Source: Streptomyces sp. CG1 (GTDB taxonomy: Bacteria > Actinomycetota > Actinomycetes > Streptomycetales > Streptomycetaceae). From it: 64,000 nucleotides of DNA. The stretch spans positions 10,409,501 through 10,473,500 of the forward strand of contig NZ_CP163518.1 of assembly GCF_041080625.1 (NCBI RefSeq), in the 5' to 3' direction. The stretch's first letter is position 1. Every line of letters begins with the position of its first letter. Positions 1 through 64,000 of the stretch are shown one piece after another. The translations under genes and the position numbers were made by a program. A model generated the notes under the pieces. The model was not told where the DNA came from and ran no database searches. It saw only the letters and a list, made by a program, of their open reading frames with translations.

Positions 1-1
1 C

Positions 2-508
2 GGGACCGCCGAGACCCACGACGTCGGCCCGGAGCAGGCCCTGGCCTCGCTGCTGTTGCTGCGGCAGGTACGCGAGCAGCTCGCCGGATGGGAAACCGGC
101 CTGATCGAAACCGCCCGCCACGCGGGTGCCAGCTGGGCCGACCTCGCCCACCCCCTCGGCGTCGCCAGCCGCCAGGCCGCCGAACGCCGCTACCTGCGCG
201 GCCGTCCCGGCCCGGCAGGAACCACCGGCGAACAACGCGTCCAGGCCACCCGCGAGCGCCGCGCCGCCCAACGCACCACCGCCGCTTGGGCCCGTCGCAA
301 CGCAGCCGACCTACGCCGCATCGCCGGCCAGATCACCGCCCTGACCGATCTACCCGCTGAAGCTCGCCTCCCGCTCAGCCAGCTCCACGCGGCCCTCGCC
401 CACGACGACCCCGCCGACCTCATCCACCCCCTCAACGCCACCCGCCCCCACCTCACCACCACTCACCCCGACCTCGCAGCACAACTCGACGCACTCACAG
501 CCCCCTGA
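2..508 (+). CDS. HSP18 transcriptional regulator-like protein, 5' partial
   Basis: The frame is open from the left edge of the window, so the start codon lies outside it. The visible 168 residues resemble the Streptomyces family usually annotated as HSP18 transcriptional regulator. Visible signatures are a helix-turn-helix-like stretch (AGASWADLAHPLGVASRQAAERRYL, here split as AGASWADLAHPLG then VASRQAAERRYL) followed by an Arg/Ala-rich linker and a helical C-terminus. The likely role is control of small heat-shock genes, which fits the three Hsp20 genes further along, but no target is shown by the sequence itself. The family name is from recognition of the motif, not from a search. Confidence 0.72.
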   Translation, partial: GTAETHDVGPEQALASLLLLRQVREQLAGWETGLIETARHAGASWADLAHPLGVASRQAAERRYLRGRPGPAGTTGEQRVQATRERRAAQRTTAAWARRNAADLRRIAGQITALTDLPAEARLPLSQLHAALAHDDPADLIHPLNATRPHLTTTHPDLAAQLDALTAP

Positions 509-863
509 ACCCGCTACCCCAGCGTTGTCTCAAGGCAGACCTGGGTACCGGCACACGCGGAAAGGCACAAGGCTGCCGGTGGACTGGGCGGCAGCCGGAC
601 GCGAGATCACCATCGCCCCAGGCGGGACGAACCGCCTCTTGGCGTTATCGATGTCGCGCTCAACACATCCGCAGACGACGACTGAACAGCCCGGCAACGC
701 CTCTCCGTGACCGCCGTCGCTCCGGGAAGCGGTACGGCCATCGCTGGCGGGGCCAGATCAGGGCCGACATCAGGGCTGTGCAACCAGTGAGGTGGTCGAC
801 GGGGCAGCCCCACCACCCCTCGAAACCGCTGTACGCCGCTGCGTATGCGCCCTTGTCGAGGAC
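509..863. other. Gap without a convincing gene
   Basis: No reading frame here has a credible start, ribosome site and protein character. A GGGTAC sequence at 543-548 resembles a SigB -10 element but has no well-placed -35 partner. Confidence 0.4.
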
Positions 864-887
864 CGTGCAGCGCGATCGCGCTGCACG
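864..887. repeat. 24-bp perfect palindrome centred on GCGATCGC
   Basis: The segment reads CGTGCAGCGCGA then its exact reverse complement. It sits at the 5' side of a nicotinamidase-like gene remnant. A perfect 12-bp arm with no spacer is longer than expected by chance even in GC-rich DNA. It could be a dimer operator, a recombination scar or an accident of decay. Confidence 0.6.
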
Positions 888-1027
888 CGATGCGTGAGGG
901 ATTCCGTACACGCGTACTGCTCGACCACACGGCGGGTGTCGCGGCGGAGTCGACGGAACGGGCACTGGGCGAAATGCGGGCCGCTGGCGTGGAGATGTCC
1001 GGGGAGCCCGTCGTGGCGGCTGGCTGA
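866..1027 (+). pseudogene. C-terminal remnant of an isochorismatase/nicotinamidase-family hydrolase
   Basis: The last 50 or so residues match the C-terminal pattern of nicotinamidase-like cysteine hydrolases: a helix ending HAMREGF, a strand RVLLDHTAGV, then the helix STERALGEMRAAGVEM. The catalytic Asp, Lys and Cys of the family would lie upstream and are absent, so this is a non-functional tail of a family member that normally has about 190 residues. No start codon or ribosome site is associated with it. The assignment rests on motif memory and is moderate. Confidence 0.5.
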
Positions 1028-1696
1028 AACGGAGGCGGTAGGAAGGTCGGGACTGCGATCGGCGGCGGAGCTTAGATCCTGAAAAGAATGATTTACCTAG
1101 TGCCTGTTGACTTCTAGTGCTAAATGTGCATTGTGGTTGCTAGACCACAACACCGAAAGAGCCACAAAGTCGGCGAGGACGTCTAGTCGACGGCGTGACT
1201 TGGACAGGATGTGGTTCAGGCCCCCGGCAAGCCGGCGCGATACCGAGGCGACAGTGACGACTGAAGCTTCAGGACACGCGCAGCACTACCGGGGACTGCT
1301 TTTGCCTCGACGCCTTCGCAAGGGGTGGCTGGATCCCACGGTCGAGGCCGTGTCCTCGGACTCTCGTAGGCATGATCATCCTGCCTGTCGATCGCACGCA
1401 CCTGCTCCTGCCCGTCGCTATCCCCCTGCGCTCCGCGACAGCCCGCCATTGTGGCCGCGCCCGCCTGGTCGTGAAACCCCTCGCCCTGGACGGGCGCCGC
1501 CGGAGCGGGGAGGGCCGAGCAGGTGTCTGCCCCGCGGCCGAAACTCGTGACGCGGGCGACAGCGCGCGAACAAACACTGCTACTGGGAAACGGGACCGGG
1601 CGACGTTTCCGGACGCAGGGGAGGTCGACGGACTATGGAAGGGGCGAAGCCGCGGCGTTGGGCCGCATGTATCGCCTCGTCGGTGGTGAGCTGGCG
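1028..1696. other. Long gap, no supported gene; contains one operator-like inverted repeat
   Basis: Frames crossing this stretch are Arg/Pro-rich and look like noncoding translations. The first 120 bases are unusually AT-rich for the window. An inverted repeat TTGTGGT-TGCTAG-ACCACAA lies at 1131-1150. The end of the gap carries the ribosome site of the protease gene. Confidence 0.4.
1131..1150. promoter_or_regulatory. Operator-like inverted repeat TTGTGGT-N6-ACCACAA
   Basis: Two perfect 7-bp arms are separated by 6 bp inside a locally AT-rich patch. The spacing fits one turn for a dimeric repressor. No gene starts immediately downstream, so its target, if any, is unknown. Confidence 0.3.
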
Positions 1697-2854
1697 ATGA
1701 CGGGTTCGATCAGGGTTGGCAGTGTGCGGGGTGTGGCGGTACGCGCGCACTGGAGCGTGCCGTTGGTCATGCTGCTCTTCGCGTATGGCCTGGCTGACCG
1801 GACGCTGCCCGCATACGCGCCCGGCCTGGCACCCATCGCGTACGCGACAGCCGGAGTCGTCGGCGCGCTCCTGTTGCTCCTCAGCCTGGTGGTGCATGAG
1901 ACGGCGCACGCTCTCATGGCCCGCCGGGCCGGGGTGCCGGTGCGGGACATAACCCTGTGGGCGCTGGGCGGAGTGACCCAGATGGACCTGCCGACCAGGG
2001 CCCGGACGGCGTTCGTGGTCGCCGCCAGCGGGCCGCTCGCCAGCCTGCTGCTCGGCGGGATCTCCATCGGCGCCGCGGTAGGACTTCACGCGATGCTCGA
2101 CTGGCGGCTCCCCATCGCTGTCCTGGGCTGGCTCGGCGGTACGAACGTGCTGCTGGGCGTCTTCAACCTGCTGCCTGCCGCTCCACTCGACGGAGGCCGA
2201 GTGCTCCAAGCCGCGCTGTGGTGGCGTACCGGCGACCGCGAACGGGCCCAGCGTGCGGCCGGTCGCAGCGGACAGATCATCGGCATGGCCCTGGCCGTGG
2301 TCGGATGGCTCGCGTTCGTCAGGGGTGTGACGGGCGGACTGTGGCTGATGCTCGTCGCACTTTTCGTGGTGAGCGCGGCGGCAGCCGAACGGCGGTGGGC
2401 CGAGCTGTCCTTGGCCCTGCGCGGGCTGCGGGTCGCGGATGCGATGACCAGTCCGGTGGACACCGGCCCCGACTGGCTGACCGTGGACCGTTTCCTTGCC
2501 GACGTGGCCGCCCGGACACGGCATTCGGTGCTGCCACTGCTGGACTTCGAGGGCCGACCCAGCGGGGTCGTCCACCTGCGCAGACTGACCATGGGGCCTT
2601 CCGGTGAACAGCGGGCGCGACCTGTACGGGACCTGGCGACGCCCGTCTCCCGGTGCACCATCGCCGCACCGGATGAGCCTCTCACTGCCGTATTGGCCCG
2701 GCTCGGCACCGGTGATGGTCTGCCCGTCTTGGTTATGGAAGATGGCCGCCTCAAGGGCATCATTACCGCACACGACATACAACGCCTCTACCGGCGACAC
2801 CGAGGGACGGCAGCACGGGGAGGAGCGGCGGGACGCCAGGGGATCGCCACGTAG
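1697..2854 (+). CDS. Site-2 protease family M50 zinc metalloprotease with CBS domains
   Basis: This 385-residue membrane protein has the intramembrane protease signatures: HETAH (HExxH zinc motif) in an early hydrophobic segment and NLLPAAPLDGGR (the NPDG-like motif supplying the third zinc ligand). About six membrane helices precede a cytosolic C-terminal half with two CBS-like repeats, around residues 250-310 and 315-375, which in related proteins bind adenine nucleotides and control activity. The family cuts membrane proteins such as anti-sigma factors. The ATG at 1697 was chosen because the protein begins MTGSIRVGSVRGV, as in relatives, and GGTGGTGAG precedes it; the frame is open further upstream but that part lacks protein character. 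The gene stands alone. Its substrate cannot be inferred. Confidence 0.93.
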   Translation: MTGSIRVGSVRGVAVRAHWSVPLVMLLFAYGLADRTLPAYAPGLAPIAYATAGVVGALLLLLSLVVHETAHALMARRAGVPVRDITLWALGGVTQMDLPTRARTAFVVAASGPLASLLLGGISIGAAVGLHAMLDWRLPIAVLGWLGGTNVLLGVFNLLPAAPLDGGRVLQAALWWRTGDRERAQRAAGRSGQIIGMALAVVGWLAFVRGVTGGLWLMLVALFVVSAAAAERRWAELSLALRGLRVADAMTSPVDTGPDWLTVDRFLADVAARTRHSVLPLLDFEGRPSGVVHLRRLTMGPSGEQRARPVRDLATPVSRCTIAAPDEPLTAVLARLGTGDGLPVLVMEDGRLKGIITAHDIQRLYRRHRGTAARGGAAGRQGIAT

Positions 2855-3085
2855 CGCACCGTCGGCGAGCAAGGTGTTACGGGACGTTCGTGCTGCGGCT
2901 CGATCATCTCGGTGCTGACAGTACGGCCCCGGGGAGCATGGCGATGAAGTCCCGGGGCCGCTTGCACCGGCCGGTTCACCGATGGGAGGGGCGGACCTGG
3001 CTTGCACGAGGGGGCAGGCTCCGGACCGCAGACATGCCTGACCAGTGTCAATCGTCGAACGGGCACAGTCCGGCAGCGACACGGA

Positions 3086-3425
3086 TTAATCAATGCCCAG
3101 CCGAGCAGGCGTCGGCGATCTTGCCTGCATCAGAAACATGGTGTCGGCGCCAGCGAGCGATAGCGTCGGCCGCATCATCGGAGGGATCCCAGCCAAGACC
3201 AGACGTCCCCGGGCATCGGCCGCCTGCCTGCTCAACCGCTCGCTCAGCCCCGACGAGTCGAGGAAGCCCACTTCACTGAGAAGCAGCACGGAACTCGGGG
3301 CTGGCCAGGTAGTCCATGCCCCCGCTCACCGCGGCGACCACGCGTCCATCCACTCTGTCCAGCTTCGTGACTGCCACTGCCACTGCCACTGTCGCGCCTG
3401 CGACCACCGCATCCTCGGTTGTCAT
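3086..3425 (-). pseudogene. Broken STAS-domain anti-sigma factor antagonist
   Basis: Reading leftward from an ATG at 3425, about 50 residues resemble the first half of a STAS domain (GRVVAAVSGGMDYLASPEF, matching the VAVSGELD pattern), then a stop. The second half resumes in another frame as SEVGFLDSSGLSERL, containing the DSSGL phosphorylation-site motif, and RGRLVLAG. The two halves together are shorter than a normal 110-residue domain, so a small deletion or frameshift destroyed the gene. A tandem TGCCAC hexamer at 3371-3388 encodes an Ala-Val stretch near the start. Confidence 0.6.
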
Positions 3426-3565
3426 GCCAAGCGGCCCACGGCGATGTCAACTGGCTCTTCCGAGTGACCGAGTGCACCTGAACGCCCCTGTGTGGCAGCC
3501 ATTCCGAGGTACAGGAGGCGAGACATGATGGAGGTACGGATGCGTTCTGTGAGGAGGCGTACGGC

Positions 3566-4407
3566 ATGGCGCGGTCGGGCCCGGCGGCACCGCAGGAGTA
3601 GCGGGCGGCAAGGCGCGGTTCGACGACATCTACAACCAGCAGGACCCTCGCGCGTACTTCACGCGGCTGGCCCCGCTGGAGTACGAGATCCCGCACCACG
3701 CCCAGACGGTCTTCCGGGAGGCGGCCGCCGAACGGGCCGCTCTCGACGACGGCCACCCACACAGGCCGGCGGTGCTGGACGTGTGCTGCTCCTACGGGAT
3801 CAACGCCGCGCTGCTCAACCACGACGTCACGCTGGCGGAGCTCTATGGGCGGTACACGTCCCCGGCTCACCAGAAGATGTCGGCGCCGGAACTCGCCGCA
3901 CGAGACAAGGAGTTCTATGCCGAGCGCCGCCGACCGGACACCGTCCCGGTGTTCGGCCTGGACGTCGCCGCACCCGCCGTGCACTCCGCGCTCGAGGTGG
4001 GCCTCCTGGACGCCGGCTTCACCGACAACCTGGAACAATGCTCGCCCAGCCCCCGGCTGAGCCGCGCGCTCGCCGAGGTAGGCCTCATCACGCTCACCGG
4101 CGGCAGCAGCTACATCACCGCCACGACGTTCACGGCACTGCTGAACGGCGCCCGGAGACCGGTGTGGGTCAGCGCGTCCGTCCTGCGGACGGTCTCGTAC
4201 CACCCGATCGTCCAGGCATTGGCTGCGCACGGACTGAGGACCACCGTCGATGCCTCCCGCACCTATCCACAGCGCCTCTTCACCGGCGAGAGTGAACGGC
4301 GGTACGCGATCGCGGCGGTACGGGCGCTGGGACATGATCCTGCCGGGCGCGAGGAGAACGGCCGGTTCCACAGCCTGCACTATGAGTCCCGACCCGATAC
4401 ACCGTGA
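3566..4407 (+). CDS. SAM-dependent methyltransferase-like protein, start unresolved
   Basis: From about 3601 the frame ending at 4407 reads as a continuous protein: ARFDDIYNQQDPRAYF, then LEYEIPHHAQ, then VLDVCCSYGINAALL, which resembles a Rossmann methyltransferase motif I. It then runs through GLITLTGGSSYIT to the C-terminus. I recall Streptomyces proteins with this organisation annotated as hypothetical or methyltransferase-like. No ATG or GTG opens the frame before 3772. An ATG at 3566 lies in the next frame over and stops after 11 codons, so a frameshift just after the start is likely, either real or a sequence error. If expressed from the GTG at 3772 it would be a 211-residue truncated protein. 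The substrate is unknown. Confidence 0.6.
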
Positions 4408-4635
4408 GCAGGCAATGCTACGGTTCCGGTAGGCGAAGTGCGGCGTCGGAACGCTTCGCCAGTCACTGCGGTGGCCCTGAGGCGCGAGTACCGGAACGCA
4501 TCCGGTCGAGGTTGAGCGCCCTGTGGCACCGCGTTGCACATCAGCCGGGCTGAACCGGCTCCTGGTCGTCTCGCGGGTCGCCGACGTGCCTGTGCTCACC
4601 CTCGCCGGGGCTGATCTTGCGAGAGGAAGTACATC

Positions 4636-5493
4636 ATGACCACTCTGGTCATCGGAGCCCGAGGTGGCGTCGGTCGCCATGTCGTCGACCAGCTGCTCGC
4701 TGTCGGCGAACCCGTTCGTGCCTCGGTGCGCGATCCTCGGGCTGGAGCCGAGCTGCCGGCCGCGGCCGAAGTCGTGACCGCCGACCTCACCCGGCTCGAC
4801 ACGCTGCGCCCCGCACTCGACGGCGTGCGCCGGGTGTTTCTCTACGCCCCGCCGGCCAGCGCCGAAGGCTTTGCCACGGTGGCCGCCGAGGCGGGCCTTG
4901 AACGCGTTGTGCTGCTCTCCTCCGGCAGTGTTCTGCTGCCGGGCATGGAGCACAACGCGATCGCCCAGGAGCACCGTGCGGTCGAGGACGCACTGTCAGC
5001 CGCCGGCCTGCCCTGGACGCCGGTGCGGCCCCTGGTCCTGGCAAGTAATAGCCTGCGCTGGGCGGAGTCGATCAGGTCGAGCGGCACGGTACGGCTGGTC
5101 CACCCCGACGCCGTCACGGCGCCGGTCCACGAACGCGACGTCGCCGCCGTCGCGGTCACGGCACTGGGTATCGGCGCCGAGGACGCGGTGGCGACCGATC
5201 CATCGAGCGCGGCCGTGCTGACCGGACCCGAACTGATCTCACAGCGCCGCCAGGTGGAACAGATCGGGCAGACGATCGGCAGGACTCTGCGTATCGAGCA
5301 ACTGTCCCCGGACCAGGCCCGCGAGCACTACAGTCGCTCTTCCGATCCGGCAACTGTCGAGGCGATCTTGCAGTTCCTTTCCCTGGCCGCCACCGGTGGG
5401 TCACCGTGTACGCCGACCGTGCGGCGTGTGCTGGGCCGGCCCGGCCACAGCTTCGCGCGGTGGGCCCGCGACCACGCAAAGGACTTCGGCTGA
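4636..5493 (+). CDS. NAD(P)-binding NmrA-family oxidoreductase
   Basis: This 285-residue protein starts with a Rossmann nucleotide-binding loop, VIGARGGVGRHVVDQLL, matching the GxxGxxG pattern of atypical short-chain dehydrogenases. The central VVLLSSGS and LRPLV-type segments (here PWTPVRPLVLASN) and the HERDVAAVAV region are typical of NmrA/azoreductase-like proteins that bind NAD(P) and act as redox sensors or reductases. The classical YxxxK catalytic pair is not evident, so a sensor or quinone/azo reductase role is possible. GAGAGGAAG precedes the ATG. It appears to be a single-gene unit. Confidence 0.88.
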   Translation: MTTLVIGARGGVGRHVVDQLLAVGEPVRASVRDPRAGAELPAAAEVVTADLTRLDTLRPALDGVRRVFLYAPPASAEGFATVAAEAGLERVVLLSSGSVLLPGMEHNAIAQEHRAVEDALSAAGLPWTPVRPLVLASNSLRWAESIRSSGTVRLVHPDAVTAPVHERDVAAVAVTALGIGAEDAVATDPSSAAVLTGPELISQRRQVEQIGQTIGRTLRIEQLSPDQAREHYSRSSDPATVEAILQFLSLAATGGSPCTPTVRRVLGRPGHSFARWARDHAKDFG

Positions 5494-5738
5494 GGACCCA
5501 CGGCCGCTGAACCCCCAGGTCGCGGGCCTGCGACAGCGATCAGCACCTCTCCTGTGCGGTGCCAGGGCCGGGGGTTCGGCACCGGGCCACGGCTGCGCCA
5601 CGGCCCGGTGGCCTGCGGCGGTCAGCCTTTCCCTGTCACGAACCGGCGCTGGTCAAGGTCAGTGGCAACCGGCCAAGGTGACACAGGAAAGGGACAGCGG
5701 GAGCTGAATGCACGCTGTCGGCAGTTTTCTCGCTTACG

Positions 5739-6206
5739 TTGTTCAGCGATCGACCACGCCGACAGACAGTGGTCACTCTCCGGGGTCGCAAGCGCCACAT
5801 CGGCGTCGACACCCTCGGCCTGCTGCTGGCCGTCTGGGTGACTGCGGCGAGCGTCTCCGACAACACCGGCGGCATCCATCTGCTCTCCCAGATCTCCGCC
5901 GCAACCCCTCGAGTGACCAAGGCGTGGGCTGACACCGGCTATCGAACGAAAGCCATCGACCACGGCGCCCGCCTCGGAATCGACGTCGAAGTCGTACAAC
6001 GCGACGCCGGCGCCAAGGGGTTCAAGGTGATCCCCCGACGTTGGGTTGTCGAGCGGACCTCCGGCTGGCTGATGTACCACCGCCGTCTCGCACGCGACTA
6101 CGGGACTCACTCCCACCGCTCCGAAGCCATAATCCACGTTGCGGTGATCGACCTGATAAGCCGACGACTCACGAGCGAATCCACTCCGAAATGGCGCGAC
6201 ACCTGA
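5739..6206 (+). mobile_element. IS5-type transposase remnant, C-terminal half
   Basis: The translation GRKRHIGVDTLGLLLAVWVTAASV, an internal ADTGYRTKAIDHGARLG segment and PRRWVVERTSGWLMYHRRLARDY carry two of the DDE transposase blocks of the IS5 group: the first Asp in VDTLG and the Glu in VVERT. The N-terminal DNA-binding part and first catalytic block are missing or degraded. The last residues (RRLTSEST) run to a normal-looking end. I could not define terminal inverted repeats, so this is a dead fragment and not a mobile unit. Confidence 0.8.
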
Positions 6207-6333
6207 ACCTCGAACCAAACAACCCCTCCGGGACAAAACACTCTTTTGGAACTCTTGCATCTGGTCATTCATGAGAAGCACGGGCCGCGTACCCCGAGAG
6301 TGCACCTCGCACAGGGTCCGTCGGCGGTGTGGC

Positions 6334-7497
6334 TCAGGACTGCCCCTGCGTCCCGTGCTGCCCCTGGGAATTACCGTTGAAGAGGTCGATGAGTCCGAAC
6401 GGTGCGCAATCACCGAGGCAGAGGTCCAGAATCTCGTGCGCGTCCGAGTAGAAGGCCTCGCTGCGCGAGTACATCGCTTCTTCGTAGGCGGTGAGTGCCG
6501 CTTCGATGTCGTCGGGGTGCGCGGCGATCGCCTTGGCGAGTTCGGCGCCGTCGAACATCGCCAGGTTCGCGCCGTCGCCGGACGGCGGCATCAAGTGCGC
6601 GGCATCGCCGAGGAGCGCCACCCCGGGCACGCGGTCCCATCGGTGTCCGTCCGGGAGTGTGTGGATCATGCGCACCACCGGGGCGGTCTCGCCGTCGGCG
6701 GTCAGCGCGGTGAGTTCCGGTGCCCACCCGTCGAATTCGGCCGCGACCCGAGCAGTCGCGGCGGCGGCGTTGGTGAAGTCGATGCCGGCGATCCACTCAG
6801 CGGGGCGGTTCAGTTCGACGTACGTGTGAAGGATGTTCCCCGCCTCTCGGTGCGCGACGATCCCCTTCCCCGGGGTCAGCGCGTACATTGCGCCATCACC
6901 GACCGCCTTGGCCGTCGCGGGGTGCCGCTCGTCGGCGTCGTAGAGGTAGGTCTCGATGAACGTCGTGCCGGTGTACTCGGGGGTGGCGTCGGAGAGCAGC
7001 GAGCGGATCTTCGACCAGGCGCCGTCGGCGCCGACGAGGAGGCTGCTGGTCACGGTTGATCCGTCGGCGAAGGTCAGCTCGTGCCGGCCGTCACCGAGGG
7101 ACTGGACACCGGTGACCTTGCGTCCCCACTGCACCGTCTGGTCGGGCAGGGAGTCGAGCAGGATCCGACGCAGGTCTCCGCGGAGTACTTCGGGACGCCG
7201 CGCTGTGCCGTCGTCGGGGTCGTCGTGCAACACCTCGCCGTGCTGGTCAAGCACGCGCAACGCCTCGGCGCCTTCGTGGATGATCGCGCGGAACTCGTCG
7301 GTGAGGCCGGCGTCCGCGAGCGCGCGCTGCCCGTCTTCCTCGTGAATATCCAGCTGGCCTCCCTGCGTGCGGGAGTTGGCCGAGGGCTCGGCCTCATAGA
7401 CCCACGCGGAGATGCCTCGGACGTGCAGGACCCGGGCGAGGGTCAGGCCGCCTAGGCCTGCGCCGACGATGGCGATCGGAGGGTGGCTGGTATTCAT
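6334..7497 (-). CDS. FAD-dependent monooxygenase, TetX-like
   Basis: This 387-residue flavoprotein has the three hallmarks of class A flavin monooxygenases: an N-terminal GAGLGGLTLA dinucleotide loop, the LVGADGAWSKIR motif (DG motif), and LLGDAAHLMPPSGDGAN (GD motif) with a helix after it. The GGQLDIHEEDGQRAL segment and overall length resemble the tetracycline-inactivating TetX group, but substrate cannot be told from the sequence. The ATG at 7497 starts MNTSHPPIAIVG and is preferred to earlier in-frame starts that add non-conserved sequence. The gene is divergent from a TetR repressor 118 bp away, with twin operators between, so it is probably induced by a small-molecule ligand of that repressor. 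Confidence 0.92.
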   Translation of the reverse strand: MNTSHPPIAIVGAGLGGLTLARVLHVRGISAWVYEAEPSANSRTQGGQLDIHEEDGQRALADAGLTDEFRAIIHEGAEALRVLDQHGEVLHDDPDDGTARRPEVLRGDLRRILLDSLPDQTVQWGRKVTGVQSLGDGRHELTFADGSTVTSSLLVGADGAWSKIRSLLSDATPEYTGTTFIETYLYDADERHPATAKAVGDGAMYALTPGKGIVAHREAGNILHTYVELNRPAEWIAGIDFTNAAAATARVAAEFDGWAPELTALTADGETAPVVRMIHTLPDGHRWDRVPGVALLGDAAHLMPPSGDGANLAMFDGAELAKAIAAHPDDIEAALTAYEEAMYSRSEAFYSDAHEILDLCLGDCAPFGLIDLFNGNSQGQHGTQGQS

Positions 7498-7556
7498 GGG
7501 CTTCCTGTCGTTCCTCTGCGGGCAGAGCGCCGGGCATCTGCCCGGGACACCCCATA

Positions 7557-7595
7557 TGGACCGACGTTCCATAAGTAGAATGGAACACGGTTCCA
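7557..7595. promoter_or_regulatory. Twin TetR operators between monooxygenase and repressor
   Basis: Two 15-bp inverted repeats lie here: TGGACC-GAC-GTTCCA at 7557-7571 (one mismatch) and TGGAAC-ACG-GTTCCA at 7581-7595 (perfect). Both are flanked by AT, giving the core ATGGAAC-N3-GTTCCAT. Their centres are 24 bp apart. Position between the divergent starts at 7497 and 7616 makes them the likely binding sites of the adjacent TetR protein for joint control of both genes. Confidence 0.65.
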
Positions 7596-7615
7596 TACCG
7601 TGTCAAAATAAGGTC

Positions 7616-8308
7616 ATGCCACGGACACGAGGAAGAGCACCCGCTGAGGGGCGTGCCGATGCCCTCTCACGAGAGGTAGTCGTCTGCGCGGCCGTCGCGC
7701 TGCTGGACGAACGCGGAGAGCGGGGACTCACCTTCCGGCTGCTGGCCGAACAGCTGAACACCGGACCCGGCGCCCTGTACTGGCACGTGGCGAGCAAGGA
7801 CGAACTCGTCGCCCTGGCCGCCGATCAGGTGCTCGGCCACGCCCTGGCCACGGCACCGCGCCCCGACGACGGCGTCGGGCTGCGCGCGCTCGCCATCGCC
7901 GTCTTCGACGCCCTTGAACGGCACCCGTGGGCCGCATCTCGCGTCACCGCGCCTGCCACGCTGCCGAACGCGCTGCGCCTGTTCGACCGCATCGGCACCC
8001 TTGCCGCACGAACCGGGCTGCCCGCCGAGCGGCATTTCGCCGTCTCCACCGCGATCTTCTACTACATCACCGGTGTCAGCGCCCAGATCGTCGCCCCGGG
8101 CACCACCGTTGGCGCGACGACCAGCCGCGACGCCTTCCTCGCCCAGACCGCCGAACGCTGGGAGAAGCTCGACTCCGCCGACTACCCCTTCCTGACACGC
8201 ATTACCACGGACCTGCGCGCCCACGATGACCGGGACCAGTTCACTACTGGCCTCGACCTGCTCCTGGACGGCCTGAACACGACCGCAGACCCGCGACCAC
8301 CCGCGTGA
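7616..8308 (+). CDS. TetR-family transcriptional repressor
   Basis: This 230-residue protein has an N-terminal TetR DNA-binding domain: a first helix from SREVVVCAAVALLDERG, then LTFRLLAEQLNTGPGALYWHVASKDELVALAAD, where the helix-turn-helix and the YWHV recognition end are plain. The C-terminal domain of roughly 150 residues is helical and resembles the TetR_C ligand-binding class. It starts 118 bp from the divergent FAD monooxygenase and two palindromes lie between them, so it most likely represses that enzyme and itself until a ligand, perhaps the enzyme's substrate, releases it. The ATG at 7616 is the first methionine in the domain's frame with a purine-rich leader. Confidence 0.92.
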   Translation: MPRTRGRAPAEGRADALSREVVVCAAVALLDERGERGLTFRLLAEQLNTGPGALYWHVASKDELVALAADQVLGHALATAPRPDDGVGLRALAIAVFDALERHPWAASRVTAPATLPNALRLFDRIGTLAARTGLPAERHFAVSTAIFYYITGVSAQIVAPGTTVGATTSRDAFLAQTAERWEKLDSADYPFLTRITTDLRAHDDRDQFTTGLDLLLDGLNTTADPRPPA

Positions 8309-8331
8309 TACCGCGGTCCCCGGCATGCGGG

Positions 8332-8660
8332 TCATGCCGCTGGGGCCTGCTCGTCCTCCAGCACGCTGAAGCCGACGTCGAGGTGGGTGTCGTAGTCCTC
8401 CGAGGTGACCCCTATCTCATGAGCGGAGAAGGCGCCGAACCGGTTGACGTGGCCGTCAGGTAAGGCGAGATCTGGGATAGGTCCAGCTGGTCGATGACCC
8501 AGCCGTCGGCCTGTAGCTGACGCACCACGTCTGGCCTTGCGTATCAGCGTGGATCGTGCCCGGCCGCACCTCGGAAGCGTTCTTCAGGAGGCCCTCGATG
8601 ATGTAGACGGCCTCCGGCAAAGCCGTGACGGTCCACCCAAGGGCCTCATTCGTACCGGGT
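8332..8660 (-). mobile_element. Tn3-family transposase remnant, C-terminal end
   Basis: On the minus strand two frames together look like the end of a Tn3-type transposase: EAVYIIEGLLKNASEVRPG followed by TIHADTQGQ (the family's xDTxG block), then after frameshifts ISPYLT and HVNRFGAFSAHEIGVTSEDY ending shortly after at a stop. The rest of the roughly 1,000-residue transposase is absent. This is evidence of a past Tn3-type insertion, long since degraded. No 38-bp terminal repeats were recognised. Confidence 0.62.
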
Positions 8661-8839
8661 GATTCCCTCAGGCCCTGAGGTAGGGCTGGCACCCCCCAAC
8701 CTCGGGGGCATGCACCGTCGCGGCCAGTCACGTGCTGGATGAAGGCTAGGACCTGCAAGAAAGCCTTCGGCGGACCGAGGTCACCGACCGTCGCCCCGAA
8801 CGGCCCCTGCTCTCCTTGTCCTTCATGGAAGGAACTTCC

Positions 8840-9775
8840 GTGGCCAACCCCACCACACGCCTGCGGCGTCTGCGGCGCACCGCCGCCCTGGCCGGCATCA
8901 CGCTCGCCGCCTGCGGACTCGCCGCCTGCGACGGCCCCGCCCGGGCAGCCGCACACCCCGCCGCAACAACGGCCCCGACTACCGCAGCCTCAGCCTCCAC
9001 AACTGGTGCCCAGCCATCCCTCCACATGATCGCCAACGGCGGGCATGAGCTGGCGTTCTACGTCACCCCCGGCCACCTGCCGGCCGTCGTCCTCGACGCG
9101 GGAGGAGGACTCGACGCGTCGTACTGGAAGAAGGTGGCGCCCGTCATAGCGCAGCGGACCGGGTCCGAGGTCATCACCTACGACCGCTCAGGGGAAGGCA
9201 GGAGCAGCGACGTTCCGGGGCCGTGGAAGGCGCAGAACGCCGCGTCCGACCTCGCGGCCGGGCTGACCCAACTGGGCGTCGCCAAGAACGTGGTTCTGGT
9301 CTCCCACTCGCTCGCCGGAGAGATCGCCACGTACTTCGTCAACGAACACCCGCACTGGATCTCCGGCGCGGTCCTGGTGGACGCGAGCCTGCCCGAGTTC
9401 TACACCGACAGCGAGACGGGCAAGCTCGTAGCGGCGAACCAGCAGCAGATCGCGGCGCTGAAAAAACAGCCGCAGAGCAGGGCGACGCGCCAACTCCTCG
9501 CCGAAGCCGACAACTACGGCCCCGTGCACATCGCATACCACAAACTCAGCTGGCCTCACAGCGTTCCTGCCATCGCGATCGTCTCCTCCCAGACCCCTTT
9601 CACAACCTCGCCTGTCGACGCGCAGCTGTGGAAGCAGGCCCAGCAGGAGTTCGTCAGCACCGCACCCAACCGCCACCTCGTCGTGGCACAGCACAGCTCA
9701 CACGACATCCCCATTGACCGGCCGGATGTAGTCATCAACGCGATCGGGGACATGGTCAAGCGAGTGGGTTCCTGA
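8840..9775 (+). CDS. Secreted alpha/beta-hydrolase lipoprotein
   Basis: The 311-residue protein starts with a basic stretch and hydrophobic signal ending LAAC (lipobox-like, twice: LAAC and LAACD), then an Ala/Thr-rich linker to about residue 55. The hydrolase fold follows, with DAGGGLDASYW near the oxyanion region, YDRSGEGRS, the nucleophile elbow SHSLAG (Ser), and a C-terminal QHSSHDIP carrying the likely catalytic His. It probably sits on the outer face of the membrane. The GTG at 8840 is chosen because GGAAGGA lies about 7 bases upstream; an ATG at 8825 overlaps that site. The substrate is unknown. It is convergent with the regulator gene that follows. Confidence 0.88.
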   Translation: MANPTTRLRRLRRTAALAGITLAACGLAACDGPARAAAHPAATTAPTTAASASTTGAQPSLHMIANGGHELAFYVTPGHLPAVVLDAGGGLDASYWKKVAPVIAQRTGSEVITYDRSGEGRSSDVPGPWKAQNAASDLAAGLTQLGVAKNVVLVSHSLAGEIATYFVNEHPHWISGAVLVDASLPEFYTDSETGKLVAANQQQIAALKKQPQSRATRQLLAEADNYGPVHIAYHKLSWPHSVPAIAIVSSQTPFTTSPVDAQLWKQAQQEFVSTAPNRHLVVAQHSSHDIPIDRPDVVINAIGDMVKRVGS

Positions 9776-10324
9776 CCGGTGCTCAGCAGGCGGTGTCAAT
9801 CCAACGGCCCACCTCCCAAGTAGATGACTGGTCCCCGTCGGTGCCTGGCGGCTGAACTTGCAGGTGCTGAACTGAATCGAGGCCGAGTTCGCGCCCGACT
9901 CATCGACAATCACGGGCACCAGAGCCTTCGGTCGGGTGGATTCAGCGGGTGTGAGGCTGCTGCGCGTCGCCGCGCGCATCGAACTCGGTGTCGGGGCTGG
10001 CGGCTTGCTCAGCGCGGTCCGCTGGAGCGCGGCCAGGTGCGCGCGCAGCCGTTCCCGCCCGGCGGCGGTGGCCCGCACCCAGGTGCAGCGCCGCTGGCCG
10101 ACGTAGCCCTTGCGGATCTCGACGGGCTCGGCGCCGCCGAGCGTGGTGAGTTGCTTGGATAACGCCGAGTCGCTCATCCGGGTGTGGTCGCGGACGAAGG
10201 CGAACTCGCACCAGGCGGTGGCGGACACCAGGGAGACGATGGTCAACCTTGTTGGGTCCAGAAGGAGTTGCTCCAGTCCGGGGACGGCGTAGGGTGCGGC
10301 GCCGGCGGCGGCTTGGTCAGTCAT
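9698..10324 (-). CDS. Winged-helix transcriptional regulator with abnormal C-terminal extension
   Basis: The first 95 residues form a winged-helix domain: LEQLLLDPTRLTIVSLVSA, then MSDSALSKQLTTL (recognition helix), then EIRKGYVGQRRCTWVRATAAGRERLRAHLAAL (wing and last helix). Relatives I know end about here at 100-110 residues. This frame continues for 110 residues of low-complexity sequence and overlaps the 3' end of the convergent hydrolase by 78 bases, so a frameshift or lost stop is likely. Its ATG overlaps the stop of the upstream membrane-protein gene (ATGA), forming a two-gene operon. It probably binds the twin palindromes at 10851-10897 and represses its own operon. Confidence 0.72.
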   Translation of the reverse strand: MTDQAAAGAAPYAVPGLEQLLLDPTRLTIVSLVSATAWCEFAFVRDHTRMSDSALSKQLTTLGGAEPVEIRKGYVGQRRCTWVRATAAGRERLRAHLAALQRTALSKPPAPTPSSMRAATRSSLTPAESTRPKALVPVIVDESGANSASIQFSTCKFSRQAPTGTSHLLGRWAVGLTPPAEHRSGTHSLDHVPDRVDDYIRPVNGDVV

Positions 10325-10829
10325 GCTCGTGCGGCTGCCGCGTGACGGGCCATGCGCCGCACCACCACGTTGATCAGCAGGCCCATAGCGACCATGAGGA
10401 CGGCGTAGGGGGGCGCTGCAACCGTGTACGGGTGCTCGCGGATCCAGGTCGGCATGCCGGAGGCGGTCAGCATGCGGTGCACGGCGGTGCCGGCGAAGTG
10501 CTGGGCGATGCCGAAGATGAGGCCAATCAGCAGAACGGGCAGCCAGGCGTATCCGGGCACGGCGCTGCGGTGCAGGGTGCCGGAGATGGCGGCGACACGG
10601 GGCTGCGCCGCCCGGCGACGACCCAGACGACGGTGAGGACGCCGAGGCCGAGGGAGGAGACCTCCTGGGCAGCGGAGGCGAAGTCGTTGGCGGCGAAGAC
10701 CATGGCCATGACGACGCCGAGGGCGGCCCACAACCACCAGGGCGTGCGGAGTGACTCGGTGACGTTGAGGCGGACCTCGCGAACGCGGGCCAGGGCTTCT
10801 TGAGTCTCGGCGGGACTGAGCGTGTTCAT
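10321..10829 (-). pseudogene. Frameshifted small multi-pass membrane protein
   Basis: The first part, MNTLSPAETQEALARVREV followed by a membrane segment from TPWWLWAALGVV, runs to about position 10605. There the natural continuation jumps one frame into AAQPRVAAISGTLHRS and two more membrane segments (YAWLPVLLIGLIFG and YAVLMVAMGLLINVVV). A single-base change therefore splits the gene. AGGGGAGCACC before the ATG at 10829 is a strong ribosome site. It is the first gene of an operon with the winged-helix regulator. The function is unknown; such regulator-membrane protein pairs are common in Streptomyces. The shift may be real or a sequence error. Confidence 0.68.
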
Positions 10830-10850
10830 GGTGCTCCCCTTGAGACGCGT

Positions 10851-10897
10851 ACTTTCCTGTAAGGAAAGTGGCACCTACTTTCCCACGAGGAAAGTAG
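10851..10897. promoter_or_regulatory. Twin operators ACTTTCC-N5-GGAAAGT
   Basis: Two inverted repeats lie upstream of the membrane-protein/regulator operon: ACTTTCC-TGTAA-GGAAAGT at 10851-10869 and CTACTTTCC-CACGA-GGAAAGTAG at 10875-10897. Arms match perfectly and repeat starts are 26 bp apart. This arrangement suggests cooperative binding of a dimeric regulator, most simply the wHTH protein of the same operon. Confidence 0.65.
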
Positions 10898-10939
10898 GGC
10901 TTGGGAACGGGCCCCGAAGCATCTCGCGGTGCCGGGACC

Positions 10940-10960
10940 CGTCCGCGTGTGCCGCGGACG
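10940..10960. repeat. Hairpin CGTCCGCG-TGTGC-CGCGGACG
   Basis: A perfect 8-bp stem with a 5-base loop lies in the roughly 280-base gap between the twin operators and an IS3 remnant. It could be an intrinsic terminator without a T-run. No gene was found in the surrounding stretch. Confidence 0.35.
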
Positions 10961-11174
10961 TTGCGGTTGTCATTGGGCAGCGGGTCCCTTCACCGCGACC
11001 CGCTCGCGGCACGATCACCGTCCCTCAAACCGAGGTGCCCCCGCCCAATGGGTCTCCGGTACGAGTGTGGGAACAGCCGACCGGTCACGATTGCATGATC
11101 ACCATGCCGACAGAGCTCAGCGAACTGCTCCTCAAGCTCGACCTTTAATGGTCGCCCGGTGTTGTCGTCGGCGG

Positions 11175-11425
11175 TCCCGACCGGTGAGCCCGGCAACCCG
11201 CATCAGCCCGGCCACGCGTCTTCGGCCGCAGGTAGTGCCCTCATGTTGGAGGGCTCCGTGGATGCGCGGGGCCCCGTAGGTGCCGCCAGACTACTCATGG
11301 ACGGCAGTGATCTGCTCGGTCAGCTCCGCGTCGCCGACCGCCTGGGGGCTGGGTGTGCCGCTGCGGCGGGCGTAGAAGGCGGCTCGGGAGACCTTCATCA
11401 GCTCACAAGCGCGTTTGACGCTGCG
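11175..11425 (-). mobile_element. IS3-family OrfB transposase fragment
   Basis: The minus strand encodes ACELMKVSRAAFYARRSGTP followed by AELTEQITAVHE, which is the N-terminal region of IS3-type OrfB. After an in-frame stop it continues as GGTYGAPRIHGALQHEG and GRRRVAGLMRVAGL, the next conserved block. The integrase core with the DDE residues is not present. This is a dead fragment beside the LRR gene. Confidence 0.7.
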
Positions 11426-11723
11426 TCCGCCCCGTCTCTCTCCTCGACGAACGGGTGCACCGGCCACCGGGTCTCCTGCATGGCAACGCCCCCTGCGCAG
11501 CGAGATCGCGGGCGGAACAACCGCCATCATCACCTTCGGCCCCGTTAACGACATCCTGGCGACCCTCGATCGGCACCTCTGATCGGCGACAACACCCACG
11601 CCACGAACCTGAACGCCGCCAGCCCTGGAATGACCCTCAGTTATGGGAAACGGTCACTCCCCGTGCCTCCAGTTCGGTCATGACAGGGTCGGGGTTGCCG
11701 CGGAACGCATCCATGCTCATGCG

Positions 11724-13419
11724 TTAGGTCATCGTGACTCGTTCGAGGGACGGGAGGTCGAGCAGGGAGCGGCAGCCGGTGAGGGCGTGGCTGGCGCCGA
11801 AGCGGACTTCGGTGAGGTCGCGCAGGCCGACCAGGGCGCTGATGTCCTCCAGTGCCGGCATGCGGCGGATGTCCAGGACGCACAGGGGCTTGTGGTCGGC
11901 CAGGCGGGACAGATCCTTCCAGTCCATGTCCTGCACAGAGAGCGTAGTGAGTGAGCCGACGGGGATGTCGTCCACCAGCGGACAGCCCACGAGCTCCAGT
12001 TCCTGCAGCGCGGGACACTCCTCCAAGGCGCGCAGCGAGGTCAAGTTGGCCACACGGTAGAAGCCCAGTTCCTCCAGTTGGGCGGCTCCGGCGAGACCGC
12101 TGATGCCTGTGAGCGCGGGGCAGTCCACCACGTTCAGTTTGGTGAGCGAGGGCAGGTCGCCGAGGTGGTCGAGGTCGGTGAGGGAGGGGCAGTCCGAGAT
12201 CCTCAGCTCGCACAGTGCCGGCAGGCCGTCGAGGCGGCTGGGGGTGCGCAGGTTGGGGCACGCCCAGATTTCCCATTGGGTCAGCTGGGGGTGGACTCCG
12301 AGGCCGGTGAGGTCGAGCAGTCCGTCGCGCCGGTGACGGTGAGCTGCCGGAGGTCGGACAGCGGCGCGAACGGTGAGAGGTCACGGAGCCGGTGGGTGCC
12401 GCGCACGCTGAGGCGTCGCAGGGACGGAAGACGCGCGAGTTGGGAGAAGTCCTCCAGGGCTGGGCAGGCAGCGAGGAAGACGAACTCCAGGGAGGGCAGG
12501 GGTGCGACGCCCGTCAGGGAGGTGATCTGTTCGCTGTCGGTGACGACCAGCCTGGTCAGGTTCGTCAGCCCGGATATCCCGTGCAGATCGGGTAGTGCGG
12601 GACAGCCGGTGACCTTGAACTCCGTCAGGCGGGGATGTGGGCCGAGCCCGCGGACGGCTTCCAGACGCGGGCAGTCGGCGAGGGTCAGCTCGGTCAGGTT
12701 GTGCACGGAATCGATGCCCGCCAGGCTGCGAAGCTGTCCGCAACTACGCAGATCCAGCACGGTGAGAGCGGGGACGCTGCGCAGGCCGGTCAGGTCACGG
12801 ATGCCCGTCCAGCCAAGGTCGAGGCTGGTGAGCCGAGTCAGTCCGGACAGCTGGCTCGCTTCATTGAAGTCCCGGCAGCCGCGCAGCGTCAGGCACTCCA
12901 GCAGAGGGAAGGCCGCGCCGAATCCGGCGGTGGAACTAGGTTGAGACGGGTCAGCTCGGTCAGTCGGCCGAGCGGCATGAGGTCCTCGACTCCGGCGCAC
13001 CCATTCAGATCGAGGTCGGTCAGGCCGCTGAGCGCCCCCACCTCCGTGAGGTCGGTGATTTCCTTGCAGCGGTCGAGGTGAAGCCTGCGGAGCATGGTCA
13101 GGGGCCGTAGGCCCGACAGCGAGGACATGCGCCGCAGCCGCAGTTCGGTCCGGCCCTCTCGGGTGAAGGCGGGCGCGAGCAGGGCCGCGCAGAAACCATC
13201 GGGATCGGCGGCCTGCGCCCAGAGCCGTATCAGTTGCTCCGACGAGCAGTTCACGATCCGACCGAACCGGGCAGCCAGCTCCAGCTCCAGCGCCTCGCCG
13301 TCGTCGGAGATCACCACCAGCTCGCGGAGGGCCTTACGCGCCTGCACGGGCGAGGCAATGTCCAACAGCTCACGCAGGCCGGCCAGTTGGGCGGCGACAT
13401 CATCGTTGCTCGAAGTCAT
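11724..13419 (-). pseudogene. Leucine-rich-repeat protein broken by two frameshifts
   Basis: Together three minus-strand segments encode one protein of about 565 residues. The first 90 residues are a helical, non-repeat region beginning MTSSNDDVAAQLAGLRELL. From there about 20 repeats of 22-24 residues follow, with the pattern LxxLxxLDLxxCxxLxDLxxL (examples LTDLDLNGCAGVEDL and LTELTLADCPRLEAV). The frame shifts near 12935 and again near 12318; the repeat pattern continues perfectly across both, so the losses are recent or are sequence errors. The LRR type is the regular solenoid used in protein binding. No signal peptide or membrane segment is visible, so it would be cytosolic. The partner is unknown. 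Confidence 0.75.
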
Positions 13420-14001
13420 GGCACGGGACTCTAGGGGGCGGGTGTGACATGGGCTCTGGCCAGGGAGCTGCGGTGCTCAGCCTCTGGGCGGCGGAATGAG
13501 GGACATCGTCACACCTGGCAGGAGCCCAGGGCCAAGCGATTTCCCATCCGAAGAGTGCCGGGGCCAGTTGCACTGACCGGGGACTTTGGTTGAGAGCCGC
13601 GCCCACGCTCTCCCTTGAACTCGTCACTGATGCCGACGGGTGGACGCTCCGAAGTGCGACAGGCTGCCGGACGGCACACAGTGAGCACACGATTGCTATC
13701 ACCAATGATGGAGCCGAAATCCTCACCTTGCCGAAGCAAGCGCAACCGTGAGGTCGGAGCCCCCGTGCTCCCCTTCTCCAAGCAGTCCTGCCAGATACCC
13801 GACGCCGCCGGCTCTCGTCGACGGCCGCGGCGTAGCTCAGTACCGCTGGGCCTGTCAGGCCACCAGACCCGCCGTCGCCAGGGCGTCGGTCTGGCCAAGG
13901 CGCGGTGCGCCTGGCTCCCGGCACGGCATGCCCACGCCGGCGGTTATCGCGGGCTCTCGCCGAGGCCCCAGCAGCCGCCGGACGGCGGGCATCGGCGCTC
14001 C
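13420..14001. other. Gap with no supported gene
   Basis: Both strands have open frames here, but they are Arg/Pro/Ser-rich and lack starts with ribosome sites. It lies between the LRR gene start and a decayed dehydrogenase. Confidence 0.4.
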
Positions 14002-14614
14002 TCAGTCCAGTACGAAGGTGCCGCTTGCGGTCGTCGCCAGGTCAGCCCCGAAGGCGGCGGCCGGTGTCCAGGCCCCCGGGCCTGCCGACGCCACGGGCCA
14101 GCAGTTCGGTGACGGTGGCGGTGATGTCGGCCGTGAAGTCCATGCCGTCGCCCGCACGGAGCCATCCCTCGCGTCGGGTGCCGTCCGCCCACTCGACGAC
14201 GGCGTGCCCCCAGGAGTGCTTGCGCAGACGGGGTGCTGCCTTCACCGGGGCCCGGCCGAGCCGGTCGACGGCGAGGCGTCGCAGCGCCGGAACGGACAGC
14301 AGTCGGCCGAGCAGCGAGAGCAGGTCACGTATCAGCGGAGCGGGCGGCGCGAGAGCGGAAGTGGCTGTGACGAACGGTGCGCCGCTCACCGCATGCGCCG
14401 TGACGAGCTCGCTGGACGAGACACCTGCCGACTTCGCGGACTCCCCGTCTGGGAAGGTGAGTTGCTGCGGGTCCGCGCCGAGGCGCGACATCACCAACCG
14501 CCCGTTGTCGTATCGCCGTCCGCCGGCAGTGAGCGCGTCCACGATGCTGGCTGCCAAGGCGGCACCGAGCACGCCCGCCTCGAGGGCCACCGACGATACG
14601 GCATCGACCCGCAC
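14002..14614 (-). pseudogene. C-terminal part of a saccharopine dehydrogenase-like oxidoreductase
   Basis: The minus strand encodes the C-terminal half of a saccharopine-dehydrogenase-like protein: ALEAGVLGAALAASIVDAL, SAGVSSSELVTAHAVSG, and KHSWGHAVVEWADGTRREG. The N-terminal Rossmann domain that binds NAD(P) is missing. Close to the end the frame slips, and the expected C-terminus GAWTPAAAFGADLATTASG continues in another frame to a stop at 14002-14004. With both a truncation and a frameshift this is a gene ruin. Family assignment is from pattern recognition. Confidence 0.6.
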
Positions 14615-14679
14615 TCGGTGCGGCGTGGGTCACCCCTCGAGCTTCGTTACCAAGGCGATCTCGGAGCCGGGCATGACGC

Positions 14680-14835
14680 GAGACCGTAGGGCTGCAGGAT
14701 GACCTTGCCGAACCTGGCCAGCCAGGCGGGCGTAGGCGTCAGCGAACCGGTCGAGCGGGAAGGCCCCGTCGACGGGTACCCGCAGCCGCGCCTGCGCGAG
14801 CAGGGGCATCAAGGAGGCTGGCGCCGCGTCATCAT
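14680..14835 (-). pseudogene. C-terminal fragment of a zinc-type alcohol dehydrogenase/quinone oxidoreductase
   Basis: The minus strand encodes LMPLLAQARLRVPVDGAF followed by PLDRFADAYARLAGQVRQG, the usual last 45 residues of medium-chain dehydrogenases. Nothing of the catalytic or nucleotide-binding domain is present upstream. It directly precedes the saccharopine dehydrogenase-like fragment, so the area is a patchwork of 3' gene ends. Confidence 0.5.
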
Positions 14836-15119
14836 GGCCTTGATCTCCCAACGCGCCGGGTCTTTGGGTCACATCGCCGCGGCGAAGGGGAAGAGCACCA
14901 TGGTTCACATCCATCGAGCCCGGTTCCCTTGGGCAGGGCTCGTCCGGGGTGGCGGGCCACAGGGAACGGCAAGAAGACCGCCGGGCGCTTACCTACGTGA
15001 CGTGCACGTTCGCGTAAAAGACGTGAGGCCGACACCCCCAGGTCAAATCTCACCATGTGACCTGTCCTGTCCATTTCGTTCTATCGCTGCGTAGCATGCC
15101 GCCCATCAAAGGAGAGGCG

Positions 15120-15260
15120 ATGGGTGAACATGTTCACGTCCGCATTTGGGACGGTCTGAGTGTGAGCGACGGCGGCGACTTGATGGAACTGTCCCACTGC
15201 CGCTGTGGCGCCACGTGGTCCAGGACGTACCGGGTGGATGAAGGGGTGCCCGAGGAGTGA
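15120..15260 (+). CDS. Small Cys-containing hypothetical protein
   Basis: A 46-residue protein begins MGEHVHVRIWDGLSVSDGG and contains HCRCG followed by TWSRTY. The CxC with a nearby His suggests possible metal binding but the motif is too small to be sure. AAAGGAGAGGCG lies immediately before the ATG, a strong ribosome site, and the frame is typically GC-biased. It is convergent with the aconitase gene, whose stop is 25 bases further on. I do not recognise a named family. Confidence 0.65.
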   Translation: MGEHVHVRIWDGLSVSDGGDLMELSHCRCGATWSRTYRVDEGVPEE

Positions 15261-15284
15261 GCACGGGCACGGGTGGTGGCCGGG

Positions 15285-17336
15285 TCAGCCGCCGTCGTGC
15301 GTGAGGTCGCCTGGGTCCGCCGACGTGGCAGGGATGTCGGCACCGGTGCCTTCCGGTGGTTCCTCACGGGCGAGGGCCGCGATGGTGCCTCCGGCGAGGG
15401 CGGTGCGAGGGCGGCCGTCGGAGAGGCGGTGACGGACCTGGTAGGTCTCGTTCTTGGTGGTGTTGTGCAGTCGCAGGTGGGGGTCGGCTCCGGGGGCCAG
15501 TGCGGTGCGCAGGTTCTCCAGTCGGAGCCGGTCGCCGACCTCGATGCGGTCGTAGTCGCCCCGGTCGGCGAACTCCAGCGGCAGGACGCCGAAGTTGGTC
15601 AGGTTCTGCCAGTGGATGCGGGCGTAGGACTTGGCGATGACGGCACGCAGCCCCAGATGGCGTGGCGTGATGGCGGCGTGTTCGCGGGAGGAGCCTTGGC
15701 CGTAGTTCTCCCCGCCGATGACGAAGTGCGCGCCGGGTCTGCCGTCGGTGGCCAGGTCGGTGGCGCGCCGGGGGTAGTCGGAGTCGATCCGGGTGAAGGT
15801 GAACTCGGCGAGCTTGGGGATGTTGGAGCGGTACGGCAGTGCTTTCGCGCCGGCGGGTGAGATCTCGTCGGCGGAGACGTTGTCGCCGCACTTGAGGAGG
15901 ACCGGGCCGGTCACCTCGTCGGGCAGCGGGTCGAAGTCTGGGAGCCCGGAGATGTTCGGGCCGCGTTCCAGCTCGATCCGGGCCGCCTCCTCGGGCGGCA
16001 GCGGGGGCTCCAGCATGGCGCGGTTGACCGAGGCCTGCTCGGGCAGCCGCAGGTCCGGGTACCGCACGCCCTGCTCGGTCGCCCACGCGCGCGGGTCGGT
16101 GATCGTGCCGGTGAGGGCGGAGACGGCGGCGGTCTCCGGGGAGCACAGCCAGACCGCGTCCTGTTCGGTGCCGGAGCGGCCGGGGAAGTTGCGGGGGAAG
16201 GTGCGCAGGCTGTTGCGGCCGGGAGCGGGGGCCTGGCCCATGCCGATGCAGCCGAGGCAGCCTGCCTGGTGGATGCGGGCCCCGGCGGCGATCAGGTCGA
16301 ACGTGGCGCCCATCATGGTGAGGTCGGCGAGGATCTCGCGGGAGGTCGGGTTGACGTCGAAACTGACGGCGGGGTCGGTCTGGCGGCCGGCGACGATGGC
16401 GGCGGCGACGGCGAAGTCACGCAGACCGGGGTTGGCGGAGGAGCCGATGACAGCCTGCCCGATGGGTTCGCCAGCGGCCTCGCGCACCGGCACGACGTTG
16501 CCGGGCGAGGTGGGGCGGGCGATGAGCGGTTCGAGCGTGGCGAGGTCGATCTCGTCGGTGAGGTCGTAGACGGCGTCCGGCTCGGCGGCCAGTTCGCGGA
16601 AGTCGGCCTCGCGGTCCTCGGCCCGCAGGAAGTCGCGCACCGCCGCGTCGGAGGGGAACACGGAGGTGGTGGCGCCCAGCTCGGCGCCCATGTTGGCGAT
16701 GACGTGCCGGTCCATGGCGGACAGGTGCGCGAGGCCGGGGCCGTGGTACTCCAGGATCCGGTTGACCGCGCCCTTGACGCCGTGGCGCCGCAGCAGCTCC
16801 AGCACCACGTCTTTGGCGCTCACCCACTGCGGCAGCTCGCCGGTCAGGCGGATTCCCCAGATCTCCGGCATGGTCAGGTGCAGGGGCCGCCCGGCCATGG
16901 CGAGCGCCACTTCAAGGCCTCCGGTGCCCAGCGCGAGCATGCCGAGCGATCCGGCGGCGCAGGTGTGCGAGTCGGACCCGGCCAGCGTCTTGCCCGGGAT
17001 GCCGAAGCGTTGCATGTGGGTGGGGTGGGAGACGCCATTGCCCGGTTTGGAGTACCAGATGCCGAAGCGACGGCAGGCAGAATGCAGGAAGGCATGGTCC
17101 TCGGCGTTGCGCTCGTCCGCCTGGAGCAGGCTGTGGTCGACGTACTGGACGCTCACCTCGGTCCGGACCCGGTCCAGACCGAGCGCCTCCAGCTCCTGCA
17201 TCACCAGCGTGCCGGTGGCGTCCTGGGTGAGCGTCTGGTCGATCCGCAGCCCGATCTCCTGGCCCGGCTCCATCACCCCGTCGATGAGATGGCCCGCGAT
17301 GAGCCGGTGTGTCAGCGAGCCGTGGGAGAGCGCCAC
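15285..17336 (-). CDS. Aconitate hydratase, mitochondrial-type, about 680 residues
   Basis: This protein interconverts citrate and isocitrate via cis-aconitate in the TCA cycle. The order of landmarks is that of the shorter aconitases: RIDQTLTQDATGTLV, the active-site GSDSHTCAAGSLGMLALG, a conserved iron-sulfur block GCLGCIGMGQAP (two Cys, with the first Cys near SDSHTC giving three ligands), and after a linker the swivelling C-terminal domain with GGENYGQGSSREHAA. No key residue is missing. The start is uncertain: GTG at 17336 gives a protein beginning near the conserved LTHRLIAGHLIDG; an earlier start at 17372 is possible. It lies divergent to an hsp20 gene, with 155 bases between the starts. 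Streptomyces usually has a larger main aconitase elsewhere, so this may be a stress-related second copy. Confidence 0.93.
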   Translation of the reverse strand: MALSHGSLTHRLIAGHLIDGVMEPGQEIGLRIDQTLTQDATGTLVMQELEALGLDRVRTEVSVQYVDHSLLQADERNAEDHAFLHSACRRFGIWYSKPGNGVSHPTHMQRFGIPGKTLAGSDSHTCAAGSLGMLALGTGGLEVALAMAGRPLHLTMPEIWGIRLTGELPQWVSAKDVVLELLRRHGVKGAVNRILEYHGPGLAHLSAMDRHVIANMGAELGATTSVFPSDAAVRDFLRAEDREADFRELAAEPDAVYDLTDEIDLATLEPLIARPTSPGNVVPVREAAGEPIGQAVIGSSANPGLRDFAVAAAIVAGRQTDPAVSFDVNPTSREILADLTMMGATFDLIAAGARIHQAGCLGCIGMGQAPAPGRNSLRTFPRNFPGRSGTEQDAVWLCSPETAAVSALTGTITDPRAWATEQGVRYPDLRLPEQASVNRAMLEPPLPPEEAARIELERGPNISGLPDFDPLPDEVTGPVLLKCGDNVSADEISPAGAKALPYRSNIPKLAEFTFTRIDSDYPRRATDLATDGRPGAHFVIGGENYGQGSSREHAAITPRHLGLRAVIAKSYARIHWQNLTNFGVLPLEFADRGDYDRIEVGDRLRLENLRTALAPGADPHLRLHNTTKNETYQVRHRLSDGRPRTALAGGTIAALAREEPPEGTGADIPATSADPGDLTHDGG

Positions 17337-17420
17337 AACGCCCAGGCTGCGCCCTGCGCGCGGTGCCGGCAAGCGGACTCGCGTTCTGCACGCGGGCTGC
17401 AGTATCCAGCCTCACGAACA

Positions 17421-17445
17421 GCGTGATCAGCCTCCGAGCGGGTAC
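17421..17445 (+). promoter_or_regulatory. SigB-type promoter for hsp20 gene 1
   Basis: GCGT at 17421-17424 and GGGTAC at 17440-17445 are separated by 15 bases, matching the Streptomyces SigB general-stress consensus GNNT-N14-16-GGGTAY. The Hsp20 start is 46 bases downstream. The GGGTAC lies within a small inverted repeat CCGAG-CGGGTA-CTCGG that could be bound by a repressor. Confidence 0.6.
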
Positions 17446-17491
17446 TCGGCGACGGCTGTTCGAGATTGCGCAACGAGAGGGGCGGATTCTC

Positions 17492-18001
17492 ATGACTCTG
17501 CCTGTACGACGTACCCCCGGCAGGCTCGCCGGGCGACCGTTCCCCGGCTGGATGAGGGACCCCCTCGCCGAGTTCGACGACCTGTTCAACCGCATGGGAT
17601 CGCTGCTGGAAACCACCTTCGGCACGTCGCCCACCGCCCCGGGCATGCCCTGGACACCCGCAGCCACGGGGATGGCCTGGTCACCGCTGGCCGACTTCTC
17701 CGAGACCGACGACGCCTACCTGATCGAGGTCGACCTGCCCGGCGTCAAGCGTGAGGACATCGACATCGAGATGACCGACCGGGAACTGGTCATCAGCGGC
17801 GAGATCAAGGAACGGGAGCGGACCGGCACCATGCGCCGGGCCATGAGGCGGACGGGGCGCTTCGAGTACCGGACGATGCTGCCCGGTGAAATCAGCACCG
17901 AAGAGATCGATGCCACGCTCCGTGACGGAGTGCTGACCGTCAAGGTCCCGAAAGCGGAGACGACGAAGCCACGCCGTATCGAGATCACATCCGGAGAGTG
18001 A
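17492..18001 (+). CDS. Small heat-shock protein Hsp20 (copy 1)
   Basis: A 169-residue ATP-independent holdase that keeps unfolding proteins soluble. The alpha-crystallin domain covers about residues 65-160: SETDDAYLIEVDLPGVKRED, ELVISGEIKERE, the conserved FEYRTMLPGEI and the closing GVLTVKVPKAE, ending with the PRRIEI segment that acts as the inter-subunit IxI anchor. The N-terminus MTLPVRRTPGRLAG is shared with copy 2 at 23977. GAGAGGGG precedes the ATG. A SigB-type promoter match and a downstream 40-bp hairpin make it an independent stress unit. Confidence 0.95.
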   Translation: MTLPVRRTPGRLAGRPFPGWMRDPLAEFDDLFNRMGSLLETTFGTSPTAPGMPWTPAATGMAWSPLADFSETDDAYLIEVDLPGVKREDIDIEMTDRELVISGEIKERERTGTMRRAMRRTGRFEYRTMLPGEISTEEIDATLRDGVLTVKVPKAETTKPRRIEITSGE

Positions 18002-18050
18002 GAGGTCACGCCCCGGCCGCCGCTTTCCACGGCGGCGGGCCGGCGCCATC

Positions 18051-18090
18051 GGTCCGTCGTCCCGGTGCAGCTGCACCGGCACGACGGACC
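18051..18090. terminator. Long hairpin terminator after hsp20 copy 1
   Basis: GGTCCGTCGT pairs with ACGACGGACC and inside it CCGGTGCAG pairs with CTGCACCGG, with one C-C mismatch, giving a near-perfect 40-base palindrome 50 bases past the stop. A smaller GC hairpin lies just before it (18016-18041). No T-run follows, as is usual in Streptomyces. Confidence 0.75.
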
Positions 18091-18160
18091 TTCTGGTAGT
18101 GACATGGAAGCAGCGGCGGCTCTTCGTTGGAGTGAGGTCGTGGGATTTCCGGCGACGTCC

Positions 18161-18240
18161 ATGCCCAGGAACCGTCCGCGCATTGTGATCATCGGGGCAG
18201 GGTTCGCGGGGTTCAGCACCGCGAACAGGCTGAGCTGGCT
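18161..18240 (+). pseudogene. N-terminal scrap of an NAD(P)/FAD oxidoreductase
   Basis: From an ATG at 18161 the translation MPRNRPRIVIIGAGFAGFST continues to ANRLSWLARG. This is the FAD-binding start of an NDH-2-type dehydrogenase (GxGxxG). After about 27 residues the similarity stops. The remaining 90 per cent of the gene is gone, so it is a remnant left beside the terminator of hsp20. Confidence 0.5.
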
Positions 18241-18303
18241 CGCGCGGGGCGTAGCAGACACTCGATGGGGCAACTCCAACGACGACCCGGCGCTGGACCG
18301 GCG

Positions 18304-18750
18304 TCAGCTGACCTGAACGGTGACCGGCGAGGAGTGGAACGTGCCGGACTTGGTCGCCACCCGCACCTGCTCGGTGCCCTTTTTGGTGAACGTCCGCTTG
18401 ATCGTGTAGGTGCCGTTCTTGTTGACGGCCGCCGTGGTCTTCAGCGTGGTCCACTTGCCGTTGTGCAGGTGCTGGAGCACCAGCGTCGAACCGGCCTTGA
18501 TGCCCTTGACCCGGCCGGTGAACACCACGGCGTTGCCTGCCTTGACGGCTTTGTGGTCGGCCGAGACGGTGATCGAGCCCATGGCGGTCGGCGTCCGCGA
18601 CGGCTTCACAGTCGGCATGCCGGTGATGGAGGGCTTGGGGGGTGGCGTCACGGTCGCGGCGGCGGCTCCGGCTGTACCTGTCGACAGCATGGCGGCGGAC
18701 AGGGCACCGGCGGCGAGCGCACCGGCGCGTCGGCTTCGGGTGGAGCTCAT
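18304..18750 (-). CDS. Secreted protein with Ig-like fold
   Basis: A 148-residue protein with a clear export signal (basic MSSTRSRR, then an Ala-rich hydrophobic stretch ending around TGTAGAAAA). A Pro/Thr-rich linker follows, then one beta-rich domain of about 95 residues: ITVSADHKAVKAGNAVVFTG, LQHLHNGKWTTLKTT and GTYTIKRTFTKKG. The alternating pattern and the NGKW...TLKTT module are typical of the Ig-like repeats in Streptomyces surface proteins. The role is probably extracellular adhesion or matrix, but nothing shows a partner. It stands alone, converging with the hsp20 unit. Confidence 0.85.
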   Translation of the reverse strand: MSSTRSRRAGALAAGALSAAMLSTGTAGAAAATVTPPPKPSITGMPTVKPSRTPTAMGSITVSADHKAVKAGNAVVFTGRVKGIKAGSTLVLQHLHNGKWTTLKTTAAVNKNGTYTIKRTFTKKGTEQVRVATKSGTFHSSPVTVQVS

Positions 18751-19670
18751 TGATGGGTCTCCTGTTTTCGTCGGAGTCCCCCCTGGGAGCGAGACGGCCA
18801 CTCGGGGCGGCTCGCTCGTCCAGGCTGGCCCGAGGACGGCTGAGCAGCATGTCGAATCGGGCACGCGAACCGTTGAAACGTCCATCGATTTCGGCAAAGG
18901 CGCAGGCTGGACAGCGGCTCCCGCCAAGCCCGCTCTACCCGATTCCTTACATTCCCGTCACTGAATCGGCCGAATATCATCACATTAAGTGATCAAGGTG
19001 GGCGGGTGGTCTGGAACCGGATGTCGTCGGGCTCGTACTTCCCACCCCCTGCGTGCAACGGCCATTCCGGGGCTACCCGCGACGGCTCTGCCTGCACCCG
19101 GCCGACCGCACTGCCGTCGGACCCGACCACGGCTGGGTCGCGGCGAACGGGGCGGCGGCCGGGCTCGTGGTCCGGCTGACTTCCGCGAGCCGACCAAGCG
19201 CAACGCAGGGGCCCTGCAGGGCCACCGCCTTCGCAGAGCCGGCCCGGAGCGGTGAGCATGCGAGAGCCGCTCCCCGGAAAGAGGCGCCGGCCTGCGAAGG
19301 GCACTGGGGAAGTGCTACTGCACCATCTGCCCCGTGTTCGAGAGGTGTGCACGACGGCCAGGCGTGCCGCTACGAGGTCTTCAGACACGGGCGGCTGTGA
19401 GCCACCGGCTGTATCTGGCGGCGCCGAGGTGAGGGCCCGGGTCCGGGCGCTGGTCCAGGGCCCTCACGAGGGCTCACGCATCCGCGAAGGAGGAGTGCGG
19501 ATGGTTCATGCGTGATGCCGTATCCAACGACCCCCGGACCCGTCGGTCACGCACCCGGGCAGACGCGCATGAGCAGCCTGGCCTGCGGCCAGTCGGCCGC
19601 GTAATGCATCGAAGCGGTGAGGTGGCTGCCGGAACCCGGCAGCCACCTCACGGGGGACCGCCCCGTCCGG
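18751..19670. other. 920-base gap without a supported gene
   Basis: Several open frames cross this stretch on both strands but none has coding character throughout. One plus-strand frame ends HDGQACRYEVFRHGRL at 19400, which looks protein-like for about 20 residues and may be a gene tail. An AT-rich patch at 18940-18990 (CACATTAAGTGATC) may be a promoter for the secreted Ig-like protein or a decayed element. Confidence 0.35.
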
Positions 19671-19874
19671 TCAGCCGCGGATGATGTTCTGCGCCTGCGG
19701 CCCCTTCTGCCCCTGTCCGATCTCGAAGGTGACGTGCTCGCCTTCCCGCAGCTCGCGGTACCCGCCGCCTTTGATCTCGGAGTAATGCGCGAAGACGTCC
19801 GGACCTCCGTCGTCCTGCGCGATGAAGCCGTATCCCTTCTCTGCGTTGAACCACTTCACGGTGCCGCTGGCCAT
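19671..19874 (-). CDS. Cold-shock domain protein
   Basis: A 67-residue single-domain nucleic acid chaperone: [20 protein letters not shown] holds RNP1 (KGYGFI), DVFAHYSEI is RNP2, and it ends at QAQNIIRG. Such proteins melt RNA structures and are induced by cold or entry into stationary phase. The length matches the family. The RNP2 core has FAHYSEI where FVHFSAI is commoner, a variant seen in Streptomyces. A 140-base leader upstream may hold control elements. Confidence 0.95.
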
Positions 19875-20019
19875 CAGCCGATCCTTCGTTCATGCCCGGG
19901 AACAGCCCTGCGTCCGGGCAGGCCGCGGCTCCTTGGCAGCAGGAGCCCGCAACCGTTCTACCCCAAGGTTCGCCGTCAGAGCCCGGTGGAAGACGGACGA
20001 AGGCAACAACTTAGAACTC

Positions 20020-20703
20020 CTAACGGAAAGCCCCCGTGTCGCCTTCCGTTCCCTGGTGGCTCGGTCCGGCCGCGTATGCCAAAGGAGGTGCGATTGCCCG
20101 GGCATCCGCTCCCTCGCCGACCCACAGGGCGATGAACAGCGCAGCGGTCGCTTCCAGGAGTCCCGCACGTTCGAGACCGCCGCCGGCCACGGGTTCGCAG
20201 CCCACGTCCCGCACCAACTCGCGTACGCGCGCGAGGGCTGTCTCGTCGTCCCCGCAGACCGGCACGGCCAGTGGTCGCCCGTCGAAGACGGGCGGCCGCA
20301 TGCGCCACACGTCCTCGTGGCAGAGGTTGAAAGCCTTGACCACGTGGGCTCCTGGCGCCGCCGCGGCCAGTTGCTGCGCGGCTGAGGAGCCTCCTTCCGT
20401 CAGCAGCCGGAAGCCCGGCCCGACTGGGTTGGAGCAGTCGATCAGCACCTTGCCCTCCAGAGCCGCGTGCAGGTCCCCAGCCACGTCTACTCCCGCCCCG
20501 AAGGGCAGCGCGGCCAACACCACCTGACCGAACTCGGCCGCCCCGCGCAGACTGCCAGGCTTCACGCTGCCTCCGACGCGCGTCGCGAGCCGCTCCGCCT
20601 TGTGTGCGTCCCGTCCCCCGATGGTCACCTCGTGCCCGGCGCGCACCCAGTGGGTGGCGAGCGCGTCGGCCATGTTGCCAGTTCCCAGTACGCCGATTCT
20701 CAT
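20020..20703 (-). CDS. NADPH-dependent F420 reductase-like NAD(P)-binding protein
   Basis: A 227-residue protein with an N-terminal dinucleotide fold: MRIGVLGTGNMADALATHWV (GxGxM) and VTIGGRDAHKAERLA, where the Arg after strand 2 suggests NADP(H). IDCSNPVGPGF and VVKAFNLCHEDVW are conserved blocks of the F420-dependent NADP reductase/YqgE-like group. It may shuttle hydride between NADPH and F420 or a related small cofactor. It faces an HxlR-family regulator 73 bases away, the usual arrangement for a redox enzyme and its sensor-repressor. The ATG at 20703 has GGGAACG upstream. Confidence 0.87.
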   Translation of the reverse strand: MRIGVLGTGNMADALATHWVRAGHEVTIGGRDAHKAERLATRVGGSVKPGSLRGAAEFGQVVLAALPFGAGVDVAGDLHAALEGKVLIDCSNPVGPGFRLLTEGGSSAAQQLAAAAPGAHVVKAFNLCHEDVWRMRPPVFDGRPLAVPVCGDDETALARVRELVRDVGCEPVAGGGLERAGLLEATAALFIALWVGEGADARAIAPPLAYAAGPSHQGTEGDTGAFR

Positions 20704-20776
20704 CACACGTTCCCTCTCCGTGCCTGCTTCGCCGTTCACACCGACGCTAGAAGGCGGTTCGGGCACCATTTGGTAC

Positions 20777-21157
20777 GTGACGACCGACGCCTTCCTCGCC
20801 GACTGCCGTGCCCGCCTGGCCTTCGACCTGCTCTCCAACACCTGGAACGCCGTGGTGCTCTGGGCGCTGCGCGACGGCCCCAGGCGCCCCGTCGAACTAC
20901 GGGAGCGGATTGGGGGCATCAGCTCCAAGGTCCTCACCGAGACTCTGCGCCGGCTGCAGTTCAACGGACTGGTCGACCGGCTGGCAGACCCCGACGCACC
21001 ATCACGGGTTGAGTACCAGCTCACCGCTCTGGGCCGGACCTTGCTGGCGCCCATCGACGCCGTCGGCTCCTGGGCCTTCGAATACGGCGATGAGGTTATG
21101 GCCGCCCAGGAAGCAGCATGCACTCCTGATCCGCAGTCCCCTCGTCCAACTTGCTAA
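20777..21157 (+). CDS. HxlR-family winged-helix regulator
   Basis: A 126-residue regulator with the HxlR layout: an N-terminal helix with a single Cys (FLADCRARLAFDLL), WNAVVLWALRDGPRRPVELR, then ISSKVLTETLRRLQFNGLVDR as recognition helix and wing, and a final helix starting GRTLLAPIDAVGSWAFEY. The N-terminal Cys is in the place used for sensing reactive aldehydes or oxidants in related proteins. The GTG at 20777 is used; no earlier start fits. Divergent from the F420-reductase-like gene, which is its probable target. Downstream sequence beyond residue 115 is weakly conserved. Confidence 0.88.
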   Translation: MTTDAFLADCRARLAFDLLSNTWNAVVLWALRDGPRRPVELRERIGGISSKVLTETLRRLQFNGLVDRLADPDAPSRVEYQLTALGRTLLAPIDAVGSWAFEYGDEVMAAQEAACTPDPQSPRPTC

Positions 21158-21162
21158 GCGGG

Positions 21163-21335
21163 TCAACAGCGCGAGCACAGACGTCGCCAGCAGATGAGTC
21201 CACATCCCAGGGTGAGGAAGGCTTCGTGGATGTCGTCGCGGATCTCCCAGCGGATCCGCAGGCGGCGGAACCAGTGCAGGTGGGCGAATGCGCGCTCCAC
21301 GACCCAGCGTTGGGTACCCAGACCGGCTGGCGGGC
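21163..21335 (-). mobile_element. IS5-type transposase C-terminal fragment
   Basis: The minus strand encodes TQRWVVERAFAHLHWFRRLR then IRWEIRDDIHEAFLTLGCG and a stop, which is the last 55 residues of an IS5-group transposase including the catalytic Glu in VVER. It abuts the 5' end of an acetyltransferase gene whose own start is missing, so an insertion or deletion at about 21336 cut both. Confidence 0.72.
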
Positions 21336-22117
21336 TGTCCGGTCAGCCGCTGGCCACGCCCGCGATGCTCGCCGAGGCACTGGCCGGCCGCTCGCCCATC
21401 GACGGCGGATGGTGGGCCGAGCTGGAGCCACCGGTCACCGAGGTGATCTGCGGCGAGGCCGGGAAGGTGCTCGGCGTCGTCTCCTACGCCAGGCGCCCCT
21501 CGGACGGGGCCGGATTCATCCTGTGGCTGCACTGCCACGAGGACCAGGCCCTCGCCGAGGCCCTGATCGCCCGCGCGCTGGAGCGGCTCGTGCAGCGCAC
21601 GGTGCACGCCTTCGAGTTCGCTGCTGCCCTGGCCCTCGGGCTGGAGGGCTTGCCGGCGCGCCACCGCCCGGCGACCCGCAAGGCGCTGGAGGCTGCCGGG
21701 TTCACCGGGCGCGACCTGTGGCGCTACATGCGCGCGGCCCTGCCGATCGCCGGGCTGCCGCACGCCCCCCACGTCACCGTCCACGAGTGCGAGGACCCTG
21801 CGGGCAAGCGCCTGGAGGTCCGCGAAGACGGGGAACTCCTCGCGGAGGCCACCATCGGCCGGCCCGTCGCCGGGACCGGCGTGCTGTGGTGGATCGGGGT
21901 CGCCCCACCCGCCCGCGGGCGAGGCCTGGGCCTGGCGCTGCTCGGCTCCGCCCTGGACCTGCTGAAGGGCCCCGGCGCAAGCGAGGCGATCCTGTTCGTC
22001 GACGACGACGCCCCCCGGCGGGATCCGGACCGGGACCGCACCGCCGCCACCGGCATGTACGACCGGGCTGGCTTCACCGAGGTCGACCGCCTGCACTCCT
22101 TCACCCGCCGCCCGTAG
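21336..22117 (+). pseudogene. Double-domain GNAT acetyltransferase, 5' end lost next to IS remnant
   Basis: The protein has two GNAT-like lobes. The N-lobe includes GKVLGVVSYARRP and a long helix, and the C-lobe contains the acetyl-CoA motif GVAPPARGRGLGLALLGSAL and the final MYDRAGFTEVDRLHSF. The C-lobe is complete and likely functional by sequence. Similarity begins only about 20 residues after the junction with the IS5 fragment, and no good start with a ribosome site exists, the first in-frame ATG being at 21365. It could still be expressed from that ATG as a 250-residue protein, hence the uncertainty between gene and ruin. Confidence 0.65.
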
Positions 22118-22468
22118 ACGCCCCCGCAAATCCCGACGTCAGCAGGCGCACAGGTCCCTGACCTGCAAGGATCAGGGCACGATGACGGCCGTCTTTCGCT
22201 CGGCCCCGGCCAGCCACCGCTCCAGTGCCGCGACGACCAGCAGCACCGCCGCCTCGGTCTCGGCCGCCGGGGCGTGACCAAGTGACGACGTCGGGGATCT
22301 CGAGGGTCAAGTCTTCCCTGCGGTGCATCGTGCAGTTGGCCTTGGTGCGTGTTCGTGAAGCCTTGATCGCCCGGAGTCGGGCTTGTCCGATAACGGGTTC
22401 GCTCGTCTGGAGGGTTTGGCATCCTGTGTGTTCCGCCAGACAGCACGGGCTCGGTAGTTGTCTTGGCA
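22118..22468. other. Gap with a transposase-like scrap
   Basis: The minus strand encodes a short stretch MHRREDLTLEIPDVVTWSRP near 22290-22340, ending after a frame change in EAAVLLVVAALERWLAGAER near 22200-22250. A diverged copy of the first part lies at 23010-23075 (HRREILTSKRD). The two look like related element remnants, but I cannot name the family. Confidence 0.35.
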
Positions 22469-22838
22469 TGACGTTCTTCGAGCACATGTCAGTGGCTCGT
22501 CGGGGTGCCGTCGCGCTCGGCACGGGAGTCCTCGTCTTGGGCGGTACCTCGGCGCCGCTGCCTCGCCCGCAGGGACCGGCACGGCCCACACACAGAGGGT
22601 CGCAGCGGCCCAACCGATCACTGTCACCGCCGACGGCCGGTTCGACGCGACCGCGAAGTGTCCCGCAGGCTCCTACGCCACCGGCGGCGGCTTCAAGGTC
22701 ACCAACTGGAGGTCCTCAAACGGCAGCGTGCTCTTCGTCGATGAGAGCCACCCGACCGCCGACGGCACCGGCTGGTACGCCCACAAGGTCGACCTCGCGC
22801 CAGGGATCACCGTCTACGCGGTCTGCACCCCGAGCTGA
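22469..22838 (+). pseudogene. Frameshifted small secreted protein
   Basis: From the ATG at 22469 the translation MTFFEHMSVARRGAVALGTG followed by VLVLGGTSA is a good signal peptide. Around 22550 the frame must shift by one base to continue as TAHTQRVAAAQPITVTADGR, then AKCPAGSYATGGGFKVTN, and FVDESHPTADGTGWYAHKVD, ending at ITVYAVCTPS. The mature part of about 90 residues has two Cys (AKCP and VCTP) that could form a disulfide. The shift lies in a GC-rich stretch, so it may be a sequence error. No family name is recognised. Confidence 0.6.
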
Positions 22839-23264
22839 CACCAGCCCCGTCGCATGCACGGCCTCCGCGTTGCCATTGGCGACGCGGAGGAAGGCGAGGG
22901 GCAGGGGTCGCCAGCCGTCGGCCGGGGCCGGTTTCCTCGGCCAGCTGGGGATGGCGCCTTTCTGGGCCAGGAGCCTGCTCATGAGGGTGATGGCTGCCCA
23001 GGTGATCAGCGTCTCTCTTGGAGGTCAGGATTTCCCGGCGGTGCGCCATGCGGTTGGCCTTGGGATGCGCTGCCAGTCCGGGAAGGTCTCGAGTGCGGTG
23101 GGTGTTCGGGGCCGGCGTTCTGTCGCGGATCGCCGGGCACCGTCACCCGAGGGGGTCACCGCACAGACCAACGGCACGCTCGTCCGGGGCTCATGACATG
23201 TCCGTTAACGGCACGACGGCCTGCGGGCCGGGGCAGGGATGGAAGTCGGCCGACGGATCCCGGC
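22839..23264. other. Gap with an element remnant
   Basis: Minus-strand sequence at 22860-23075 contains protein-like pieces (RPLPLAFLRVANGNAEAVHA and HRREILTSKRDADHLG) in different frames. This suggests a decayed transposase related to the scrap at 22290. Nothing intact is present. Confidence 0.35.
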
Positions 23265-23477
23265 TCACCGTGCGCAGCCGACATCCAGAATCTCGACCAC
23301 ATTGCCGTGGGCCGTGTAAACAAGCCAGCACCACTCGCCGAACGCCGCGGCCAGGTCCGGGGCCTGGGTCGAAGAGTCCTTGCTCACCGCGTCGAGGAGC
23401 ATGGTGATCTCGTCGCGCGCCTCGTCCGGCACGTCGGAGATCATGTCGGCCACCTTTTGGAGCAATACGACTCGCAT
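23265..23477 (-). CDS. Small hypothetical protein, RelE/ParE-like in outline
   Basis: A 70-residue protein reads MRVVLLQKVADMISDVPDEA and then ITMLLDAVSKDSSTQAPDLA, ending in WCWLVYTAHGNVVEILDVG. The order helix-helix-strand-strand and the closing WLVYT...VEILDVG resemble the beta-sheet end of RelE/ParE-type toxins, but no antitoxin gene lies next to it and key residues cannot be judged. GGGGGTGC precedes the ATG. I treat function as unknown. Confidence 0.55.
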   Translation of the reverse strand: MRVVLLQKVADMISDVPDEARDEITMLLDAVSKDSSTQAPDLAAAFGEWCWLVYTAHGNVVEILDVGCAR

Positions 23478-23976
23478 GGCGCACCCCCGCACACGGGTGG
23501 GACCAGCGCAGTCGGCGCAGCAACTCACGCCGCCCCGCTCAATCACTCGGACAGTGCCCTTACTACTAACGTGTGTAGGCCCACTGTCCGCCCCCCACGG
23601 AGGCGCGGGGTCGGCATCGACGTCAGCGGGTGACGGTCCGATCCTGCCCGGCCGGGCACCGTCCTCCTCGGCCGAGGCCGGCTGAGAAGGCTTTCTGCCC
23701 GCTGATACCCCATGGCAGAACCGTCGCCGCAGCACTTCACGCCTACCGATCGCACGAGCCAGTCTGCTGCGCGATCCGGCGAGCCCGCTCGCCCACCGTC
23801 GCCTGCACGGCGCCGCGACACACTCTTCGTTCTCACGCAACGCCGCCGACGCCGCGGCACAGTCTTCGTGTCCACGCCTCCCTGTGCCGGGCGGATCGGC
23901 CGTCGCACGGCAGGAAGGACAGAGCCACACCCCAGAAGGGCCTGCCGTGCGACGGCGCTGCGGCACGCACCGGGTG
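23478..23976. other. Gap with no supported gene
   Basis: Long open frames exist on both strands but look like GC-driven artefacts. No repeats or hairpins of note were seen. Confidence 0.35.
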
Positions 23977-24441
23977 TCAGGACTCGGTGATCTCGATGTG
24001 CCGCGGCTTGGCGGCCTGCGCCTTCGGCACGGTGACGGTCAGCACGCCCTCGTGCAGGCTCGCGTTGACCTCGTCCGCCTTCACATCTGCCGGCAACGGG
24101 GCCTGGTACTCGAACCAGCCGGTGCGGCGGGTGCTGCGACGCAAGACGCCCTCACGCTCCCGCTCCTTGTATTCCCCGGTGATCCGCAGCTCGCGCTCGC
24201 TCATCTCGATGTCGTCCCGCTTGATCCCGGGCAGTTCCGCCTCGATCACGTACGCGTCGTCCGTCTCGCGCATGTCGGCCGCGGGTGACCAGGCCAGCGC
24301 GGTGGGAGCGGTGGCGGGGCCTTCGAGCAGTCGACTCATGCGCTCGAATAGGTCCTCGAACTCGGCGGCGATGGGTTCGCCCCAACCGAAGCCGGGCCTT
24401 TCCAGCAGGCGGCCAGGCCGACGCCGTACAGGCAGCGTCAT
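23977..24441 (-). CDS. Small heat-shock protein Hsp20 (copy 2)
   Basis: A 154-residue relative of copy 1, starting MTLPVRRRPGRLLERPGF. The alpha-crystallin domain runs from RETDDAYVIEAELPGIKRDD through ELRITGEYKEREREG and WFEYQAPLPADVKADEV to GVLTVTVPKAQ, ending with PRHIEI. Compared with copy 1 the segment between KRDD and SEREL is shorter by one or two residues. It functions as an oligomeric holdase. It lies 368 bases from the divergent PP2C regulator gene. No HAIR, CIRCE or SigB promoter was seen upstream, so its control may differ from copies 1 and 3. Confidence 0.94.
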   Translation of the reverse strand: MTLPVRRRPGRLLERPGFGWGEPIAAEFEDLFERMSRLLEGPATAPTALAWSPAADMRETDDAYVIEAELPGIKRDDIEMSERELRITGEYKEREREGVLRRSTRRTGWFEYQAPLPADVKADEVNASLHEGVLTVTVPKAQAAKPRHIEITES

Positions 24442-24809
24442 CGAGATTCACCTCCGGCGAGTGGGCCATTGGGGTCACCTTCGATGGTGCGCGTCCCTGC
24501 CAGGTAGGGCGACTCAACCGCATCAAGCGTCCCGTCCGCTCAGCCTGCGGCCGCCGCGAGCTTCCGCCCACTGAAGCGGACACCTGGCTGAGCCACGGCA
24601 TAGTGGCTGTGTGGGAGCCCACGGACAGGACGATGCTGGCGCCCTCGGCAACCGCCTCGGACCGACACCGACGCACCTGTGACCGTGGAATGCTGAGTCG
24701 GCGATCAGTGTTATGCGCGTTGAAGCGGGCGCTGATATAGCCGAGCGGCCCCCGTCGGCGTCGTGTAGCGCGCGCCCGCCGGAGCGAAGCAAATGCGGGA
24801 CAGAGAACG
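24442..24809. other. Divergent intergenic region
   Basis: This stretch separates hsp20 copy 2 from the PAS-PP2C-ATPase gene. It holds no supported gene and should contain both promoters. I could not pick a convincing -10/-35 pair. Confidence 0.35.
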
Positions 24810-26378
24810 ATGCGTACGTACAGCACTCCGCAAGCCGCCGAAACAGCTGTTGCGGCCGTGGACGCGCGCGGCGTTGTGACCGCGTGGAGTCGTGGTGCCC
24901 GGCTGCTGCTCGGATACCCCCCGGGCGACGTCGTAGGGAGCCCGGCCTCGGCGTTGCTAGCCGTTGATCTTCCCGATGCCGCCAGGCAGAGCGTGGTGCG
25001 GCGGCAGGCATGGATCGGTCGGGTCGTGCTGCGTGACCAGGCAGGTCGCCCGCTGGAGGCTGATCTGTGGGCTTGGCCGCTCATGGACGCCGAGCAGCAC
25101 GTCGAATGGGTCCTCATGGCTGACCTGCCCAGGGCGGACGACGGCGCCGACCTGATCCTGCAGCGCAGCCTGCTCCAGCATCATGGGCCCGCCCAGACGG
25201 CCGTGGAGACGGGGACACGCTACCTGCCGGCTGATCCTCACGCTGGCGTCGGCGGCGACTGGTTCGACGTCATCCCGCTGTCCGGGGCCCGCGTCGCCCT
25301 GGTCGTCGGTGATGTCGTGGGCCACGGCATCCACGCCTCCGCCACCATGGGTCGTCTGCGCACCGCGGTGCGCACCCTCGCCGATGTCGACCTGGCTCCC
25401 GACGAACTGCTGACCCAGCTTGACGACCTTATTCTCGAAGAGATCGAAGAGGGCATCGAGACGGTCGGTGAAGTCGGCGCCACCTGCCTGTACGCCGTCT
25501 ACGACCCGGTCTCCGCGCACTGCACCATGGCCAGCGCCGGCCACCTCGCCCCCGTCCTCGCCACTCCCGACGGCACGGTGCGCTTCCTCACCGTGGCGCC
25601 CGGCCCGCCGCTGGGCGTAGGCGGCCTGCCGTTCGAAGCCACCGACATCCGGCTACCCGAAGGCAGCCTGCTCGTCCTGTACACCAACGGACTGGTCGGG
25701 ACCGCCCGCCGCGACATCGACGCTGCGCAGCGGACACTGCTGGACAGCCTGACACCTCCCGCTCCCACACTGGAGTCAACCTGCGACCGCATCGTCGAGG
25801 CGCTCCTGCCCGACCGGCCGGACGACGACGCCGCCCTGCTCGTCGCACGCACCCACGTCATGGGCACCTCCCACGTGGCCTCATGGAACCTGCCCGCCGA
25901 CCCGGCCGTCGTCGCCACCGCACGCCGACGGGCCGCACGCCAGCTCTCGGCCTGGGGGCTCGAGGACGCCGCCCCCACCACCGAGCTGATCGTCAGCGAA
26001 CTGGTCACCAACGCCATCCGCCACGCCCAGCCCCCGATCCGCTTGCGGCTCATCCACAACACCGCCCTGATCTGCGAGGTCTCCGACGCCAGCAGCACCA
26101 CCCCGCACCTGCGCAGGGCCCGCGCCCTGGACGAGGGCGGCCGCGGCCTCTTCCTGGTGGGCCAGCTCGCCGAACGCTGGGGGACCCGCCACACGCCCAC
26201 CGGAAAGACCATCTGGGCCGAGCAGCCCCCACCTCCTCAAACCCGGTCCCAGCCACGCCACCCTCTCGCACCGCAGGCTCTCCTCCCAGACAGCCGCGCG
26301 ACAGCGGGGAAAAACAACCGGCGAGCGGAACGCCTCACGCCGATCGCCGGTCGCGCTGAGCACGGGGTTCCTGCATGA
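24810..26378 (+). CDS. PAS-PP2C phosphatase with C-terminal anti-sigma-type ATPase domain
   Basis: A 522-residue partner-switching regulator. A PAS domain occupies about residues 8-110 (VAAVDARGVVTAWSRGARLL). A SpoIIE/RsbU-type PP2C phosphatase covers 130-350, with the metal-binding GGDWFDVI, VVGDVVGHG and PDDDAALLV motifs intact. An HATPase domain covers 360-475, with the N-box ELIVSELVTNAIRHA and the G-box DEGGRGLFLVGQLAE. In related proteins the phosphatase acts on STAS antagonists and the ATPase domain binds sigma factors, so one protein can do both. Two STAS genes (34378, and the ruin at 3086) and SigB-type promoters are in this window, making a link to the general stress response plausible. 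The GAF domain often found between PAS and PP2C is missing. Confidence 0.92.
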   Translation: MRTYSTPQAAETAVAAVDARGVVTAWSRGARLLLGYPPGDVVGSPASALLAVDLPDAARQSVVRRQAWIGRVVLRDQAGRPLEADLWAWPLMDAEQHVEWVLMADLPRADDGADLILQRSLLQHHGPAQTAVETGTRYLPADPHAGVGGDWFDVIPLSGARVALVVGDVVGHGIHASATMGRLRTAVRTLADVDLAPDELLTQLDDLILEEIEEGIETVGEVGATCLYAVYDPVSAHCTMASAGHLAPVLATPDGTVRFLTVAPGPPLGVGGLPFEATDIRLPEGSLLVLYTNGLVGTARRDIDAAQRTLLDSLTPPAPTLESTCDRIVEALLPDRPDDDAALLVARTHVMGTSHVASWNLPADPAVVATARRRAARQLSAWGLEDAAPTTELIVSELVTNAIRHAQPPIRLRLIHNTALICEVSDASSTTPHLRRARALDEGGRGLFLVGQLAERWGTRHTPTGKTIWAEQPPPPQTRSQPRHPLAPQALLPDSRATAGKNNRRAERLTPIAGRAEHGVPA

Positions 26379-26721
26379 GGCGTTGGCAGGGCGCCTGTGG
26401 TCTTACGCAACGGACGACCGGGCCCGCGGGAGAGGGGCTCACTGGCCCGACCAGGCCGTCCGAATCGGATGACGACCGTCTTGCCGACTCCCTCTCCCCG
26501 GGCCGGGGACAAGGGCCGCCACCCCGCTCCCTACAAGGCGGCAAGGTCGTCAACCGCGCGCAGCCCTCGCTGGCTTTGAATCGTCGTGGGCGGAATGCGT
26601 GGGTCACAGCCGACCCAGTGGCAGAGAAGGCTCCGCTCATGGAGATAACGGCGTCAGGAACCTTGAGCGCCCGTAAATGAAATGGGATGAGTACCGACTC
26701 AGGTAAAGCCGAATCAGGTTT
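26379..26721. other. Gap upstream of the SPW gene
   Basis: No supported gene is present. The last 100 bases are AT-rich compared with the window, in keeping with a promoter region. Confidence 0.4.
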
Positions 26722-26746
26722 GCTTCCATCGCTAGAACGGGGGTAC
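26722..26746 (+). promoter_or_regulatory. SigB-type promoter for the SPW-repeat gene
   Basis: GCTT at 26722-26725 and GGGTAC at 26741-26746 are 15 bases apart and match GNNT-N14-16-GGGTAY. The start codon is 43 bases further on, with GGAGGGGAGACG as ribosome site. A GTTT at 26718 is 19 bases from the same -10. Confidence 0.65.
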
Positions 26747-26789
26747 ATAAAGAATAGATAAGCCGAATCATGGAGGGGAGACGACAACA

Positions 26790-27236
26790 ATGTCGTATCC
26801 GAAACACTCCAATGACATGACCGCGCATCCCGAGATAGCGGAGATGCGGGAGCGGCTCGAACGGACCGCCTCCACCGGCACGGCGATCGCCCTTGAGGGA
26901 TTGATCGTTCTGGCTGGCGTGTATGCCGCGGTCTCACCGTGGGTCGTCCACTTCGCGGGTCAACCGAACGTCGCCGTCAACAACCTGATCGTCGGGATCA
27001 CCGTCGGCCTGGTCGGTTTCGGTCTGACCCTTGTCCCGGAGCGGATGTTCCGGCTCGCGTGGACACTCGTGCCCCTGGGCGTCTGGCTTCTGATCTCCCC
27101 CTGGGTGGTCACCGCCACACACAGCGCACGGGCCGGCATCGTCTGGAACAACTGCTGCCTCGGCGCTGTCGTCATGGTGCTGGGCCTGGCAGCCATGGGC
27201 CTCACCATCGGCGTCACCCGTCGGGCTCACCAGTGA
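26790..27236 (+). CDS. SPW-repeat membrane protein
   Basis: A 148-residue membrane protein with four predicted helices arranged as two repeats. Each repeat has the diagnostic SPWV (AVSPWVVHF near residue 52 and LISPWVVTA near 102). A hydrophilic N-terminus of about 30 residues, MSYPKHSNDMTAHPEIAEMR, is likely cytosolic. SPW proteins are widespread in actinobacteria and often lie near stress genes, but their function is not known. Here the SigB-type promoter supports a role in stress or osmotic response. The gene is monocistronic. Confidence 0.93.
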   Translation: MSYPKHSNDMTAHPEIAEMRERLERTASTGTAIALEGLIVLAGVYAAVSPWVVHFAGQPNVAVNNLIVGITVGLVGFGLTLVPERMFRLAWTLVPLGVWLLISPWVVTATHSARAGIVWNNCCLGAVVMVLGLAAMGLTIGVTRRAHQ

Positions 27237-27319
27237 ACGCACGGGGCGTGCCGTGCTCCGCTCGCAGGTGCGGCACGCTCCATCCAGCAGCCCGCTGGAC
27301 AGTAGCGTGCTCGCGGGCC

Positions 27320-27487
27320 TCAGTCCGTCTCGGGCCGAACCCGTTCCCACTCCTCGTCGCCGAGTTTCATCCCCGGCGGATCGCTGGCGGTGCGCTCCGG
27401 CTCCTCGTCGACCGTTGCGCCAGGCTCCCGGCCGTCCCCGCACCGACCGTTTCGCCAATCGCCTTCGCACCTGTCAGGGCTGGACAT
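27320..27487 (-). CDS. Possible 55-residue acidic protein
   Basis: The frame reads MSSPDRCEGDWRNGRCGDGR through PGATVDEEPERTASDPPGMK to GDEEWERVRPETD. It is acidic and hydrophilic, with GC-biased third positions, but the ribosome site is weak and no relative is recognised. It is listed because it has better codon character than other frames here. Confidence 0.28.
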   Translation of the reverse strand: MSSPDRCEGDWRNGRCGDGREPGATVDEEPERTASDPPGMKLGDEEWERVRPETD

Positions 27488-27552
27488 GCGCACACCTCAC
27501 AGGTTCAAGTCGCAGGTCACCAGGGGGGAGCGGCCGCGCGCACCTGACATCG

Positions 27553-27780
27553 TCAGCTCTCAATCGCCTTTTCAGTGCCAGGGACCGGGCGGGCCTCGTG
27601 GTGTGCGAGCCAGGCGGAGACCGCCTCGCGCTCCCGTCGCGCCACGCTGGCCGCGGCGGCCGCCTTCAACGCATTGTTCCGAGCACGGGCATGGCTGTGG
27701 CGGTCGATCTCCCGCAGGCCGCGGGCGGCCTGCGTCCCTACGACACGCATCAGGTCTCGAATGGCTCCGACTGGCAGCAT
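27553..27780 (-). CDS. Small helical hypothetical protein
   Basis: A 75-residue frame from the ATG at 27780 reads MLPVGAIRDLMRVVGTQAAR then EIDRHSHARARNNALKAAAA and REREAVSAWLAHHEAR. It is a basic, Ala-rich amphipathic helix throughout, with no membrane segment. The composition is unlike the shadow frames, and I recall similar short proteins in Streptomyces stress regions without a named function. The frame may start a little upstream (VAEELALRMLP). Confidence is limited by the lack of a clear ribosome site. Confidence 0.42.
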   Translation of the reverse strand: MLPVGAIRDLMRVVGTQAARGLREIDRHSHARARNNALKAAAAASVARREREAVSAWLAHHEARPVPGTEKAIES

Positions 27781-28225
27781 GCGCAACGCCAACTCCTCCG
27801 CGACCGTGTTGCGGCAGCGCCGCCCCGTGAACCATCAGAACTTTCAGGCACGAACCTAGTGAAAAATAGACATAGCTGCCCGTCGGCGGACTCGTTTGCG
27901 CCGGAAAACGCCCACCAGACGGCCCACCGCTCTTCGAACTCGGCCGCACCAGTGATGCCGCACTGACGGCCCGTACGTGCCGTGTGTCCTCCCCGGCATC
28001 GTGGCCCGCGCGGCCCAGAGGGTCCTGGGTCGTCCCGCCACGGCTGCTGTCGGCGCCCGCGCCAGAGGTGCTGGTCACTGCCCCGTCGCGCCGTGCTGAC
28101 CGGCGCGCTGCAGGCCGGTCGGACCTGGTCTGTGAAGCCGCGGGTGCCGACCGGTGTCAGCCCCGCCCTCAGACGAAAGCCCGCGGCGTGCGTGATGATG
28201 CTGCTGTTCCAGGGCTCGGGGTCGG
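27781..28225. other. Gap downstream of groEL
   Basis: No supported gene is visible. Open frames are arginine-rich. A short AT-rich patch (AGTGAAAAATAGACATAGC at 27859-27877) may be promoter or terminator sequence for the small gene at 27553. Confidence 0.35.
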
Positions 28226-29999
<1,774 letters not shown>

Positions 30000-30015
30000 T
30001 TACCCATGTAACACC

Positions 30016-30030
30016 CCTGACAGTGTCAGG
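30016..30030. promoter_or_regulatory. Perfect palindrome CCTGACA-G-TGTCAGG next to CIRCE
   Basis: Seven-base arms around a single central base lie 17 bases upstream of the CIRCE element relative to groEL. The position fits a second operator or an activator site of the groEL promoter. It might also serve the divergent gene at 30175. Confidence 0.4.
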
Positions 30031-30174
30031 CAAGAGGTGCCTGTCGGGCCCCGCCAACTCCACAGCGCCAGGAGGGTGATGCGCCGACAGGACTGTCCTC
30101 GGAACGGGAAGCACCAGCCTGTACGGCGGCACCCGGCTGCTCCCGGTGCGAGGGTGGAGGGGAGATGCTGAACG

Positions 30175-30594
30175 ATGGCGCACGTACTCGTCATGGACGA
30201 TCAAGTGGTCATCCGCCTTGCGTGGTGGGAAAAGGCGGCCGCGCGCCGGGGCGATGTCCGCGTGCCGCTGGCCGCCGTGCGCCGGGTGACCGTCGAGCCC
30301 AACTGGTGGCGTGCCCTGCGCGGACTGCACGAGAGCGGCCTCCGTATTCCCGGCGTCCTGTGCATCGGCACCCGCCGCCATCAGGCCGGGAAGGACTTCG
30401 CGGCCGTGCGACCTCGCAGACCCGTGGTGTGCATCGAACTCCGGCCCTCTGCTCCTTTCTCCTTTCTGGCAGTCTCCGTGCGGGAGACCGTGGAAGCCGA
30501 GGCCGCAGCGGAGCTGATCCGCCGCACCGCACCAGGACTCGACACATCCATGCCCTGGCGGCAGCCACTGCCCGTGCCCGATGAATCGGAATGA
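30175..30594 (+). CDS. PH-like domain hypothetical protein
   Basis: A 139-residue protein starting MAHVLVMDDQVVIRLAWWEK. The pattern of short strands, with VRVPLAAVRRVTVEPNWWRA, GVLCIGTRRHQAGKDFAAVR and VVCIELRPSAPF, matches the bacterial PH-fold family in which the segment after the first strands reads VPLxxIxxVxVxxxPW. No membrane helix is present, so it is cytosolic. I recall similar proteins in Streptomyces without assigned function. It is divergent from groEL and may respond to the same stress signals. Confidence 0.7.
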   Translation: MAHVLVMDDQVVIRLAWWEKAAARRGDVRVPLAAVRRVTVEPNWWRALRGLHESGLRIPGVLCIGTRRHQAGKDFAAVRPRRPVVCIELRPSAPFSFLAVSVRETVEAEAAAELIRRTAPGLDTSMPWRQPLPVPDESE

Positions 30595-30666
30595 TGAGCG
30601 CAGCCGGAAATCGAGCATGCACGCCGCCGGCCCTTTCCTCGTCTACCCGGGGCCAGGCGGTTGACG

Positions 30667-30698
30667 CCCAGCCGCCCAGCCGCCCAGCCGCCCAGCCG
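30667..30698 (+). repeat. Four perfect copies of CCCAGCCG
   Basis: An 8-bp unit is repeated four times in tandem in the 167-base gap between the convergent PH-like gene and grpE. It is noncoding for both. The unit length, not divisible by three, also argues it is intergenic. Confidence 0.85.
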
Positions 30699-30761
30699 GT
30701 CGCGGAGCCACAGCCCGGCTTGAGTTGCGAACAGACACATCGTCGAGCAATGGCCGCCGGA

Positions 30762-31367
30762 TCAGATCGGAGGTCGGGGACGGGCTCGCCGGGACGACGG
30801 CGCCCGCTTCATCGACGCGACGGGCAGGACTGGGGGAGTGGGTTTTTCGTCCTCTTGTTCCGCGTCGTCGTGGGGTTCTTCGTCATGTCTCGTGAGCAGG
30901 CAACTTGCGGGCGGGGGCGGCCCGGTGACCTCCACGTGGGCCGGACGCAGGAGTTGGTCACCGAGCCGGTAGCCGGATCGCAGGATCTCCGTGCAGATCA
31001 GCCGGTCGGTGTCTGGGGAGACGTGATGGACCACGGCCTCGTGCCGGGCGGGGTCGAAGGGGTCGCCCTCCTGGCCGAACGCCTCCAGACCAAGGGACCC
31101 CAGCTGGGTGCGGAGGGTGTCCGTGATGTCCTTCAGCCCCGGGGTCATGGGCTCGTGGGCGCATGTGCGGTCGACGGCGTCCAGGACGGGCAGGAGGATG
31201 CGCAGGACGTTGGCCACGGCGATCTGACGTACGGCCATGCGGTCCCGGCGCACCCGCTTGCGGTAGTTGTCGTACTCGGCCTTCAACCGCTGCAGGTCCT
31301 CCGTGCGCTCCCGAAGCAGACGCTGCAGCTCGCTGGGGTCGGTGTTCTGCAGCCGGCCGTTGTCCAT
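30762..31367 (-). CDS. grpE: GrpE nucleotide-exchange factor for DnaK
   Basis: A 201-residue protein that helps DnaK release ADP. An N-terminal helix (LQRLLRERTEDLQRLKAEYD then NYRKRVRRDRM) forms the coiled-coil dimer. The conserved LLPVLDAVDR, FGQEGDPFDPARHEAV, and ILRSGYRLGDQLLRPAHVEV segments make the beta-wing that contacts DnaK. The last 45 residues after VEVTG are low-complexity and probably a run-on, since relatives usually stop soon after this motif. Its start is only 2 bases past the dnaK stop, so it is the last gene of a J protein-DnaK-GrpE operon. The usual actinobacterial order is dnaK-grpE-dnaJ-hspR, so this is a second, rearranged set. Confidence 0.93.
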   Translation of the reverse strand: MDNGRLQNTDPSELQRLLRERTEDLQRLKAEYDNYRKRVRRDRMAVRQIAVANVLRILLPVLDAVDRTCAHEPMTPGLKDITDTLRTQLGSLGLEAFGQEGDPFDPARHEAVVHHVSPDTDRLICTEILRSGYRLGDQLLRPAHVEVTGPPPPASCLLTRHDEEPHDDAEQEDEKPTPPVLPVASMKRAPSSRRARPRPPI

Positions 31368-31369
31368 CG

Positions 31370-33220
<1,851 letters not shown>

Positions 33221-33266
33221 CTGGAATCTCCCTCCTCGTCCATGCCCTGCCTGCCAGGGCCCTCGT

Positions 33267-33614
33267 TCACCTGTGGGGCTCCCATCGGACCGGACCCGCG
33301 CGCAACGGCGGTTCGGGGGCTGTGGTGCCGAGTACCACGAAGTACCTGCGCGGCGGCTGGGCAGCCGGGGCCTGCTCGGGCTCGGCCGGGCTGCGGTACG
33401 TCCGCTCATACGTCTGGTCGTAGGCCGCGCGCCGAATGGGATCGCGCAGCGTCTCGTACGCCGAGCGCAGCTGCCCGAACCGTTCCGCCGTGAGGGCATC
33501 CACCCGGGTGTCGGGGCGCAGCTCCCGCACCTGACGCCGGAAGGCAGAGATGATCACCTCGACCGTGGCCGAGGGCTCCACGCCCAGCTGCGCATACAGG
33601 TCCGGAACCTCCAT
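33267..33614 (-). CDS. Truncated J-domain protein with RPD instead of HPD
   Basis: A 115-residue protein starting [20 protein letters not shown]. The J-domain has helices I-IV ([50 protein letters not shown]), but the loop reads LRPDTR where active J proteins have HPD. His is normally essential for stimulating DnaK's ATPase, so this protein may bind DnaK without activating it, or may be decaying. There is no Gly/Phe region or zinc domain, so it is a type III J protein. It is the first gene of the operon with dnaK (47 bases downstream). Confidence 0.85.
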
Positions 33615-33672
33615 CCAGGCCACCTCCTCGACCGCTGCGAGCTGCGATTTCGGACCAACCTGCCTACAAGTC

Positions 33673-33723
33673 TGAATAAAACTTGAGTGCCCTCTTGTCA
33701 AGTCCTATATGGCGAGGTATAGG
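33673..33723. promoter_or_regulatory. Overlapping divergent promoters around a HAIR-like HspR site
   Basis: CTTGAGT-N7-TGTCAAG at 33682-33702 resembles the HspR-binding HAIR element CTTGAGT-N7-ACTCAAG, with five of seven bases matching in the second arm. Rightward, TTGTCA (33695-33700) and TATAGG (33718-33723) with 17 bases between form a vegetative-type promoter for hsp20 copy 3. Leftward, TTGACA (complement of 33696-33701) and TATTCA (complement of 33673-33678), also with 17 bases between, form a promoter for the J protein-dnaK-grpE operon. The two -35 boxes overlap inside the HAIR arm, so one repressor dimer could shut both. Confidence 0.72.
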
Positions 33724-33735
33724 GGTATCGAAGGC

Positions 33736-33760
33736 ATTCCGGGCTCCCGGAGCCCGGAAT
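33736..33760. promoter_or_regulatory. Perfect 25-bp palindrome in the hsp20 copy 3 leader
   Basis: ATTCCGGGCTC-CCG-GAGCCCGGAAT has 11-bp perfect arms. It lies about 10-15 bases after the predicted transcription start and 47 bases before the start codon. In RNA it would be a stable hairpin; in DNA it could bind a dimer. An RNA thermometer is unlikely because the ribosome site (33796-33803) is outside the stem. Confidence 0.5.
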
Positions 33761-33806
33761 GGCGAACCCCATCGAATGGATCCCACCAGGCGAAAGGAGC
33801 TGAACG

Positions 33807-34235
33807 ATGGTGCTCATCCGCACGGACCCGTTCCGGGACCTCGACCGGCTCACCCAGCAGGTGCTCGGTACCCTCGCCCGGCCGGCTCCCATGCCGATGG
33901 ATGCTTACCGGAGCGGGGACGCCTTCGTCGTCCACTTCGACCTGCCCGGCGTCGACCCGGACACCGTCGATCTCGACGTGGAGCGCAACGTCCTGACCGT
34001 GCGGGCGGAGCGACCCGGCCCGGACGCCAAAGAGGCTGACCTGCTCGTCGCCGAGCGGCCGCACGGCGTCTTCAGCCGTCAGCTCTTCCTGGGCGAGTCG
34101 CTCGATCTGGAGAAGATCAGCGCGAAGTACGACGCGGGCGTGCTCACCCTGCACATCCCGGTGATGGAGGAAGCCAGGCCGCGCCGCATCGAGATCAGCC
34201 GGGGAGAAGGAGAAGCCAAGCAGATCACGAGCTGA
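33807..34235 (+). CDS. Small heat-shock protein Hsp20 (copy 3)
   Basis: A 142-residue holdase, only distantly like copies 1 and 2: it starts [20 protein letters not shown]. The alpha-crystallin domain includes [28 protein letters not shown] and [12 protein letters not shown], then [20 protein letters not shown]. This type resembles Streptomyces HSP18.2-like proteins. AAAGGAGCTGAACG precedes the ATG. Control is likely by HspR through the HAIR-like site shared with the divergent dnaK operon. The next gene (STAS) starts 142 bases later, so it might be cotranscribed. Confidence 0.95.
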
Positions 34236-34377
34236 CCGCCCCGAAGAGATGAGCGTCAGAAGGGAGGGACGAACCGTACAGGTACCCAGGACATGCGGTG
34301 AGGCCGCCGCACGTGCTGCAGCGCCGCCCGTGCGGCGGCCCACGACGGGCAACGAGCGGCGGGAGATGGAGAGGACC

Positions 34378-34761
34378 ATGGCTCTGTTCCTGGCGTCGCA
34401 CTGGGAGGACGGCTGGACCGTGATGGAGATCAAGGGGGAACTCGACACCACGACCGCCCACCAGCTGCGTGACTTCGTGGCAGACGTGACCGGGCGGCAC
34501 AAGCATTCCCTCGACCTGATCGCAGACCTGTCCGAGCTGACCTACGCCGATGTCGACGGACTGAGCACCCTCATGTCCATCCGCACCCTGCTGCACGAGG
34601 ACCAAGGGGAGCTGCGGCTGGTCTGTCCCGAAGGGCGCGTGGCGCGGATCCTCCGAGTCAGCAAGATCACCCGGGTCATGCCCCTATACCCCACGCTCGC
34701 CGCAGCCCTCGCCGCACCACGAGCCGTATCCGCTGACCAGACAGGAGGTGCCGGGCAGTGA
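34378..34761 (+). CDS. STAS-domain anti-sigma factor antagonist
   Basis: A 127-residue protein of the SpoIIAA/RsbV class. GWTVMEIKGELDTTTAHQLR is the first half. The phosphorylatable loop reads SELTYADVDGLSTLM: the usual DSSGL is replaced by DVDGL, so the Ser that anti-sigma kinases phosphorylate is missing (Asp-Val instead). That would make it a constitutively active or otherwise regulated antagonist. GGAGAGGA is correctly spaced for the ATG at 34378; an ATG at 34366 is an alternative. Its stop overlaps the next gene's GTG, so they are cotranscribed, probably downstream of hsp20 copy 3. Confidence 0.9.
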   Translation: MALFLASHWEDGWTVMEIKGELDTTTAHQLRDFVADVTGRHKHSLDLIADLSELTYADVDGLSTLMSIRTLLHEDQGELRLVCPEGRVARILRVSKITRVMPLYPTLAAALAAPRAVSADQTGGAGQ

Positions 34762-35129
34762 TCACAGAACTTGCCATCGAACGTGTCGAGTTCACCTGCG
34801 GCATGTGCTGGCACCGCTGGAGCGTCGACTACGACGTCCAACGCTACCGGGACGCCCTCGACGCCGAATGGGAGTACTTCTACCGGGACAACACGCCCGT
34901 CCCCTCCCCCTACACCCCAGATGGCGCCCCACCCTGCGAACGCTGCGGTCGGCGCTGGGTCGGACGGCTGGTGGCACGTCGCCCCGTCCCTGTGTCCGGC
35001 GACGTCGGCGCACTCCGCAGCCGCGTCCCGGCCGAGGGGACCCACCGTCCCGAGCGCCACGCAGCGCCTTTTCTGAAGGCGAGTGGTCATCCCCAGCCCG
35101 AGCCCGAGCCCGACCAGGAACGGCTGTGA
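34758..35129 (+). CDS. Zinc-ribbon-like hypothetical protein
   Basis: A 123-residue soluble protein. Two CxxC-type knuckles, FTCGMCWHRW near residue 15 and PCERCGRRW near 60, suggest a single zinc site bringing the two halves together. The middle (DVQRYRDALDAEWEYFYRDN) is helical and the tail is Pro/Glu-rich. The GTG start overlaps the STAS stop by 4 bases, with AGGAGGTG upstream, so translation is coupled. I recall Streptomyces proteins of this kind next to Hsp20 or STAS genes with no assigned function. It could be an adaptor in the stress-signalling unit. Confidence 0.7.
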   Translation: MITELAIERVEFTCGMCWHRWSVDYDVQRYRDALDAEWEYFYRDNTPVPSPYTPDGAPPCERCGRRWVGRLVARRPVPVSGDVGALRSRVPAEGTHRPERHAAPFLKASGHPQPEPEPDQERL

Positions 35130-35164
35130 TCCACGCGGCTGCGCACAGGCTGTGGATCTCCTCG

Positions 35165-35183
35165 CTCGCACCGGCGGTGCGAG
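35165..35183. terminator. Hairpin CTCGCACC-GGC-GGTGCGAG
   Basis: A perfect 8-bp stem with a 3-base loop lies 36 bases past the zinc-ribbon gene. It is a likely end of the hsp20-STAS-zinc ribbon transcript. Confidence 0.65.
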
Positions 35184-35312
35184 TTGTGGGCGGAGCCATC
35201 GGCTGATGCGGCTCTGGTGCGGCCGAGGACACGGGGGATCGCCCGGCCATTATCCGGCCGTCCGCAGCCAGAGGGACAGCGGAGGATCGACGCCGCGTGG
35301 AGGACCCCGACC

Positions 35313-36785
35313 ATGCAGTGGTTCACCGACCCCGACTACTGGCTGAGCAGGCTGGTCTTCCAGCGGGGCCTCGCCGCGCTCTACGCTGTGGCCTTCGTCA
35401 GCTCCGCCCTGCAGTTCCGGGCGCTGATCGGCGAGCGGGGACTGCTGCCTGTTCCGCGCTTCCTGGCGTCCGTGCCCTTCCGGCGGGCACCGAGCATCTT
35501 CCAGTGGTATTACTCGGACCGCTTCTTCGCTCTCGTCGCCTGGACCGGCGCACTGCTGTCCGGCGCTGTCGCGGCGGGTGCGGCGGACCTGGTGCCGCTG
35601 TGGGCCGCGATGCTGATGTGGGTCACCCTGTGGGCGCTGTATCTGTCCATCGTCAACGTGGGGCAGACCTGGTACGGCTTCATGTGGGAGATGCTCCTGC
35701 TGGAGGCCGGCTTCCTCGCGATCTTCCTCGGCAACGACGAAGTCGCTCCGCCGGTGCTCGTGCTCGGGCTGCTGATCTGGCTACTGTTCCGGCTGGAGTT
35801 CGGCGCGGGACTGATCAAGCTGCGCGGCGACCGCTGCTGGCGTGACCTGACCTGCCTGTACTACCACCACGAGACCCAGCCGATGCCGGGTCCCCTCAGC
35901 TGGTTCTTCCACCACCTGCCCCGCCCGGTACACCGGGCAGAGGTCGCGGCCAACCACCTCGCGCAACTGGCCGCCCCACTCGCCCTGTTCGCCCCGCAGC
36001 CCGTGGCCAGCTGGGCGGCAGCCTTCATCGTCGTCACCCAGTTGTGGCTGGTGGCGTCCGGCAACTTCGCCTGGCTGAACTGGCTGGCCATCCTGCTCGC
36101 CCTCTCCGCGATCGACGACGTGCGCGCCGCACACCTCCTGCCCCTGCCCAAGCAGCCACCGGCCTTCGGCGCGACACCCGCCTGGTACGCGGGCCTGGTG
36201 CTCGCCATGACCGCCCTGGTCGCCGTCCTCAGCTACTGGCCGATCCGCAACCTGCTCTCCCGCCACCAGCGGATGAACGCCTCCTTCAACCCGCTTCACC
36301 TGGTCAACACCTACGGGGCGTTCGGCAGCGTCAGCCACGTCCGCTACGAGGTGGTGATCGAGGGAACCGACGAGGCGGACCTCACCGATGAGACGCAGTG
36401 GCATGAGTACGAGTTCAAGGGCAAGCCGGGGGACAGACGGCGGCCGCCGCCGCAGGTGGCGCCCTACCACCTGCGACTCGACTGGCTGATGTGGTTCGCG
36501 GCGCTCTCGCCCGTGTACGCCGCCGAATGGTTCGCGGCCCTCCTCGTCCGCCTCCTGGACAACGACGCCGCCACCCTGCGGCTCCTGCGCCGCAATCCCT
36601 TCCCTGCTGCCCCGCCCACCTTCCTGCGCGCCCGCCTCTACGCCTACCGCTTCACCACCTGGCCAGAACTCCGCCGGACCGGCGCCTGGTGGCACCGCAC
36701 CCTGGTGCAGGACTACCTGCCGCCCGTCACACGCGCAGAGACCGCCAAGCCCCGTGCACCTGCCACCTCACGGATCCGTCCCTGA
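35313..36785 (+). CDS. Lipase maturation factor family membrane protein
   Basis: A 490-residue multi-pass membrane protein. It starts MQWFTDPDYWLSRLVFQRGL, then a series of about eight helices with the family markers FQWYYSDRFF, LEFGAGLIKLRGDRCWRDLT, CLYYHHETQPMPGPLSW and NTYGAFGSVSHVRYEVVIEG, and ends with a soluble beta-rich domain including WMWFAALSP-like sequence (LDWLMWFAALSPVYAAEWF). In animals LMF1 helps lipases fold in the ER. The bacterial members have no proven role but probably also aid an exported enzyme. No lipase is adjacent. GGAGGACC precedes the ATG. Confidence 0.93.
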   Translation: MQWFTDPDYWLSRLVFQRGLAALYAVAFVSSALQFRALIGERGLLPVPRFLASVPFRRAPSIFQWYYSDRFFALVAWTGALLSGAVAAGAADLVPLWAAMLMWVTLWALYLSIVNVGQTWYGFMWEMLLLEAGFLAIFLGNDEVAPPVLVLGLLIWLLFRLEFGAGLIKLRGDRCWRDLTCLYYHHETQPMPGPLSWFFHHLPRPVHRAEVAANHLAQLAAPLALFAPQPVASWAAAFIVVTQLWLVASGNFAWLNWLAILLALSAIDDVRAAHLLPLPKQPPAFGATPAWYAGLVLAMTALVAVLSYWPIRNLLSRHQRMNASFNPLHLVNTYGAFGSVSHVRYEVVIEGTDEADLTDETQWHEYEFKGKPGDRRRPPPQVAPYHLRLDWLMWFAALSPVYAAEWFAALLVRLLDNDAATLRLLRRNPFPAAPPTFLRARLYAYRFTTWPELRRTGAWWHRTLVQDYLPPVTRAETAKPRAPATSRIRP

Positions 36786-36927
36786 ACCTCGGCAGTCTGC
36801 CCTGGCGCTACCGGCACTCGGCCTTACCGGTCACGGACCCGGCGGGGCGTCCGGGGCGACTGGTGAGCGTACGTCGGGCGGTACAGGTGCCGGCCGAATA
36901 GCGTGCGTCGACTGCGGTCGACGCCGT

Positions 36928-36950
36928 GAGGGTGCGCCCTGCGCACCCTC
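36928..36950. terminator. Hairpin GAGGGTGCG-N5-CGCACCCTC
   Basis: Nine-base perfect arms lie 142 bases past the lipase maturation factor gene, in line with a factor-independent terminator without T-run. Confidence 0.7.
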
Positions 36951-37205
36951 CCACCGCCGACCCCGTTGATTCCCTGGTCCAGCTCCTGCCGGCCCTCGAC
37001 GCCGCCCTGCCTAGCAGCTTGGATGTCGGCCGGGTCGTTGCATGGCTCTCTTCGGCCGCGCCACCGGGCACAAGCCTCAGGGGGAGGGAGCCGTGGCCAC
37101 GCTGAATCCCGTCCGGCCAGCCAGAATCTCTATCGGCGGGTTCCCCGTAGCCTGGCCCGATTGCCGGGTGTCGCTGCCGTCACCGCCCCATAGACGTCGT
37201 CTGGC
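36951..37205. other. Unassigned stretch
   Basis: One plus-strand frame (about 36964-37100) reads VDSLVQLLPALDAALPSSLD then VVAWLSSAAPP, which looks protein-like but has no start or known relative. It may be a gene fragment. Confidence 0.3.
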
Positions 37206-37860
37206 GGGCGCGCAACTGCTCCTCGCATCATTCCCTGGCCATCCGGCGACGTCCTCCAAGGCGCCGGGTTCCTCGAAGAGGTGAGTCGCGCCCGGCACGA
37301 CGTGCACCTTATGCGTGGGTGCGCAGCCGTCGTGCGGCCTCCTCTCTGAGCCGCAACACCTCCCGGTCGGGTCCGCCGACCGCAGCAAAACCGGTGCGCG
37401 CACCTGCTCCAACGCTTCACCAGCCAGGCCGGGCCGGCCACCGCGGGAAATGACGGCGAACACGTGTCGGGGTCGCTCGGCTGCTGTCACCAAGGCTGCC
37501 GCGGCCCCGGTGCTCGCGCCGAACAGGCGACCGGCAGGTCCATCGTCCCGGCCTGTGCGCCCAGCCAGTCGACAGCGGCCCACCAGGCGGCGCCCCAGCA
37601 TCGGGATGTCGGAGCGGCGCTCGGCCGTCACTGCGTCGTGCCGCTCCTCACGCTCGCTGAGCAGATCCATCAGCATCGTGCCCATCCCTCCGGTGCGCAG
37701 CTCACCGGCGACCATACGGTTGCGCGGGCTGTGCCGGGAACTCCCGCTGCCATGCGCGTGCGGACCACGGCCGCGCCTCATCGGGCGTAACGAGATCGCC
37801 TTCCATGGCCGCGCCTTCGGCGGGAATCAGAACCATCTCGGAGATCATCACGATCATCTC
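37206..37860 (-). pseudogene. Alpha/beta hydrolase (dienelactone hydrolase type) with several frameshifts
   Basis: Reassembled from three frames the minus strand reads MISEMVLIPAEGAAMEGDLV, then HGSGSSRHSPRNRMVAGEL, GMGTMLMDLLSEREERHDAV, the nucleophile elbow GLFGASTGAAAALV (here preceded by a frame change), VFAVISRGGRPGLAGEAL, and KVHVVPGATHLFEEPGALED with the catalytic His. The order and spacing match a 210-residue hydrolase common in Streptomyces. At least three shifts, at about 37770, 37590 and 37370, destroy it, and the family's SGG loop is split. It lies divergently beside a universal-stress-protein fragment. Confidence 0.65.
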
Positions 37861-37875
37861 CGTCCGAGGGACCTG

Positions 37876-38106
37876 ATGGCCTTGGCATCGAATGGGTTCT
37901 GCGGCCCTGTGATCACCGGTCAAGCTACTGCCGTGCTCGTGGACGCCTCGTCCCGCGCCTGCCTGCTTGTTGTGCCGCGCCACGCGCCGGGCGAACCCCT
38001 GGGACTGCGCCTGGGCTCCGTCGTGCACGCGGTGCTGCACTGTGCACACTGCCCGGTCGCGGTCGTGCCGGTCTTCTGGCGGCCCGCTCGGACCATGCCG
38101 TCCTGA
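37876..38106 (+). pseudogene. C-terminal fragment of a universal stress protein
   Basis: The frame from ATG at 37876 gives about 30 non-conserved residues and then SRACLLVVPRHAPGEPLGLR followed by LGSVVHAVLHCAHCPVAVVP. This is the last third of a USP domain, including the nucleotide-loop equivalent (here G-x-x-LGLRLGS). The rest of the gene is missing. It fits the stress theme but is non-functional. Confidence 0.62.
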
Positions 38107-38493
38107 CTCGGTCTGGTCCGTACAGCCCCTCGCGCACCTCTTGAAGCTGCTGGCTCAACTTCTCTGCCTGTAGCTCCAGTTCGGCCCTGCGGGCCGTGAT
38201 CAGTCCGTGAAGGTCCGGTTCCGCGCCCCTGGCCGCCTGACGCACCTCCCGCCCGGATCGTACGGACAGGCGCGTTGCTCGCGCCGGGAAATCCGCGGAT
38301 CTCCGATCACCTAAATGGCAGACGACGCGGGAGTCCTGCGCGGCGTTCGCCGGACTTGATCAGCGGTTGGAAGACTGGACGTACCGGAGGGCCGGACGTT
38401 CCTGATCAGCCCGGACGGCGAGTACGACGTCCTGTTGAGAGGCGGGAGGGCAGGTCCTGAGCGCCTGCTCCGGACCTGCCCTCCCGTGCGATG
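38107..38493. other. Gap with a possible coiled-coil remnant
   Basis: The minus strand at about 38110-38245 encodes EPDLHGLITARRAELELQAE continuing to KLSQQLQEVREGLYG, an amphipathic helix like the tail of a MerR-type regulator. No start or DNA-binding part is visible. The remaining sequence up to the dctA-like stop holds nothing. Confidence 0.35.
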
Positions 38494-39885
38494 TCAGCTT
38501 GCGGCGGGGACGGGGTCGCGGGTTGGTGCGGGCGTCGGATCAGGCTCGGCTGTCTCCGCAGAAGGAGCGGGGGCAGGGGCGTAGGGAATGTCGCCGCGCA
38601 GGACGGCCCTGGCGCGGTCCTCGTCGAGCTCGCCCTCCCAGCGGGCGACGGCCAGGGTGGCGACGCCGTTGCCGACCAGGCTGGTCAGGGCGCGGGCTTC
38701 GGACATGAACCGGTCGACGCCGAAGATCAGCGCGAGGGCGGCGACGGGGACGTGTGGGACGGCGCTGAGGGTGGCGGCCAGGGCGATGAAGCCGGAGCCG
38801 GTGACGCCTGCGGCGCCCTTGGAGGTGAGCAGCATGACGGCGAGCATGGCCAGCTGCTGGGTGAGGCTGAGGTGGATGCCGAGGGCCTGGGCGAGGAAGA
38901 CCGAGCCCATGGTCAGGTAGATGGCGGTGCCGTCGAGGTTGAAGGAGTACCCGGCGGGCAGCGTGATGCCGACGACCGGTTTCGAGGCGCCGGCGTGCTG
39001 GAGCTTGGCCATCATGCGGGGCAGGACGGGCTCGGTGGAGGAGGTGCCCAGGACGATCAGCAGTTCTTCTTTGATGTAGCGCAGGAAGGGCAGCAGTCGC
39101 AGTCCGTTCAGGCGCATCACGGTCCCGAGGACGACCAGGACGAAGAGGAGGGCGGTCAGCCAGAACGATCCGACCAGCAGGGCCAGGTGGCGCAGGGTGC
39201 CCATGCCGTAGTGGCCGATGGTGAAGGCCATCGAGCCGAACGCGCCGATGGGGGCGAGCCGCATGATCCAGCGGATGAGCGTGAACAGGACCGTGGAGAA
39301 CTTCTCGACGCCCCGGGCGATGTTCAGGCCGGCCTCTCCGCTGGCGTGCAGGCCGAAGCCGAACAGCACCGACACCAGCAGCACGGGCAGGATCTCGTTG
39401 CCGGTCAGGGCGCTGATCAGGGTGGCCGGGATGGTGGCGAGGAGGAAGGCGGCGAAGCCATCGTGGGCTGTGGTCGCCTCCGGCGGCAGGGCCTTGGTGG
39501 ACAGGGTCGAGAGGTCGATGTGCAGACCGCTGCCCGGCTTGACGACGTTGACAACGACCAGGCCGATCACCATGGCCACGGTGGTCAGCACCTCGAAGTA
39601 GACCAGAGCCTTCAGGCTCACGCGGCCGACCGCGCGGGCGTTGCCCATGGAGGCGATGCCGTGGACGACCGTGCAGAAGATGATCGGTGCGATGAACATC
39701 TTCACCAGCGCGATGAAGCCGTCGCCGAGCGGTTTGAGATCAGCGCCGGCGGACGGCCACAGCCCGCCCACGGCGGCGCCGAGGAGGACGGCGATCAGGC
39801 ACTGGACGTACAGGTGGGACAGCATCCGGCGGATGCGGCCCGGTGGTGCGGTGACGGTACCCGGGGCGGCGTCGTTGCGGCTCAT
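38494..39885 (-). CDS. dctA: C4-dicarboxylate:cation symporter, DctA type
   Basis: A 463-residue member of the glutamate/dicarboxylate transporter family that takes up succinate, fumarate, malate or related acids with Na+ or H+. Hallmarks are the first helical hairpin loop IVLGTSSTEPVLPRMM, the unwound helix GYSFNLDGTAIYLTMG, and the second hairpin TSKGAAGVTGSGFIALA. The C-terminal tail is Pro/Ala-rich. The start overlaps the stop of the PrpF gene (ATGA), so they form an operon and are translationally coupled. Context suggests that the substrate may be a tricarboxylate-like or methyl-branched acid which PrpF isomerises. Confidence 0.94.
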   Translation of the reverse strand: MSRNDAAPGTVTAPPGRIRRMLSHLYVQCLIAVLLGAAVGGLWPSAGADLKPLGDGFIALVKMFIAPIIFCTVVHGIASMGNARAVGRVSLKALVYFEVLTTVAMVIGLVVVNVVKPGSGLHIDLSTLSTKALPPEATTAHDGFAAFLLATIPATLISALTGNEILPVLLVSVLFGFGLHASGEAGLNIARGVEKFSTVLFTLIRWIMRLAPIGAFGSMAFTIGHYGMGTLRHLALLVGSFWLTALLFVLVVLGTVMRLNGLRLLPFLRYIKEELLIVLGTSSTEPVLPRMMAKLQHAGASKPVVGITLPAGYSFNLDGTAIYLTMGSVFLAQALGIHLSLTQQLAMLAVMLLTSKGAAGVTGSGFIALAATLSAVPHVPVAALALIFGVDRFMSEARALTSLVGNGVATLAVARWEGELDEDRARAVLRGDIPYAPAPAPSAETAEPDPTPAPTRDPVPAAS

Positions 39886-41036
39886 GCGGGGCGTCCTTCC
39901 AGGACGGGAACGAGGAGTTCGGCTCGGGCGATACGCCGGGCGGCGCGGTGCAGCAGCACCGTGGGGGACGCGCCGTCCGGTGCGGGGACGGCTTGGGTGG
40001 TGACCACGCCGGCGGGGGTGCCCAGGCGCAGCGTGCCGTCGGCGGTCTGCCGGGCGACGCGGTGGGCGAGGGTGCCAGGGGTGGCGGCGGCCGTGGCCAG
40101 GGCCACGGCGGAGGTCAGGCCGATCGCCGGGTGCGGGGCGTGCATGGAGACCATGCGCACGGCCAGGTCGTACTCGTCCTGGTTGACGAGTATGCCCTGT
40201 GTGGTGCGATAGGGGGCGGGTCGGGCTACGATGCCCGCTTTCGGCACCGCGTGGCTCACTGGATCGCCCTCGCGGGCCAGGCCCATGGCCAGGGCTGCCT
40301 GGCGGCGCAGCAGCGTCAGCGCGGGCACTGCGGTGGCGAACGCGGTGAGGGATTCCGTGCCGTCGAGGCCGAACGCCTTGGCCTCGAACAAAGCGGCCGG
40401 AGCGCCGGCGTCCACCAGGGATGCCTCGACAAGGCCGTCCGGGCCGGTCAGCTCGTCCAGCGACCGGCCGGTCGGCAGTGCGCGGCCGGTGGTCGAGCCC
40501 GCCGGGTCCTGAAACCCGAGCAGGACCGGCACGCCCCGTGCCGAGGTACCCGGCACCACGGCCGTGCCCTCCTCCGGAGCCACGCCTACGGGGGTGGGGA
40601 TCGTGCCGGTGAGGCGGGCCCCGGTGTTGACGTTGAGCATGCGGACGGTGGTGGTGTCCGACGCGATCGGCACGAGATCGTGGTGGACGGCGTACAGGGC
40701 CACGGCGGTGGCGCAGTTGCCGCAGTTGCTGGCCCACTCCACGCGCTCGTCGCCTATACCGACCTGCGCGAAGGCGTACTCGATGTCCACACCGGGCTGG
40801 GTCGACGCCTGTACGACGGCGGCCTTGGAGGTGGTGGAGGAGGCGCCGCCCACGCCGTCGATCTGGCGGGGGTCGGCGGCGTTGAAGGCGGCGAGCAGGA
40901 GGGTATCGATGTCCACGCCCGTGGCGGCCACGTCGCGGTGGTCGAAGATCCAGCACTTGCTGGTTCCTCCGCGGATCATCTCGCCCTGCAGACGCAGCAC
41001 AACCGACTCCTCACAGCCAGGGAAGGGGAAGTCCAC
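39882..41036 (-). CDS. PrpF-family aconitate/oxalomesaconate isomerase-like protein
   Basis: A 384-residue protein of the PrpF family (two-domain diaminopimelate-epimerase fold). Members move a double bond or a proton in 2-methylaconitate, trans-aconitate or oxalomesaconate. Visible marks are GEMIRGGTSKCWIFD, IDGVGGASSTTSKAAVV, WASNCGNCATAVALYAV (with the conserved Cys pair) and VGVAPEEGTAVV. The gene lies upstream of dctA in one operon and faces a LysR regulator 111 bases away, a layout seen for catabolism of unusual tricarboxylic acids. Start could be the GTG at about 41003 rather than 41036. Confidence 0.9.
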   Translation of the reverse strand: MDFPFPGCEESVVLRLQGEMIRGGTSKCWIFDHRDVAATGVDIDTLLLAAFNAADPRQIDGVGGASSTTSKAAVVQASTQPGVDIEYAFAQVGIGDERVEWASNCGNCATAVALYAVHHDLVPIASDTTTVRMLNVNTGARLTGTIPTPVGVAPEEGTAVVPGTSARGVPVLLGFQDPAGSTTGRALPTGRSLDELTGPDGLVEASLVDAGAPAALFEAKAFGLDGTESLTAFATAVPALTLLRRQAALAMGLAREGDPVSHAVPKAGIVARPAPYRTTQGILVNQDEYDLAVRMVSMHAPHPAIGLTSAVALATAAATPGTLAHRVARQTADGTLRLGTPAGVVTTQAVPAPDGASPTVLLHRAARRIARAELLVPVLEGRPA

Positions 41037-41146
41037 CGACGGTCTCGCCGTGCGTGGTGTCCTCCACGGTGGGTTACGGCAGCGTGAAGTACAATCTCGG
41101 AAATCTGCATGGCTATTAAGGTGAAGTGAACGCTGGAGGGGGTGGC

Positions 41147-42052
41147 ATGCTCGACGTCCGGCGCATCCTGCTGTTCACGGAGGTCGCCCGGCGCGGCTCG
41201 GTGACCGCGACAGCCCGCGCCCTCAACTACACCCCGTCAGCGGTATCGCAGCAGATCAGCCGCCTGGAAACGGAGGCAGGACAGCCCCTGCTGGAACGCC
41301 ACGCCCGGGGCGTCACCCTCACCGACGCCGGACGGGCGCTGGCCGAACGAGGGCAACGGATCGAACGCGAACTGCAGGCCGCGGAAAACGAACTCGCCGA
41401 CCACGCCGGCCTGCGCGCGGGCACACTGCGCATCGGCACCTTCCCCACCGTCGGCGCCTCGCTCCTCCCACAGGCCGTGATCGCCTTCCGCGACGCCCAC
41501 CCCGACGTACGGCTGACCGTCCGCAGCGCGCGCATCGCCGGACTCTGGACGATGCTGGAGAACCGGGAGATCGAGATGTCGCTGATGTGGGACTACGACT
41601 GGAGTCGAATCGACCGGGAGGACATCGTCGTCACCCCACTCCTCGACGACCCTCCGGCCCTTCTCGTCAGCGACCACCATCCACTCGCCGGCCGCGACGC
41701 CGCCACACTCGCCGACTTCGCAGACGATCCCTGGATCACCCGCGCCGACCGTCACCCGGTGGCCGAAGCCCTCGTCCGCGGCTGCCGCGCCGCCGGTTTC
41801 GACCCCCACATCGCCTACGAGGCCCACGACTACCAGGAGGCCCAGGCCATGGTCGCCGCCGGCATCGGCGTCGCCCTCGCCCCCACCCTGGCCCTGGAGG
41901 GCATCCGACCCGGCGTGAACGTCCTGCCCCTCCAGCCGCCGGCCCCCGTCCGCCGCATCCTCCTCGTTCGCATGGCCGACCACTCACTCACCCCCGCCGC
42001 CCTGACCTTCGCCGGACTCCTCCACGACACCGCCGCGGCCCGAACCCTCTGA
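41147..42052 (+). CDS. LysR-family transcriptional regulator
   Basis: A 301-residue regulator. The N-terminal winged helix is MLDVRRILLFTEVARRGSVT followed by ATARALNYTPSAVSQQISRL, and the ligand-binding domain (residues 90-295) starts GTLRIGTFPTVGASLLPQAV. It probably senses the acid handled by the divergent PrpF-DctA operon and activates it. GGAGGGGG precedes the ATG at 41147. The 110-base intergenic region, including an AT-rich core near 41090-41120, should hold its binding site, though I could not pick an unambiguous T-N11-A box. Confidence 0.94.
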   Translation: MLDVRRILLFTEVARRGSVTATARALNYTPSAVSQQISRLETEAGQPLLERHARGVTLTDAGRALAERGQRIERELQAAENELADHAGLRAGTLRIGTFPTVGASLLPQAVIAFRDAHPDVRLTVRSARIAGLWTMLENREIEMSLMWDYDWSRIDREDIVVTPLLDDPPALLVSDHHPLAGRDAATLADFADDPWITRADRHPVAEALVRGCRAAGFDPHIAYEAHDYQEAQAMVAAGIGVALAPTLALEGIRPGVNVLPLQPPAPVRRILLVRMADHSLTPAALTFAGLLHDTAAARTL

Positions 42053-42369
42053 CACCGAACCACGCCCACCAGTCATGGAACCGTCGCACTCACCGCGGGG
42101 AACCCAGGCCCCCGCACTTCGGTGTTGGACGTGGGCAACGGGCGGCGCCAAGCAACCCTGGCCATGCGTTGGATTCGTGATCCAGAAGGAGCACGGGATC
42201 CGCGGTGAGCGTGGCGAGCGTCGGCTCCGGAAGAGACCAGGCCGAGGGCATGATCAATGTCTTCCACTGCGAGGTGGGGGCAGTGCGCCCGGTCAGCGGA
42301 TCCGGGGCGCGCCTTGTCCAGATGCGCGGCGTGCACGTACGTGACGGCGATGTTGGGGTGGCTCACCTG

Positions 42370-43027
42370 AAGAACTGACGCATCCTCACCAAGCTCCGCC
42401 TGCATGTCAGGTTGGCGTCCTCGATGCTTCGGCCGAGGAACCGGTACCCGAAGGCGAACATCGCCGAGTCGCGCCAGCCGATCGGCCGACCGTCGGCCTC
42501 GGCCTTCTCCATGATCGGGACCAGGTACGGCAGGTGATCGGGAACGCCCGTCGGGTACGCAGGGCACGCTTATTGTTCTGCCGGTAGTTCGCCAAAAGCC
42601 GCAGGTAGAGGCTGTTATCGGGCTTCTTCCCCGGCGGCATGGCTGTCTTGATCAGGGACATGCAATTCTTGATCGTGGAGACCTTGAGGTTCCGCTGCAT
42701 CAGGTGCCGGCTGTAGTCGGTGTACGTGGCTGTGGTGCACGGCACCGCCAGGCGACCGTGCTGCGCGCACCAGTCCTTGAAGGCATTCATCGGGCCCGTC
42801 TCGGTCGAGTCCGTGTCCTGCAGGACCGCGGCGGTCTCGTCGCTGACGTACAGGTCGCGCTCGCTGTACTGCGGGCCGTCGGCCGCGGTCGGGATGTCCT
42901 GACCCGGGTAGAGCACCGTGTTGAAGTCGACGAGCGGGGCCGGCTCGTCGGCGAGCGCCAGGACGCCGAGATCGTCGACGATCTCGGCGTCGACGACGCC
43001 GTCCTCCCCTTGGTCGCGGAGGCTCAT
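42370..43027 (-). pseudogene. Tyrosine recombinase (integrase) with frameshifts, N-terminal and core-start part
   Basis: From the ATG at 43027 the frame reads [20 protein letters not shown] then a linker and a SAM-like core-binding domain: AFKDWCAQHGRLAVPCTTAT, YSRHLMQRNLKVSTIKNCMS, and LLANYRQNNKRALRTR. At about 42560 one C is missing and the continuation AFPITLPYLVPIMEKAEADG and WRDSAMFAFGYRFLGRSIED moves to the next frame. A second shift follows, and the catalytic HxxR and Tyr are not found downstream. It is the remains of an integrative element; no att sites were seen. Confidence 0.72.
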
Positions 43028-43359
43028 CGGTCCAGCCACTTCCAGCAGTCGGGGGTGCAGTCCTCGGGCATGTGCCACGACGTGGGTTGGCCGGCCAGGA
43101 GGGTGCCTGGGTCGTAGTGCGCACCGCGGGCCTCGAGTTCGGCCACCCCTGGCGACTGCCAGAAGTGGACGCCGCCGTGTCCCTCGGCCGCGGCCCATCC
43201 CTTCGGGACCCGCTTCGCGCAGGGTGCCCGTTGTCGCTCGGCACGGGGCACGGCTGGCGCCGTCCGAGATCGGCTCGGGGTACTCGGGGTGCGTCTTCCA
43301 CTGGGACGCCTGATTCCTGAGCCCCCAGAGGCAGTCTTCTCGGTCTGCTGGTGGCACAC
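43024..43359 (-). CDS. Possible small protein upstream of the integrase
   Basis: The last 60 residues, GWAAAEGHGGVHFWQSPGVA then ARGAHYDPGTLLAGQPTSWH and EDCTPDCWKWLDR, look like real protein, with a CTPDC Cys pair. The stop overlaps the integrase ATG (ATGA), a sign of a true gene pair. The upstream half of the frame is low-complexity, so the true start is probably lost or in another frame. Function unknown. Confidence 0.38.
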   Translation of the reverse strand: MCHQQTEKTASGGSGIRRPSGRRTPSTPSRSRTAPAVPRAERQRAPCAKRVPKGWAAAEGHGGVHFWQSPGVAELEARGAHYDPGTLLAGQPTSWHMPEDCTPDCWKWLDR

Positions 43360-43837
43360 CCGTCCGCGCGGCTTTGACCAGGGCGGATGGGGAGTCGAAA
43401 GTCCAGTGTCGGAGTCACCGGTCCGCGTGTGGTCCGGATCTTGGGCGTGGGTCGGTCAGGGCCGGCCTGCGGCCACTCATACGGACGCCGGAACTGACGT
43501 GTGCCGAGGGGCGGAGCCGATGCGGCATCCTCTATGAGCCGGTGACGTTCGTGGTGTGGTTGTCCACTACGTGGCGCGGACTTGCGATGATGTCGCTGAA
43601 ACCCTAGCTGACCTGCGTAGATAAGTCTTTCAGCGTGTTTCAGGTTCGCGCCGCGTTACGCGTCCGATGCTCCCCGCGCGCTCCCCGACGGCGCGGATAC
43701 TCCGTTGTCCAGGGCCGAGGGTCACCCTCTTGTCTCTGTGCGGCGTCGCTCCACGACCCGGCACGGGCTGGGCGAGTTCGGCTCGGTGTCGGGGCTGCCG
43801 TGGGGCGCCTGGTGGGACGGCAGTCTCCCGGGGCCGG
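43360..43837. other. Gap with no supported gene
   Basis: No coding sequence, tRNA or terminal repeat was recognised. Short AT-rich patch at 43600-43640. Confidence 0.35.
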
Positions 43838-44257
43838 TCATGCCGAGCACCGGAGGCAGGCGCGGACTTCCCGGCCGCTGCGCGTCTGGCGGATCTCGGT
43901 CGACTGCGCGAGATACGTGACGATGCCGGTGCCACGGCCGTGTTCGTCCGGTGCGATGTCCTGCGAACCGTGCTCCACCGTGGTTCCCGAGTCGCTGACC
44001 ACGATGTACAGGGCGCCGTGGTCCAGGACGAGTACCAACGTCATGCACTCACGGCCGTACTGGGCGGCGTTGGCGGTGAGTTCGTCGACGATGAGAACGG
44101 CGGAGTCACGCTCGCTCTGGGGAACGCTCCAGCACTCCAGCAGATCCGCCGTGAAGTGACGCGCGGCGGACACATGCGCCTCCCGCGCGGGCAGGGTCAG
44201 CGTCGCCCGATGGGAGCAGGGCCTTGAGCGGAGGCGCTCGGAATCGGTCACAAACAT
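43838..44257 (-). CDS. Stand-alone anti-sigma-type ATP-binding protein
   Basis: A 139-residue HATPase of the RsbW/SpoIIAB class as multiplied in Streptomyces. The N-box is ERDSAVLIVDELTANAAQYG, and the G1/G2 region VVSDSGTT...DEHGRGTGIVTYL is intact. It may bind sigma factors or STAS proteins and phosphorylate the latter; the STAS protein at 34378, lacking the phosphorylatable Ser, is an unlikely substrate. It is monocistronic, with a start at 44257 and an in-frame leader before the domain. The partner cannot be told from position. Confidence 0.88.
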   Translation of the reverse strand: MFVTDSERLRSRPCSHRATLTLPAREAHVSAARHFTADLLECWSVPQSERDSAVLIVDELTANAAQYGRECMTLVLVLDHGALYIVVSDSGTTVEHGSQDIAPDEHGRGTGIVTYLAQSTEIRQTRSGREVRACLRCSA

Positions 44258-44437
44258 GGTCTTCTGGCTCTTCTGTGCGGGTGTGGAGGCTGGAACAAGG
44301 TGAGGACCGCCAAGAACGTGGAGGCGGCTCCTGCGCCGGAACCTGCATGTGAGCGCTCATCCGGTAATACGCACCGCGAGTGGCATACGGTTCGAGCCAT
44401 ACACACCTTTTCCGGAGTTTTCGGCATTCAGCTGATC

Positions 44438-45229
44438 TCACGCCTGGATCGTGACCAGCCTCTGGCCGTTCCCGGCGATGATCTCGAAGTGGTCAATGGC
44501 TCCCGGAGCCATGGGGACCGCCCCTGCGATCTTCGTTCCCGGCGGGTACTCGCCGGCCCGCCAGGTAGCGGCGTCCGCCCTGGTCCCGCCGGGCCCGATG
44601 GCCTGCAATCGGCAGATCACGCCGGCCGGCGCACCATGGGCCGAGACCTGCACGACGCTGCCCCAGGCCGAGGGGAAGACCTTTACCGAGGCGATGACGC
44701 CGGTGGTGGAATCGTTTCCGGAGAAGGTGCGCGACGGAGTCGGCGCTGCAGGTCCGGGCTGCTTGCCCTCACTTGTCACGGATGTGCCGGCGACCAGCCA
44801 GGTGCCGCCGACTGCCGCCGCCGCGACCAGCATCAGGGAAGCGGCCGCGCCTGCCAGTTGCAACCGCCAGGTCCTGCGGCGCCTGGCCGCGGCCTGCTGG
44901 AGCACCCTGTCGATCAGCCCTGCCTCGGGGGCCTGAGGTGCCGCGGACATGCTGGGCGGTGCCTGCGCTGCTCCCTGTGCGCTCTCAGCTGCCCGCCGCA
45001 CCAGGCGGTCGGCCGGGTCCTCGTTACCGGCGGGTACGGTCTGGCCTGCCGCTTCGGCCGCTGAGACCATCGCGAGCAGCGCCGGCAGACCGGCCAGCTG
45101 CTCGTGCTCCGCCCGGCATGCGTCGCAGGTCGCCAGGTGGACGCGCACCTGTTCCATTTCGGCCGGGGACAGCGCGCCCAGGACGTACCCTCCCAGCGCC
45201 ATCCGCACGGCGTCGTGGTCCGTGTTCAT
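44438..45229 (-). CDS. RskA-type membrane anti-sigma factor
   Basis: A 263-residue protein. The cytosolic N-terminus has a zinc-binding anti-sigma domain with HLATCDACRAEHEQL (H-x3-C-x2-C). A single membrane helix lies near residues 120-145 (LQLAGAAASLMLVAAAAVGG), and the extracellular C-terminal RskA domain includes SGNDSTTGVIASVKVFPS and GTKIAGAVPMAPGAIDHFEI. It follows the sigma gene by 25 bases on the same strand and should hold that sigma factor inactive at the membrane until it is cut by proteases. A site-2 protease is encoded at 1697 but any link is only speculative. Confidence 0.92.
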   Translation of the reverse strand: MNTDHDAVRMALGGYVLGALSPAEMEQVRVHLATCDACRAEHEQLAGLPALLAMVSAAEAAGQTVPAGNEDPADRLVRRAAESAQGAAQAPPSMSAAPQAPEAGLIDRVLQQAAARRRRTWRLQLAGAAASLMLVAAAAVGGTWLVAGTSVTSEGKQPGPAAPTPSRTFSGNDSTTGVIASVKVFPSAWGSVVQVSAHGAPAGVICRLQAIGPGGTRADAATWRAGEYPPGTKIAGAVPMAPGAIDHFEIIAGNGQRLVTIQA

Positions 45230-45254
45230 GGCCGGCACCTCCTCCGCGCCTCGG

Positions 45255-45857
45255 TCATGGCTCGATGCCTCGTTCCTGCAGTGCAAGCCGGAGGGCATGC
45301 AGGGCGTAGTACGTTCGCGACTTGACTGTGCCGAGCGGGATGCCCAGCACGCCCGCGGCCTCCGCCATGGTCCGGCCCCGGTAGTACGTCTCGACCAGTA
45401 CCGCGCGGTGGTCCGGGGACAGAGTCCGGATGGCATCGGCCACCGCCCAGCTCTGCAGTGCCTGCTCGATCTGGTCCTCGCCCACGGTCTGCTCGGTGGC
45501 CCGCTCCAGGGCATCGCCGCCGGTCTCCGCCGGCCGGGCCCGCCGGGCCCGGTGGGCGTCGATGACCACATGCCGGGCGACCGTGAACAGCCAGGCCCGG
45601 GCAGGACCGCGTTGGGGTTCGAACGCGGTGGGGTGCTGCCATGCCCGCAGCAGCGTCTCCTGTACGACATCCTCGGCCCACTGCCGGTCTCCTGACGTCA
45701 GGCGCAGCGCGTAGTGGAACAGCGGACCCGCGTGCTCGGCATACAGAGCGCGGATCAGTTCTTCGTCCGTGGCCGAAATGGCCCCTTCACCAGAGACACG
45801 GCGCGCGGAGCGATCCGTATCAGCTGTTTGACCACGTTTACGGGCACTCCATGGCAT
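45255..45857 (-). CDS. ECF RNA polymerase sigma factor
   Basis: A sigma factor with region 2 (LIRALYAEHAGPLFHYALRL, then DRQWAEDVVQETLLRAWQH) and region 4 (LSPDHRAVLVETYYRGRTMA followed by VLGIPLGTVKSRTYYALHAL). It pairs with the adjacent RskA and belongs to the SigK/SigL-like ECF group. The start is uncertain between ATG at 45857, used here (200 residues), and GTG at 45799, which begins 4-5 residues before the conserved domain. The divergent cupredoxin-phosphoesterase operon is its most likely target. Confidence 0.92.
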   Translation of the reverse strand: MPWSARKRGQTADTDRSARRVSGEGAISATDEELIRALYAEHAGPLFHYALRLTSGDRQWAEDVVQETLLRAWQHPTAFEPQRGPARAWLFTVARHVVIDAHRARRARPAETGGDALERATEQTVGEDQIEQALQSWAVADAIRTLSPDHRAVLVETYYRGRTMAEAAGVLGIPLGTVKSRTYYALHALRLALQERGIEP

Positions 45858-46166
45858 AAGTCGATCATTGCGCAGATATGTTCTTTTGTCGTGCTGCGTG
45901 CCAGGTGATGTCTGTGGCGAATGGGCCGATCTGCGGAGCTCGCCGAGAAAGCCGAATAAAAGGCGTAGATCGATCGAACCGGGCGGTTCTGTCGTCCGTG
46001 AAGCCAGACAAGAGCCGAGACGCACGGCAACGCAAATCTTCGAGCAGTGTCGCTGTACTGCCGCCGCAACACGCCCCGCTCGCCGGGTCTGTTGAGGGAC
46101 GCGCGGCCGTCGCACGCGCTCGGCCACCACCTTCCCCCTCGTCCTGACCGGTGAGGAACGAACACC
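45858..46166. promoter_or_regulatory. Divergent control region between ECF sigma and cupredoxin genes
   Basis: This 309-base region has no supported gene and must carry promoters in both directions. I see a GAACC-N-type -35-like sequence near 45976 (CGAACCGGG) with a GTC-containing element about 15 bases later (CTGTCGTC at 45988), a spacing that would suit an ECF promoter for the cupredoxin operon. A matching element toward the sigma gene was not found. Confidence 0.35.
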
Positions 46167-46706
46167 ATGTACCCGAATTTTGGTCATACCGGCCGGCGAT
46201 CACGCGTCGCGGCCGGGCTCACAGTCGTGACGGCAGCCGCCCTGGGCTTCCTGAGCGCGTGCGGCCAGTCCCCACACTCCACCGCGGCCGGTGACATCAC
46301 CCCCGGTCCTGGTCAGCGTCAGGTGGCCGGGATGCCCGGTGCCTCCGAGCCGGGACAAGCGGCGAGCACCGCGCCCGGCGTCTCGCCGATGCCCGGCGTG
46401 AGCATGCCCGTGAACTCGCCGAAGACGGGCACGGCTGATGCGCCGGTGACCGGAGACGCCGTGACGATCAAGAACTTCGCGTTCTCCCCGACCACACTGA
46501 CGGTCAAAGCCGGCACGACGGTGACGTGGACCAACCAGGACACCGACGCCCACACCGTCACCAGCGCCGGATCGGGCGGACCCCTGCACTCGCCCGCTCT
46601 GGCCACCCACGCCACCTACAGCTACCGGTTCACCAAGCCGGGCACCTACTCCTATCTCTGCACCATCCATCCCTTCATGACAGCCAAGGTGGAGGTGACC
46701 CGATGA
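46167..46706 (+). CDS. Cupredoxin-domain lipoprotein
   Basis: A 179-residue exported copper protein. The signal peptide is followed by a lipobox-like LSAC at about residue 31, then a Pro/Gly/Ser-rich linker with repeated PGVS and MPG units. The C-terminal 90 residues form a plastocyanin-type domain: VTIKNFAFSPTTLTVKAGTT, WTNQDTDAHTVTS with the first His ligand, and TYSYLCTIHPFM with Cys, His and Met ligands. It probably accepts electrons or stores copper outside the cell. Its stop overlaps the start of the phosphoesterase gene (ATGA), and the operon faces an ECF sigma/RskA pair. Confidence 0.93.
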   Translation: MYPNFGHTGRRSRVAAGLTVVTAAALGFLSACGQSPHSTAAGDITPGPGQRQVAGMPGASEPGQAASTAPGVSPMPGVSMPVNSPKTGTADAPVTGDAVTIKNFAFSPTTLTVKAGTTVTWTNQDTDAHTVTSAGSGGPLHSPALATHATYSYRFTKPGTYSYLCTIHPFMTAKVEVTR

Positions 46707-47692
46707 CCGGGTACCGTGACGTTCAGGATCCAGTCCCGGGCGGCGCCGCCGACCAGCCCGCCGGGGAACACGGTATGACGCGACGTCAACTCATCCGCCA
46801 TGCAGGATGGTTCGGCGGGGCCGTCGTGCTGACCGTGGCCGGCGGAGAGGTGATCAGCCACATCGCCGGCTCCCGGGGCACCGGCGCCGAGGCCGCCGCA
46901 GTAACCAGCGGCGCGCTGCGGTTCGTGCAGGTCTCCGACAGCCACATAGGCTTCCATGGGCCGGCGAACATGGACGTGGTCGGCTCATTCACCGAGGCGA
47001 TCGACCAGGTCAACATGCTCGGCTTCCGGCCCGACTTCGTCATGCACAGCGGCGACCTGACGCATCTCTCCACGACGGACCAGTTCGACCAGGTCAGGCA
47101 GATGATGACGCGGCTGCGCACGGACCGCGTCTTCACCGTGCCCGGTGAACACGACTCCATCGGTGATGCGGGCCGCGCATACCGGCAGATCTTCGGCACC
47201 GGCACGCTCGGCGACGGCTGGTACAGCTTCGACACTCACGGAGTGCACTTCATAGCCCTGGTCAACACTCTGAGCCTGGAAAAGCTGGGCCACCTCGGCA
47301 CCGAGCAGATCGACTTCGTACGCAAGGACCTGGCGGGACTGTCATCGGATACCCCGATCGTGGTCTTCAGCCACATCCCGTTGTTCGCCATGTACCCCCA
47401 GTGGGGCTGGAGCACGAACGACGCGTTGAAGGTGATCGCGCTCCTGCGCCGTTTCTCCTCGGTGACCTGTCTCAACGGACACGTCCACCAGCTGTTCACC
47501 AAGACAGAGGGCAACATCACCTTCCACTCTGCCACCACCACCGCCTACCCATTGCCAAAGCCGGGACGGGCCCACGCTCCCACTCCCCAGGTCGTGCCCG
47601 CCCGGCAGCTCAAGGCGGCGCTGGGCATTCGCACCGTGGGCTACCGCCAGGGCGACCGGCAGCTGGCGATCAAGGACCAGAGGCTGGCATGA
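46703..47692 (+). CDS. Exported metallophosphoesterase
   Basis: A 329-residue enzyme. About 23 residues precede a Tat-like signal, MTRRQLIRHAGWFGGAVVLT. The calcineurin-type core has VSDSHIGF (D-x-H), MHSGDLTH (GDxxH-like), TVPGEHDS where GNHD is usual (Asn to Glu), FSHIPLF and NGHVHQLF (GHxH). The Glu in place of Asn is an unusual change of a metal/phosphate-contact residue. Its role is likely hydrolysis of an extracellular phosphoester. Overlapping start with the cupredoxin gene shows translational coupling. The ATG of another frame at 47689 overlaps its stop, but that third gene is broken after about 25 codons. Confidence 0.92.
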   Translation: MTGYRDVQDPVPGGAADQPAGEHGMTRRQLIRHAGWFGGAVVLTVAGGEVISHIAGSRGTGAEAAAVTSGALRFVQVSDSHIGFHGPANMDVVGSFTEAIDQVNMLGFRPDFVMHSGDLTHLSTTDQFDQVRQMMTRLRTDRVFTVPGEHDSIGDAGRAYRQIFGTGTLGDGWYSFDTHGVHFIALVNTLSLEKLGHLGTEQIDFVRKDLAGLSSDTPIVVFSHIPLFAMYPQWGWSTNDALKVIALLRRFSSVTCLNGHVHQLFTKTEGNITFHSATTTAYPLPKPGRAHAPTPQVVPARQLKAALGIRTVGYRQGDRQLAIKDQRLA

Positions 47693-47819
47693 GCAAGGGA
47701 AGAGTCCTCGCCAAGGCCGGCATCATTCCGCCCGGCAGGCGAACTCGGCGTCGAACCGTTCGCGGCCGTGATGGCGAACTGCACCGGTCGACTCGCGACG
47801 GTGCCGCGCTCGCGGCCAC

Positions 47820-48257
47820 TCAGTCGAGACAGAACTCGTTGCCCTCGATGTCCTGCATCAAGAGGCACGACTCGTTGACGCCATCGGCAAGCAGTAGTCG
47901 CACGCGTACCGCGCCGAGCGCGACCAGTCGTGCGCATTCGGCCTCAAGTGCGGCCACGCGCTCCTCACCCACGAGCCCGGCGCCGACCCGCACGTCGAGA
48001 TGCACCCGATTCTTGACGACCTTGCCTTCGGGAACGCGCTGGAAGTACAGTCGCGGGCCCACACCTGAGGGATCAGCGCATGATGCGAACGCTGGACCCT
48101 GATGCTCAGGCGGCAGTGTGCGATCGAAATCGTCCCAAGTAGCAAACCCCTCTGGTGGCGGCGGTACGACGTACCCCAACACCTCGGCCCAGAAACGAGC
48201 GACGCGCTCAGGTTCTGCGCAGTCGAAGGTCACTTGGAACCGCTTGATCGACGCCAT
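47820..48257 (-). CDS. Glyoxalase-like VOC-superfamily protein
   Basis: A 145-residue protein with the two half-modules of the VOC fold: IKRFQVTFDCAEPERVARFW with AEVLGYVVPPPPEGF, then NRVHLDVRVGAGLVGEERVA and LLMQDIEGNEFCLD. The usual metal ligands (His/Glu pairs) are only partly present: VHLDV has His and GNEFC has Glu. Such proteins include isomerases, dioxygenases and antibiotic-binding proteins; nothing shows which. It stands alone and converges with the phosphoesterase operon. Confidence 0.9.
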   Translation of the reverse strand: MASIKRFQVTFDCAEPERVARFWAEVLGYVVPPPPEGFATWDDFDRTLPPEHQGPAFASCADPSGVGPRLYFQRVPEGKVVKNRVHLDVRVGAGLVGEERVAALEAECARLVALGAVRVRLLLADGVNESCLLMQDIEGNEFCLD

Positions 48258-48379
48258 CGGCCCATCATAGAAGCGGGGTCTCTCATCGACTCCACGGGCC
48301 CGCCCCTGGCTGGGTTACGGCGCCTGCGGCCGACTCTTGGCAACGAGTGGGACCTTGAGCCGTGGATGACGATCCTGAC

Positions 48380-48974
48380 AGTGTCCCCATTGGGGGAGGT
48401 CCTGGCGGACTTCGTACGTTCTCCGCCTTCTTGTGCCGGGACTTCGCCATCAGCACGAGCACACTCGTCCCACCCCCGCCGAGGTGGGGCCCGGTGTCCG
48501 GGCAGATGTTGCGCGGGCTGACGACCTTCCCGCGGCCTGGCTTGCGGTGGGTGACGAACTCCGGGCCGCAAGTACGGCCCTTGAGAAGGCGGGACAGTAG
48601 CCGGGCAGTACCCGCGTCCCGGTAGACGTAGACCGTCTCCGGGACGAAGTCATCGCGGACGGCACCGCGACGACGCGTACGAGGACGAGCGCCCTTGGCC
48701 TTCACCGGAGCCCGGCGCCTGGCGAGGTCCAGTTCCTCGATGTCGACGCCCAGATCTCATCGGCGTCGGCGTCGGCGACGGTCTCACAGCGCATCCGCCG
48801 CAGCGTTTCCCGGAGGTGCACCTCACGCTGCGCGATCAGCCGGCCGATCGCCGTCTTTCGAGCGGGCCAGGGTCTCGGAGTCCGGCGGGGTAAGCCGCTT
48901 CGCCCAGGCCGGGACCGCCGGGGCGTCGTACCTGGGCTCATCGCACCAGTCCAGCCACGGGAGCACCGACGCAC
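48380..48974 (-). pseudogene. Second, unrelated tyrosine recombinase, heavily frameshifted
   Basis: Pieces in three minus-strand frames fit one integrase: ARKTAIGRLIAQREVHLRET, YETxARSEE-like and [14 protein letters not shown] fragments, then [40 protein letters not shown] and [15 protein letters not shown]. The last part is near the C-terminal catalytic His/Arg block but the RHSGLTHLGE motif is deleted, and no Tyr box is visible. It marks another lost integrative element. It differs from the integrase remnant at 42370. Confidence 0.65.
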
Positions 48975-49014
48975 GCCGGGCGTTCCAGGGTGTTCCCCGC
49001 GAAGCTGCCCTACA

Positions 49015-49420
49015 GGAGTTTCAGGGCCGCGCCGATCTCGTCGTCCGCGACGGGCACTGGTGGCCGAGGACGGGGGTGCCGTCCACCGCGTCCAGGCCCT
49101 GGACGTGCAGATCGAGTCCGTCGACTTTGATCAGGCGGCAACGGGAGACGCCTGGCCGGTGGGTGCGGTTCTTGCTGCGCTGGGCGAAGATGGCGACCTT
49201 GGGCCAGTCCGTGTTGCCGTGCAGGTGGCGGGCTCCGGTCTCGATCTTCACAACCGGGACTCGGTTGAAGTGGTAGACGACGTCCAGGCCGGCCACCGGG
49301 TCGGGGGGCAAAGCGGGTGGCGTCGAGGCGGATGACGGCCGTCTCCTTGCCCCAGTCGTCGTCCGGGATCTCCGACCGGCAGCCGACCACCCGGCCCACT
49401 GGGACGGAGACCGCCTCAGT
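49015..49420 (-). pseudogene. TsaA/TrmO-type tRNA methyltransferase remnant
   Basis: The minus strand encodes VSVPVGRVVGCRSEIPDDDW and GKETAVIRLDATRFAP. Then, after a frame change at about 49305, LDVVYHFNRVPVVKIETGAR continues to HGNTDWPKVAIFAQRSKNRT, HRPGVSRCRLIKVDGLDLHV and GLDAVDGTPVL. These are the conserved blocks of the TsaA domain, which methylates threonylcarbamoyl-adenosine in tRNA. The C-terminal part is missing after TPVL, so the gene is truncated and frameshifted. Streptomyces usually has related intact copies elsewhere. Confidence 0.68.
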
Positions 49421-49649
49421 CGGAGTGCTGTGCTCGGGTATGTGTCGCGCCTTTCGCCAAAGCGCCGGGGGAGCGGGCGCGAGGTGGCCGCCGGTGGCTC
49501 ACCGTACCGATCACCCGCTCTGCGGCGGTGCGCGGTCCCCAGCGCTGTGCCGCCGCTACAGGTGCCGTCGGCCACTGGTCAAGACTCCGCCAAGAACTTG
49601 CGTTCATGCGCAAGTATGTGGATACACTCTTCGAGGTTTGAAGGGGCAC

Positions 49650-49806
49650 CTCGTTCGGTGAGGCGTCTTCACGGACACAGGCCACTGACCCCACGACGTC
49701 GAGAGACGCCCAGGGTCAGGACAGGTCTCCCCGACCTAAGGGGTGACCCCAAGTGGCTTCCCCCGCAAGGGGATTACGCCGTGGAGTGCCAAAGCTCTGA
49801 CGAGTT
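49650..49806 (+). promoter_or_regulatory. M-box (ykoK) Mg2+ riboswitch 1
   Basis: The sequence has the order and core motifs of the M-box aptamer: TTCGGTGAGGCG at the 5' side, GGACACAGGCCACTGACC, GACGCC followed by GGGTCAGGACAGG, CCTAAGGGGTGACC, and at the 3' side AGTGCCAAAGCTCTGACGAG. The TCGT and ACGA ends can pair to close the aptamer. M-box RNAs bind Mg2+ and shut off Mg2+-uptake genes when Mg2+ is high. Downstream lie a leader ORF (49899) and an Nramp-like transporter (50123). A copy with similar sequence is at 54211. TTGCGT and TACACT at 49602-49633 may be its promoter. Confidence 0.88.
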
Positions 49807-49898
49807 GGGGTGAGCCGGTCGCGCTGACCGGGTTGCTCCTTGCCGAGTCGTTGCTGACGCGCACAGGTCGCGTCCCCGGCCGGAAGGAGGCGAGAGAC

Positions 49899-49976
49899 AT
49901 GGACTGCAGAAGCAGTAGTCCGGGCCATAGTCGGCCCCTGATCCGCTTGTCCTCGCATTCTTCCGGCACGCGGTAG
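49899..49976 (+). CDS. Leader peptide 1 downstream of M-box (25 residues)
   Basis: A short gene encodes MDCRSSSPGHSRPLIRLSSH and five more residues, SSGTR. AAGGAGGCGAGAGAC lies before the ATG, a very strong ribosome site. A peptide with the same SSPGHSRP core and the same distance class lies after M-box 2, and 25 bases are identical between the two. Inside is a small hairpin GGGCC-ATAGTC-GGCCC (49922-49937). The pattern matches leader genes whose translation controls a downstream Mg2+ gene, as with mgtL in enterobacteria, but I know of no description of this one. Confidence 0.72.
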   Translation: MDCRSSSPGHSRPLIRLSSHSSGTR

Positions 49977-50046
49977 CCACTTCCCCTGCGCGGATTCACT
50001 CCGCGTCCCGAGCCCCGTACGGCCTCGAGCCGTGACGGGCCGCCGT

Positions 50047-50117
50047 CCTGCGCGCTCGCGCAGGGGGATGGCTTTCGCGCGCCTTTCTACCTCCCCCTTT
50101 GGGGGGATTCGGGAGGT
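50047..50117 (+). promoter_or_regulatory. RNA hairpins that could mask the NRMT ribosome site
   Basis: CCTGCGCG-CT-CGCGCAGG (50047-50064) forms a strong stem. Further down, ACCTCCC (50089-50095) can pair with the ribosome site GGGAGGT (50111-50117), or CCCCC (50093-50097) can pair with GGGGG (50101-50105). The alternatives exclude one another, so the site could be opened or hidden according to folding or ribosome position on the leader gene. Confidence 0.5.
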
Positions 50118-50122
50118 ATGTC

Positions 50123-51769
50123 ATGACCATCGTGACTGAGACGACCGAGGCGACCGGGACCCCGCGCACCGCCGTCCTCGACGACGCCCACGTGGGCGAC
50201 ATCCGCGGTGCCCTCGGCACCATCAAGCTCGACGACACCGCACCCCGCACCGGCCTGTCCGCCAAGCTCAAGACGCTCCTCGCCATAGTCGGGCCCGGCC
50301 TGATCGTGATGGTGGGCGACAACGACGCAGGAGCCTTCGCCACCTACGGCCAGGCCGGCCAGAACTACGGCACCCATCTGCTGTGGACCCTGCTCCTGCT
50401 GGTTCCGGTGCTGTACGTGAACCAGGAGATGGTGCTGCGCCTCGGTGCCGTCACCGGCGTGGGCCACGCCCGTCTGATCCTGGAGCGGTTCGGGAAGTTC
50501 TGGGGCGCGTTCAGCGTGATCGACCTGTTCCTGCTCAACGCCCTGACCCTGGTGACGGAGTTCATCGGCATCACCCTGGCCGCCGGATACCTGGGCCTGC
50601 CGAAGGTGGCGTCCGTGGTGCTCGCTGCGGCGATCATCATCGCGTCGGCGTTCACGGGATCGTTCCAGCGGTTCGAGCGGGTGGCGATGACGCTGTGCGC
50701 GGCGTCGCTGCTGCTGGTGCCGATCTACTTCATGGTCCACCCGCACGCCTCGCAGATGGCACGCGACTTCGTCGTCCCGAACATGCCCGGCGGTACTGGC
50801 CAGTTGTCCACGGTGATGCTGTTGATCATCGGCATTGTCGGCACCACGGTCGCCCCCTGGCAGCTGTTCTTCCAGCAGTCGTACGTCATCGACAAGCGGA
50901 TCACCCCTCGCTTCATGAAGTACGAGAAGGCCGACCTCTGGATCGGCATCGTCGTGGTCGTCATCGGTGCCGCCGCCATGATGGGCTTCACCACCGCGGC
51001 CTTCGCCGGTACGCACGGCTTCGGCCAGTTCACCGACACGGCCGGGGTCGCCCACGGGCTGGAGGCAAAGGCGGGCAAGCTCACGGGCGTGCTGTTCGCC
51101 ATCGCGTTGCTGGACGCCTCGATCATCGGCGCCTTCGCAGTGTCCCTGTCCACCGCCTACGCCATCGGTGACGTGCTGGGCATGAAGCACTCTCTGCACC
51201 GTGGGGTCGGCGGCGCGAAGGGCTTCTACGCCGTCTACGCCGGTCTGGTCGCGGCGGCTGCCGCCATCGTGCTGATCCCGGGCTCGCCGCTCGGCCTGCT
51301 GACCGAGGGCGTCCAGACGCTGGCCGGGGTGCTGCTGCCGTCCGCGTCGGTGTTCCTGCTGCTGCTGTGCAACGACAAGGCCGTGCTCGGCCCGTGGGTG
51401 AACGGCCCGAAGACCAACGCGTTCACCTCGGTCGTGGTCGGAGTGCTGGTCACGCTGTCGATCATCCTGACCGCCTCGGTCCTGTTTCCGGATATCTCCG
51501 CGGGCGCGATCCTGGACGTCATGGCCGCCTGCGGCATCGTCGGAGTGCTGGCCGCCGGCTACTCCTTCACCCGGCGCCGCACGGGCACCAAGGAGGACCC
51601 GATCGACCGGACCGGCAAGGACGAGTGGCGGATGCCGCCGCTGCAGACCCTGACCAGGCCCACCATGTCCACCGCCCGCAAGATCGGCATGGGCGCCCTG
51701 CGCACCTACCTGCTCATCGCGATGATCCTGGTCGTCATCAAGATCGTCCAGATCGCTCTCGCCAACTGA
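50123..51769 (+). CDS. Nramp-related transporter, probable Mg2+ importer (1)
   Basis: A 548-residue membrane protein with about 11 helices and a 60-residue cytosolic start. The fold is Nramp (GPGLIVMVGDNDAGAFATYG for helix 1, GTTVAPWQLFFQQSYVIDKR for helix 6). Nramp metal transporters use DPGN in helix 1 and MPH in helix 6; here the corresponding residues read DAGA and APW, so the Asn and the Met ligand for transition metals are both lost. Loss of the Met is a feature of Nramp-related magnesium transporters (NRMT). An M-box upstream supports Mg2+ uptake. GGGAGGT precedes the ATG. Long divergent loops and a C-terminal helix make it larger than typical Nramp (about 430). Confidence 0.88.
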   Translation: MTIVTETTEATGTPRTAVLDDAHVGDIRGALGTIKLDDTAPRTGLSAKLKTLLAIVGPGLIVMVGDNDAGAFATYGQAGQNYGTHLLWTLLLLVPVLYVNQEMVLRLGAVTGVGHARLILERFGKFWGAFSVIDLFLLNALTLVTEFIGITLAAGYLGLPKVASVVLAAAIIIASAFTGSFQRFERVAMTLCAASLLLVPIYFMVHPHASQMARDFVVPNMPGGTGQLSTVMLLIIGIVGTTVAPWQLFFQQSYVIDKRITPRFMKYEKADLWIGIVVVVIGAAAMMGFTTAAFAGTHGFGQFTDTAGVAHGLEAKAGKLTGVLFAIALLDASIIGAFAVSLSTAYAIGDVLGMKHSLHRGVGGAKGFYAVYAGLVAAAAAIVLIPGSPLGLLTEGVQTLAGVLLPSASVFLLLLCNDKAVLGPWVNGPKTNAFTSVVVGVLVTLSIILTASVLFPDISAGAILDVMAACGIVGVLAAGYSFTRRRTGTKEDPIDRTGKDEWRMPPLQTLTRPTMSTARKIGMGALRTYLLIAMILVVIKIVQIALAN

Positions 51770-51799
51770 CCACCGCCGGCTCTCTCACCGAAAGGCCTG

Positions 51800-52079
51800 C
51801 GGTGCCGGCTGCCCGGGGCGGCGCGTGGTTCGCGACCGCAGACGGAACCGTCCAGCTCCATCCGGGCATCGAGCAGCCGATCCGGAGCGCGACGAAAGCC
51901 CCCGGGACCGCGGGTGCGGGGCATCGACGCCTTCGCCGACCGGCTCGCGGCTTACGGTGCCCTGTTGACCTGGGACGTCAACCTGCCCGGCCAGCGGCGC
52001 TTCTACAGCACCGCCCCGGTCGGCAACCGCCTGAAATTCCTCGAACCGCTCGCCCGACCCGGGCGCCGGACGCCGTAAG
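51800..52079 (+). pseudogene. VOC-superfamily (bleomycin-resistance-like) fragment
   Basis: In one frame ARGGAWFATADGTVQLHPGI appears. After a shift near 51905 it continues as RGIDAFADRLAAYGALLTWD and VNLPGQRRFYSTAPVGNRLK then FLEPLARPG. This is the second half of a VOC protein, with its conserved FYSTxPxGNRLEFLE end. The first half is missing. It lies between the two Mg2+ genes and is unrelated to them. Confidence 0.6.
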
Positions 52080-52103
52080 GCCCGTTTCTGAAGGAGGTGC
52101 CTC

Positions 52104-52835
52104 ATGCAGGCCCTGACCACCGTCGACTTCGTGACCCGGCTCGGCACGGGGGTGGCATGCGGGGCGCTGATCGGTGTCGAGCGGCAGTGGCGCGCCCGGA
52201 TGGCGGGCCTGCGTACCAACGCCCTGGTGGCCGTCGGCGCCACCTTGTTCGTGCTGTACAGCGAGGCCGTCGGTGACCCGGGCAGCCCGACCAGGGTGGC
52301 GTCCTACGTGGTGTCCGGGATCGGCTTCCTGGGCGGTGGTGTGATCCTGCGGGACGGGGCCGGGGTGCGGGGACTGAACACCGCTGCCACCTTGTGGTGC
52401 TCGGCCGCCGTCGGGGTGCTGGCCGCCTCCGGCCGGCTGGGCCTGGCCATGCTCGGCACCGTGGTGGTGCTGGCCGTTCATGTGGTGCTACGGCCCGCCG
52501 GGCGGCTGCTGGACCGGGCTCCGGCCGCCGGCACCGACCCCGACGCGGCCGTCCGCGCCACCGTGCACCTGGTGTGTGAGCGCGAGGCCGAGACCCACCT
52601 GCGTGCCCTGCTGCTGCAGACCTTGGCCGCCTCCGGGCTCGCCCCCACCGGGCTGCGCGCCCGCCGCGAGGGGGAGTCCGCCAGCCTGCGCGCCACCGTC
52701 ACGATCAACGGCGATGTCGCCGCCGCGCTGGAGCAGGTGATCTCCCGGTTGTCACTGGAGCCGGGTGTGAGCGACCTGCACTGGCACATGGACGACGAGG
52801 AGTCCGAGCGGGAACGGCCCCGGGCGCTGGCCTGA
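52104..52835 (+). CDS. MgtC/SapB-family membrane protein
   Basis: A 243-residue protein with the MgtC signatures: LIGVERQWRARMAGLRTNAL, SGIGFLGGGVILRDGAGVRG and LNTAATLWCSAAVGVLAASG. Five helices are followed by a cytosolic C-terminal domain of about 85 residues with an ACT-like fold (AVRATVHLVCEREAETHLRA). MgtC proteins are induced at low Mg2+ and in pathogens control the F-ATPase and survival; they are not transporters. AAGGAGGTGCC precedes the ATG. Position 335 bases after the first Nramp-like gene, and before the second M-box, makes it part of the Mg2+ island. Confidence 0.93.
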   Translation: MQALTTVDFVTRLGTGVACGALIGVERQWRARMAGLRTNALVAVGATLFVLYSEAVGDPGSPTRVASYVVSGIGFLGGGVILRDGAGVRGLNTAATLWCSAAVGVLAASGRLGLAMLGTVVVLAVHVVLRPAGRLLDRAPAAGTDPDAAVRATVHLVCEREAETHLRALLLQTLAASGLAPTGLRARREGESASLRATVTINGDVAAALEQVISRLSLEPGVSDLHWHMDDEESERERPRALA

Positions 52836-52941
52836 CCCACAGGGCAGCGCCCTCCCGCCGCCCGGCCAGGACCAGGGGTCTACGGCCCCCGGACAGCGGT
52901 CCGGTGACCGGCCAGGATGGAAATCGAAGGGAGAGCGTGTC

Positions 52942-53388
52942 ATGAGGACCCTGCCTCATTCGCACACCGGCGAGATCGCCGCTCTGCTGGGGGTGCTTGT
53001 ACTGACCGTGCTGGAGATCACCGCGCTGGCCACCGCGCCGGCCCGAGACCGGCCACTCGTCAGCGGGGCCCTCGTCGGCGCGGGCACCGCCGCGTTCGTC
53101 ATGGTGGCGGCCGTGTGGCACAGCCACCGCGACGTCGCCCGCCAGGGCCGCTGGAGTCTGTCGCAGACGGTCGACGAGTCGTGGTTCACCGCCCACACAC
53201 TGGACGGCTTTCCCATGGAGGCCGTGCGCCCGTACCTGCTCGGCAAGAACGCGCCCAGTCTCAACAGCCTGTACACGGCCTGGGTCTTCACCACGCACGG
53301 CCGGGACGCCCAGTGGATCGAGCGCCACCTGAACCTCCCCGCCGACATCACCTGTCTCCTGCTCGAGGCTTCCCGGCAGCGCCACTGA
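52942..53388 (+). CDS. Small two-helix membrane protein, duplicated downstream
   Basis: A 148-residue protein begins MRTLPHSHTGEIAALLGVLV and has two membrane helices (VLVLTVLEITALATA and VGAGTAAFVMVAAVW). The soluble C-terminal part holds WFTAHTLDGFPMEAVRPYLL, SLYTAWVFTTHGRDAQWIER and HLNLPADITCLLLEAS. AAGGGAGAG precedes the ATG. A shortened copy lies at 53826. It follows mgtC closely (106 bases) and may be part of the same transcript. No family is recognised; I would call it a candidate Mg2+-stress protein. Confidence 0.75.
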   Translation: MRTLPHSHTGEIAALLGVLVLTVLEITALATAPARDRPLVSGALVGAGTAAFVMVAAVWHSHRDVARQGRWSLSQTVDESWFTAHTLDGFPMEAVRPYLLGKNAPSLNSLYTAWVFTTHGRDAQWIERHLNLPADITCLLLEASRQRH

Positions 53389-53399
53389 CCGCCCGGCAC

Positions 53400-53780
53400 T
53401 TCGGGGCCTTGGCTCTGTTCACCAGCTGCGGTTCTCGTGGACGGAGCCAATCACCAAGATCCGCTTGTCCGCGCTTCGAGCGATACGACTCGACGTCCGC
53501 ATCCGTCCCGCCTTGGGCGGTGAAAGACCCAAGGGGAGCAGCTCTCCGGCCGACCGCGCCGACCAGGACGGGGGCGCCGTCCGGGCCAGGGCGGGTGTAG
53601 CCGGTGACGATGCGGCGCTTGGCGGGGTCGCCGCCGAGGACGGTCATGTCGGTGCCCAGGCCCGGCATGCCGACCGACCGGATGCGTGCGCCGTGCCGGT
53701 GGGACCAGAAGCGGGGGACCTGCATGAACGGGGCGGCGTCCTAGGGGCCTTGGAGGAGGGCTACGGCGGCCGAGGGCGGA
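53400..53780. other. Stretch between the duplicated membrane protein genes
   Basis: A minus-strand frame contains MQVPRFWSHRHGARIRS near 53725 and KRRIVTGYTRPGPDGAPVLV near 53600, which seem protein-like but do not join into one gene. It may hold decayed sequence. Confidence 0.3.
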
Positions 53781-53825
53781 AGCGGTCGTGCTCGCCGTGG
53801 CGATCACCTGTGGATCGGGATCGTC

Positions 53826-54062
53826 GTGGTGGCCGCCGTGTGGCACAGCCACTGGACCGCTGCCCGACAGGCCCGGCAGCGCTTGGCCATGGAAGCCGTA
53901 CGCCCCAGCTGCTGGGACCCCGACGCGCCCGATCTCAACCTCCCGTACACAGCTTGGGTCTTCGCCACCCACGGCCACGACGGCACCTGGATCGCTCACC
54001 ATCTGAACCTGCCGGAAGACACCAGCCGTCTCCGGGTCGACGCCGTCCGGCAGTGCCCCTGA
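53826..54062 (+). pseudogene. Degenerate copy of the 52942 membrane protein
   Basis: The translation VAAVWHSHWTAARQARQRLA, MEAVRPSCWDPDAPDLNLPY, TAWVFATHGHDGTWIAHHLN and LPEDTSRL matches the last two-thirds of the gene at 52942, with a gap of about 20 residues after the second helix. The first membrane helix is gone or out of frame (GIVVVAAVW precedes). This is a tandem duplication in decay. Confidence 0.72.
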
Positions 54063-54210
54063 CCGTGGGGATGCCACTGTGTGTGGGATCGGATCCCCGT
54101 TGATGTCCCGACAGAGGGCCGGTGTAGACCATGCCCTGGTCAAGGGCCGGTCATGGATGAGGAGGCTGGGTCGGGAGGGGCGTAGTCTTGGTGCGGATAT
54201 ACGACAGATA

Positions 54211-54366
54211 CCTCGTTCGGTGAGGCGTCTTCACGGACACAGGCCACTGATCCCAATCGTCGAGAGACGCTCCGGATCAGGACAGGTCTCCCCGGCCCAA
54301 GGGGTGACCCCAAGTGGCTTCCCTGCGGGGTTCGCGTCGTGGAGTGCCGAAGCTCTGACGAGTTGG
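54211..54366 (+). promoter_or_regulatory. M-box (ykoK) Mg2+ riboswitch 2
   Basis: Near-copy of riboswitch 1: TTCGGTGAGGCGTCTTCACG is identical in both, as are CAGGACAGGTCTCCCCG, AAGGGGTGACCCCAAGTGGC and AGCTCTGACGAGTTGGGG. Differences lie in loops and in paired bases that mostly covary. It leads to a second leader peptide gene and the MgtE-like/Nramp-like operon. Confidence 0.87.
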
Positions 54367-54451
54367 GGTGTGCCGGGACTGAGTTGCCCGGCTGCCCCTG
54401 GCCGCAGGACCGTGACACCCTCGTGCACGGCCGTGACCGGGAGGAGGCGAC

Positions 54452-54538
54452 ATGGACAGTAGTCCGGGCCATAGTCGGCCCTACCTCGTGTCGTCCTCGC
54501 CGCCCTTCCGCGTCCTGGGGCAGCCCGTTCTTCCTTGA
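54452..54538 (+). CDS. Leader peptide 2 downstream of M-box (28 residues)
   Basis: The peptide reads MDSSPGHSRPYLVSSSPPFR and ends VLGQPVLP. GGGAGGAGGCGAC lies before the ATG. The core SSPGHSRP and hairpin GGGCC-ATAGTC-GGCCC (54466-54481) are identical to leader 1, although the rest differs in sequence and length. The C-terminal half is rich in Ser and Pro codons, which slow ribosomes. Confidence 0.72.
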   Translation: MDSSPGHSRPYLVSSSPPFRVLGQPVLP

Positions 54539-54715
54539 CCAGCCCGGTTTGTGCCGCCGATATCCGCCCACCCGGCGGGCCGGCGGTGCACTGGTGTGCG
54601 TTCGGCATGTGCGCCGCCACCGGGCCGCAGGGGAACACCGCTGCCTCGGGCCGCCCACTCCGCCCCGCCATGCCGGGGCAAGGAGGTGTTCACCCTGGCC
54701 GCCCACACTCTGCTC

Positions 54716-56062
54716 ATGTCCACCTCGGCCCGTCTGCGCGACCGCCGGGTCAATCTGGAGCGCCGCGCCACCGCGTCCAAGACCGTCCGCGCCTCCCTCG
54801 TCTCGCTGGCCGGACTGGTCGGCGGACCGGTCACCAACCAGGCCGGCGAGGAGGTTGGCCGCGTCGTCGACGTCGTCGCCCGGCTGTACGGGCCGGATCC
54901 GTACCCGCCGGTCACCGGGTTGATCCTGCGCATCGGACGGCGGCGTACGTTCCTCGCCTCGGATGCCGTCGGCAAGGTGCACGCCGGGCATGTGCGGCTG
55001 CGCACCGCCCGGGTGGACCTGCGCGACTTCGTCCGTCGCCCCGGCGAGGTCCTGCTGGCCAAGGACGTACTCGACCACCAACTGGTCGACGTCGACGGCG
55101 TCCAGGTCACCCGGGCCGCCGATCTCTACTTGGCGCCGTTGGTGGACCGGGTGGTGCTGGTCGGCGTGGATGTATCGATGCCCACCCTGCTGCGGCGGCT
55201 CGGCCCCCGCCGGTGGCAGGCCCGGCCGACCCCGGAGCGCGTGCTGGACTGGCAGTCGATCGCCCCGTTCGCCGAGCAGGCCACAGACGGACCGCCCGAG
55301 GTACGCCTGCGCGCCTCCCGCACCGTGCTGCACAGACTGCGTCCCGCCGACCTCGCCGACATCCTCGAGGACCTCGGCCGCAGCGAGCGCCAGCAGCTGC
55401 TGGGCTGGCTGGAGCCGGAGCAGGCCGCCGACGCCCTGGAGGAGATGGAACCGGCCGAGCTGGAGAACCTGCTGCGTGAGGCGGCTCCCGACCACGCCGC
55501 CCGGCTGGTCGACGAGATGGAACCGGACGAGGCCACCGACGCCCTGCGCGACCTCACCCCCGAGGAGCGGGAGAACCTGCTGCGCCGTATGCCGAAGGGC
55601 GAGGCGGCGGAGCTGCGCCGGCTGCTGGCCCACAGGGAGGGCACCGCGGGCGGCGCCATGACCACCCTGCTGGTCACCGCCCACCGGGACGAGACCGTCG
55701 CCGACGTGCGGGCCCGACTGGCCGAACACGCGGAGCACCGCACGGAGATCGACGCCGTCGCCGTCGTGGACGGCGAGGACCGGCTCCTGTGCGACATCTC
55801 ACTGTTCGACCTGGCGGTGGCCGAGGACACGTCGCTCGTAGCTGACCTGGTCGCATGGCTGGCCCAGTTCGGCCCGCCCGTCACCGTCCACGTCGATACG
55901 TCGCTGGCAGACGCCGCGGACCAGCTGGTCGCGGCTCGCGCCTCTTCCCTGCTGGTGGTCGACGACGTAGACCGCCCGATCGGCCGGATCCTGGCCGACG
56001 ACCTGCTCGACGCGATGCTGCCCGAACGCGGGCGTCTGCACTTCCGGAGGTTCCTGCAGTGA
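54716..56062 (+). CDS. MgtE-type sensor protein: PRC-barrel, MgtE N-domain and CBS pair, no channel
   Basis: A 448-residue soluble protein. Residues 25-170 form a PRC-barrel-like pair (LVGGPVTNQAGEEVGRVVDV and LAKDVLDHQLVDVDGVQVTR). Residues 185-320 form an MgtE N-domain with many DALxxLxPxE repeats (EEMEPAELENLLREAAPDHA). Residues 320-445 are a CBS pair (VTAHRDETVADVRARLAEHA and VTVHVDTSLADAADQLVAAR). In MgtE these parts sense cytosolic Mg2+ and gate the channel, but here no membrane domain follows. The gene is coupled to the Nramp-like gene at 56059, so it may be a separate Mg2+-sensing subunit. Start is uncertain; GTG at 54686 is an alternative. Confidence 0.88.
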   Translation: MSTSARLRDRRVNLERRATASKTVRASLVSLAGLVGGPVTNQAGEEVGRVVDVVARLYGPDPYPPVTGLILRIGRRRTFLASDAVGKVHAGHVRLRTARVDLRDFVRRPGEVLLAKDVLDHQLVDVDGVQVTRAADLYLAPLVDRVVLVGVDVSMPTLLRRLGPRRWQARPTPERVLDWQSIAPFAEQATDGPPEVRLRASRTVLHRLRPADLADILEDLGRSERQQLLGWLEPEQAADALEEMEPAELENLLREAAPDHAARLVDEMEPDEATDALRDLTPEERENLLRRMPKGEAAELRRLLAHREGTAGGAMTTLLVTAHRDETVADVRARLAEHAEHRTEIDAVAVVDGEDRLLCDISLFDLAVAEDTSLVADLVAWLAQFGPPVTVHVDTSLADAADQLVAARASSLLVVDDVDRPIGRILADDLLDAMLPERGRLHFRRFLQ

Positions 56063-57351
56063 CCCGCGACCTCGACACCGCCACCGCGGCCCCGCAGGCA
56101 ACCCCACCCGTGCGCCGCACCGGCTGGCGGCGCATCACCATGGTCGCGGCGATCGCCGGCCCCGGCCTGGTCGCCGCGAACGCGGGCAACGACGCCGCCG
56201 GCATCGCCACCTACGCCTCGGCAGGCTCCCAATTCACCTACGGCACCCTGTTCTTCATGGTGCTGGTCACCGCCGCCCTGGTGATGGTGCAGGAGATGGC
56301 CGTCCGCCTCGGTGCCCACACGGGCAAGGGCCTCGGCGCCCTGATCCGCGAGCAGTTCAGCCTCCGCCTGACCGCGTTGGCCGTGTTCTGCCTGCTGCTG
56401 GCCAACACCGGACTGGTCGTCTCGGAATTTGCCGGCATCGGGGCGGCGTTCGAACTCCTCGGCGTGCCCAAGTGGGCGGTCATCCCGCCGGCCGCCGTCC
56501 TGCTCTGGGCACTGGTGCTGTTCGGCTCCTACCACTGGGCCGAGCGCATCTTCCTGATCATGTCGCTGGCGTTCTTCGCGTACCCGATCGCGATGATCCT
56601 CGGCCACCCCGACTGGGGTGCGGTCGGCCACCATCTGATCGTCCCACACGTCGAGGCGAACAAGGACTTCATCCTGCTCGCGGTCGCGTTGATCGGGACG
56701 ACGGTAAGCCCGTACATGCAGTTCTACGCCGCCGCGGGCGTCGTCGACCGCGGTGCCAAGCCCGCCGACTACCCTCTCATCCGCGCCGACGCCGTGCTCG
56801 GTGCCGTCTTCGCCTGCGTCATCAGCCTGACCATCATCATCGCCACGGCGTCCGCCATCGGCGGCACCGGCCCGCTCGACTCCGCCGCCCAGGCCGCGGA
56901 AGCCCTCAAGCCGGTCGCCGGCCAGAACGCCGAACTCCTCTTCGCCGTCGGCCTGATCGGCGCCTCCGCCCTGGCCGGCGCCGTCGTCCCGCTCTCCGCC
57001 AGCTACGCCATAGGGGAGGCCGCCGGCGTGGAACGCTCGGTCTCCCGCAGCTTCCGCGACGCGCCGCTGTTCCTGGGCCTGTTCACCGCACAGATCATCC
57101 TCGGCGCGGCGGTGGCCCTGACCCCGGTCGACGTCATCCAACTGCTGATCGGCACCCAGGTCCTCCAGGGCCTGATCAGCCCCGTCGTCCTCGTCTACCT
57201 CCTGGTCCTGACCAACCGCCGCTCGGTCCTGGGCGAGGCCGTCAACAGCCCGCGCTACCGCGCCGTCGCCACCGTCGTGGTGCTGGGCGTGGCGGCCATG
57301 TCCACGATCCTGCTCGTCCAGACGGTCCTGGGCTGGTTCGGTTTGGGGTAG
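56059..57351 (+). CDS. Nramp-related transporter, probable Mg2+ importer (2)
   Basis: A 430-residue membrane protein with 11 helices. Helix 1 reads AANAGNDAAGIATYASAG and helix 6 reads GTTVSPYMQFYAAAGVVDRG. The DPGN motif is DAAG and the MPH motif is SPY, so the Asn and Met ligands of transition-metal Nramps are absent. It is not a close copy of the first transporter, sharing only the fold. The start GTG lies within the preceding stop (GTGA), so translation is coupled to the MgtE-type sensor; the two proteins probably form one complex. M-box 2 suggests induction at low Mg2+. Confidence 0.9.
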   Translation: MTRDLDTATAAPQATPPVRRTGWRRITMVAAIAGPGLVAANAGNDAAGIATYASAGSQFTYGTLFFMVLVTAALVMVQEMAVRLGAHTGKGLGALIREQFSLRLTALAVFCLLLANTGLVVSEFAGIGAAFELLGVPKWAVIPPAAVLLWALVLFGSYHWAERIFLIMSLAFFAYPIAMILGHPDWGAVGHHLIVPHVEANKDFILLAVALIGTTVSPYMQFYAAAGVVDRGAKPADYPLIRADAVLGAVFACVISLTIIIATASAIGGTGPLDSAAQAAEALKPVAGQNAELLFAVGLIGASALAGAVVPLSASYAIGEAAGVERSVSRSFRDAPLFLGLFTAQIILGAAVALTPVDVIQLLIGTQVLQGLISPVVLVYLLVLTNRRSVLGEAVNSPRYRAVATVVVLGVAAMSTILLVQTVLGWFGLG

Positions 57352-57430
57352 CCAAGGGGCGCCGCTGAGTGAGTTGGGCTGACGCCGGGGGAACGCGCCA
57401 AGGCGTCGCTTCCGCCTTGAAGCTGTTGCA

Positions 57431-57454
57431 GCCTCCGACCGAGTTGTCGGAGGC
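57431..57454. terminator. Terminator GCCTCCGAC-N6-GTCGGAGGC
   Basis: Perfect 9-bp arms lie 80 bases after the second transporter gene, marking the end of the Mg2+ operon. Confidence 0.75.
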
Positions 57455-57710
57455 GCGGTGAACTGACCACTGGTCATTGCGGACCGCGGCACGGGCCGAG
57501 CCGGAAAACGTACGAGACAGTCACACGCCGGGGACGGCGCGTCGGACTCCGCGGACGCGCACATCGAAAGACTGCGACACAGCGCCTCCTGGTGCTGCTC
57601 GTTGGCTCGGACAACCCCCAGAGGCGGCGGGGTAGCGGCACGCGGTCAGCCGCGCAATCGCACGCGATAAACCCGGCGACTTCGACGGTCATCCCGGGAT
57701 ACTGGTCGCC
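57455..57710. other. Gap upstream of phosphotransferase gene
   Basis: No gene supported. No promoter could be chosen with confidence. Confidence 0.3.
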
Positions 57711-58457
57711 ATGGATGAGGTCGAGGTCGTCGTCGCCCATTCCGAGCGCGCGACCCTGCGCGTCGGTGACGTGTTCCTGAAGGTGGACGCCGATCAGGCG
57801 CGTATCGACGTCGAGATCGAGGCGATGGCCTTGGCGCCGGTTCCGACCCCGGAGGTCCTGTGGCGCAAGCCGCCCGTGCTCGCGATCGCCGCGCTCCCGG
57901 GGACGCCGCTCGGCCGCCTCGGCGAAACGTCGACCGCGTCGCCGGCGGCGTGGGCCGCGGCGGGTGCCGCCATCCGGAAGTTGCACGACGCGCCGTTGCC
58001 GTCCTGGCCCGGCCGGGGCGGCCGGGGCCTTGACGAGTTGGCGGCGGATCTCGCCGGCGAGTGCGAGCGGCTCGTGACGAACGGCGTCCTGCCCGCCGAC
58101 CTGGTCACCCGCAACCGCCAGGTCGCCGAGGCCGCGCTCCGGCCGTGGACTCCGGCGTTCACGCACGGCGACCTGCAGATCGCTCACGTGTTCGTCGACG
58201 GTGACGAGATCACGGGCATCATCGACTGGTCCGAGGCGGGCCAAGGTGATGCCTTGTTCGACCTCGCCACCTTGACGCTCGGACACGAGGAGCACCTCAG
58301 CGACGTCGTCGCAGGCTATGGCACCGACGTCGACCTCGACGTGATCCGCGCCTGGTGGTCATTGCGAAGCCTGCTGGCGGTTCGCTGGCTGATCGAGCAC
58401 GGCTTCGACCCGTCCGCGCCAGGCTGTGAGGTCGACGTGCTGAGATCCAGGCTGTGA
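57711..58457 (+). CDS. Aminoglycoside-phosphotransferase-family kinase
   Basis: A 248-residue protein with a protein-kinase-like fold. The catalytic loop is FTHGDLQIAHVFVD, with Asp as base (the usual Asn of HGDxxxxN is His here), and the metal motif GIIDWSEAGQGDALFDLATL follows. The N-lobe has VGDVFLKVDAD with the likely ATP-binding Lys. Such enzymes phosphorylate aminoglycosides or cell metabolites; no substrate can be assigned. The family member length (about 250) is normal. The gene is monocistronic. Confidence 0.9.
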   Translation: MDEVEVVVAHSERATLRVGDVFLKVDADQARIDVEIEAMALAPVPTPEVLWRKPPVLAIAALPGTPLGRLGETSTASPAAWAAAGAAIRKLHDAPLPSWPGRGGRGLDELAADLAGECERLVTNGVLPADLVTRNRQVAEAALRPWTPAFTHGDLQIAHVFVDGDEITGIIDWSEAGQGDALFDLATLTLGHEEHLSDVVAGYGTDVDLDVIRAWWSLRSLLAVRWLIEHGFDPSAPGCEVDVLRSRL

Positions 58458-58599
58458 GGCTGCGCGGGCCCGACTGCTACGAGTGCGTTCTGACGCATCG
58501 AGCAGGCCATCTCCTGGGGCGCATCGCCTGCCCCCTACTGCCGACTAAGACGGTGTCCTATGTGGTGATCGCCCGTTGGGCTCTCTACGGGGCGGGGTA

Positions 58600-58942
58600 G
58601 GTGGAGTCGGATTGTTCCGGACGGGCTGTGGGAGACCGCCGAGCCGCTGATCCCACCGTCGAAGTGCGGCCACAGGGCGGCGGAACGCCGGATACGCCTG
58701 ACGGTCAGCGGTTGTGCCTGGCGGCTTCTGCCGCCGTGTTTCGGGATATCGAAGTCCACCGCGCACCGCCGACGCACGACAGCGAAGCACTGAGGCTCAT
58801 GGTCGGGGGTCACCAAACGAGACATGACTCTCTCCGCGGCCGCCACTTCAAGCCTCAGCGCCTGTACGCCGACAAGGCGTACGACATGCCGCACCTGCGC
58901 AGATGGTTACGAGGCAGGCGCGTCGGCGTACGCATGGCCTGA
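58600..58942 (+). mobile_element. IS5-family transposase, internally deleted
   Basis: From about 58610 the reading IVPDGLWETAEPLIPPSK matches the N-terminus. The fragment GCAWRLLPPCFGISKSTAHR lies in a second frame, and after a deletion HDSEALRLMVGGHQTRHDSL and GRHFKPQRLYADKAYDMPHL then RRWLRGRRVGVRMA match the second catalytic block (ADKAYD). The C-terminal block with the catalytic Glu is gone. It is inactive. Confidence 0.72.
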
Positions 58943-58993
58943 TCTCGTAGTCATCGTCGGGTAGCGGGTATCTATCTCCCGCCTGAGAAACCA

Positions 58994-59872
58994 TCAGCAC
59001 GGGGGAGTGGTGGACGCCGCGTCGCTGTCGGACGGCGGCCTCCGGTCTGGCCCACCGGTGTGGAACACCGGCCAGCAGACTTCGGTCCGCCACAGTGCGC
59101 TGTCCGGGGTCTGGCGCTGGCCGATCAGGTAGTACTCGCGCAGTGGGCCGTCGACGGCGAGTGCGTGACGCGATACGTAGGCGGCCAGCGCGCCGTAGGC
59201 GCGGTCCACCTCCGTGGGTGAGCCGCAGTGCTCGATCACGGCGAGTTCCGCCGGCGGCACGTGAAGTGGCCCGACTCGGCCGAGCGGCCGGACAGGGCCG
59301 TCGCAGGGCACGAATATCGTGGCCAGCCCCCGGTGCAGGGTGAACAGCTCGTCCGCGTACACGCCGCCGGCGGGGCCGGTCTCCCGCAGCCCCTGGCCGG
59401 CCACGGTCGCGAACAGTTCGCCGAGGGCGCCCTGGAACCAGGTCCCGACGTCTTGGGCCTCGACTGTCGCTGTGATGGCCGCAGCCGGGACCGCGCCGAC
59501 GTTGCGCAGCTCGATCGGGGGCGCGTCCTCGGACGTGGGCGGTGTCAGCAGGTCGTGGAGTGCCGCGACCGCGCGCTGGGTGCGGCTGAGCTCTCCCTCC
59601 AGGCGGCGCAGGTGTGCGCTGATGTGCCGGTTGCGGGTTGCCACGTCGGGGGCGGTCAGGATGGTCCTGATCTTCTCCAAGGGCATCCCGAGGTCCCGGA
59701 AGCGACGCACCACCTGAGCCGTGGGGATCTGCTCGGCCGAGTAGCGCCGGTACCCGGTCTGCGGATCGACGTCGGCCGGTTCCAGCAGACCGATCTCATG
59801 GTAGTGGCGCAGGGTCTTGACGGTCATGTGGGTGGCGCGGGAGAAGTCACCGATGGGCAGGTAGCTCGTCAC
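58994..59872 (-). CDS. MerR-family regulator with GyrI-like ligand domain
   Basis: A 292-residue regulator. The N-terminal MerR domain reads IGDFSRATHMTVKTLRHYHE and IGLLEPADVDPQTGYRRYSA, followed by a long helix to about residue 120 that makes the dimer. The C-terminal 150 residues (LRNVGAVPAAAITATVEAQD, GGVYADELFTLHRGLATIFV and ELAVIEHCGSPTEVDRAYGA) are a GyrI/BltR-type effector domain that binds hydrophobic or cationic drugs. The GTG at 59872 is used. It faces the NTF2-like gene 139 bases away and probably activates it or itself from a distorted promoter between. Confidence 0.93.
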   Translation of the reverse strand: MTSYLPIGDFSRATHMTVKTLRHYHEIGLLEPADVDPQTGYRRYSAEQIPTAQVVRRFRDLGMPLEKIRTILTAPDVATRNRHISAHLRRLEGELSRTQRAVAALHDLLTPPTSEDAPPIELRNVGAVPAAAITATVEAQDVGTWFQGALGELFATVAGQGLRETGPAGGVYADELFTLHRGLATIFVPCDGPVRPLGRVGPLHVPPAELAVIEHCGSPTEVDRAYGALAAYVSRHALAVDGPLREYYLIGQRQTPDSALWRTEVCWPVFHTGGPDRRPPSDSDAASTTPPC

Positions 59873-60011
59873 GCTTCGATTGTGCGGCCTCCCCCAGGGG
59901 GAGAGTTCGTGGGAGCCGTCCCCCTTGACCCTCCTGCTGCGGTCGGCCGGAGCTTGGTGCCCACGGCCGGATCCGGGCCGTGTACGCACCCAGCAAGGGA
60001 GTTGACCGACC

Positions 60012-60416
60012 ATGCCGCAGACCACTGCAACAGACGTCGACCAGATCGTGCAGCGTTACGTGGCCGTCTGGAGCGAGCCGGACGCCACCGCACGCAGGCT
60101 CGCCGTCGCCGAGCTGTGGGCCCGGGACGGTGTCGAGTTCGTCGAGGGCGCGCAGTTCCGCGGCCACGACGGGCTGGTGGACCGGGTTGCGGAGGCCTAC
60201 GGGCTGTTCGTCGCCTCCGGGGAGTACCACATCACGGACGACAAGCATGTCACCGTGCACGACGACATCGTCATGTTCACCGTCCGGTTGACGTACGCCA
60301 AGGGCCCACAGGCCGCCGAAGTCGCCTGGGCCGCCCGGGTCTTCCTCGTGCTGGACGACGACGGCCGGATTGTGCAGGACTACCACCTGACCGTCCAACC
60401 GCTGCCCGAGGCATAG
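60012..60416 (+). CDS. NTF2/SnoaL-like protein
   Basis: A 134-residue cone-fold protein. The order DVDQIVQRYVAVWSEPDATA, AVAELWARDGVEFVEGAQFR, GHDGLVDRVAEAY and VRLTYAKGPQAAEVAWAARV ending VLDDDGRIVQDYHLTV is typical. Members are small-molecule isomerases, hydrolases or binding proteins. Position opposite a drug-type MerR regulator suggests it acts on the regulator's ligand. TTGACC at 59926-59931 upstream fits a -35 box for the long-spacer promoters MerR proteins act on. Confidence 0.9.
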   Translation: MPQTTATDVDQIVQRYVAVWSEPDATARRLAVAELWARDGVEFVEGAQFRGHDGLVDRVAEAYGLFVASGEYHITDDKHVTVHDDIVMFTVRLTYAKGPQAAEVAWAARVFLVLDDDGRIVQDYHLTVQPLPEA

Positions 60417-60995
60417 GGCCTGGAGCAGAACTCGTGCCGGTTCAGCCTCTGGCTGTCTGGTGCATGTCGCGCCTTTGACCTGCAACTTCACGTTGAAGGA
60501 GGCTCGCTGATGGCAGCAGCGGAGCGTGTCTCAGAGTGCGCGATCGGCCGCTGCGCGGTGCGGGTCATCGCCTACTGCCCTGCGGTGGACGACGACCCGC
60601 CCATGTCCGGCTGGAGACTGGGCCGCACACCGCGCTTTCGCTGCTCCTCAGTTGAGTGCGTCGCGGGAGGCGATGATGTCGGACGGTTCGGCGCGGGTGG
60701 TGCAGTCGGTGCTGACGAAGGCGCGGTGGATGACGCCGCCGCGGGTGATCGCGCGAGGGCCGGCGCATGTAGCGGTGCCTGTGCCACGTCCGGCCTCCTT
60801 CGATCGGTGCTCGCGTCTTCGACGGCCACGGCGTCGGGCTGGCGATCACATCAGTCATCCGGCAGGAACACGAAACAGCCGCCGCGTATTTGTGGCTTCC
60901 GCCAGTACGACACTCCGCTGGCAAAGGGGGAGACTTCCCGCCAGAGGTGTCGGCCTGTCCCGATGGCCGATGCCGATGAGAGGGGGAACAATACG
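60417..60995. other. Gap upstream of the methyltransferase
   Basis: No intact gene is supported. A minus-strand stretch near 60660-60770 gives ITRGGVIHRAFVSTDCTTRA, which is protein-like for some 30 residues and may be a gene fragment. The end holds the GAGAGGGGGA ribosome site of the next gene. Confidence 0.35.
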
Positions 60996-61736
60996 ATGAG
61001 CGGTCAGCTTTACGACGAGATCGGCGAGGCGTTCGAGGGTTTCAAGACCCTGCCTATTACGCGCTACGCGGAGGTGCCCGGATTCCTCGCCCTCGTCGGC
61101 GACGTGACCGGCAAGTCGATCCTCGACCTGGCCTCCGGAACGGGTTTCTACAGCCGGGAGTTCAAGCGCCGCGGCGCATCCCACGTCCTCGGCGTCGACA
61201 TCTCCGGCGCGATGGTCGGCGCGGCCCAGGCCCTGGAGGACCGTGACCCGCTGGGCGTGCACTACGAGGTCGGCGACGTCGCTGAGCTGCGCACCTTCGA
61301 GCAGCGCTTCGACATCGCGGTTGCGGTTCAGTTGTTCAATTACGCTGAGGACATCGCCACCATCGAGCGGATGTGCCGCAATATCCACCGCAGTGTCGTG
61401 GACGGGGCCGAGTTCTTCGTGTTCGCGCAGAACCCGGACTTCCGTTTCGACGGGCCGTCCCTGGCCAAGTACGGTTTCCTGTGCGAATCGACCGGCGAGG
61501 AATCCGAGATCGGGCCGCGCGTGAGGATCACCGCGCTCCTCGACCCGCCGATCTCGTTCGTCGCGAACCCGCCCTGCCGTGAGGTCTACGAGAAGTGTCT
61601 GCGGGCGGCCGGATTCGACGAGATCACCTGGGTTCCCCTGGAGGTCTCCGCCGCCGGCGTGCGCGAGTACGGCAAGGAGTTCTGGGACGACTACGCTGTC
61701 AACCCCCCGCTGACGATGCTGCGCTGCCGCGCGTGA
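60996..61736 (+). CDS. Class I SAM-dependent methyltransferase, ToxA-like
   Basis: A 246-residue enzyme beginning MSGQLYDEIGEAFEGFKTLP. The SAM site motif I is ILDLASGTGFYSREFKRRGA, with the acidic residue after strand 2 in LGVDISGAMVGAAQALED and motif II GDVAELRTFEQRFDIAVAVQ. The C-terminal part (GPSLAKYGFLCESTGEESEI and NPPCREVYEKCLRAAGFDEI) resembles toxoflavin-type N-methyltransferases, which methylate small heterocycles. It stands alone, so no pathway can be given. The long in-frame leader before 60996 is not protein-like. Confidence 0.92.
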   Translation: MSGQLYDEIGEAFEGFKTLPITRYAEVPGFLALVGDVTGKSILDLASGTGFYSREFKRRGASHVLGVDISGAMVGAAQALEDRDPLGVHYEVGDVAELRTFEQRFDIAVAVQLFNYAEDIATIERMCRNIHRSVVDGAEFFVFAQNPDFRFDGPSLAKYGFLCESTGEESEIGPRVRITALLDPPISFVANPPCREVYEKCLRAAGFDEITWVPLEVSAAGVREYGKEFWDDYAVNPPLTMLRCRA

Positions 61737-62276
61737 CCCCGAGCGGCCCGTCCCCGGTTCAGCCGGGACGGGCCGCCAACCGGCTCGCGGCCGCGCTCCA
61801 GGGCATCGACCGGTGGGCGACACCGTACAGGGACGGCCGGCCAGTCGCCTCGGCGTCGCCGAGCACCCGCTTCCACGCCCCGCCCGCAGTGATGATCTGT
61901 GCGTACCGCATCGGTGTGTGCGTCTCGTCCGGTACGACGCCGATCACCGCTCGCATCCGGCACAGCAGGGCACCGGGCGGCGGATCGCCCGTCACCGCAG
62001 CTGGCAGGGCAGCATCGAAAGATGTCGCCTTCTGATGCGCCGTCAGCCGTCAGCCGTAAGACGAGCGTGTCCAGCGTGTCGAAGCACTGTCCCGCACCAA
62101 CGACGCCAGTCCGCCCCAGGACGGCGCACTCGGACGCGCCGCACCTGCCGTTGTCCGGCTGTCGCATACTGCCAACCAAGTCATGACTCGGCCCACTACG
62201 CTGCTCGATACACGCTATGCGTGATCAGCGCGGTCGGTTCCCGGCGCTTTGGCGGTCGGGCGATGAGGGGCGATGC
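61737..62276. other. Gap with no supported gene
   Basis: A minus-strand frame at 61759-61960 contains VIGVVPDETHTPMRYAQIIT, which looks protein-like for a short way, but no start or family could be assigned. Confidence 0.35.
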
Positions 62277-63968
62277 ATGGACTATTACGATCTCGGCACG
62301 TACAGCCGCCCGGTGACTACTTCCTCGCCCGACGCACAACTCTGGTTCGACCGCGGACTGGTCTGGACGTATTCCTTCAACCACGAGGAAGCCGTCTCCT
62401 GCTTCGAAGCCGCCGCGGCGGCCGACCCCGGCTGTGCCATGGCGTACTGGGGCATCGCGTACGCACTCGGCCCCAACTACAACAAGCCGTGGGAGTTCTT
62501 CGACGAGCAGGACCTCGCACGCACCGTCGAACGCACGCACGCCGCCGTGGAACTCGCCCACGAGAAGGCGGAAGCCGGCGCCACGCCCGTCGAACGAGCC
62601 CTGATCGGCGCGTTGCGTGCCCGCTATCCGCAGACGGAAGCCGTCGACGACTGTTCTGTGTGGAACGCGCCGTACGCCGACAGCATGCGAGCCGTCTACG
62701 AACTCGCTCGGGACGACCTCGACATCACCGCCCTGTACGCCGACGCGCTGATGAACCTCACCCCGTGGCGGCTGTGGAACCTGCGGACGGGTGAGCCGGC
62801 CGAAGGCGCCCGCACGCTCGAGGCCAAGGCCGTCCTGGACCGGGCGGTCGCGACAGATGCCGGGGGAGGACACCTTGGCATCCTGCACATGTACATCCAC
62901 CTGATGGAGATGTCCCCGACGCCCGAGGCTGCCCTGCCCGTCGCCCACCGGCTGCGCGGCCTGGTGCCCGACGCCGGCCACCTGCAGCACATGCCCTCAC
63001 ACATCGAGGTGCTCTGCGGCGACTACCGTCGCGTGGTGTCGGACAACGACGACGCGATCGTCGCCGACGAGAAGTTCCACGCGCGGGCCGGGGCTATGAA
63101 CTTCTACACGCTGTACCGGTCGCACAACTACCACTTCAAGATCTACGGCGCGATGTTCCTCGGCCAGTTCCGGACCGCTCTGGAGGCCGCTGCCCAGTTG
63201 GCGGCCTCCATCCCCGAGGAACTGCTGCGCGTGCAGAGCCCACCCATGGCTGACTGGCTGGAGGGCTTCCTCGCCATGCGGGTCCATGTGCTGATCCGCT
63301 TCGGCCGCTGGAGCGACATCCTGCGGATGCCCATGCCCGCCGACCCGCAGCTCTACAGCGTGAGCACGGCAATGCTTCACTACGCCCGAGGCGTCGCGTT
63401 CGCGGCCACCGGCCATATCGCCGACGCCGAGGCCGAACGCCGGCTGTTCGACGAGGCGGCCGCGCGGGTGCCGGAGACACGCATGCTGTTCAACAACACC
63501 TGTGCCGATATCCTGGCGATCGCGTCAGCGATGCTCGACGGTGAACTCGAATACCGCAAGGGCGACCATGACGCCGCCTTCGCCGCGCTCAAGCGGTCGA
63601 TCGAATTGGATGACAACCTTCCCTACGACGAGCCGTGGGGATGGATGCAGCCCACCCGGCACGCATATGGCGCCCTGCTCCTGGAACGGGGGCGCGTCGC
63701 GGAGGCCGAGGCGGTATACCGGGCCGACCTGGGACTCGACGACACCCTTCCACGCGCTTTGCAGCACCCCGACAATGTCTGGGCCCTGCACGGCCTGCAC
63801 GAATGTCTGGTCCGGCTGGGCAAGGCGGGAGAGGCGCAGATCGTGGCTCAGAAGTTGAAGATCGCCGTCGCGATGGCGGACGTGTCCGTCGAGGCGTCCT
63901 GCTTCTGCCGCCTCGACGCGGTCTCGGACACCGCCGACGGAGGCGGTTGCTGCACGATGGAACATTGA
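62277..63968 (+). CDS. Long tetratricopeptide-repeat protein
   Basis: A 563-residue soluble protein of helical pairs. The start (LWFDRGLVWTYSFNHEEAVS followed by CFEAAAAADPGCAMAYWGIA) is the typical first TPR of a widespread bacterial family. It contains GGGHLGILHMYIHLMEMSPT and GHLQHMPSHIEVLCGDYRRV with clustered His residues (HMYIHLMEM, HMPSHI) that could bind a metal. Further TPRs are DAEAERRLFDEAAARVPETR and HDAAFAALKRSIELDDNLPY. It ends in a Cys-rich tail (EASCFCRLD and GGCCTMEH), an unusual end that could bind a metal. No enzymatic function is known to me. GATGAGGGGCG precedes the ATG. Confidence 0.88.
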   Translation: MDYYDLGTYSRPVTTSSPDAQLWFDRGLVWTYSFNHEEAVSCFEAAAAADPGCAMAYWGIAYALGPNYNKPWEFFDEQDLARTVERTHAAVELAHEKAEAGATPVERALIGALRARYPQTEAVDDCSVWNAPYADSMRAVYELARDDLDITALYADALMNLTPWRLWNLRTGEPAEGARTLEAKAVLDRAVATDAGGGHLGILHMYIHLMEMSPTPEAALPVAHRLRGLVPDAGHLQHMPSHIEVLCGDYRRVVSDNDDAIVADEKFHARAGAMNFYTLYRSHNYHFKIYGAMFLGQFRTALEAAAQLAASIPEELLRVQSPPMADWLEGFLAMRVHVLIRFGRWSDILRMPMPADPQLYSVSTAMLHYARGVAFAATGHIADAEAERRLFDEAAARVPETRMLFNNTCADILAIASAMLDGELEYRKGDHDAAFAALKRSIELDDNLPYDEPWGWMQPTRHAYGALLLERGRVAEAEAVYRADLGLDDTLPRALQHPDNVWALHGLHECLVRLGKAGEAQIVAQKLKIAVAMADVSVEASCFCRLDAVSDTADGGGCCTMEH

Positions 63969-63970
63969 AC

Positions 63971-63998
63971 GCGCCGGGCTCGCCGGGCCGTCCGGCGC
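63971..63998. terminator. Hairpin at the right edge after the TPR gene
   Basis: GCGCCGG at 63971-63977 pairs with CCGGCGC at 63992-63998 across a 14-base loop, right after the TPR stop. The window ends here, so any continuation is unseen. Confidence 0.5.
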
Positions 63999-64000
63999 GC

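Follow-up and report, generated by a model that had tools for sequence, protein, structure and literature searches.

Two tandem modules occupy positions 49,650 to 57,351 of the window, the stretch of 64,000 nucleotides of the Streptomyces sp. CG1 genome (NZ_CP163518.1) that was analysed. In both, an M-box aptamer is followed by a short leader ORF, of 25 or 28 codons, and by transporter or sensor genes, with the following features:

49598..49613, + strand: TTGC-N8-GCAA inverted repeat, promoter region of module 1, a possible operator (from the sequence)
49643..49816, + strand: M-box aptamer 1 (RF00380; 135.6 bits; E 2.2e-30; full length)
49807..49839, + strand: predicted ON hairpin 1, formed between the P1 3′ strand GGGGUG(A) and UUGCUCC, so that the anti-Shine-Dalgarno (anti-SD) strand is sequestered (predicted folds, swapped-partner control)
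49835..49845, + strand: anti-SD GCUCCUUGCC(G), pairing with the Shine-Dalgarno (SD) of leader 1 in the predicted OFF fold (predicted folds)
49882..49890, + strand: SD of leader 1, GGAAGGAGG (from the sequence)
49899-49976, + strand: leader ORF 1, peptide MDCRSSSPGHSRPLIRLSSHSSGTR to the stop, beginning MDCRSSSPGHSRP...
50089..50117, + strand: hairpin enclosing the SD of the first Nramp gene, ACCUCCC...GGGAGGU (from the sequence)
50123..51769, + strand: Nramp1, NRMT-like, 548 aa, motif DxxA / TxxA (PF01566, E 4.8e-77; top PDB match EleNRMT 7qia, E 1.2e-47)
51811..52078, + strand: frame-broken VOC/glyoxalase-like remnant (matched part 51890-52051), with frame changes inside
52104..52835, + strand: MgtC (PF02308, E 5.3e-36, 124.1 bits, cut-off 31.4; PF21770)
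52942..53388, + strand: 148-aa ORF between mgtC and the second M-box, no match in Pfam and NCBIfam
54205..54374, + strand: M-box aptamer 2 (RF00380; 123.7 bits; E 2.9e-27; full length)
54365..54398, + strand: predicted ON hairpin of module 2, GGGGUGUGCCGGG...CCCGGCUGCCCC (predicted folds)
54439..54449, + strand: SD of leader 2, GGGAGGAGGCG (from the sequence)
54452-54538, + strand: leader ORF 2, peptide MDSSPGHSRPYLVSSSPPFRVLGQPVLP to the stop, beginning MDSSPGHSRP...
54695..56062, + strand: MgtE_N and CBS protein without the MgtE channel/membrane domain (PF03448, E 4.3e-24; PF00571)
56059..57351, + strand: Nramp2, NRMT-like, 430 aa, motif DxxG / TxxS (PF01566, E 2.6e-79; top PDB match EleNRMT 7qia, E 9.9e-88)

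The two M-box-like aptamers of a preliminary description of this locus are genuine by the Rfam covariance-model search, as both score above the RF00380 cut-off of 44 bits and cover model positions 1-169. No other part of the window matches an Rfam family at gathering score. The source genome contains four M-boxes, each followed by a leader ORF of the same kind. The RNA of each module thus belongs to the M-box family, from which we infer that it would sense Mg2+ in Streptomyces sp. CG1.

The domain content of the downstream genes likewise bears out the initial assignments. Both Nramp-like transporters have the magnesium transporter EleNRMT as their nearest PDB entry, the MgtC of the first module scores above the PF02308 cut-off, and the MgtE-type sensor of the second carries MgtE_N and CBS domains. 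Alignments to 7qia show that both Nramps share with EleNRMT the lack of the site methionine and of the 6b histidines, while the NRMT metal site given in the accessible part of PMC8806188 (DxxG-TxxA/T) compares with DxxA-TxxA in Nramp1 and DxxG-TxxS in Nramp2. The Nramp2 and MgtE_N genes overlap by four bases; the start of the latter is uncertain (GTG 54686 or CTG 54695), with the longest ORF running from 54551.

The gene order was described correctly as regards Nramp and MgtC after aptamer 1, and aptamer and leader at the head of the second module, but the VOC/glyoxalase-like remnant between the former two genes, and the 148-aa ORF with its decayed second copy, both between mgtC and the second M-box, went unmentioned. 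The remnant shares 57% identity with residues 72-125 of an intact VOC-like protein in L004/L087; its name is our own reading and not a Pfam result. Full or partial relatives of the 148-aa ORF occur in six other fetched regions. The proposed replacement of the usual importers by Nramp-like proteins is rejected, as the genome harbors five CorA genes; no MgtE channel domain was found in it. The preliminary description knew of no earlier account of the arrangement. M-boxes upstream of Nramp-related Mg2+ transporters were, however, published in 2014, as were mgtE-nramp operons (PMC4072509, accessible part). The two-module tandem is rare, being found among 40 fetched regions and the window only in the latter and, rearranged, in L072. 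The NrmT genes under M-boxes in Clostridium acetobutylicum and others share both the M-box-Nramp arrangement and the mgtE-nramp operons; these cases come mostly from Clostridia and Deltaproteobacteria, and in that part of the paper they are described with intrinsic terminators and without mention of a leader. Since the M-box/Nramp link was already published, the main news is the leader. What the preliminary description missed is that the two leaders are alike and form part of a conserved set in which a rare serine codon is fixed, a set often found without the aptamer.

Two mutually exclusive folds are predicted for the region between aptamer and leader, one pairing the 3′ strand of P1, the closing helix of the aptamer, with the anti-SD and leaving the leader SD open, the other pairing the anti-SD with the leader SD and closing it. 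After removal of 19 duplicates or M-box-less sequences from 98 platforms, 79 were analysed, and the predicted SD accessibility is higher in the ON than in the OFF state in 77 of these. The mean difference is 0.217, against 0.045 for shuffled sequences and 0.094 for the largest of 20 null sets. In 77 usable platforms, the inner stem is more stable with its own partner (-8.55 kcal/mol) than with swapped partners (-7.03 +/- 0.13; 0/200 as low), both controls being of a kind that ignores relatedness. The change predicted for module 2 itself is small (0.63 vs 0.49). These models support a translational OFF-switch that would act on the leader, as reported for an M. tuberculosis M-box. There, the pe20 M-box precedes an expressed uORF2 (Rv1805A), with a translational platform and Rho termination (PMC12810186). 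The pe20 system shares with the present loci the M-box, an anti-SD and SD2, a short conserved uORF and an operon including mgtC, and the alternative pairing of the anti-SD with either the aptamer 3′ strand or the uORF SD was found in the predicted folds of the 79 platforms. The leader might accordingly be a mere first cistron under the riboswitch, acting as a Rho shield or by translational coupling and sensing nothing, which would fit both the published M. tuberculosis model and the platform predicted here; a first cistron that is needed should persist at aptamer-less loci as well. We nevertheless regard this reading as rather unlikely, in view of the core conservation described below.

Modelling of 48 loci gave no support for a second RNA switch, in which a ribosome that has reached the stop codon of the leader would free the Nramp1 SD. 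The predicted accessibility of this SD is about 0.15, which is not below that of shuffles (0.11), and blocking the strand past the leader stop leaves it shut (0.15 to 0.17; shuffles 0.11 to 0.19).

A leader pattern search of the 11.1 Mb genome returned five matches (two overlapping). Because these are confined to the four M-box loci and the reversed control pattern has zero matches in the same genome, the leader lies beyond chance; both window leaders are confirmed, and the short ORF noted after each aptamer is real. Downstream of 35/37 Streptomyces M-boxes a leader with SD and start codon is present, 28 of these with an exact SPGH. One Streptomyces M-box (G657) lacks such a leader, while in the type-1 locus L206 the M-box is kept and the leader start is lost, and the leader is therefore not always needed. 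The RF00380 scans, covering more than 40 genomes, used strict filters by which weak M-boxes may be lost; 29 of 42 M-boxes outside the source genome were taken as loci in the class sample, and 24 loci were read in the phylum sample, excluding weak partial G1026 matches. No report of a Streptomyces leader of this kind was found in the literature covered, mostly outside subscription journals, and it is not among the uORF and riboswitch candidates in the accessible part of PMC11109978.

The leader is independent of the aptamer, in that related genomes often have the leader without M-box RNA. Among MgtE_N orthologs found by protein search, the leader is present in 16/16 and the M-box in 8/16, while of 19 Nramp1 orthologs found in the same way 18 have the leader (one broken by Ns) and 17 the M-box. 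All ten M-box-less ortholog loci thus retain the leader, and none of them (0/10) gave a match in a direct Rfam rescan. In a tree comprising 36 MgtE_N orthologs, about eight switches between M-box presence and absence are required, at least four of these being forced by starred branches, and the changes can be read as mainly losses. By the pattern used, no leader was found at 11 Nramp paralogs (55-60% identity) or at two MgtE_N paralogs (~53%). That these are ordinary M-box/NRMT operons as known in 2014, with incidental leaders, agrees with the genuine M-boxes, with EleNRMT as top PDB match and with the accessible part of PMC4072509, but appears highly improbable given leader retention at every aptamer-less ortholog locus.

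Because the pattern by which 81 leaders were found predetermines part of the core, core statistics were restricted to sets found through proteins or aptamers, the Streptacidiphilus pair excepted. The type-2 leader core is present in 16/16 orthologous loci. Across codons 2-10 of 15 type-2 leaders, pairwise comparison gives 88 synonymous differences and not one nonsynonymous, amino acid changes at residues 2-10 being absent. In four M-box-less pairs, 30 of 30 core bases agree between flanks that differ. All core serines of type 2 are encoded by AGT (45/45), compared to 4/629 serines in the downstream genes, and in 22 leaders from three other families AGT encodes 51/73 serines in codons 2-9 vs 3/69 later. 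Calculation thus shows the leader core to be under purifying selection, its serines being fixed as the rare codon AGT. The tails, by contrast, show weak peptide conservation (pN/pS 0.88 in the type-1 C half and 1.6 in the type-2 tail).

AGT is less GC-rich than TCC or TCG, and such codons are favoured at the start regions of GC-rich genes. It could be argued that initiation codons of low structure, or an RNA motif bound by a protein, account for both the AGT bias and the conserved core, with no ribosomal sensor involved, the more so as the type-2 core DNA is nearly identical throughout. The core itself is, however, GC-rich (CCGGGCC...GGCCC), and the changes among type-2 cores found through proteins fall on synonymous third positions (CCG/CCC, CAT/CAC, CGG/CGC), so that we consider this improbable. 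Hardly more probable is that the leader encodes a small protein with a target in trans, such as the transporter or the sensor. Purifying selection on the core at the level of the peptide and the occurrence of the leader before different transporter families would suit such a protein, and a peptide role is favoured for Rv1805A in PMC12810186, while the synonymous constraint on AGT and the poorly conserved tails speak for an action in cis. The first-cistron reading, in turn, is weakened in that a shield would require neither an invariant peptide core nor fixed AGT codons.

The most probable reading, which we hold with some reservation, is that the M-box turns leader translation on at low Mg2+, as predicted from the folds, and that the leader is a second, ribosome-based control in cis that persists where the aptamer is gone. 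Control would then be two-tiered, the M-box gating the leader, and translation of the leader, or its premature end, deciding expression of the downstream genes via Rho or RNA structure. By analogy, the leader may sense translation at low Mg2+ in the manner of MgtL, the leader of enterobacterial mgtA, with which it shares a position before a Mg2+ importer, short length and a proline near the N-terminus; the likeness extends putatively to ribosome-based sensing at low Mg2+. The EPDP motif of MgtL, as given in the accessible part of PMC11282234, is missing from the window leaders, which have a single Asp2, and here an M-box precedes the leader. Literal MgtL identity was set aside for want of this acidic-proline motif, and the leader is therefore proposed to work like MgtL, not to be MgtL.

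In other families, leaders of this kind also precede CorA and MgtE genes, and a P-type ATPase gene is preceded by a divergent leader. Acidic-x-acidic-proline or similar motifs occur among them (MESDPGH, MDSEPGS, MDDDP and MTDAEPCHS; f63, f56, f19). By eye, many M-boxes of other classes carry a terminator-like hairpin and lack a leader of this kind; it is likewise missing in L247, where an M-box accompanies an Nramp1-like gene. Rv1805A was termed specific for mycobacteria (PMC12810186), unlike the similar leaders observed in Streptomyces and other families, often without an aptamer; an M-box-independent uORF copy, Rv0115A, is likewise known in the pe20 system. In most leaders of one f4 group (MSSSDSPGRYP and similar; MSS[SG].SP) proline is at position 7, as reported for mycobacteria, whereas in the two leaders of the window it stands at 8 and 5. 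These peptides are too short for a homology test, and any kinship with Rv1805A rests on place and motif.

We tentatively suggest, as a possibility short of an even chance, that a widespread M-box-associated leader family in the Actinomycetota comprises ribosome-based Mg2+ sensors, and that the Streptomyces sensor, with its near-invariant rare AGT serines, outlived the riboswitch in several lineages. Each transcript would then read one Mg2+ signal twice, or once where the leader acts alone, and the leader peptide, rather than the riboswitch, would be the more robust Mg2+ control of these operons. For the unexplained uORF next to M-boxes in mycobacteria this offers a hypothesis open to test, and it argues against such peptides being confined to mycobacteria. 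The leader-only loci and one aptamer-only locus represent natural experiments that separate riboswitch from leader control.

A conserved GGGCC...GGCCC hairpin within the leader core was also considered and dropped, being inconsistently kept by eye in other families; the observed variants speak neither for nor against it. The inverted repeat TTGC-N8-GCAA lies within 400 nt upstream of only 2/22 type-2 leaders and of 27/44 type-1 leaders (shuffled mean 0.1, maximum 1). It is present at four of the five type-1 leaders flagged as M-box-less, the fifth, L112, being a truncated locus.

Each of the two M-box-like aptamers named in the preliminary description proved to be a full-length M-box (RF00380) followed, as had been described, by a short leader ORF, which has its own Shine-Dalgarno (SD) sequence.

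Features of the two modules (positions within the window, forward strand)
49598-49613: TTGC-N8-GCAA inverted repeat close to the module 1 promoter
49643-49816: M-box aptamer 1, full-length
49899-49976: leader 1, 25 codons, 3′ of aptamer 1
51811-52078: frame-broken VOC/glyoxalase-like remnant between Nramp1 and mgtC, intact in loci L004 and L087
52942-53388: 148-aa ORF, no Pfam or NCBIfam match
53816-54065: decayed second copy of the 148-aa ORF, downstream of the intact copy
54205-54374: M-box aptamer 2, full-length
54452-54538: leader 2, 28 codons, 3′ of aptamer 2
57711-58457: APH-type phosphotransferase-like gene (PF01636), directly 3′ of module 2

Module 1 comprises the M-box, leader, Nramp1, the frame-broken remnant, mgtC and the unnamed 148-aa ORF, and module 2 the M-box, leader, a gene encoding MgtE_N and CBS domains without a channel domain, and Nramp2, the latter two genes sharing four bases. 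Several relatives also have a VOC/glyoxalase-like gene, and full or partial relatives of the 148-aa ORF occur in six other regions, some adjoining mgtC. Two further M-boxes are present in the 11.1 Mb genome of Streptomyces sp. CG1. One precedes a near-copy of module 1, the Nramp1 of which is 93% identical, and the other a leader, a scrap of an Nramp N-terminus, a VOC-like gene and mgtC, and looks like a decayed module. All four M-boxes share the leader start; its pattern has no match elsewhere in the genome, and the reversed control pattern has none at all.

M-boxes are uncommon in Streptomyces, with 37 copies in 22/392 genomes. A leader with SD and start is located 3′ of 35 of these, 28 of them with an exact SPGH motif; the exceptions are found in genomes G654, where neither anti-SD nor SD nor leader start is present, and G657. 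The G608 leader is interrupted by Ns, and divergent leaders occur in G639 (middle M-box), G550 (C192) and G702. A leader-pattern search of the genome collection yielded 82 stretches; 80 loci with 81 leaders were analysed, from Streptomyces, Kitasatospora, Streptacidiphilus, Streptantibioticus, Planosporangium and Amycolatopsis. When sorted by the next gene that could be recognised, 44 leaders are of type 1 (Nramp1) and 22 of type 2 (MgtE_N), while two precede MgtC, one a VOC-like gene and 12 lack an assignment. Among 40 regions and the window, adjacent type 1 and type 2 modules were observed in the window and, otherwise arranged, in locus L072. Loci L119 and L129 each carry two M-boxes on the same strand, with start-to-start distances of about 0.8 and 2.3 kb.

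An anti-SD strand (GCUCCUUGCC) lies 3′ of the aptamer, followed by the leader SD. When free, the 3′ strand (GGGGUG) of the closing helix P1 is predicted to form a long hairpin with the anti-SD, leaving the leader SD open; when that strand stays in P1, as it does once the aptamer has bound Mg2+, the predicted partner of the anti-SD is the leader SD instead. Following removal of duplicates and M-box-less examples, 79 distinct platforms were kept of 98 extracted. Predicted SD accessibility is greater with the P1 3′ strand free in 77/79, with a mean gain of 0.217, as compared to 0.045 when the middle was shuffled (maximum over 20 null sets: 0.094). Furthermore, in the 77 platforms usable for the inner stem, the own partner is better by 1.5 kcal/mol than partners of other loci, a value approached by 0/200 partner permutations, which ignore relatedness. 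Within the window, the predicted change is clear for module 1 (0.54 vs 0.18) and small for module 2 (0.63 vs 0.49). The same switching logic was tested for the Mycobacterium tuberculosis pe20 M-box (D'Halluin and colleagues, PMC12810186). The TTGC-N8-GCAA repeat is found near the promoter in 27/44 type-1 modules (shuffled mean 0.1) and is almost absent from type 2 (2/22); it suggests an additional transcription factor.

A protein search of 384 Streptomyces genomes, chosen to escape the bias of the leader-based search, recovered 16 MgtE_N orthologs (at least 84% identity), all with the leader and eight with a full M-box, and 19 Nramp1 orthologs (at least 74% identity), 18 with the leader (one broken by Ns) and 17 with an M-box. 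The leader is retained in all ten M-box-less ortholog loci; an Rfam scan matched none of the ten, and aptamer scraps with differing deletion ends remain in some. The leader pattern was not found at two MgtE_N paralogs (about 53% identity) or eleven Nramp paralogs (55-60%). A counter-example is provided by locus L206 of G654, 5′ of Nramp1, where the reverse is seen, the M-box being present and the anti-SD, SD and leader start gone. In the pattern-found set, the M-box is absent at 15/80 assessable leaders, the 81st (L112), whose locus ends 113 nt upstream, falling outside this count. A tree of 36 MgtE_N orthologs (16 from the protein search and 20 from the leader pattern, with species partly in both) requires eight changes in M-box presence (bootstraps 7-8), at least four changes being forced by well-supported branches. 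The M-box label is clustered compared to shuffles (mean 12 changes), because related loci share their state. We read the changes as mainly losses, with some gains conceivable.

Codons 2-10 of the 15 type-2 leaders from the protein search show 88 synonymous and no nonsynonymous pairwise differences, and a sixteenth (L195), which failed the SD pattern, has an identical core. Four M-box-less pairs agree in all of the first 30 bases but diverge by 4 to 21% after the leader. At the intergenic rate, the three of these pairs that were recovered free of leader bias should show about 8.6 differences, and none is observed (Poisson about 2e-4). Core serines are encoded by AGT in 45/45 cases in type 2 and 49/58 in the N-terminal half of type 1, and AGT accounts for 4/629 serines of the downstream genes. 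In 22 M-box-found leaders of three other families, AGT encodes 51/73 serines in codons 2-9 and 3/69 later; four more leaders, which the start pattern did not fit, and three of f19 are outside this count. The pN/pS ratio is 0.62 for 14 type-1 leaders (N half 0.41, C half 0.88; shifted frames 0.85 and 0.90) and 1.6 for nine type-2 tails, and the leader tails are therefore without clear peptide selection.

In a class sample, 24/345 genomes contain an M-box, and 29 of the 42 M-boxes outside the CG1 genome were analysed. In one group of f4 family leaders (MSSSDSPGRYP and similar), residue 7 is a proline, and by eye one member of the group has an IleRS-like gene further downstream; both features are described for mycobacteria, and f4 therefore probably represents Mycobacteriaceae. 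By Pfam, the gene after leader MSPGHSPRLSW (f18) is a CorA, that after MSPGRSPLSAT (f17) an MgtE with channel domain, and that after MDRDSNGPSHSRT, a divergent leader from Streptomyces, a P-type ATPase. In the class sample, MTDAEPCHS-like leaders also occur at three f19 loci, at two of them before MgtE-like genes (by eye). A phylum sample yielded M-boxes in 30/366 genomes, and among the 24 loci read, a terminator-like hairpin unaccompanied by such a leader is frequent in other classes (by eye). Three f63 loci carry MESDPGHRC, MESDPGSRC and MDSEPGSMC before genes named by eye as Nramp-like, and one f56 locus carries MDDDPRSSKP. Likeness among such short peptides of different families is suggestive only. 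Locus L247, which has an M-box and an Nramp1-like gene, lacks such a leader. In L257 and L260 (f54), a putative leader with a CTG start, LDPSPTHPARRRVAVVVP or LDASSRPRTVRRSAVATP, lies between the M-box and an MgtE-like gene (by eye); the former candidate is reminiscent of MgtL, the enterobacterial mgtA leader peptide.

Low Mg2+ would open the aptamer, with translation of the leader and expression of the operon; high Mg2+ would close the leader SD, and transcription would probably stop early, perhaps via Rho as published for the mycobacterial M-box. From its aptamer-free presence, invariant peptide core and fixed rare codons, we infer that the leader contributes a separate reading of cell state. 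MgtL serves as a working model for its action: in low Mg2+, translation of MgtL is abortive at an acidic-proline motif, with the Rho site hidden (PMC11282234). This motif is present in some other-family leaders but absent from those of the window, and the resemblance to MgtL would therefore be one of role, not membership. Fold modelling revealed no RNA switch passing a signal from the leader to the Nramp SD.

Nramp1 and Nramp2 share 33% identity, and the best match of both among solved structures is the Nramp-related Mg2+ transporter (NRMT) EleNRMT (E 1.2e-47 and 9.9e-88, respectively). Their site motifs, DxxA-TxxA and DxxG-TxxS, compare with the NRMT motif DxxG-TxxA/T (PMC8806188), and the methionine of Mn/Fe transporters is absent from both, as are the 6b histidines. 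By sequence they are NRMT-like, and would be expected to transport Mg2+. The CG1 genome encodes four Nramps and five CorA genes, and no MgtE channel domain was found in it. The proposal that Nramp-like proteins replace the usual importers therefore fails for CorA; at most, the Nramps substitute for MgtE, the sensor half of which (MgtE_N) adjoins one of them. M-boxes before NRMT, as well as mgtE-nramp operons, were published in 2014 (PMC4072509). Known already are the M-box, NRMT, their pairing and the translational M-box with uORF in mycobacteria. As far as the literature searched shows, what is new is the occurrence of the leader throughout Streptomyces and in related families, ahead of transporters of several families, together with the AGT rule and the recurrence of loci that lack the aptamer yet keep the leader. 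Another Nramp paralog, the third, shares 55-60% identity with Nramp1; it occurs in the CG1 genome (L065, 388-1974; metal-site motif DxxG-TxxA) as well as in loci L066, L228 and others.
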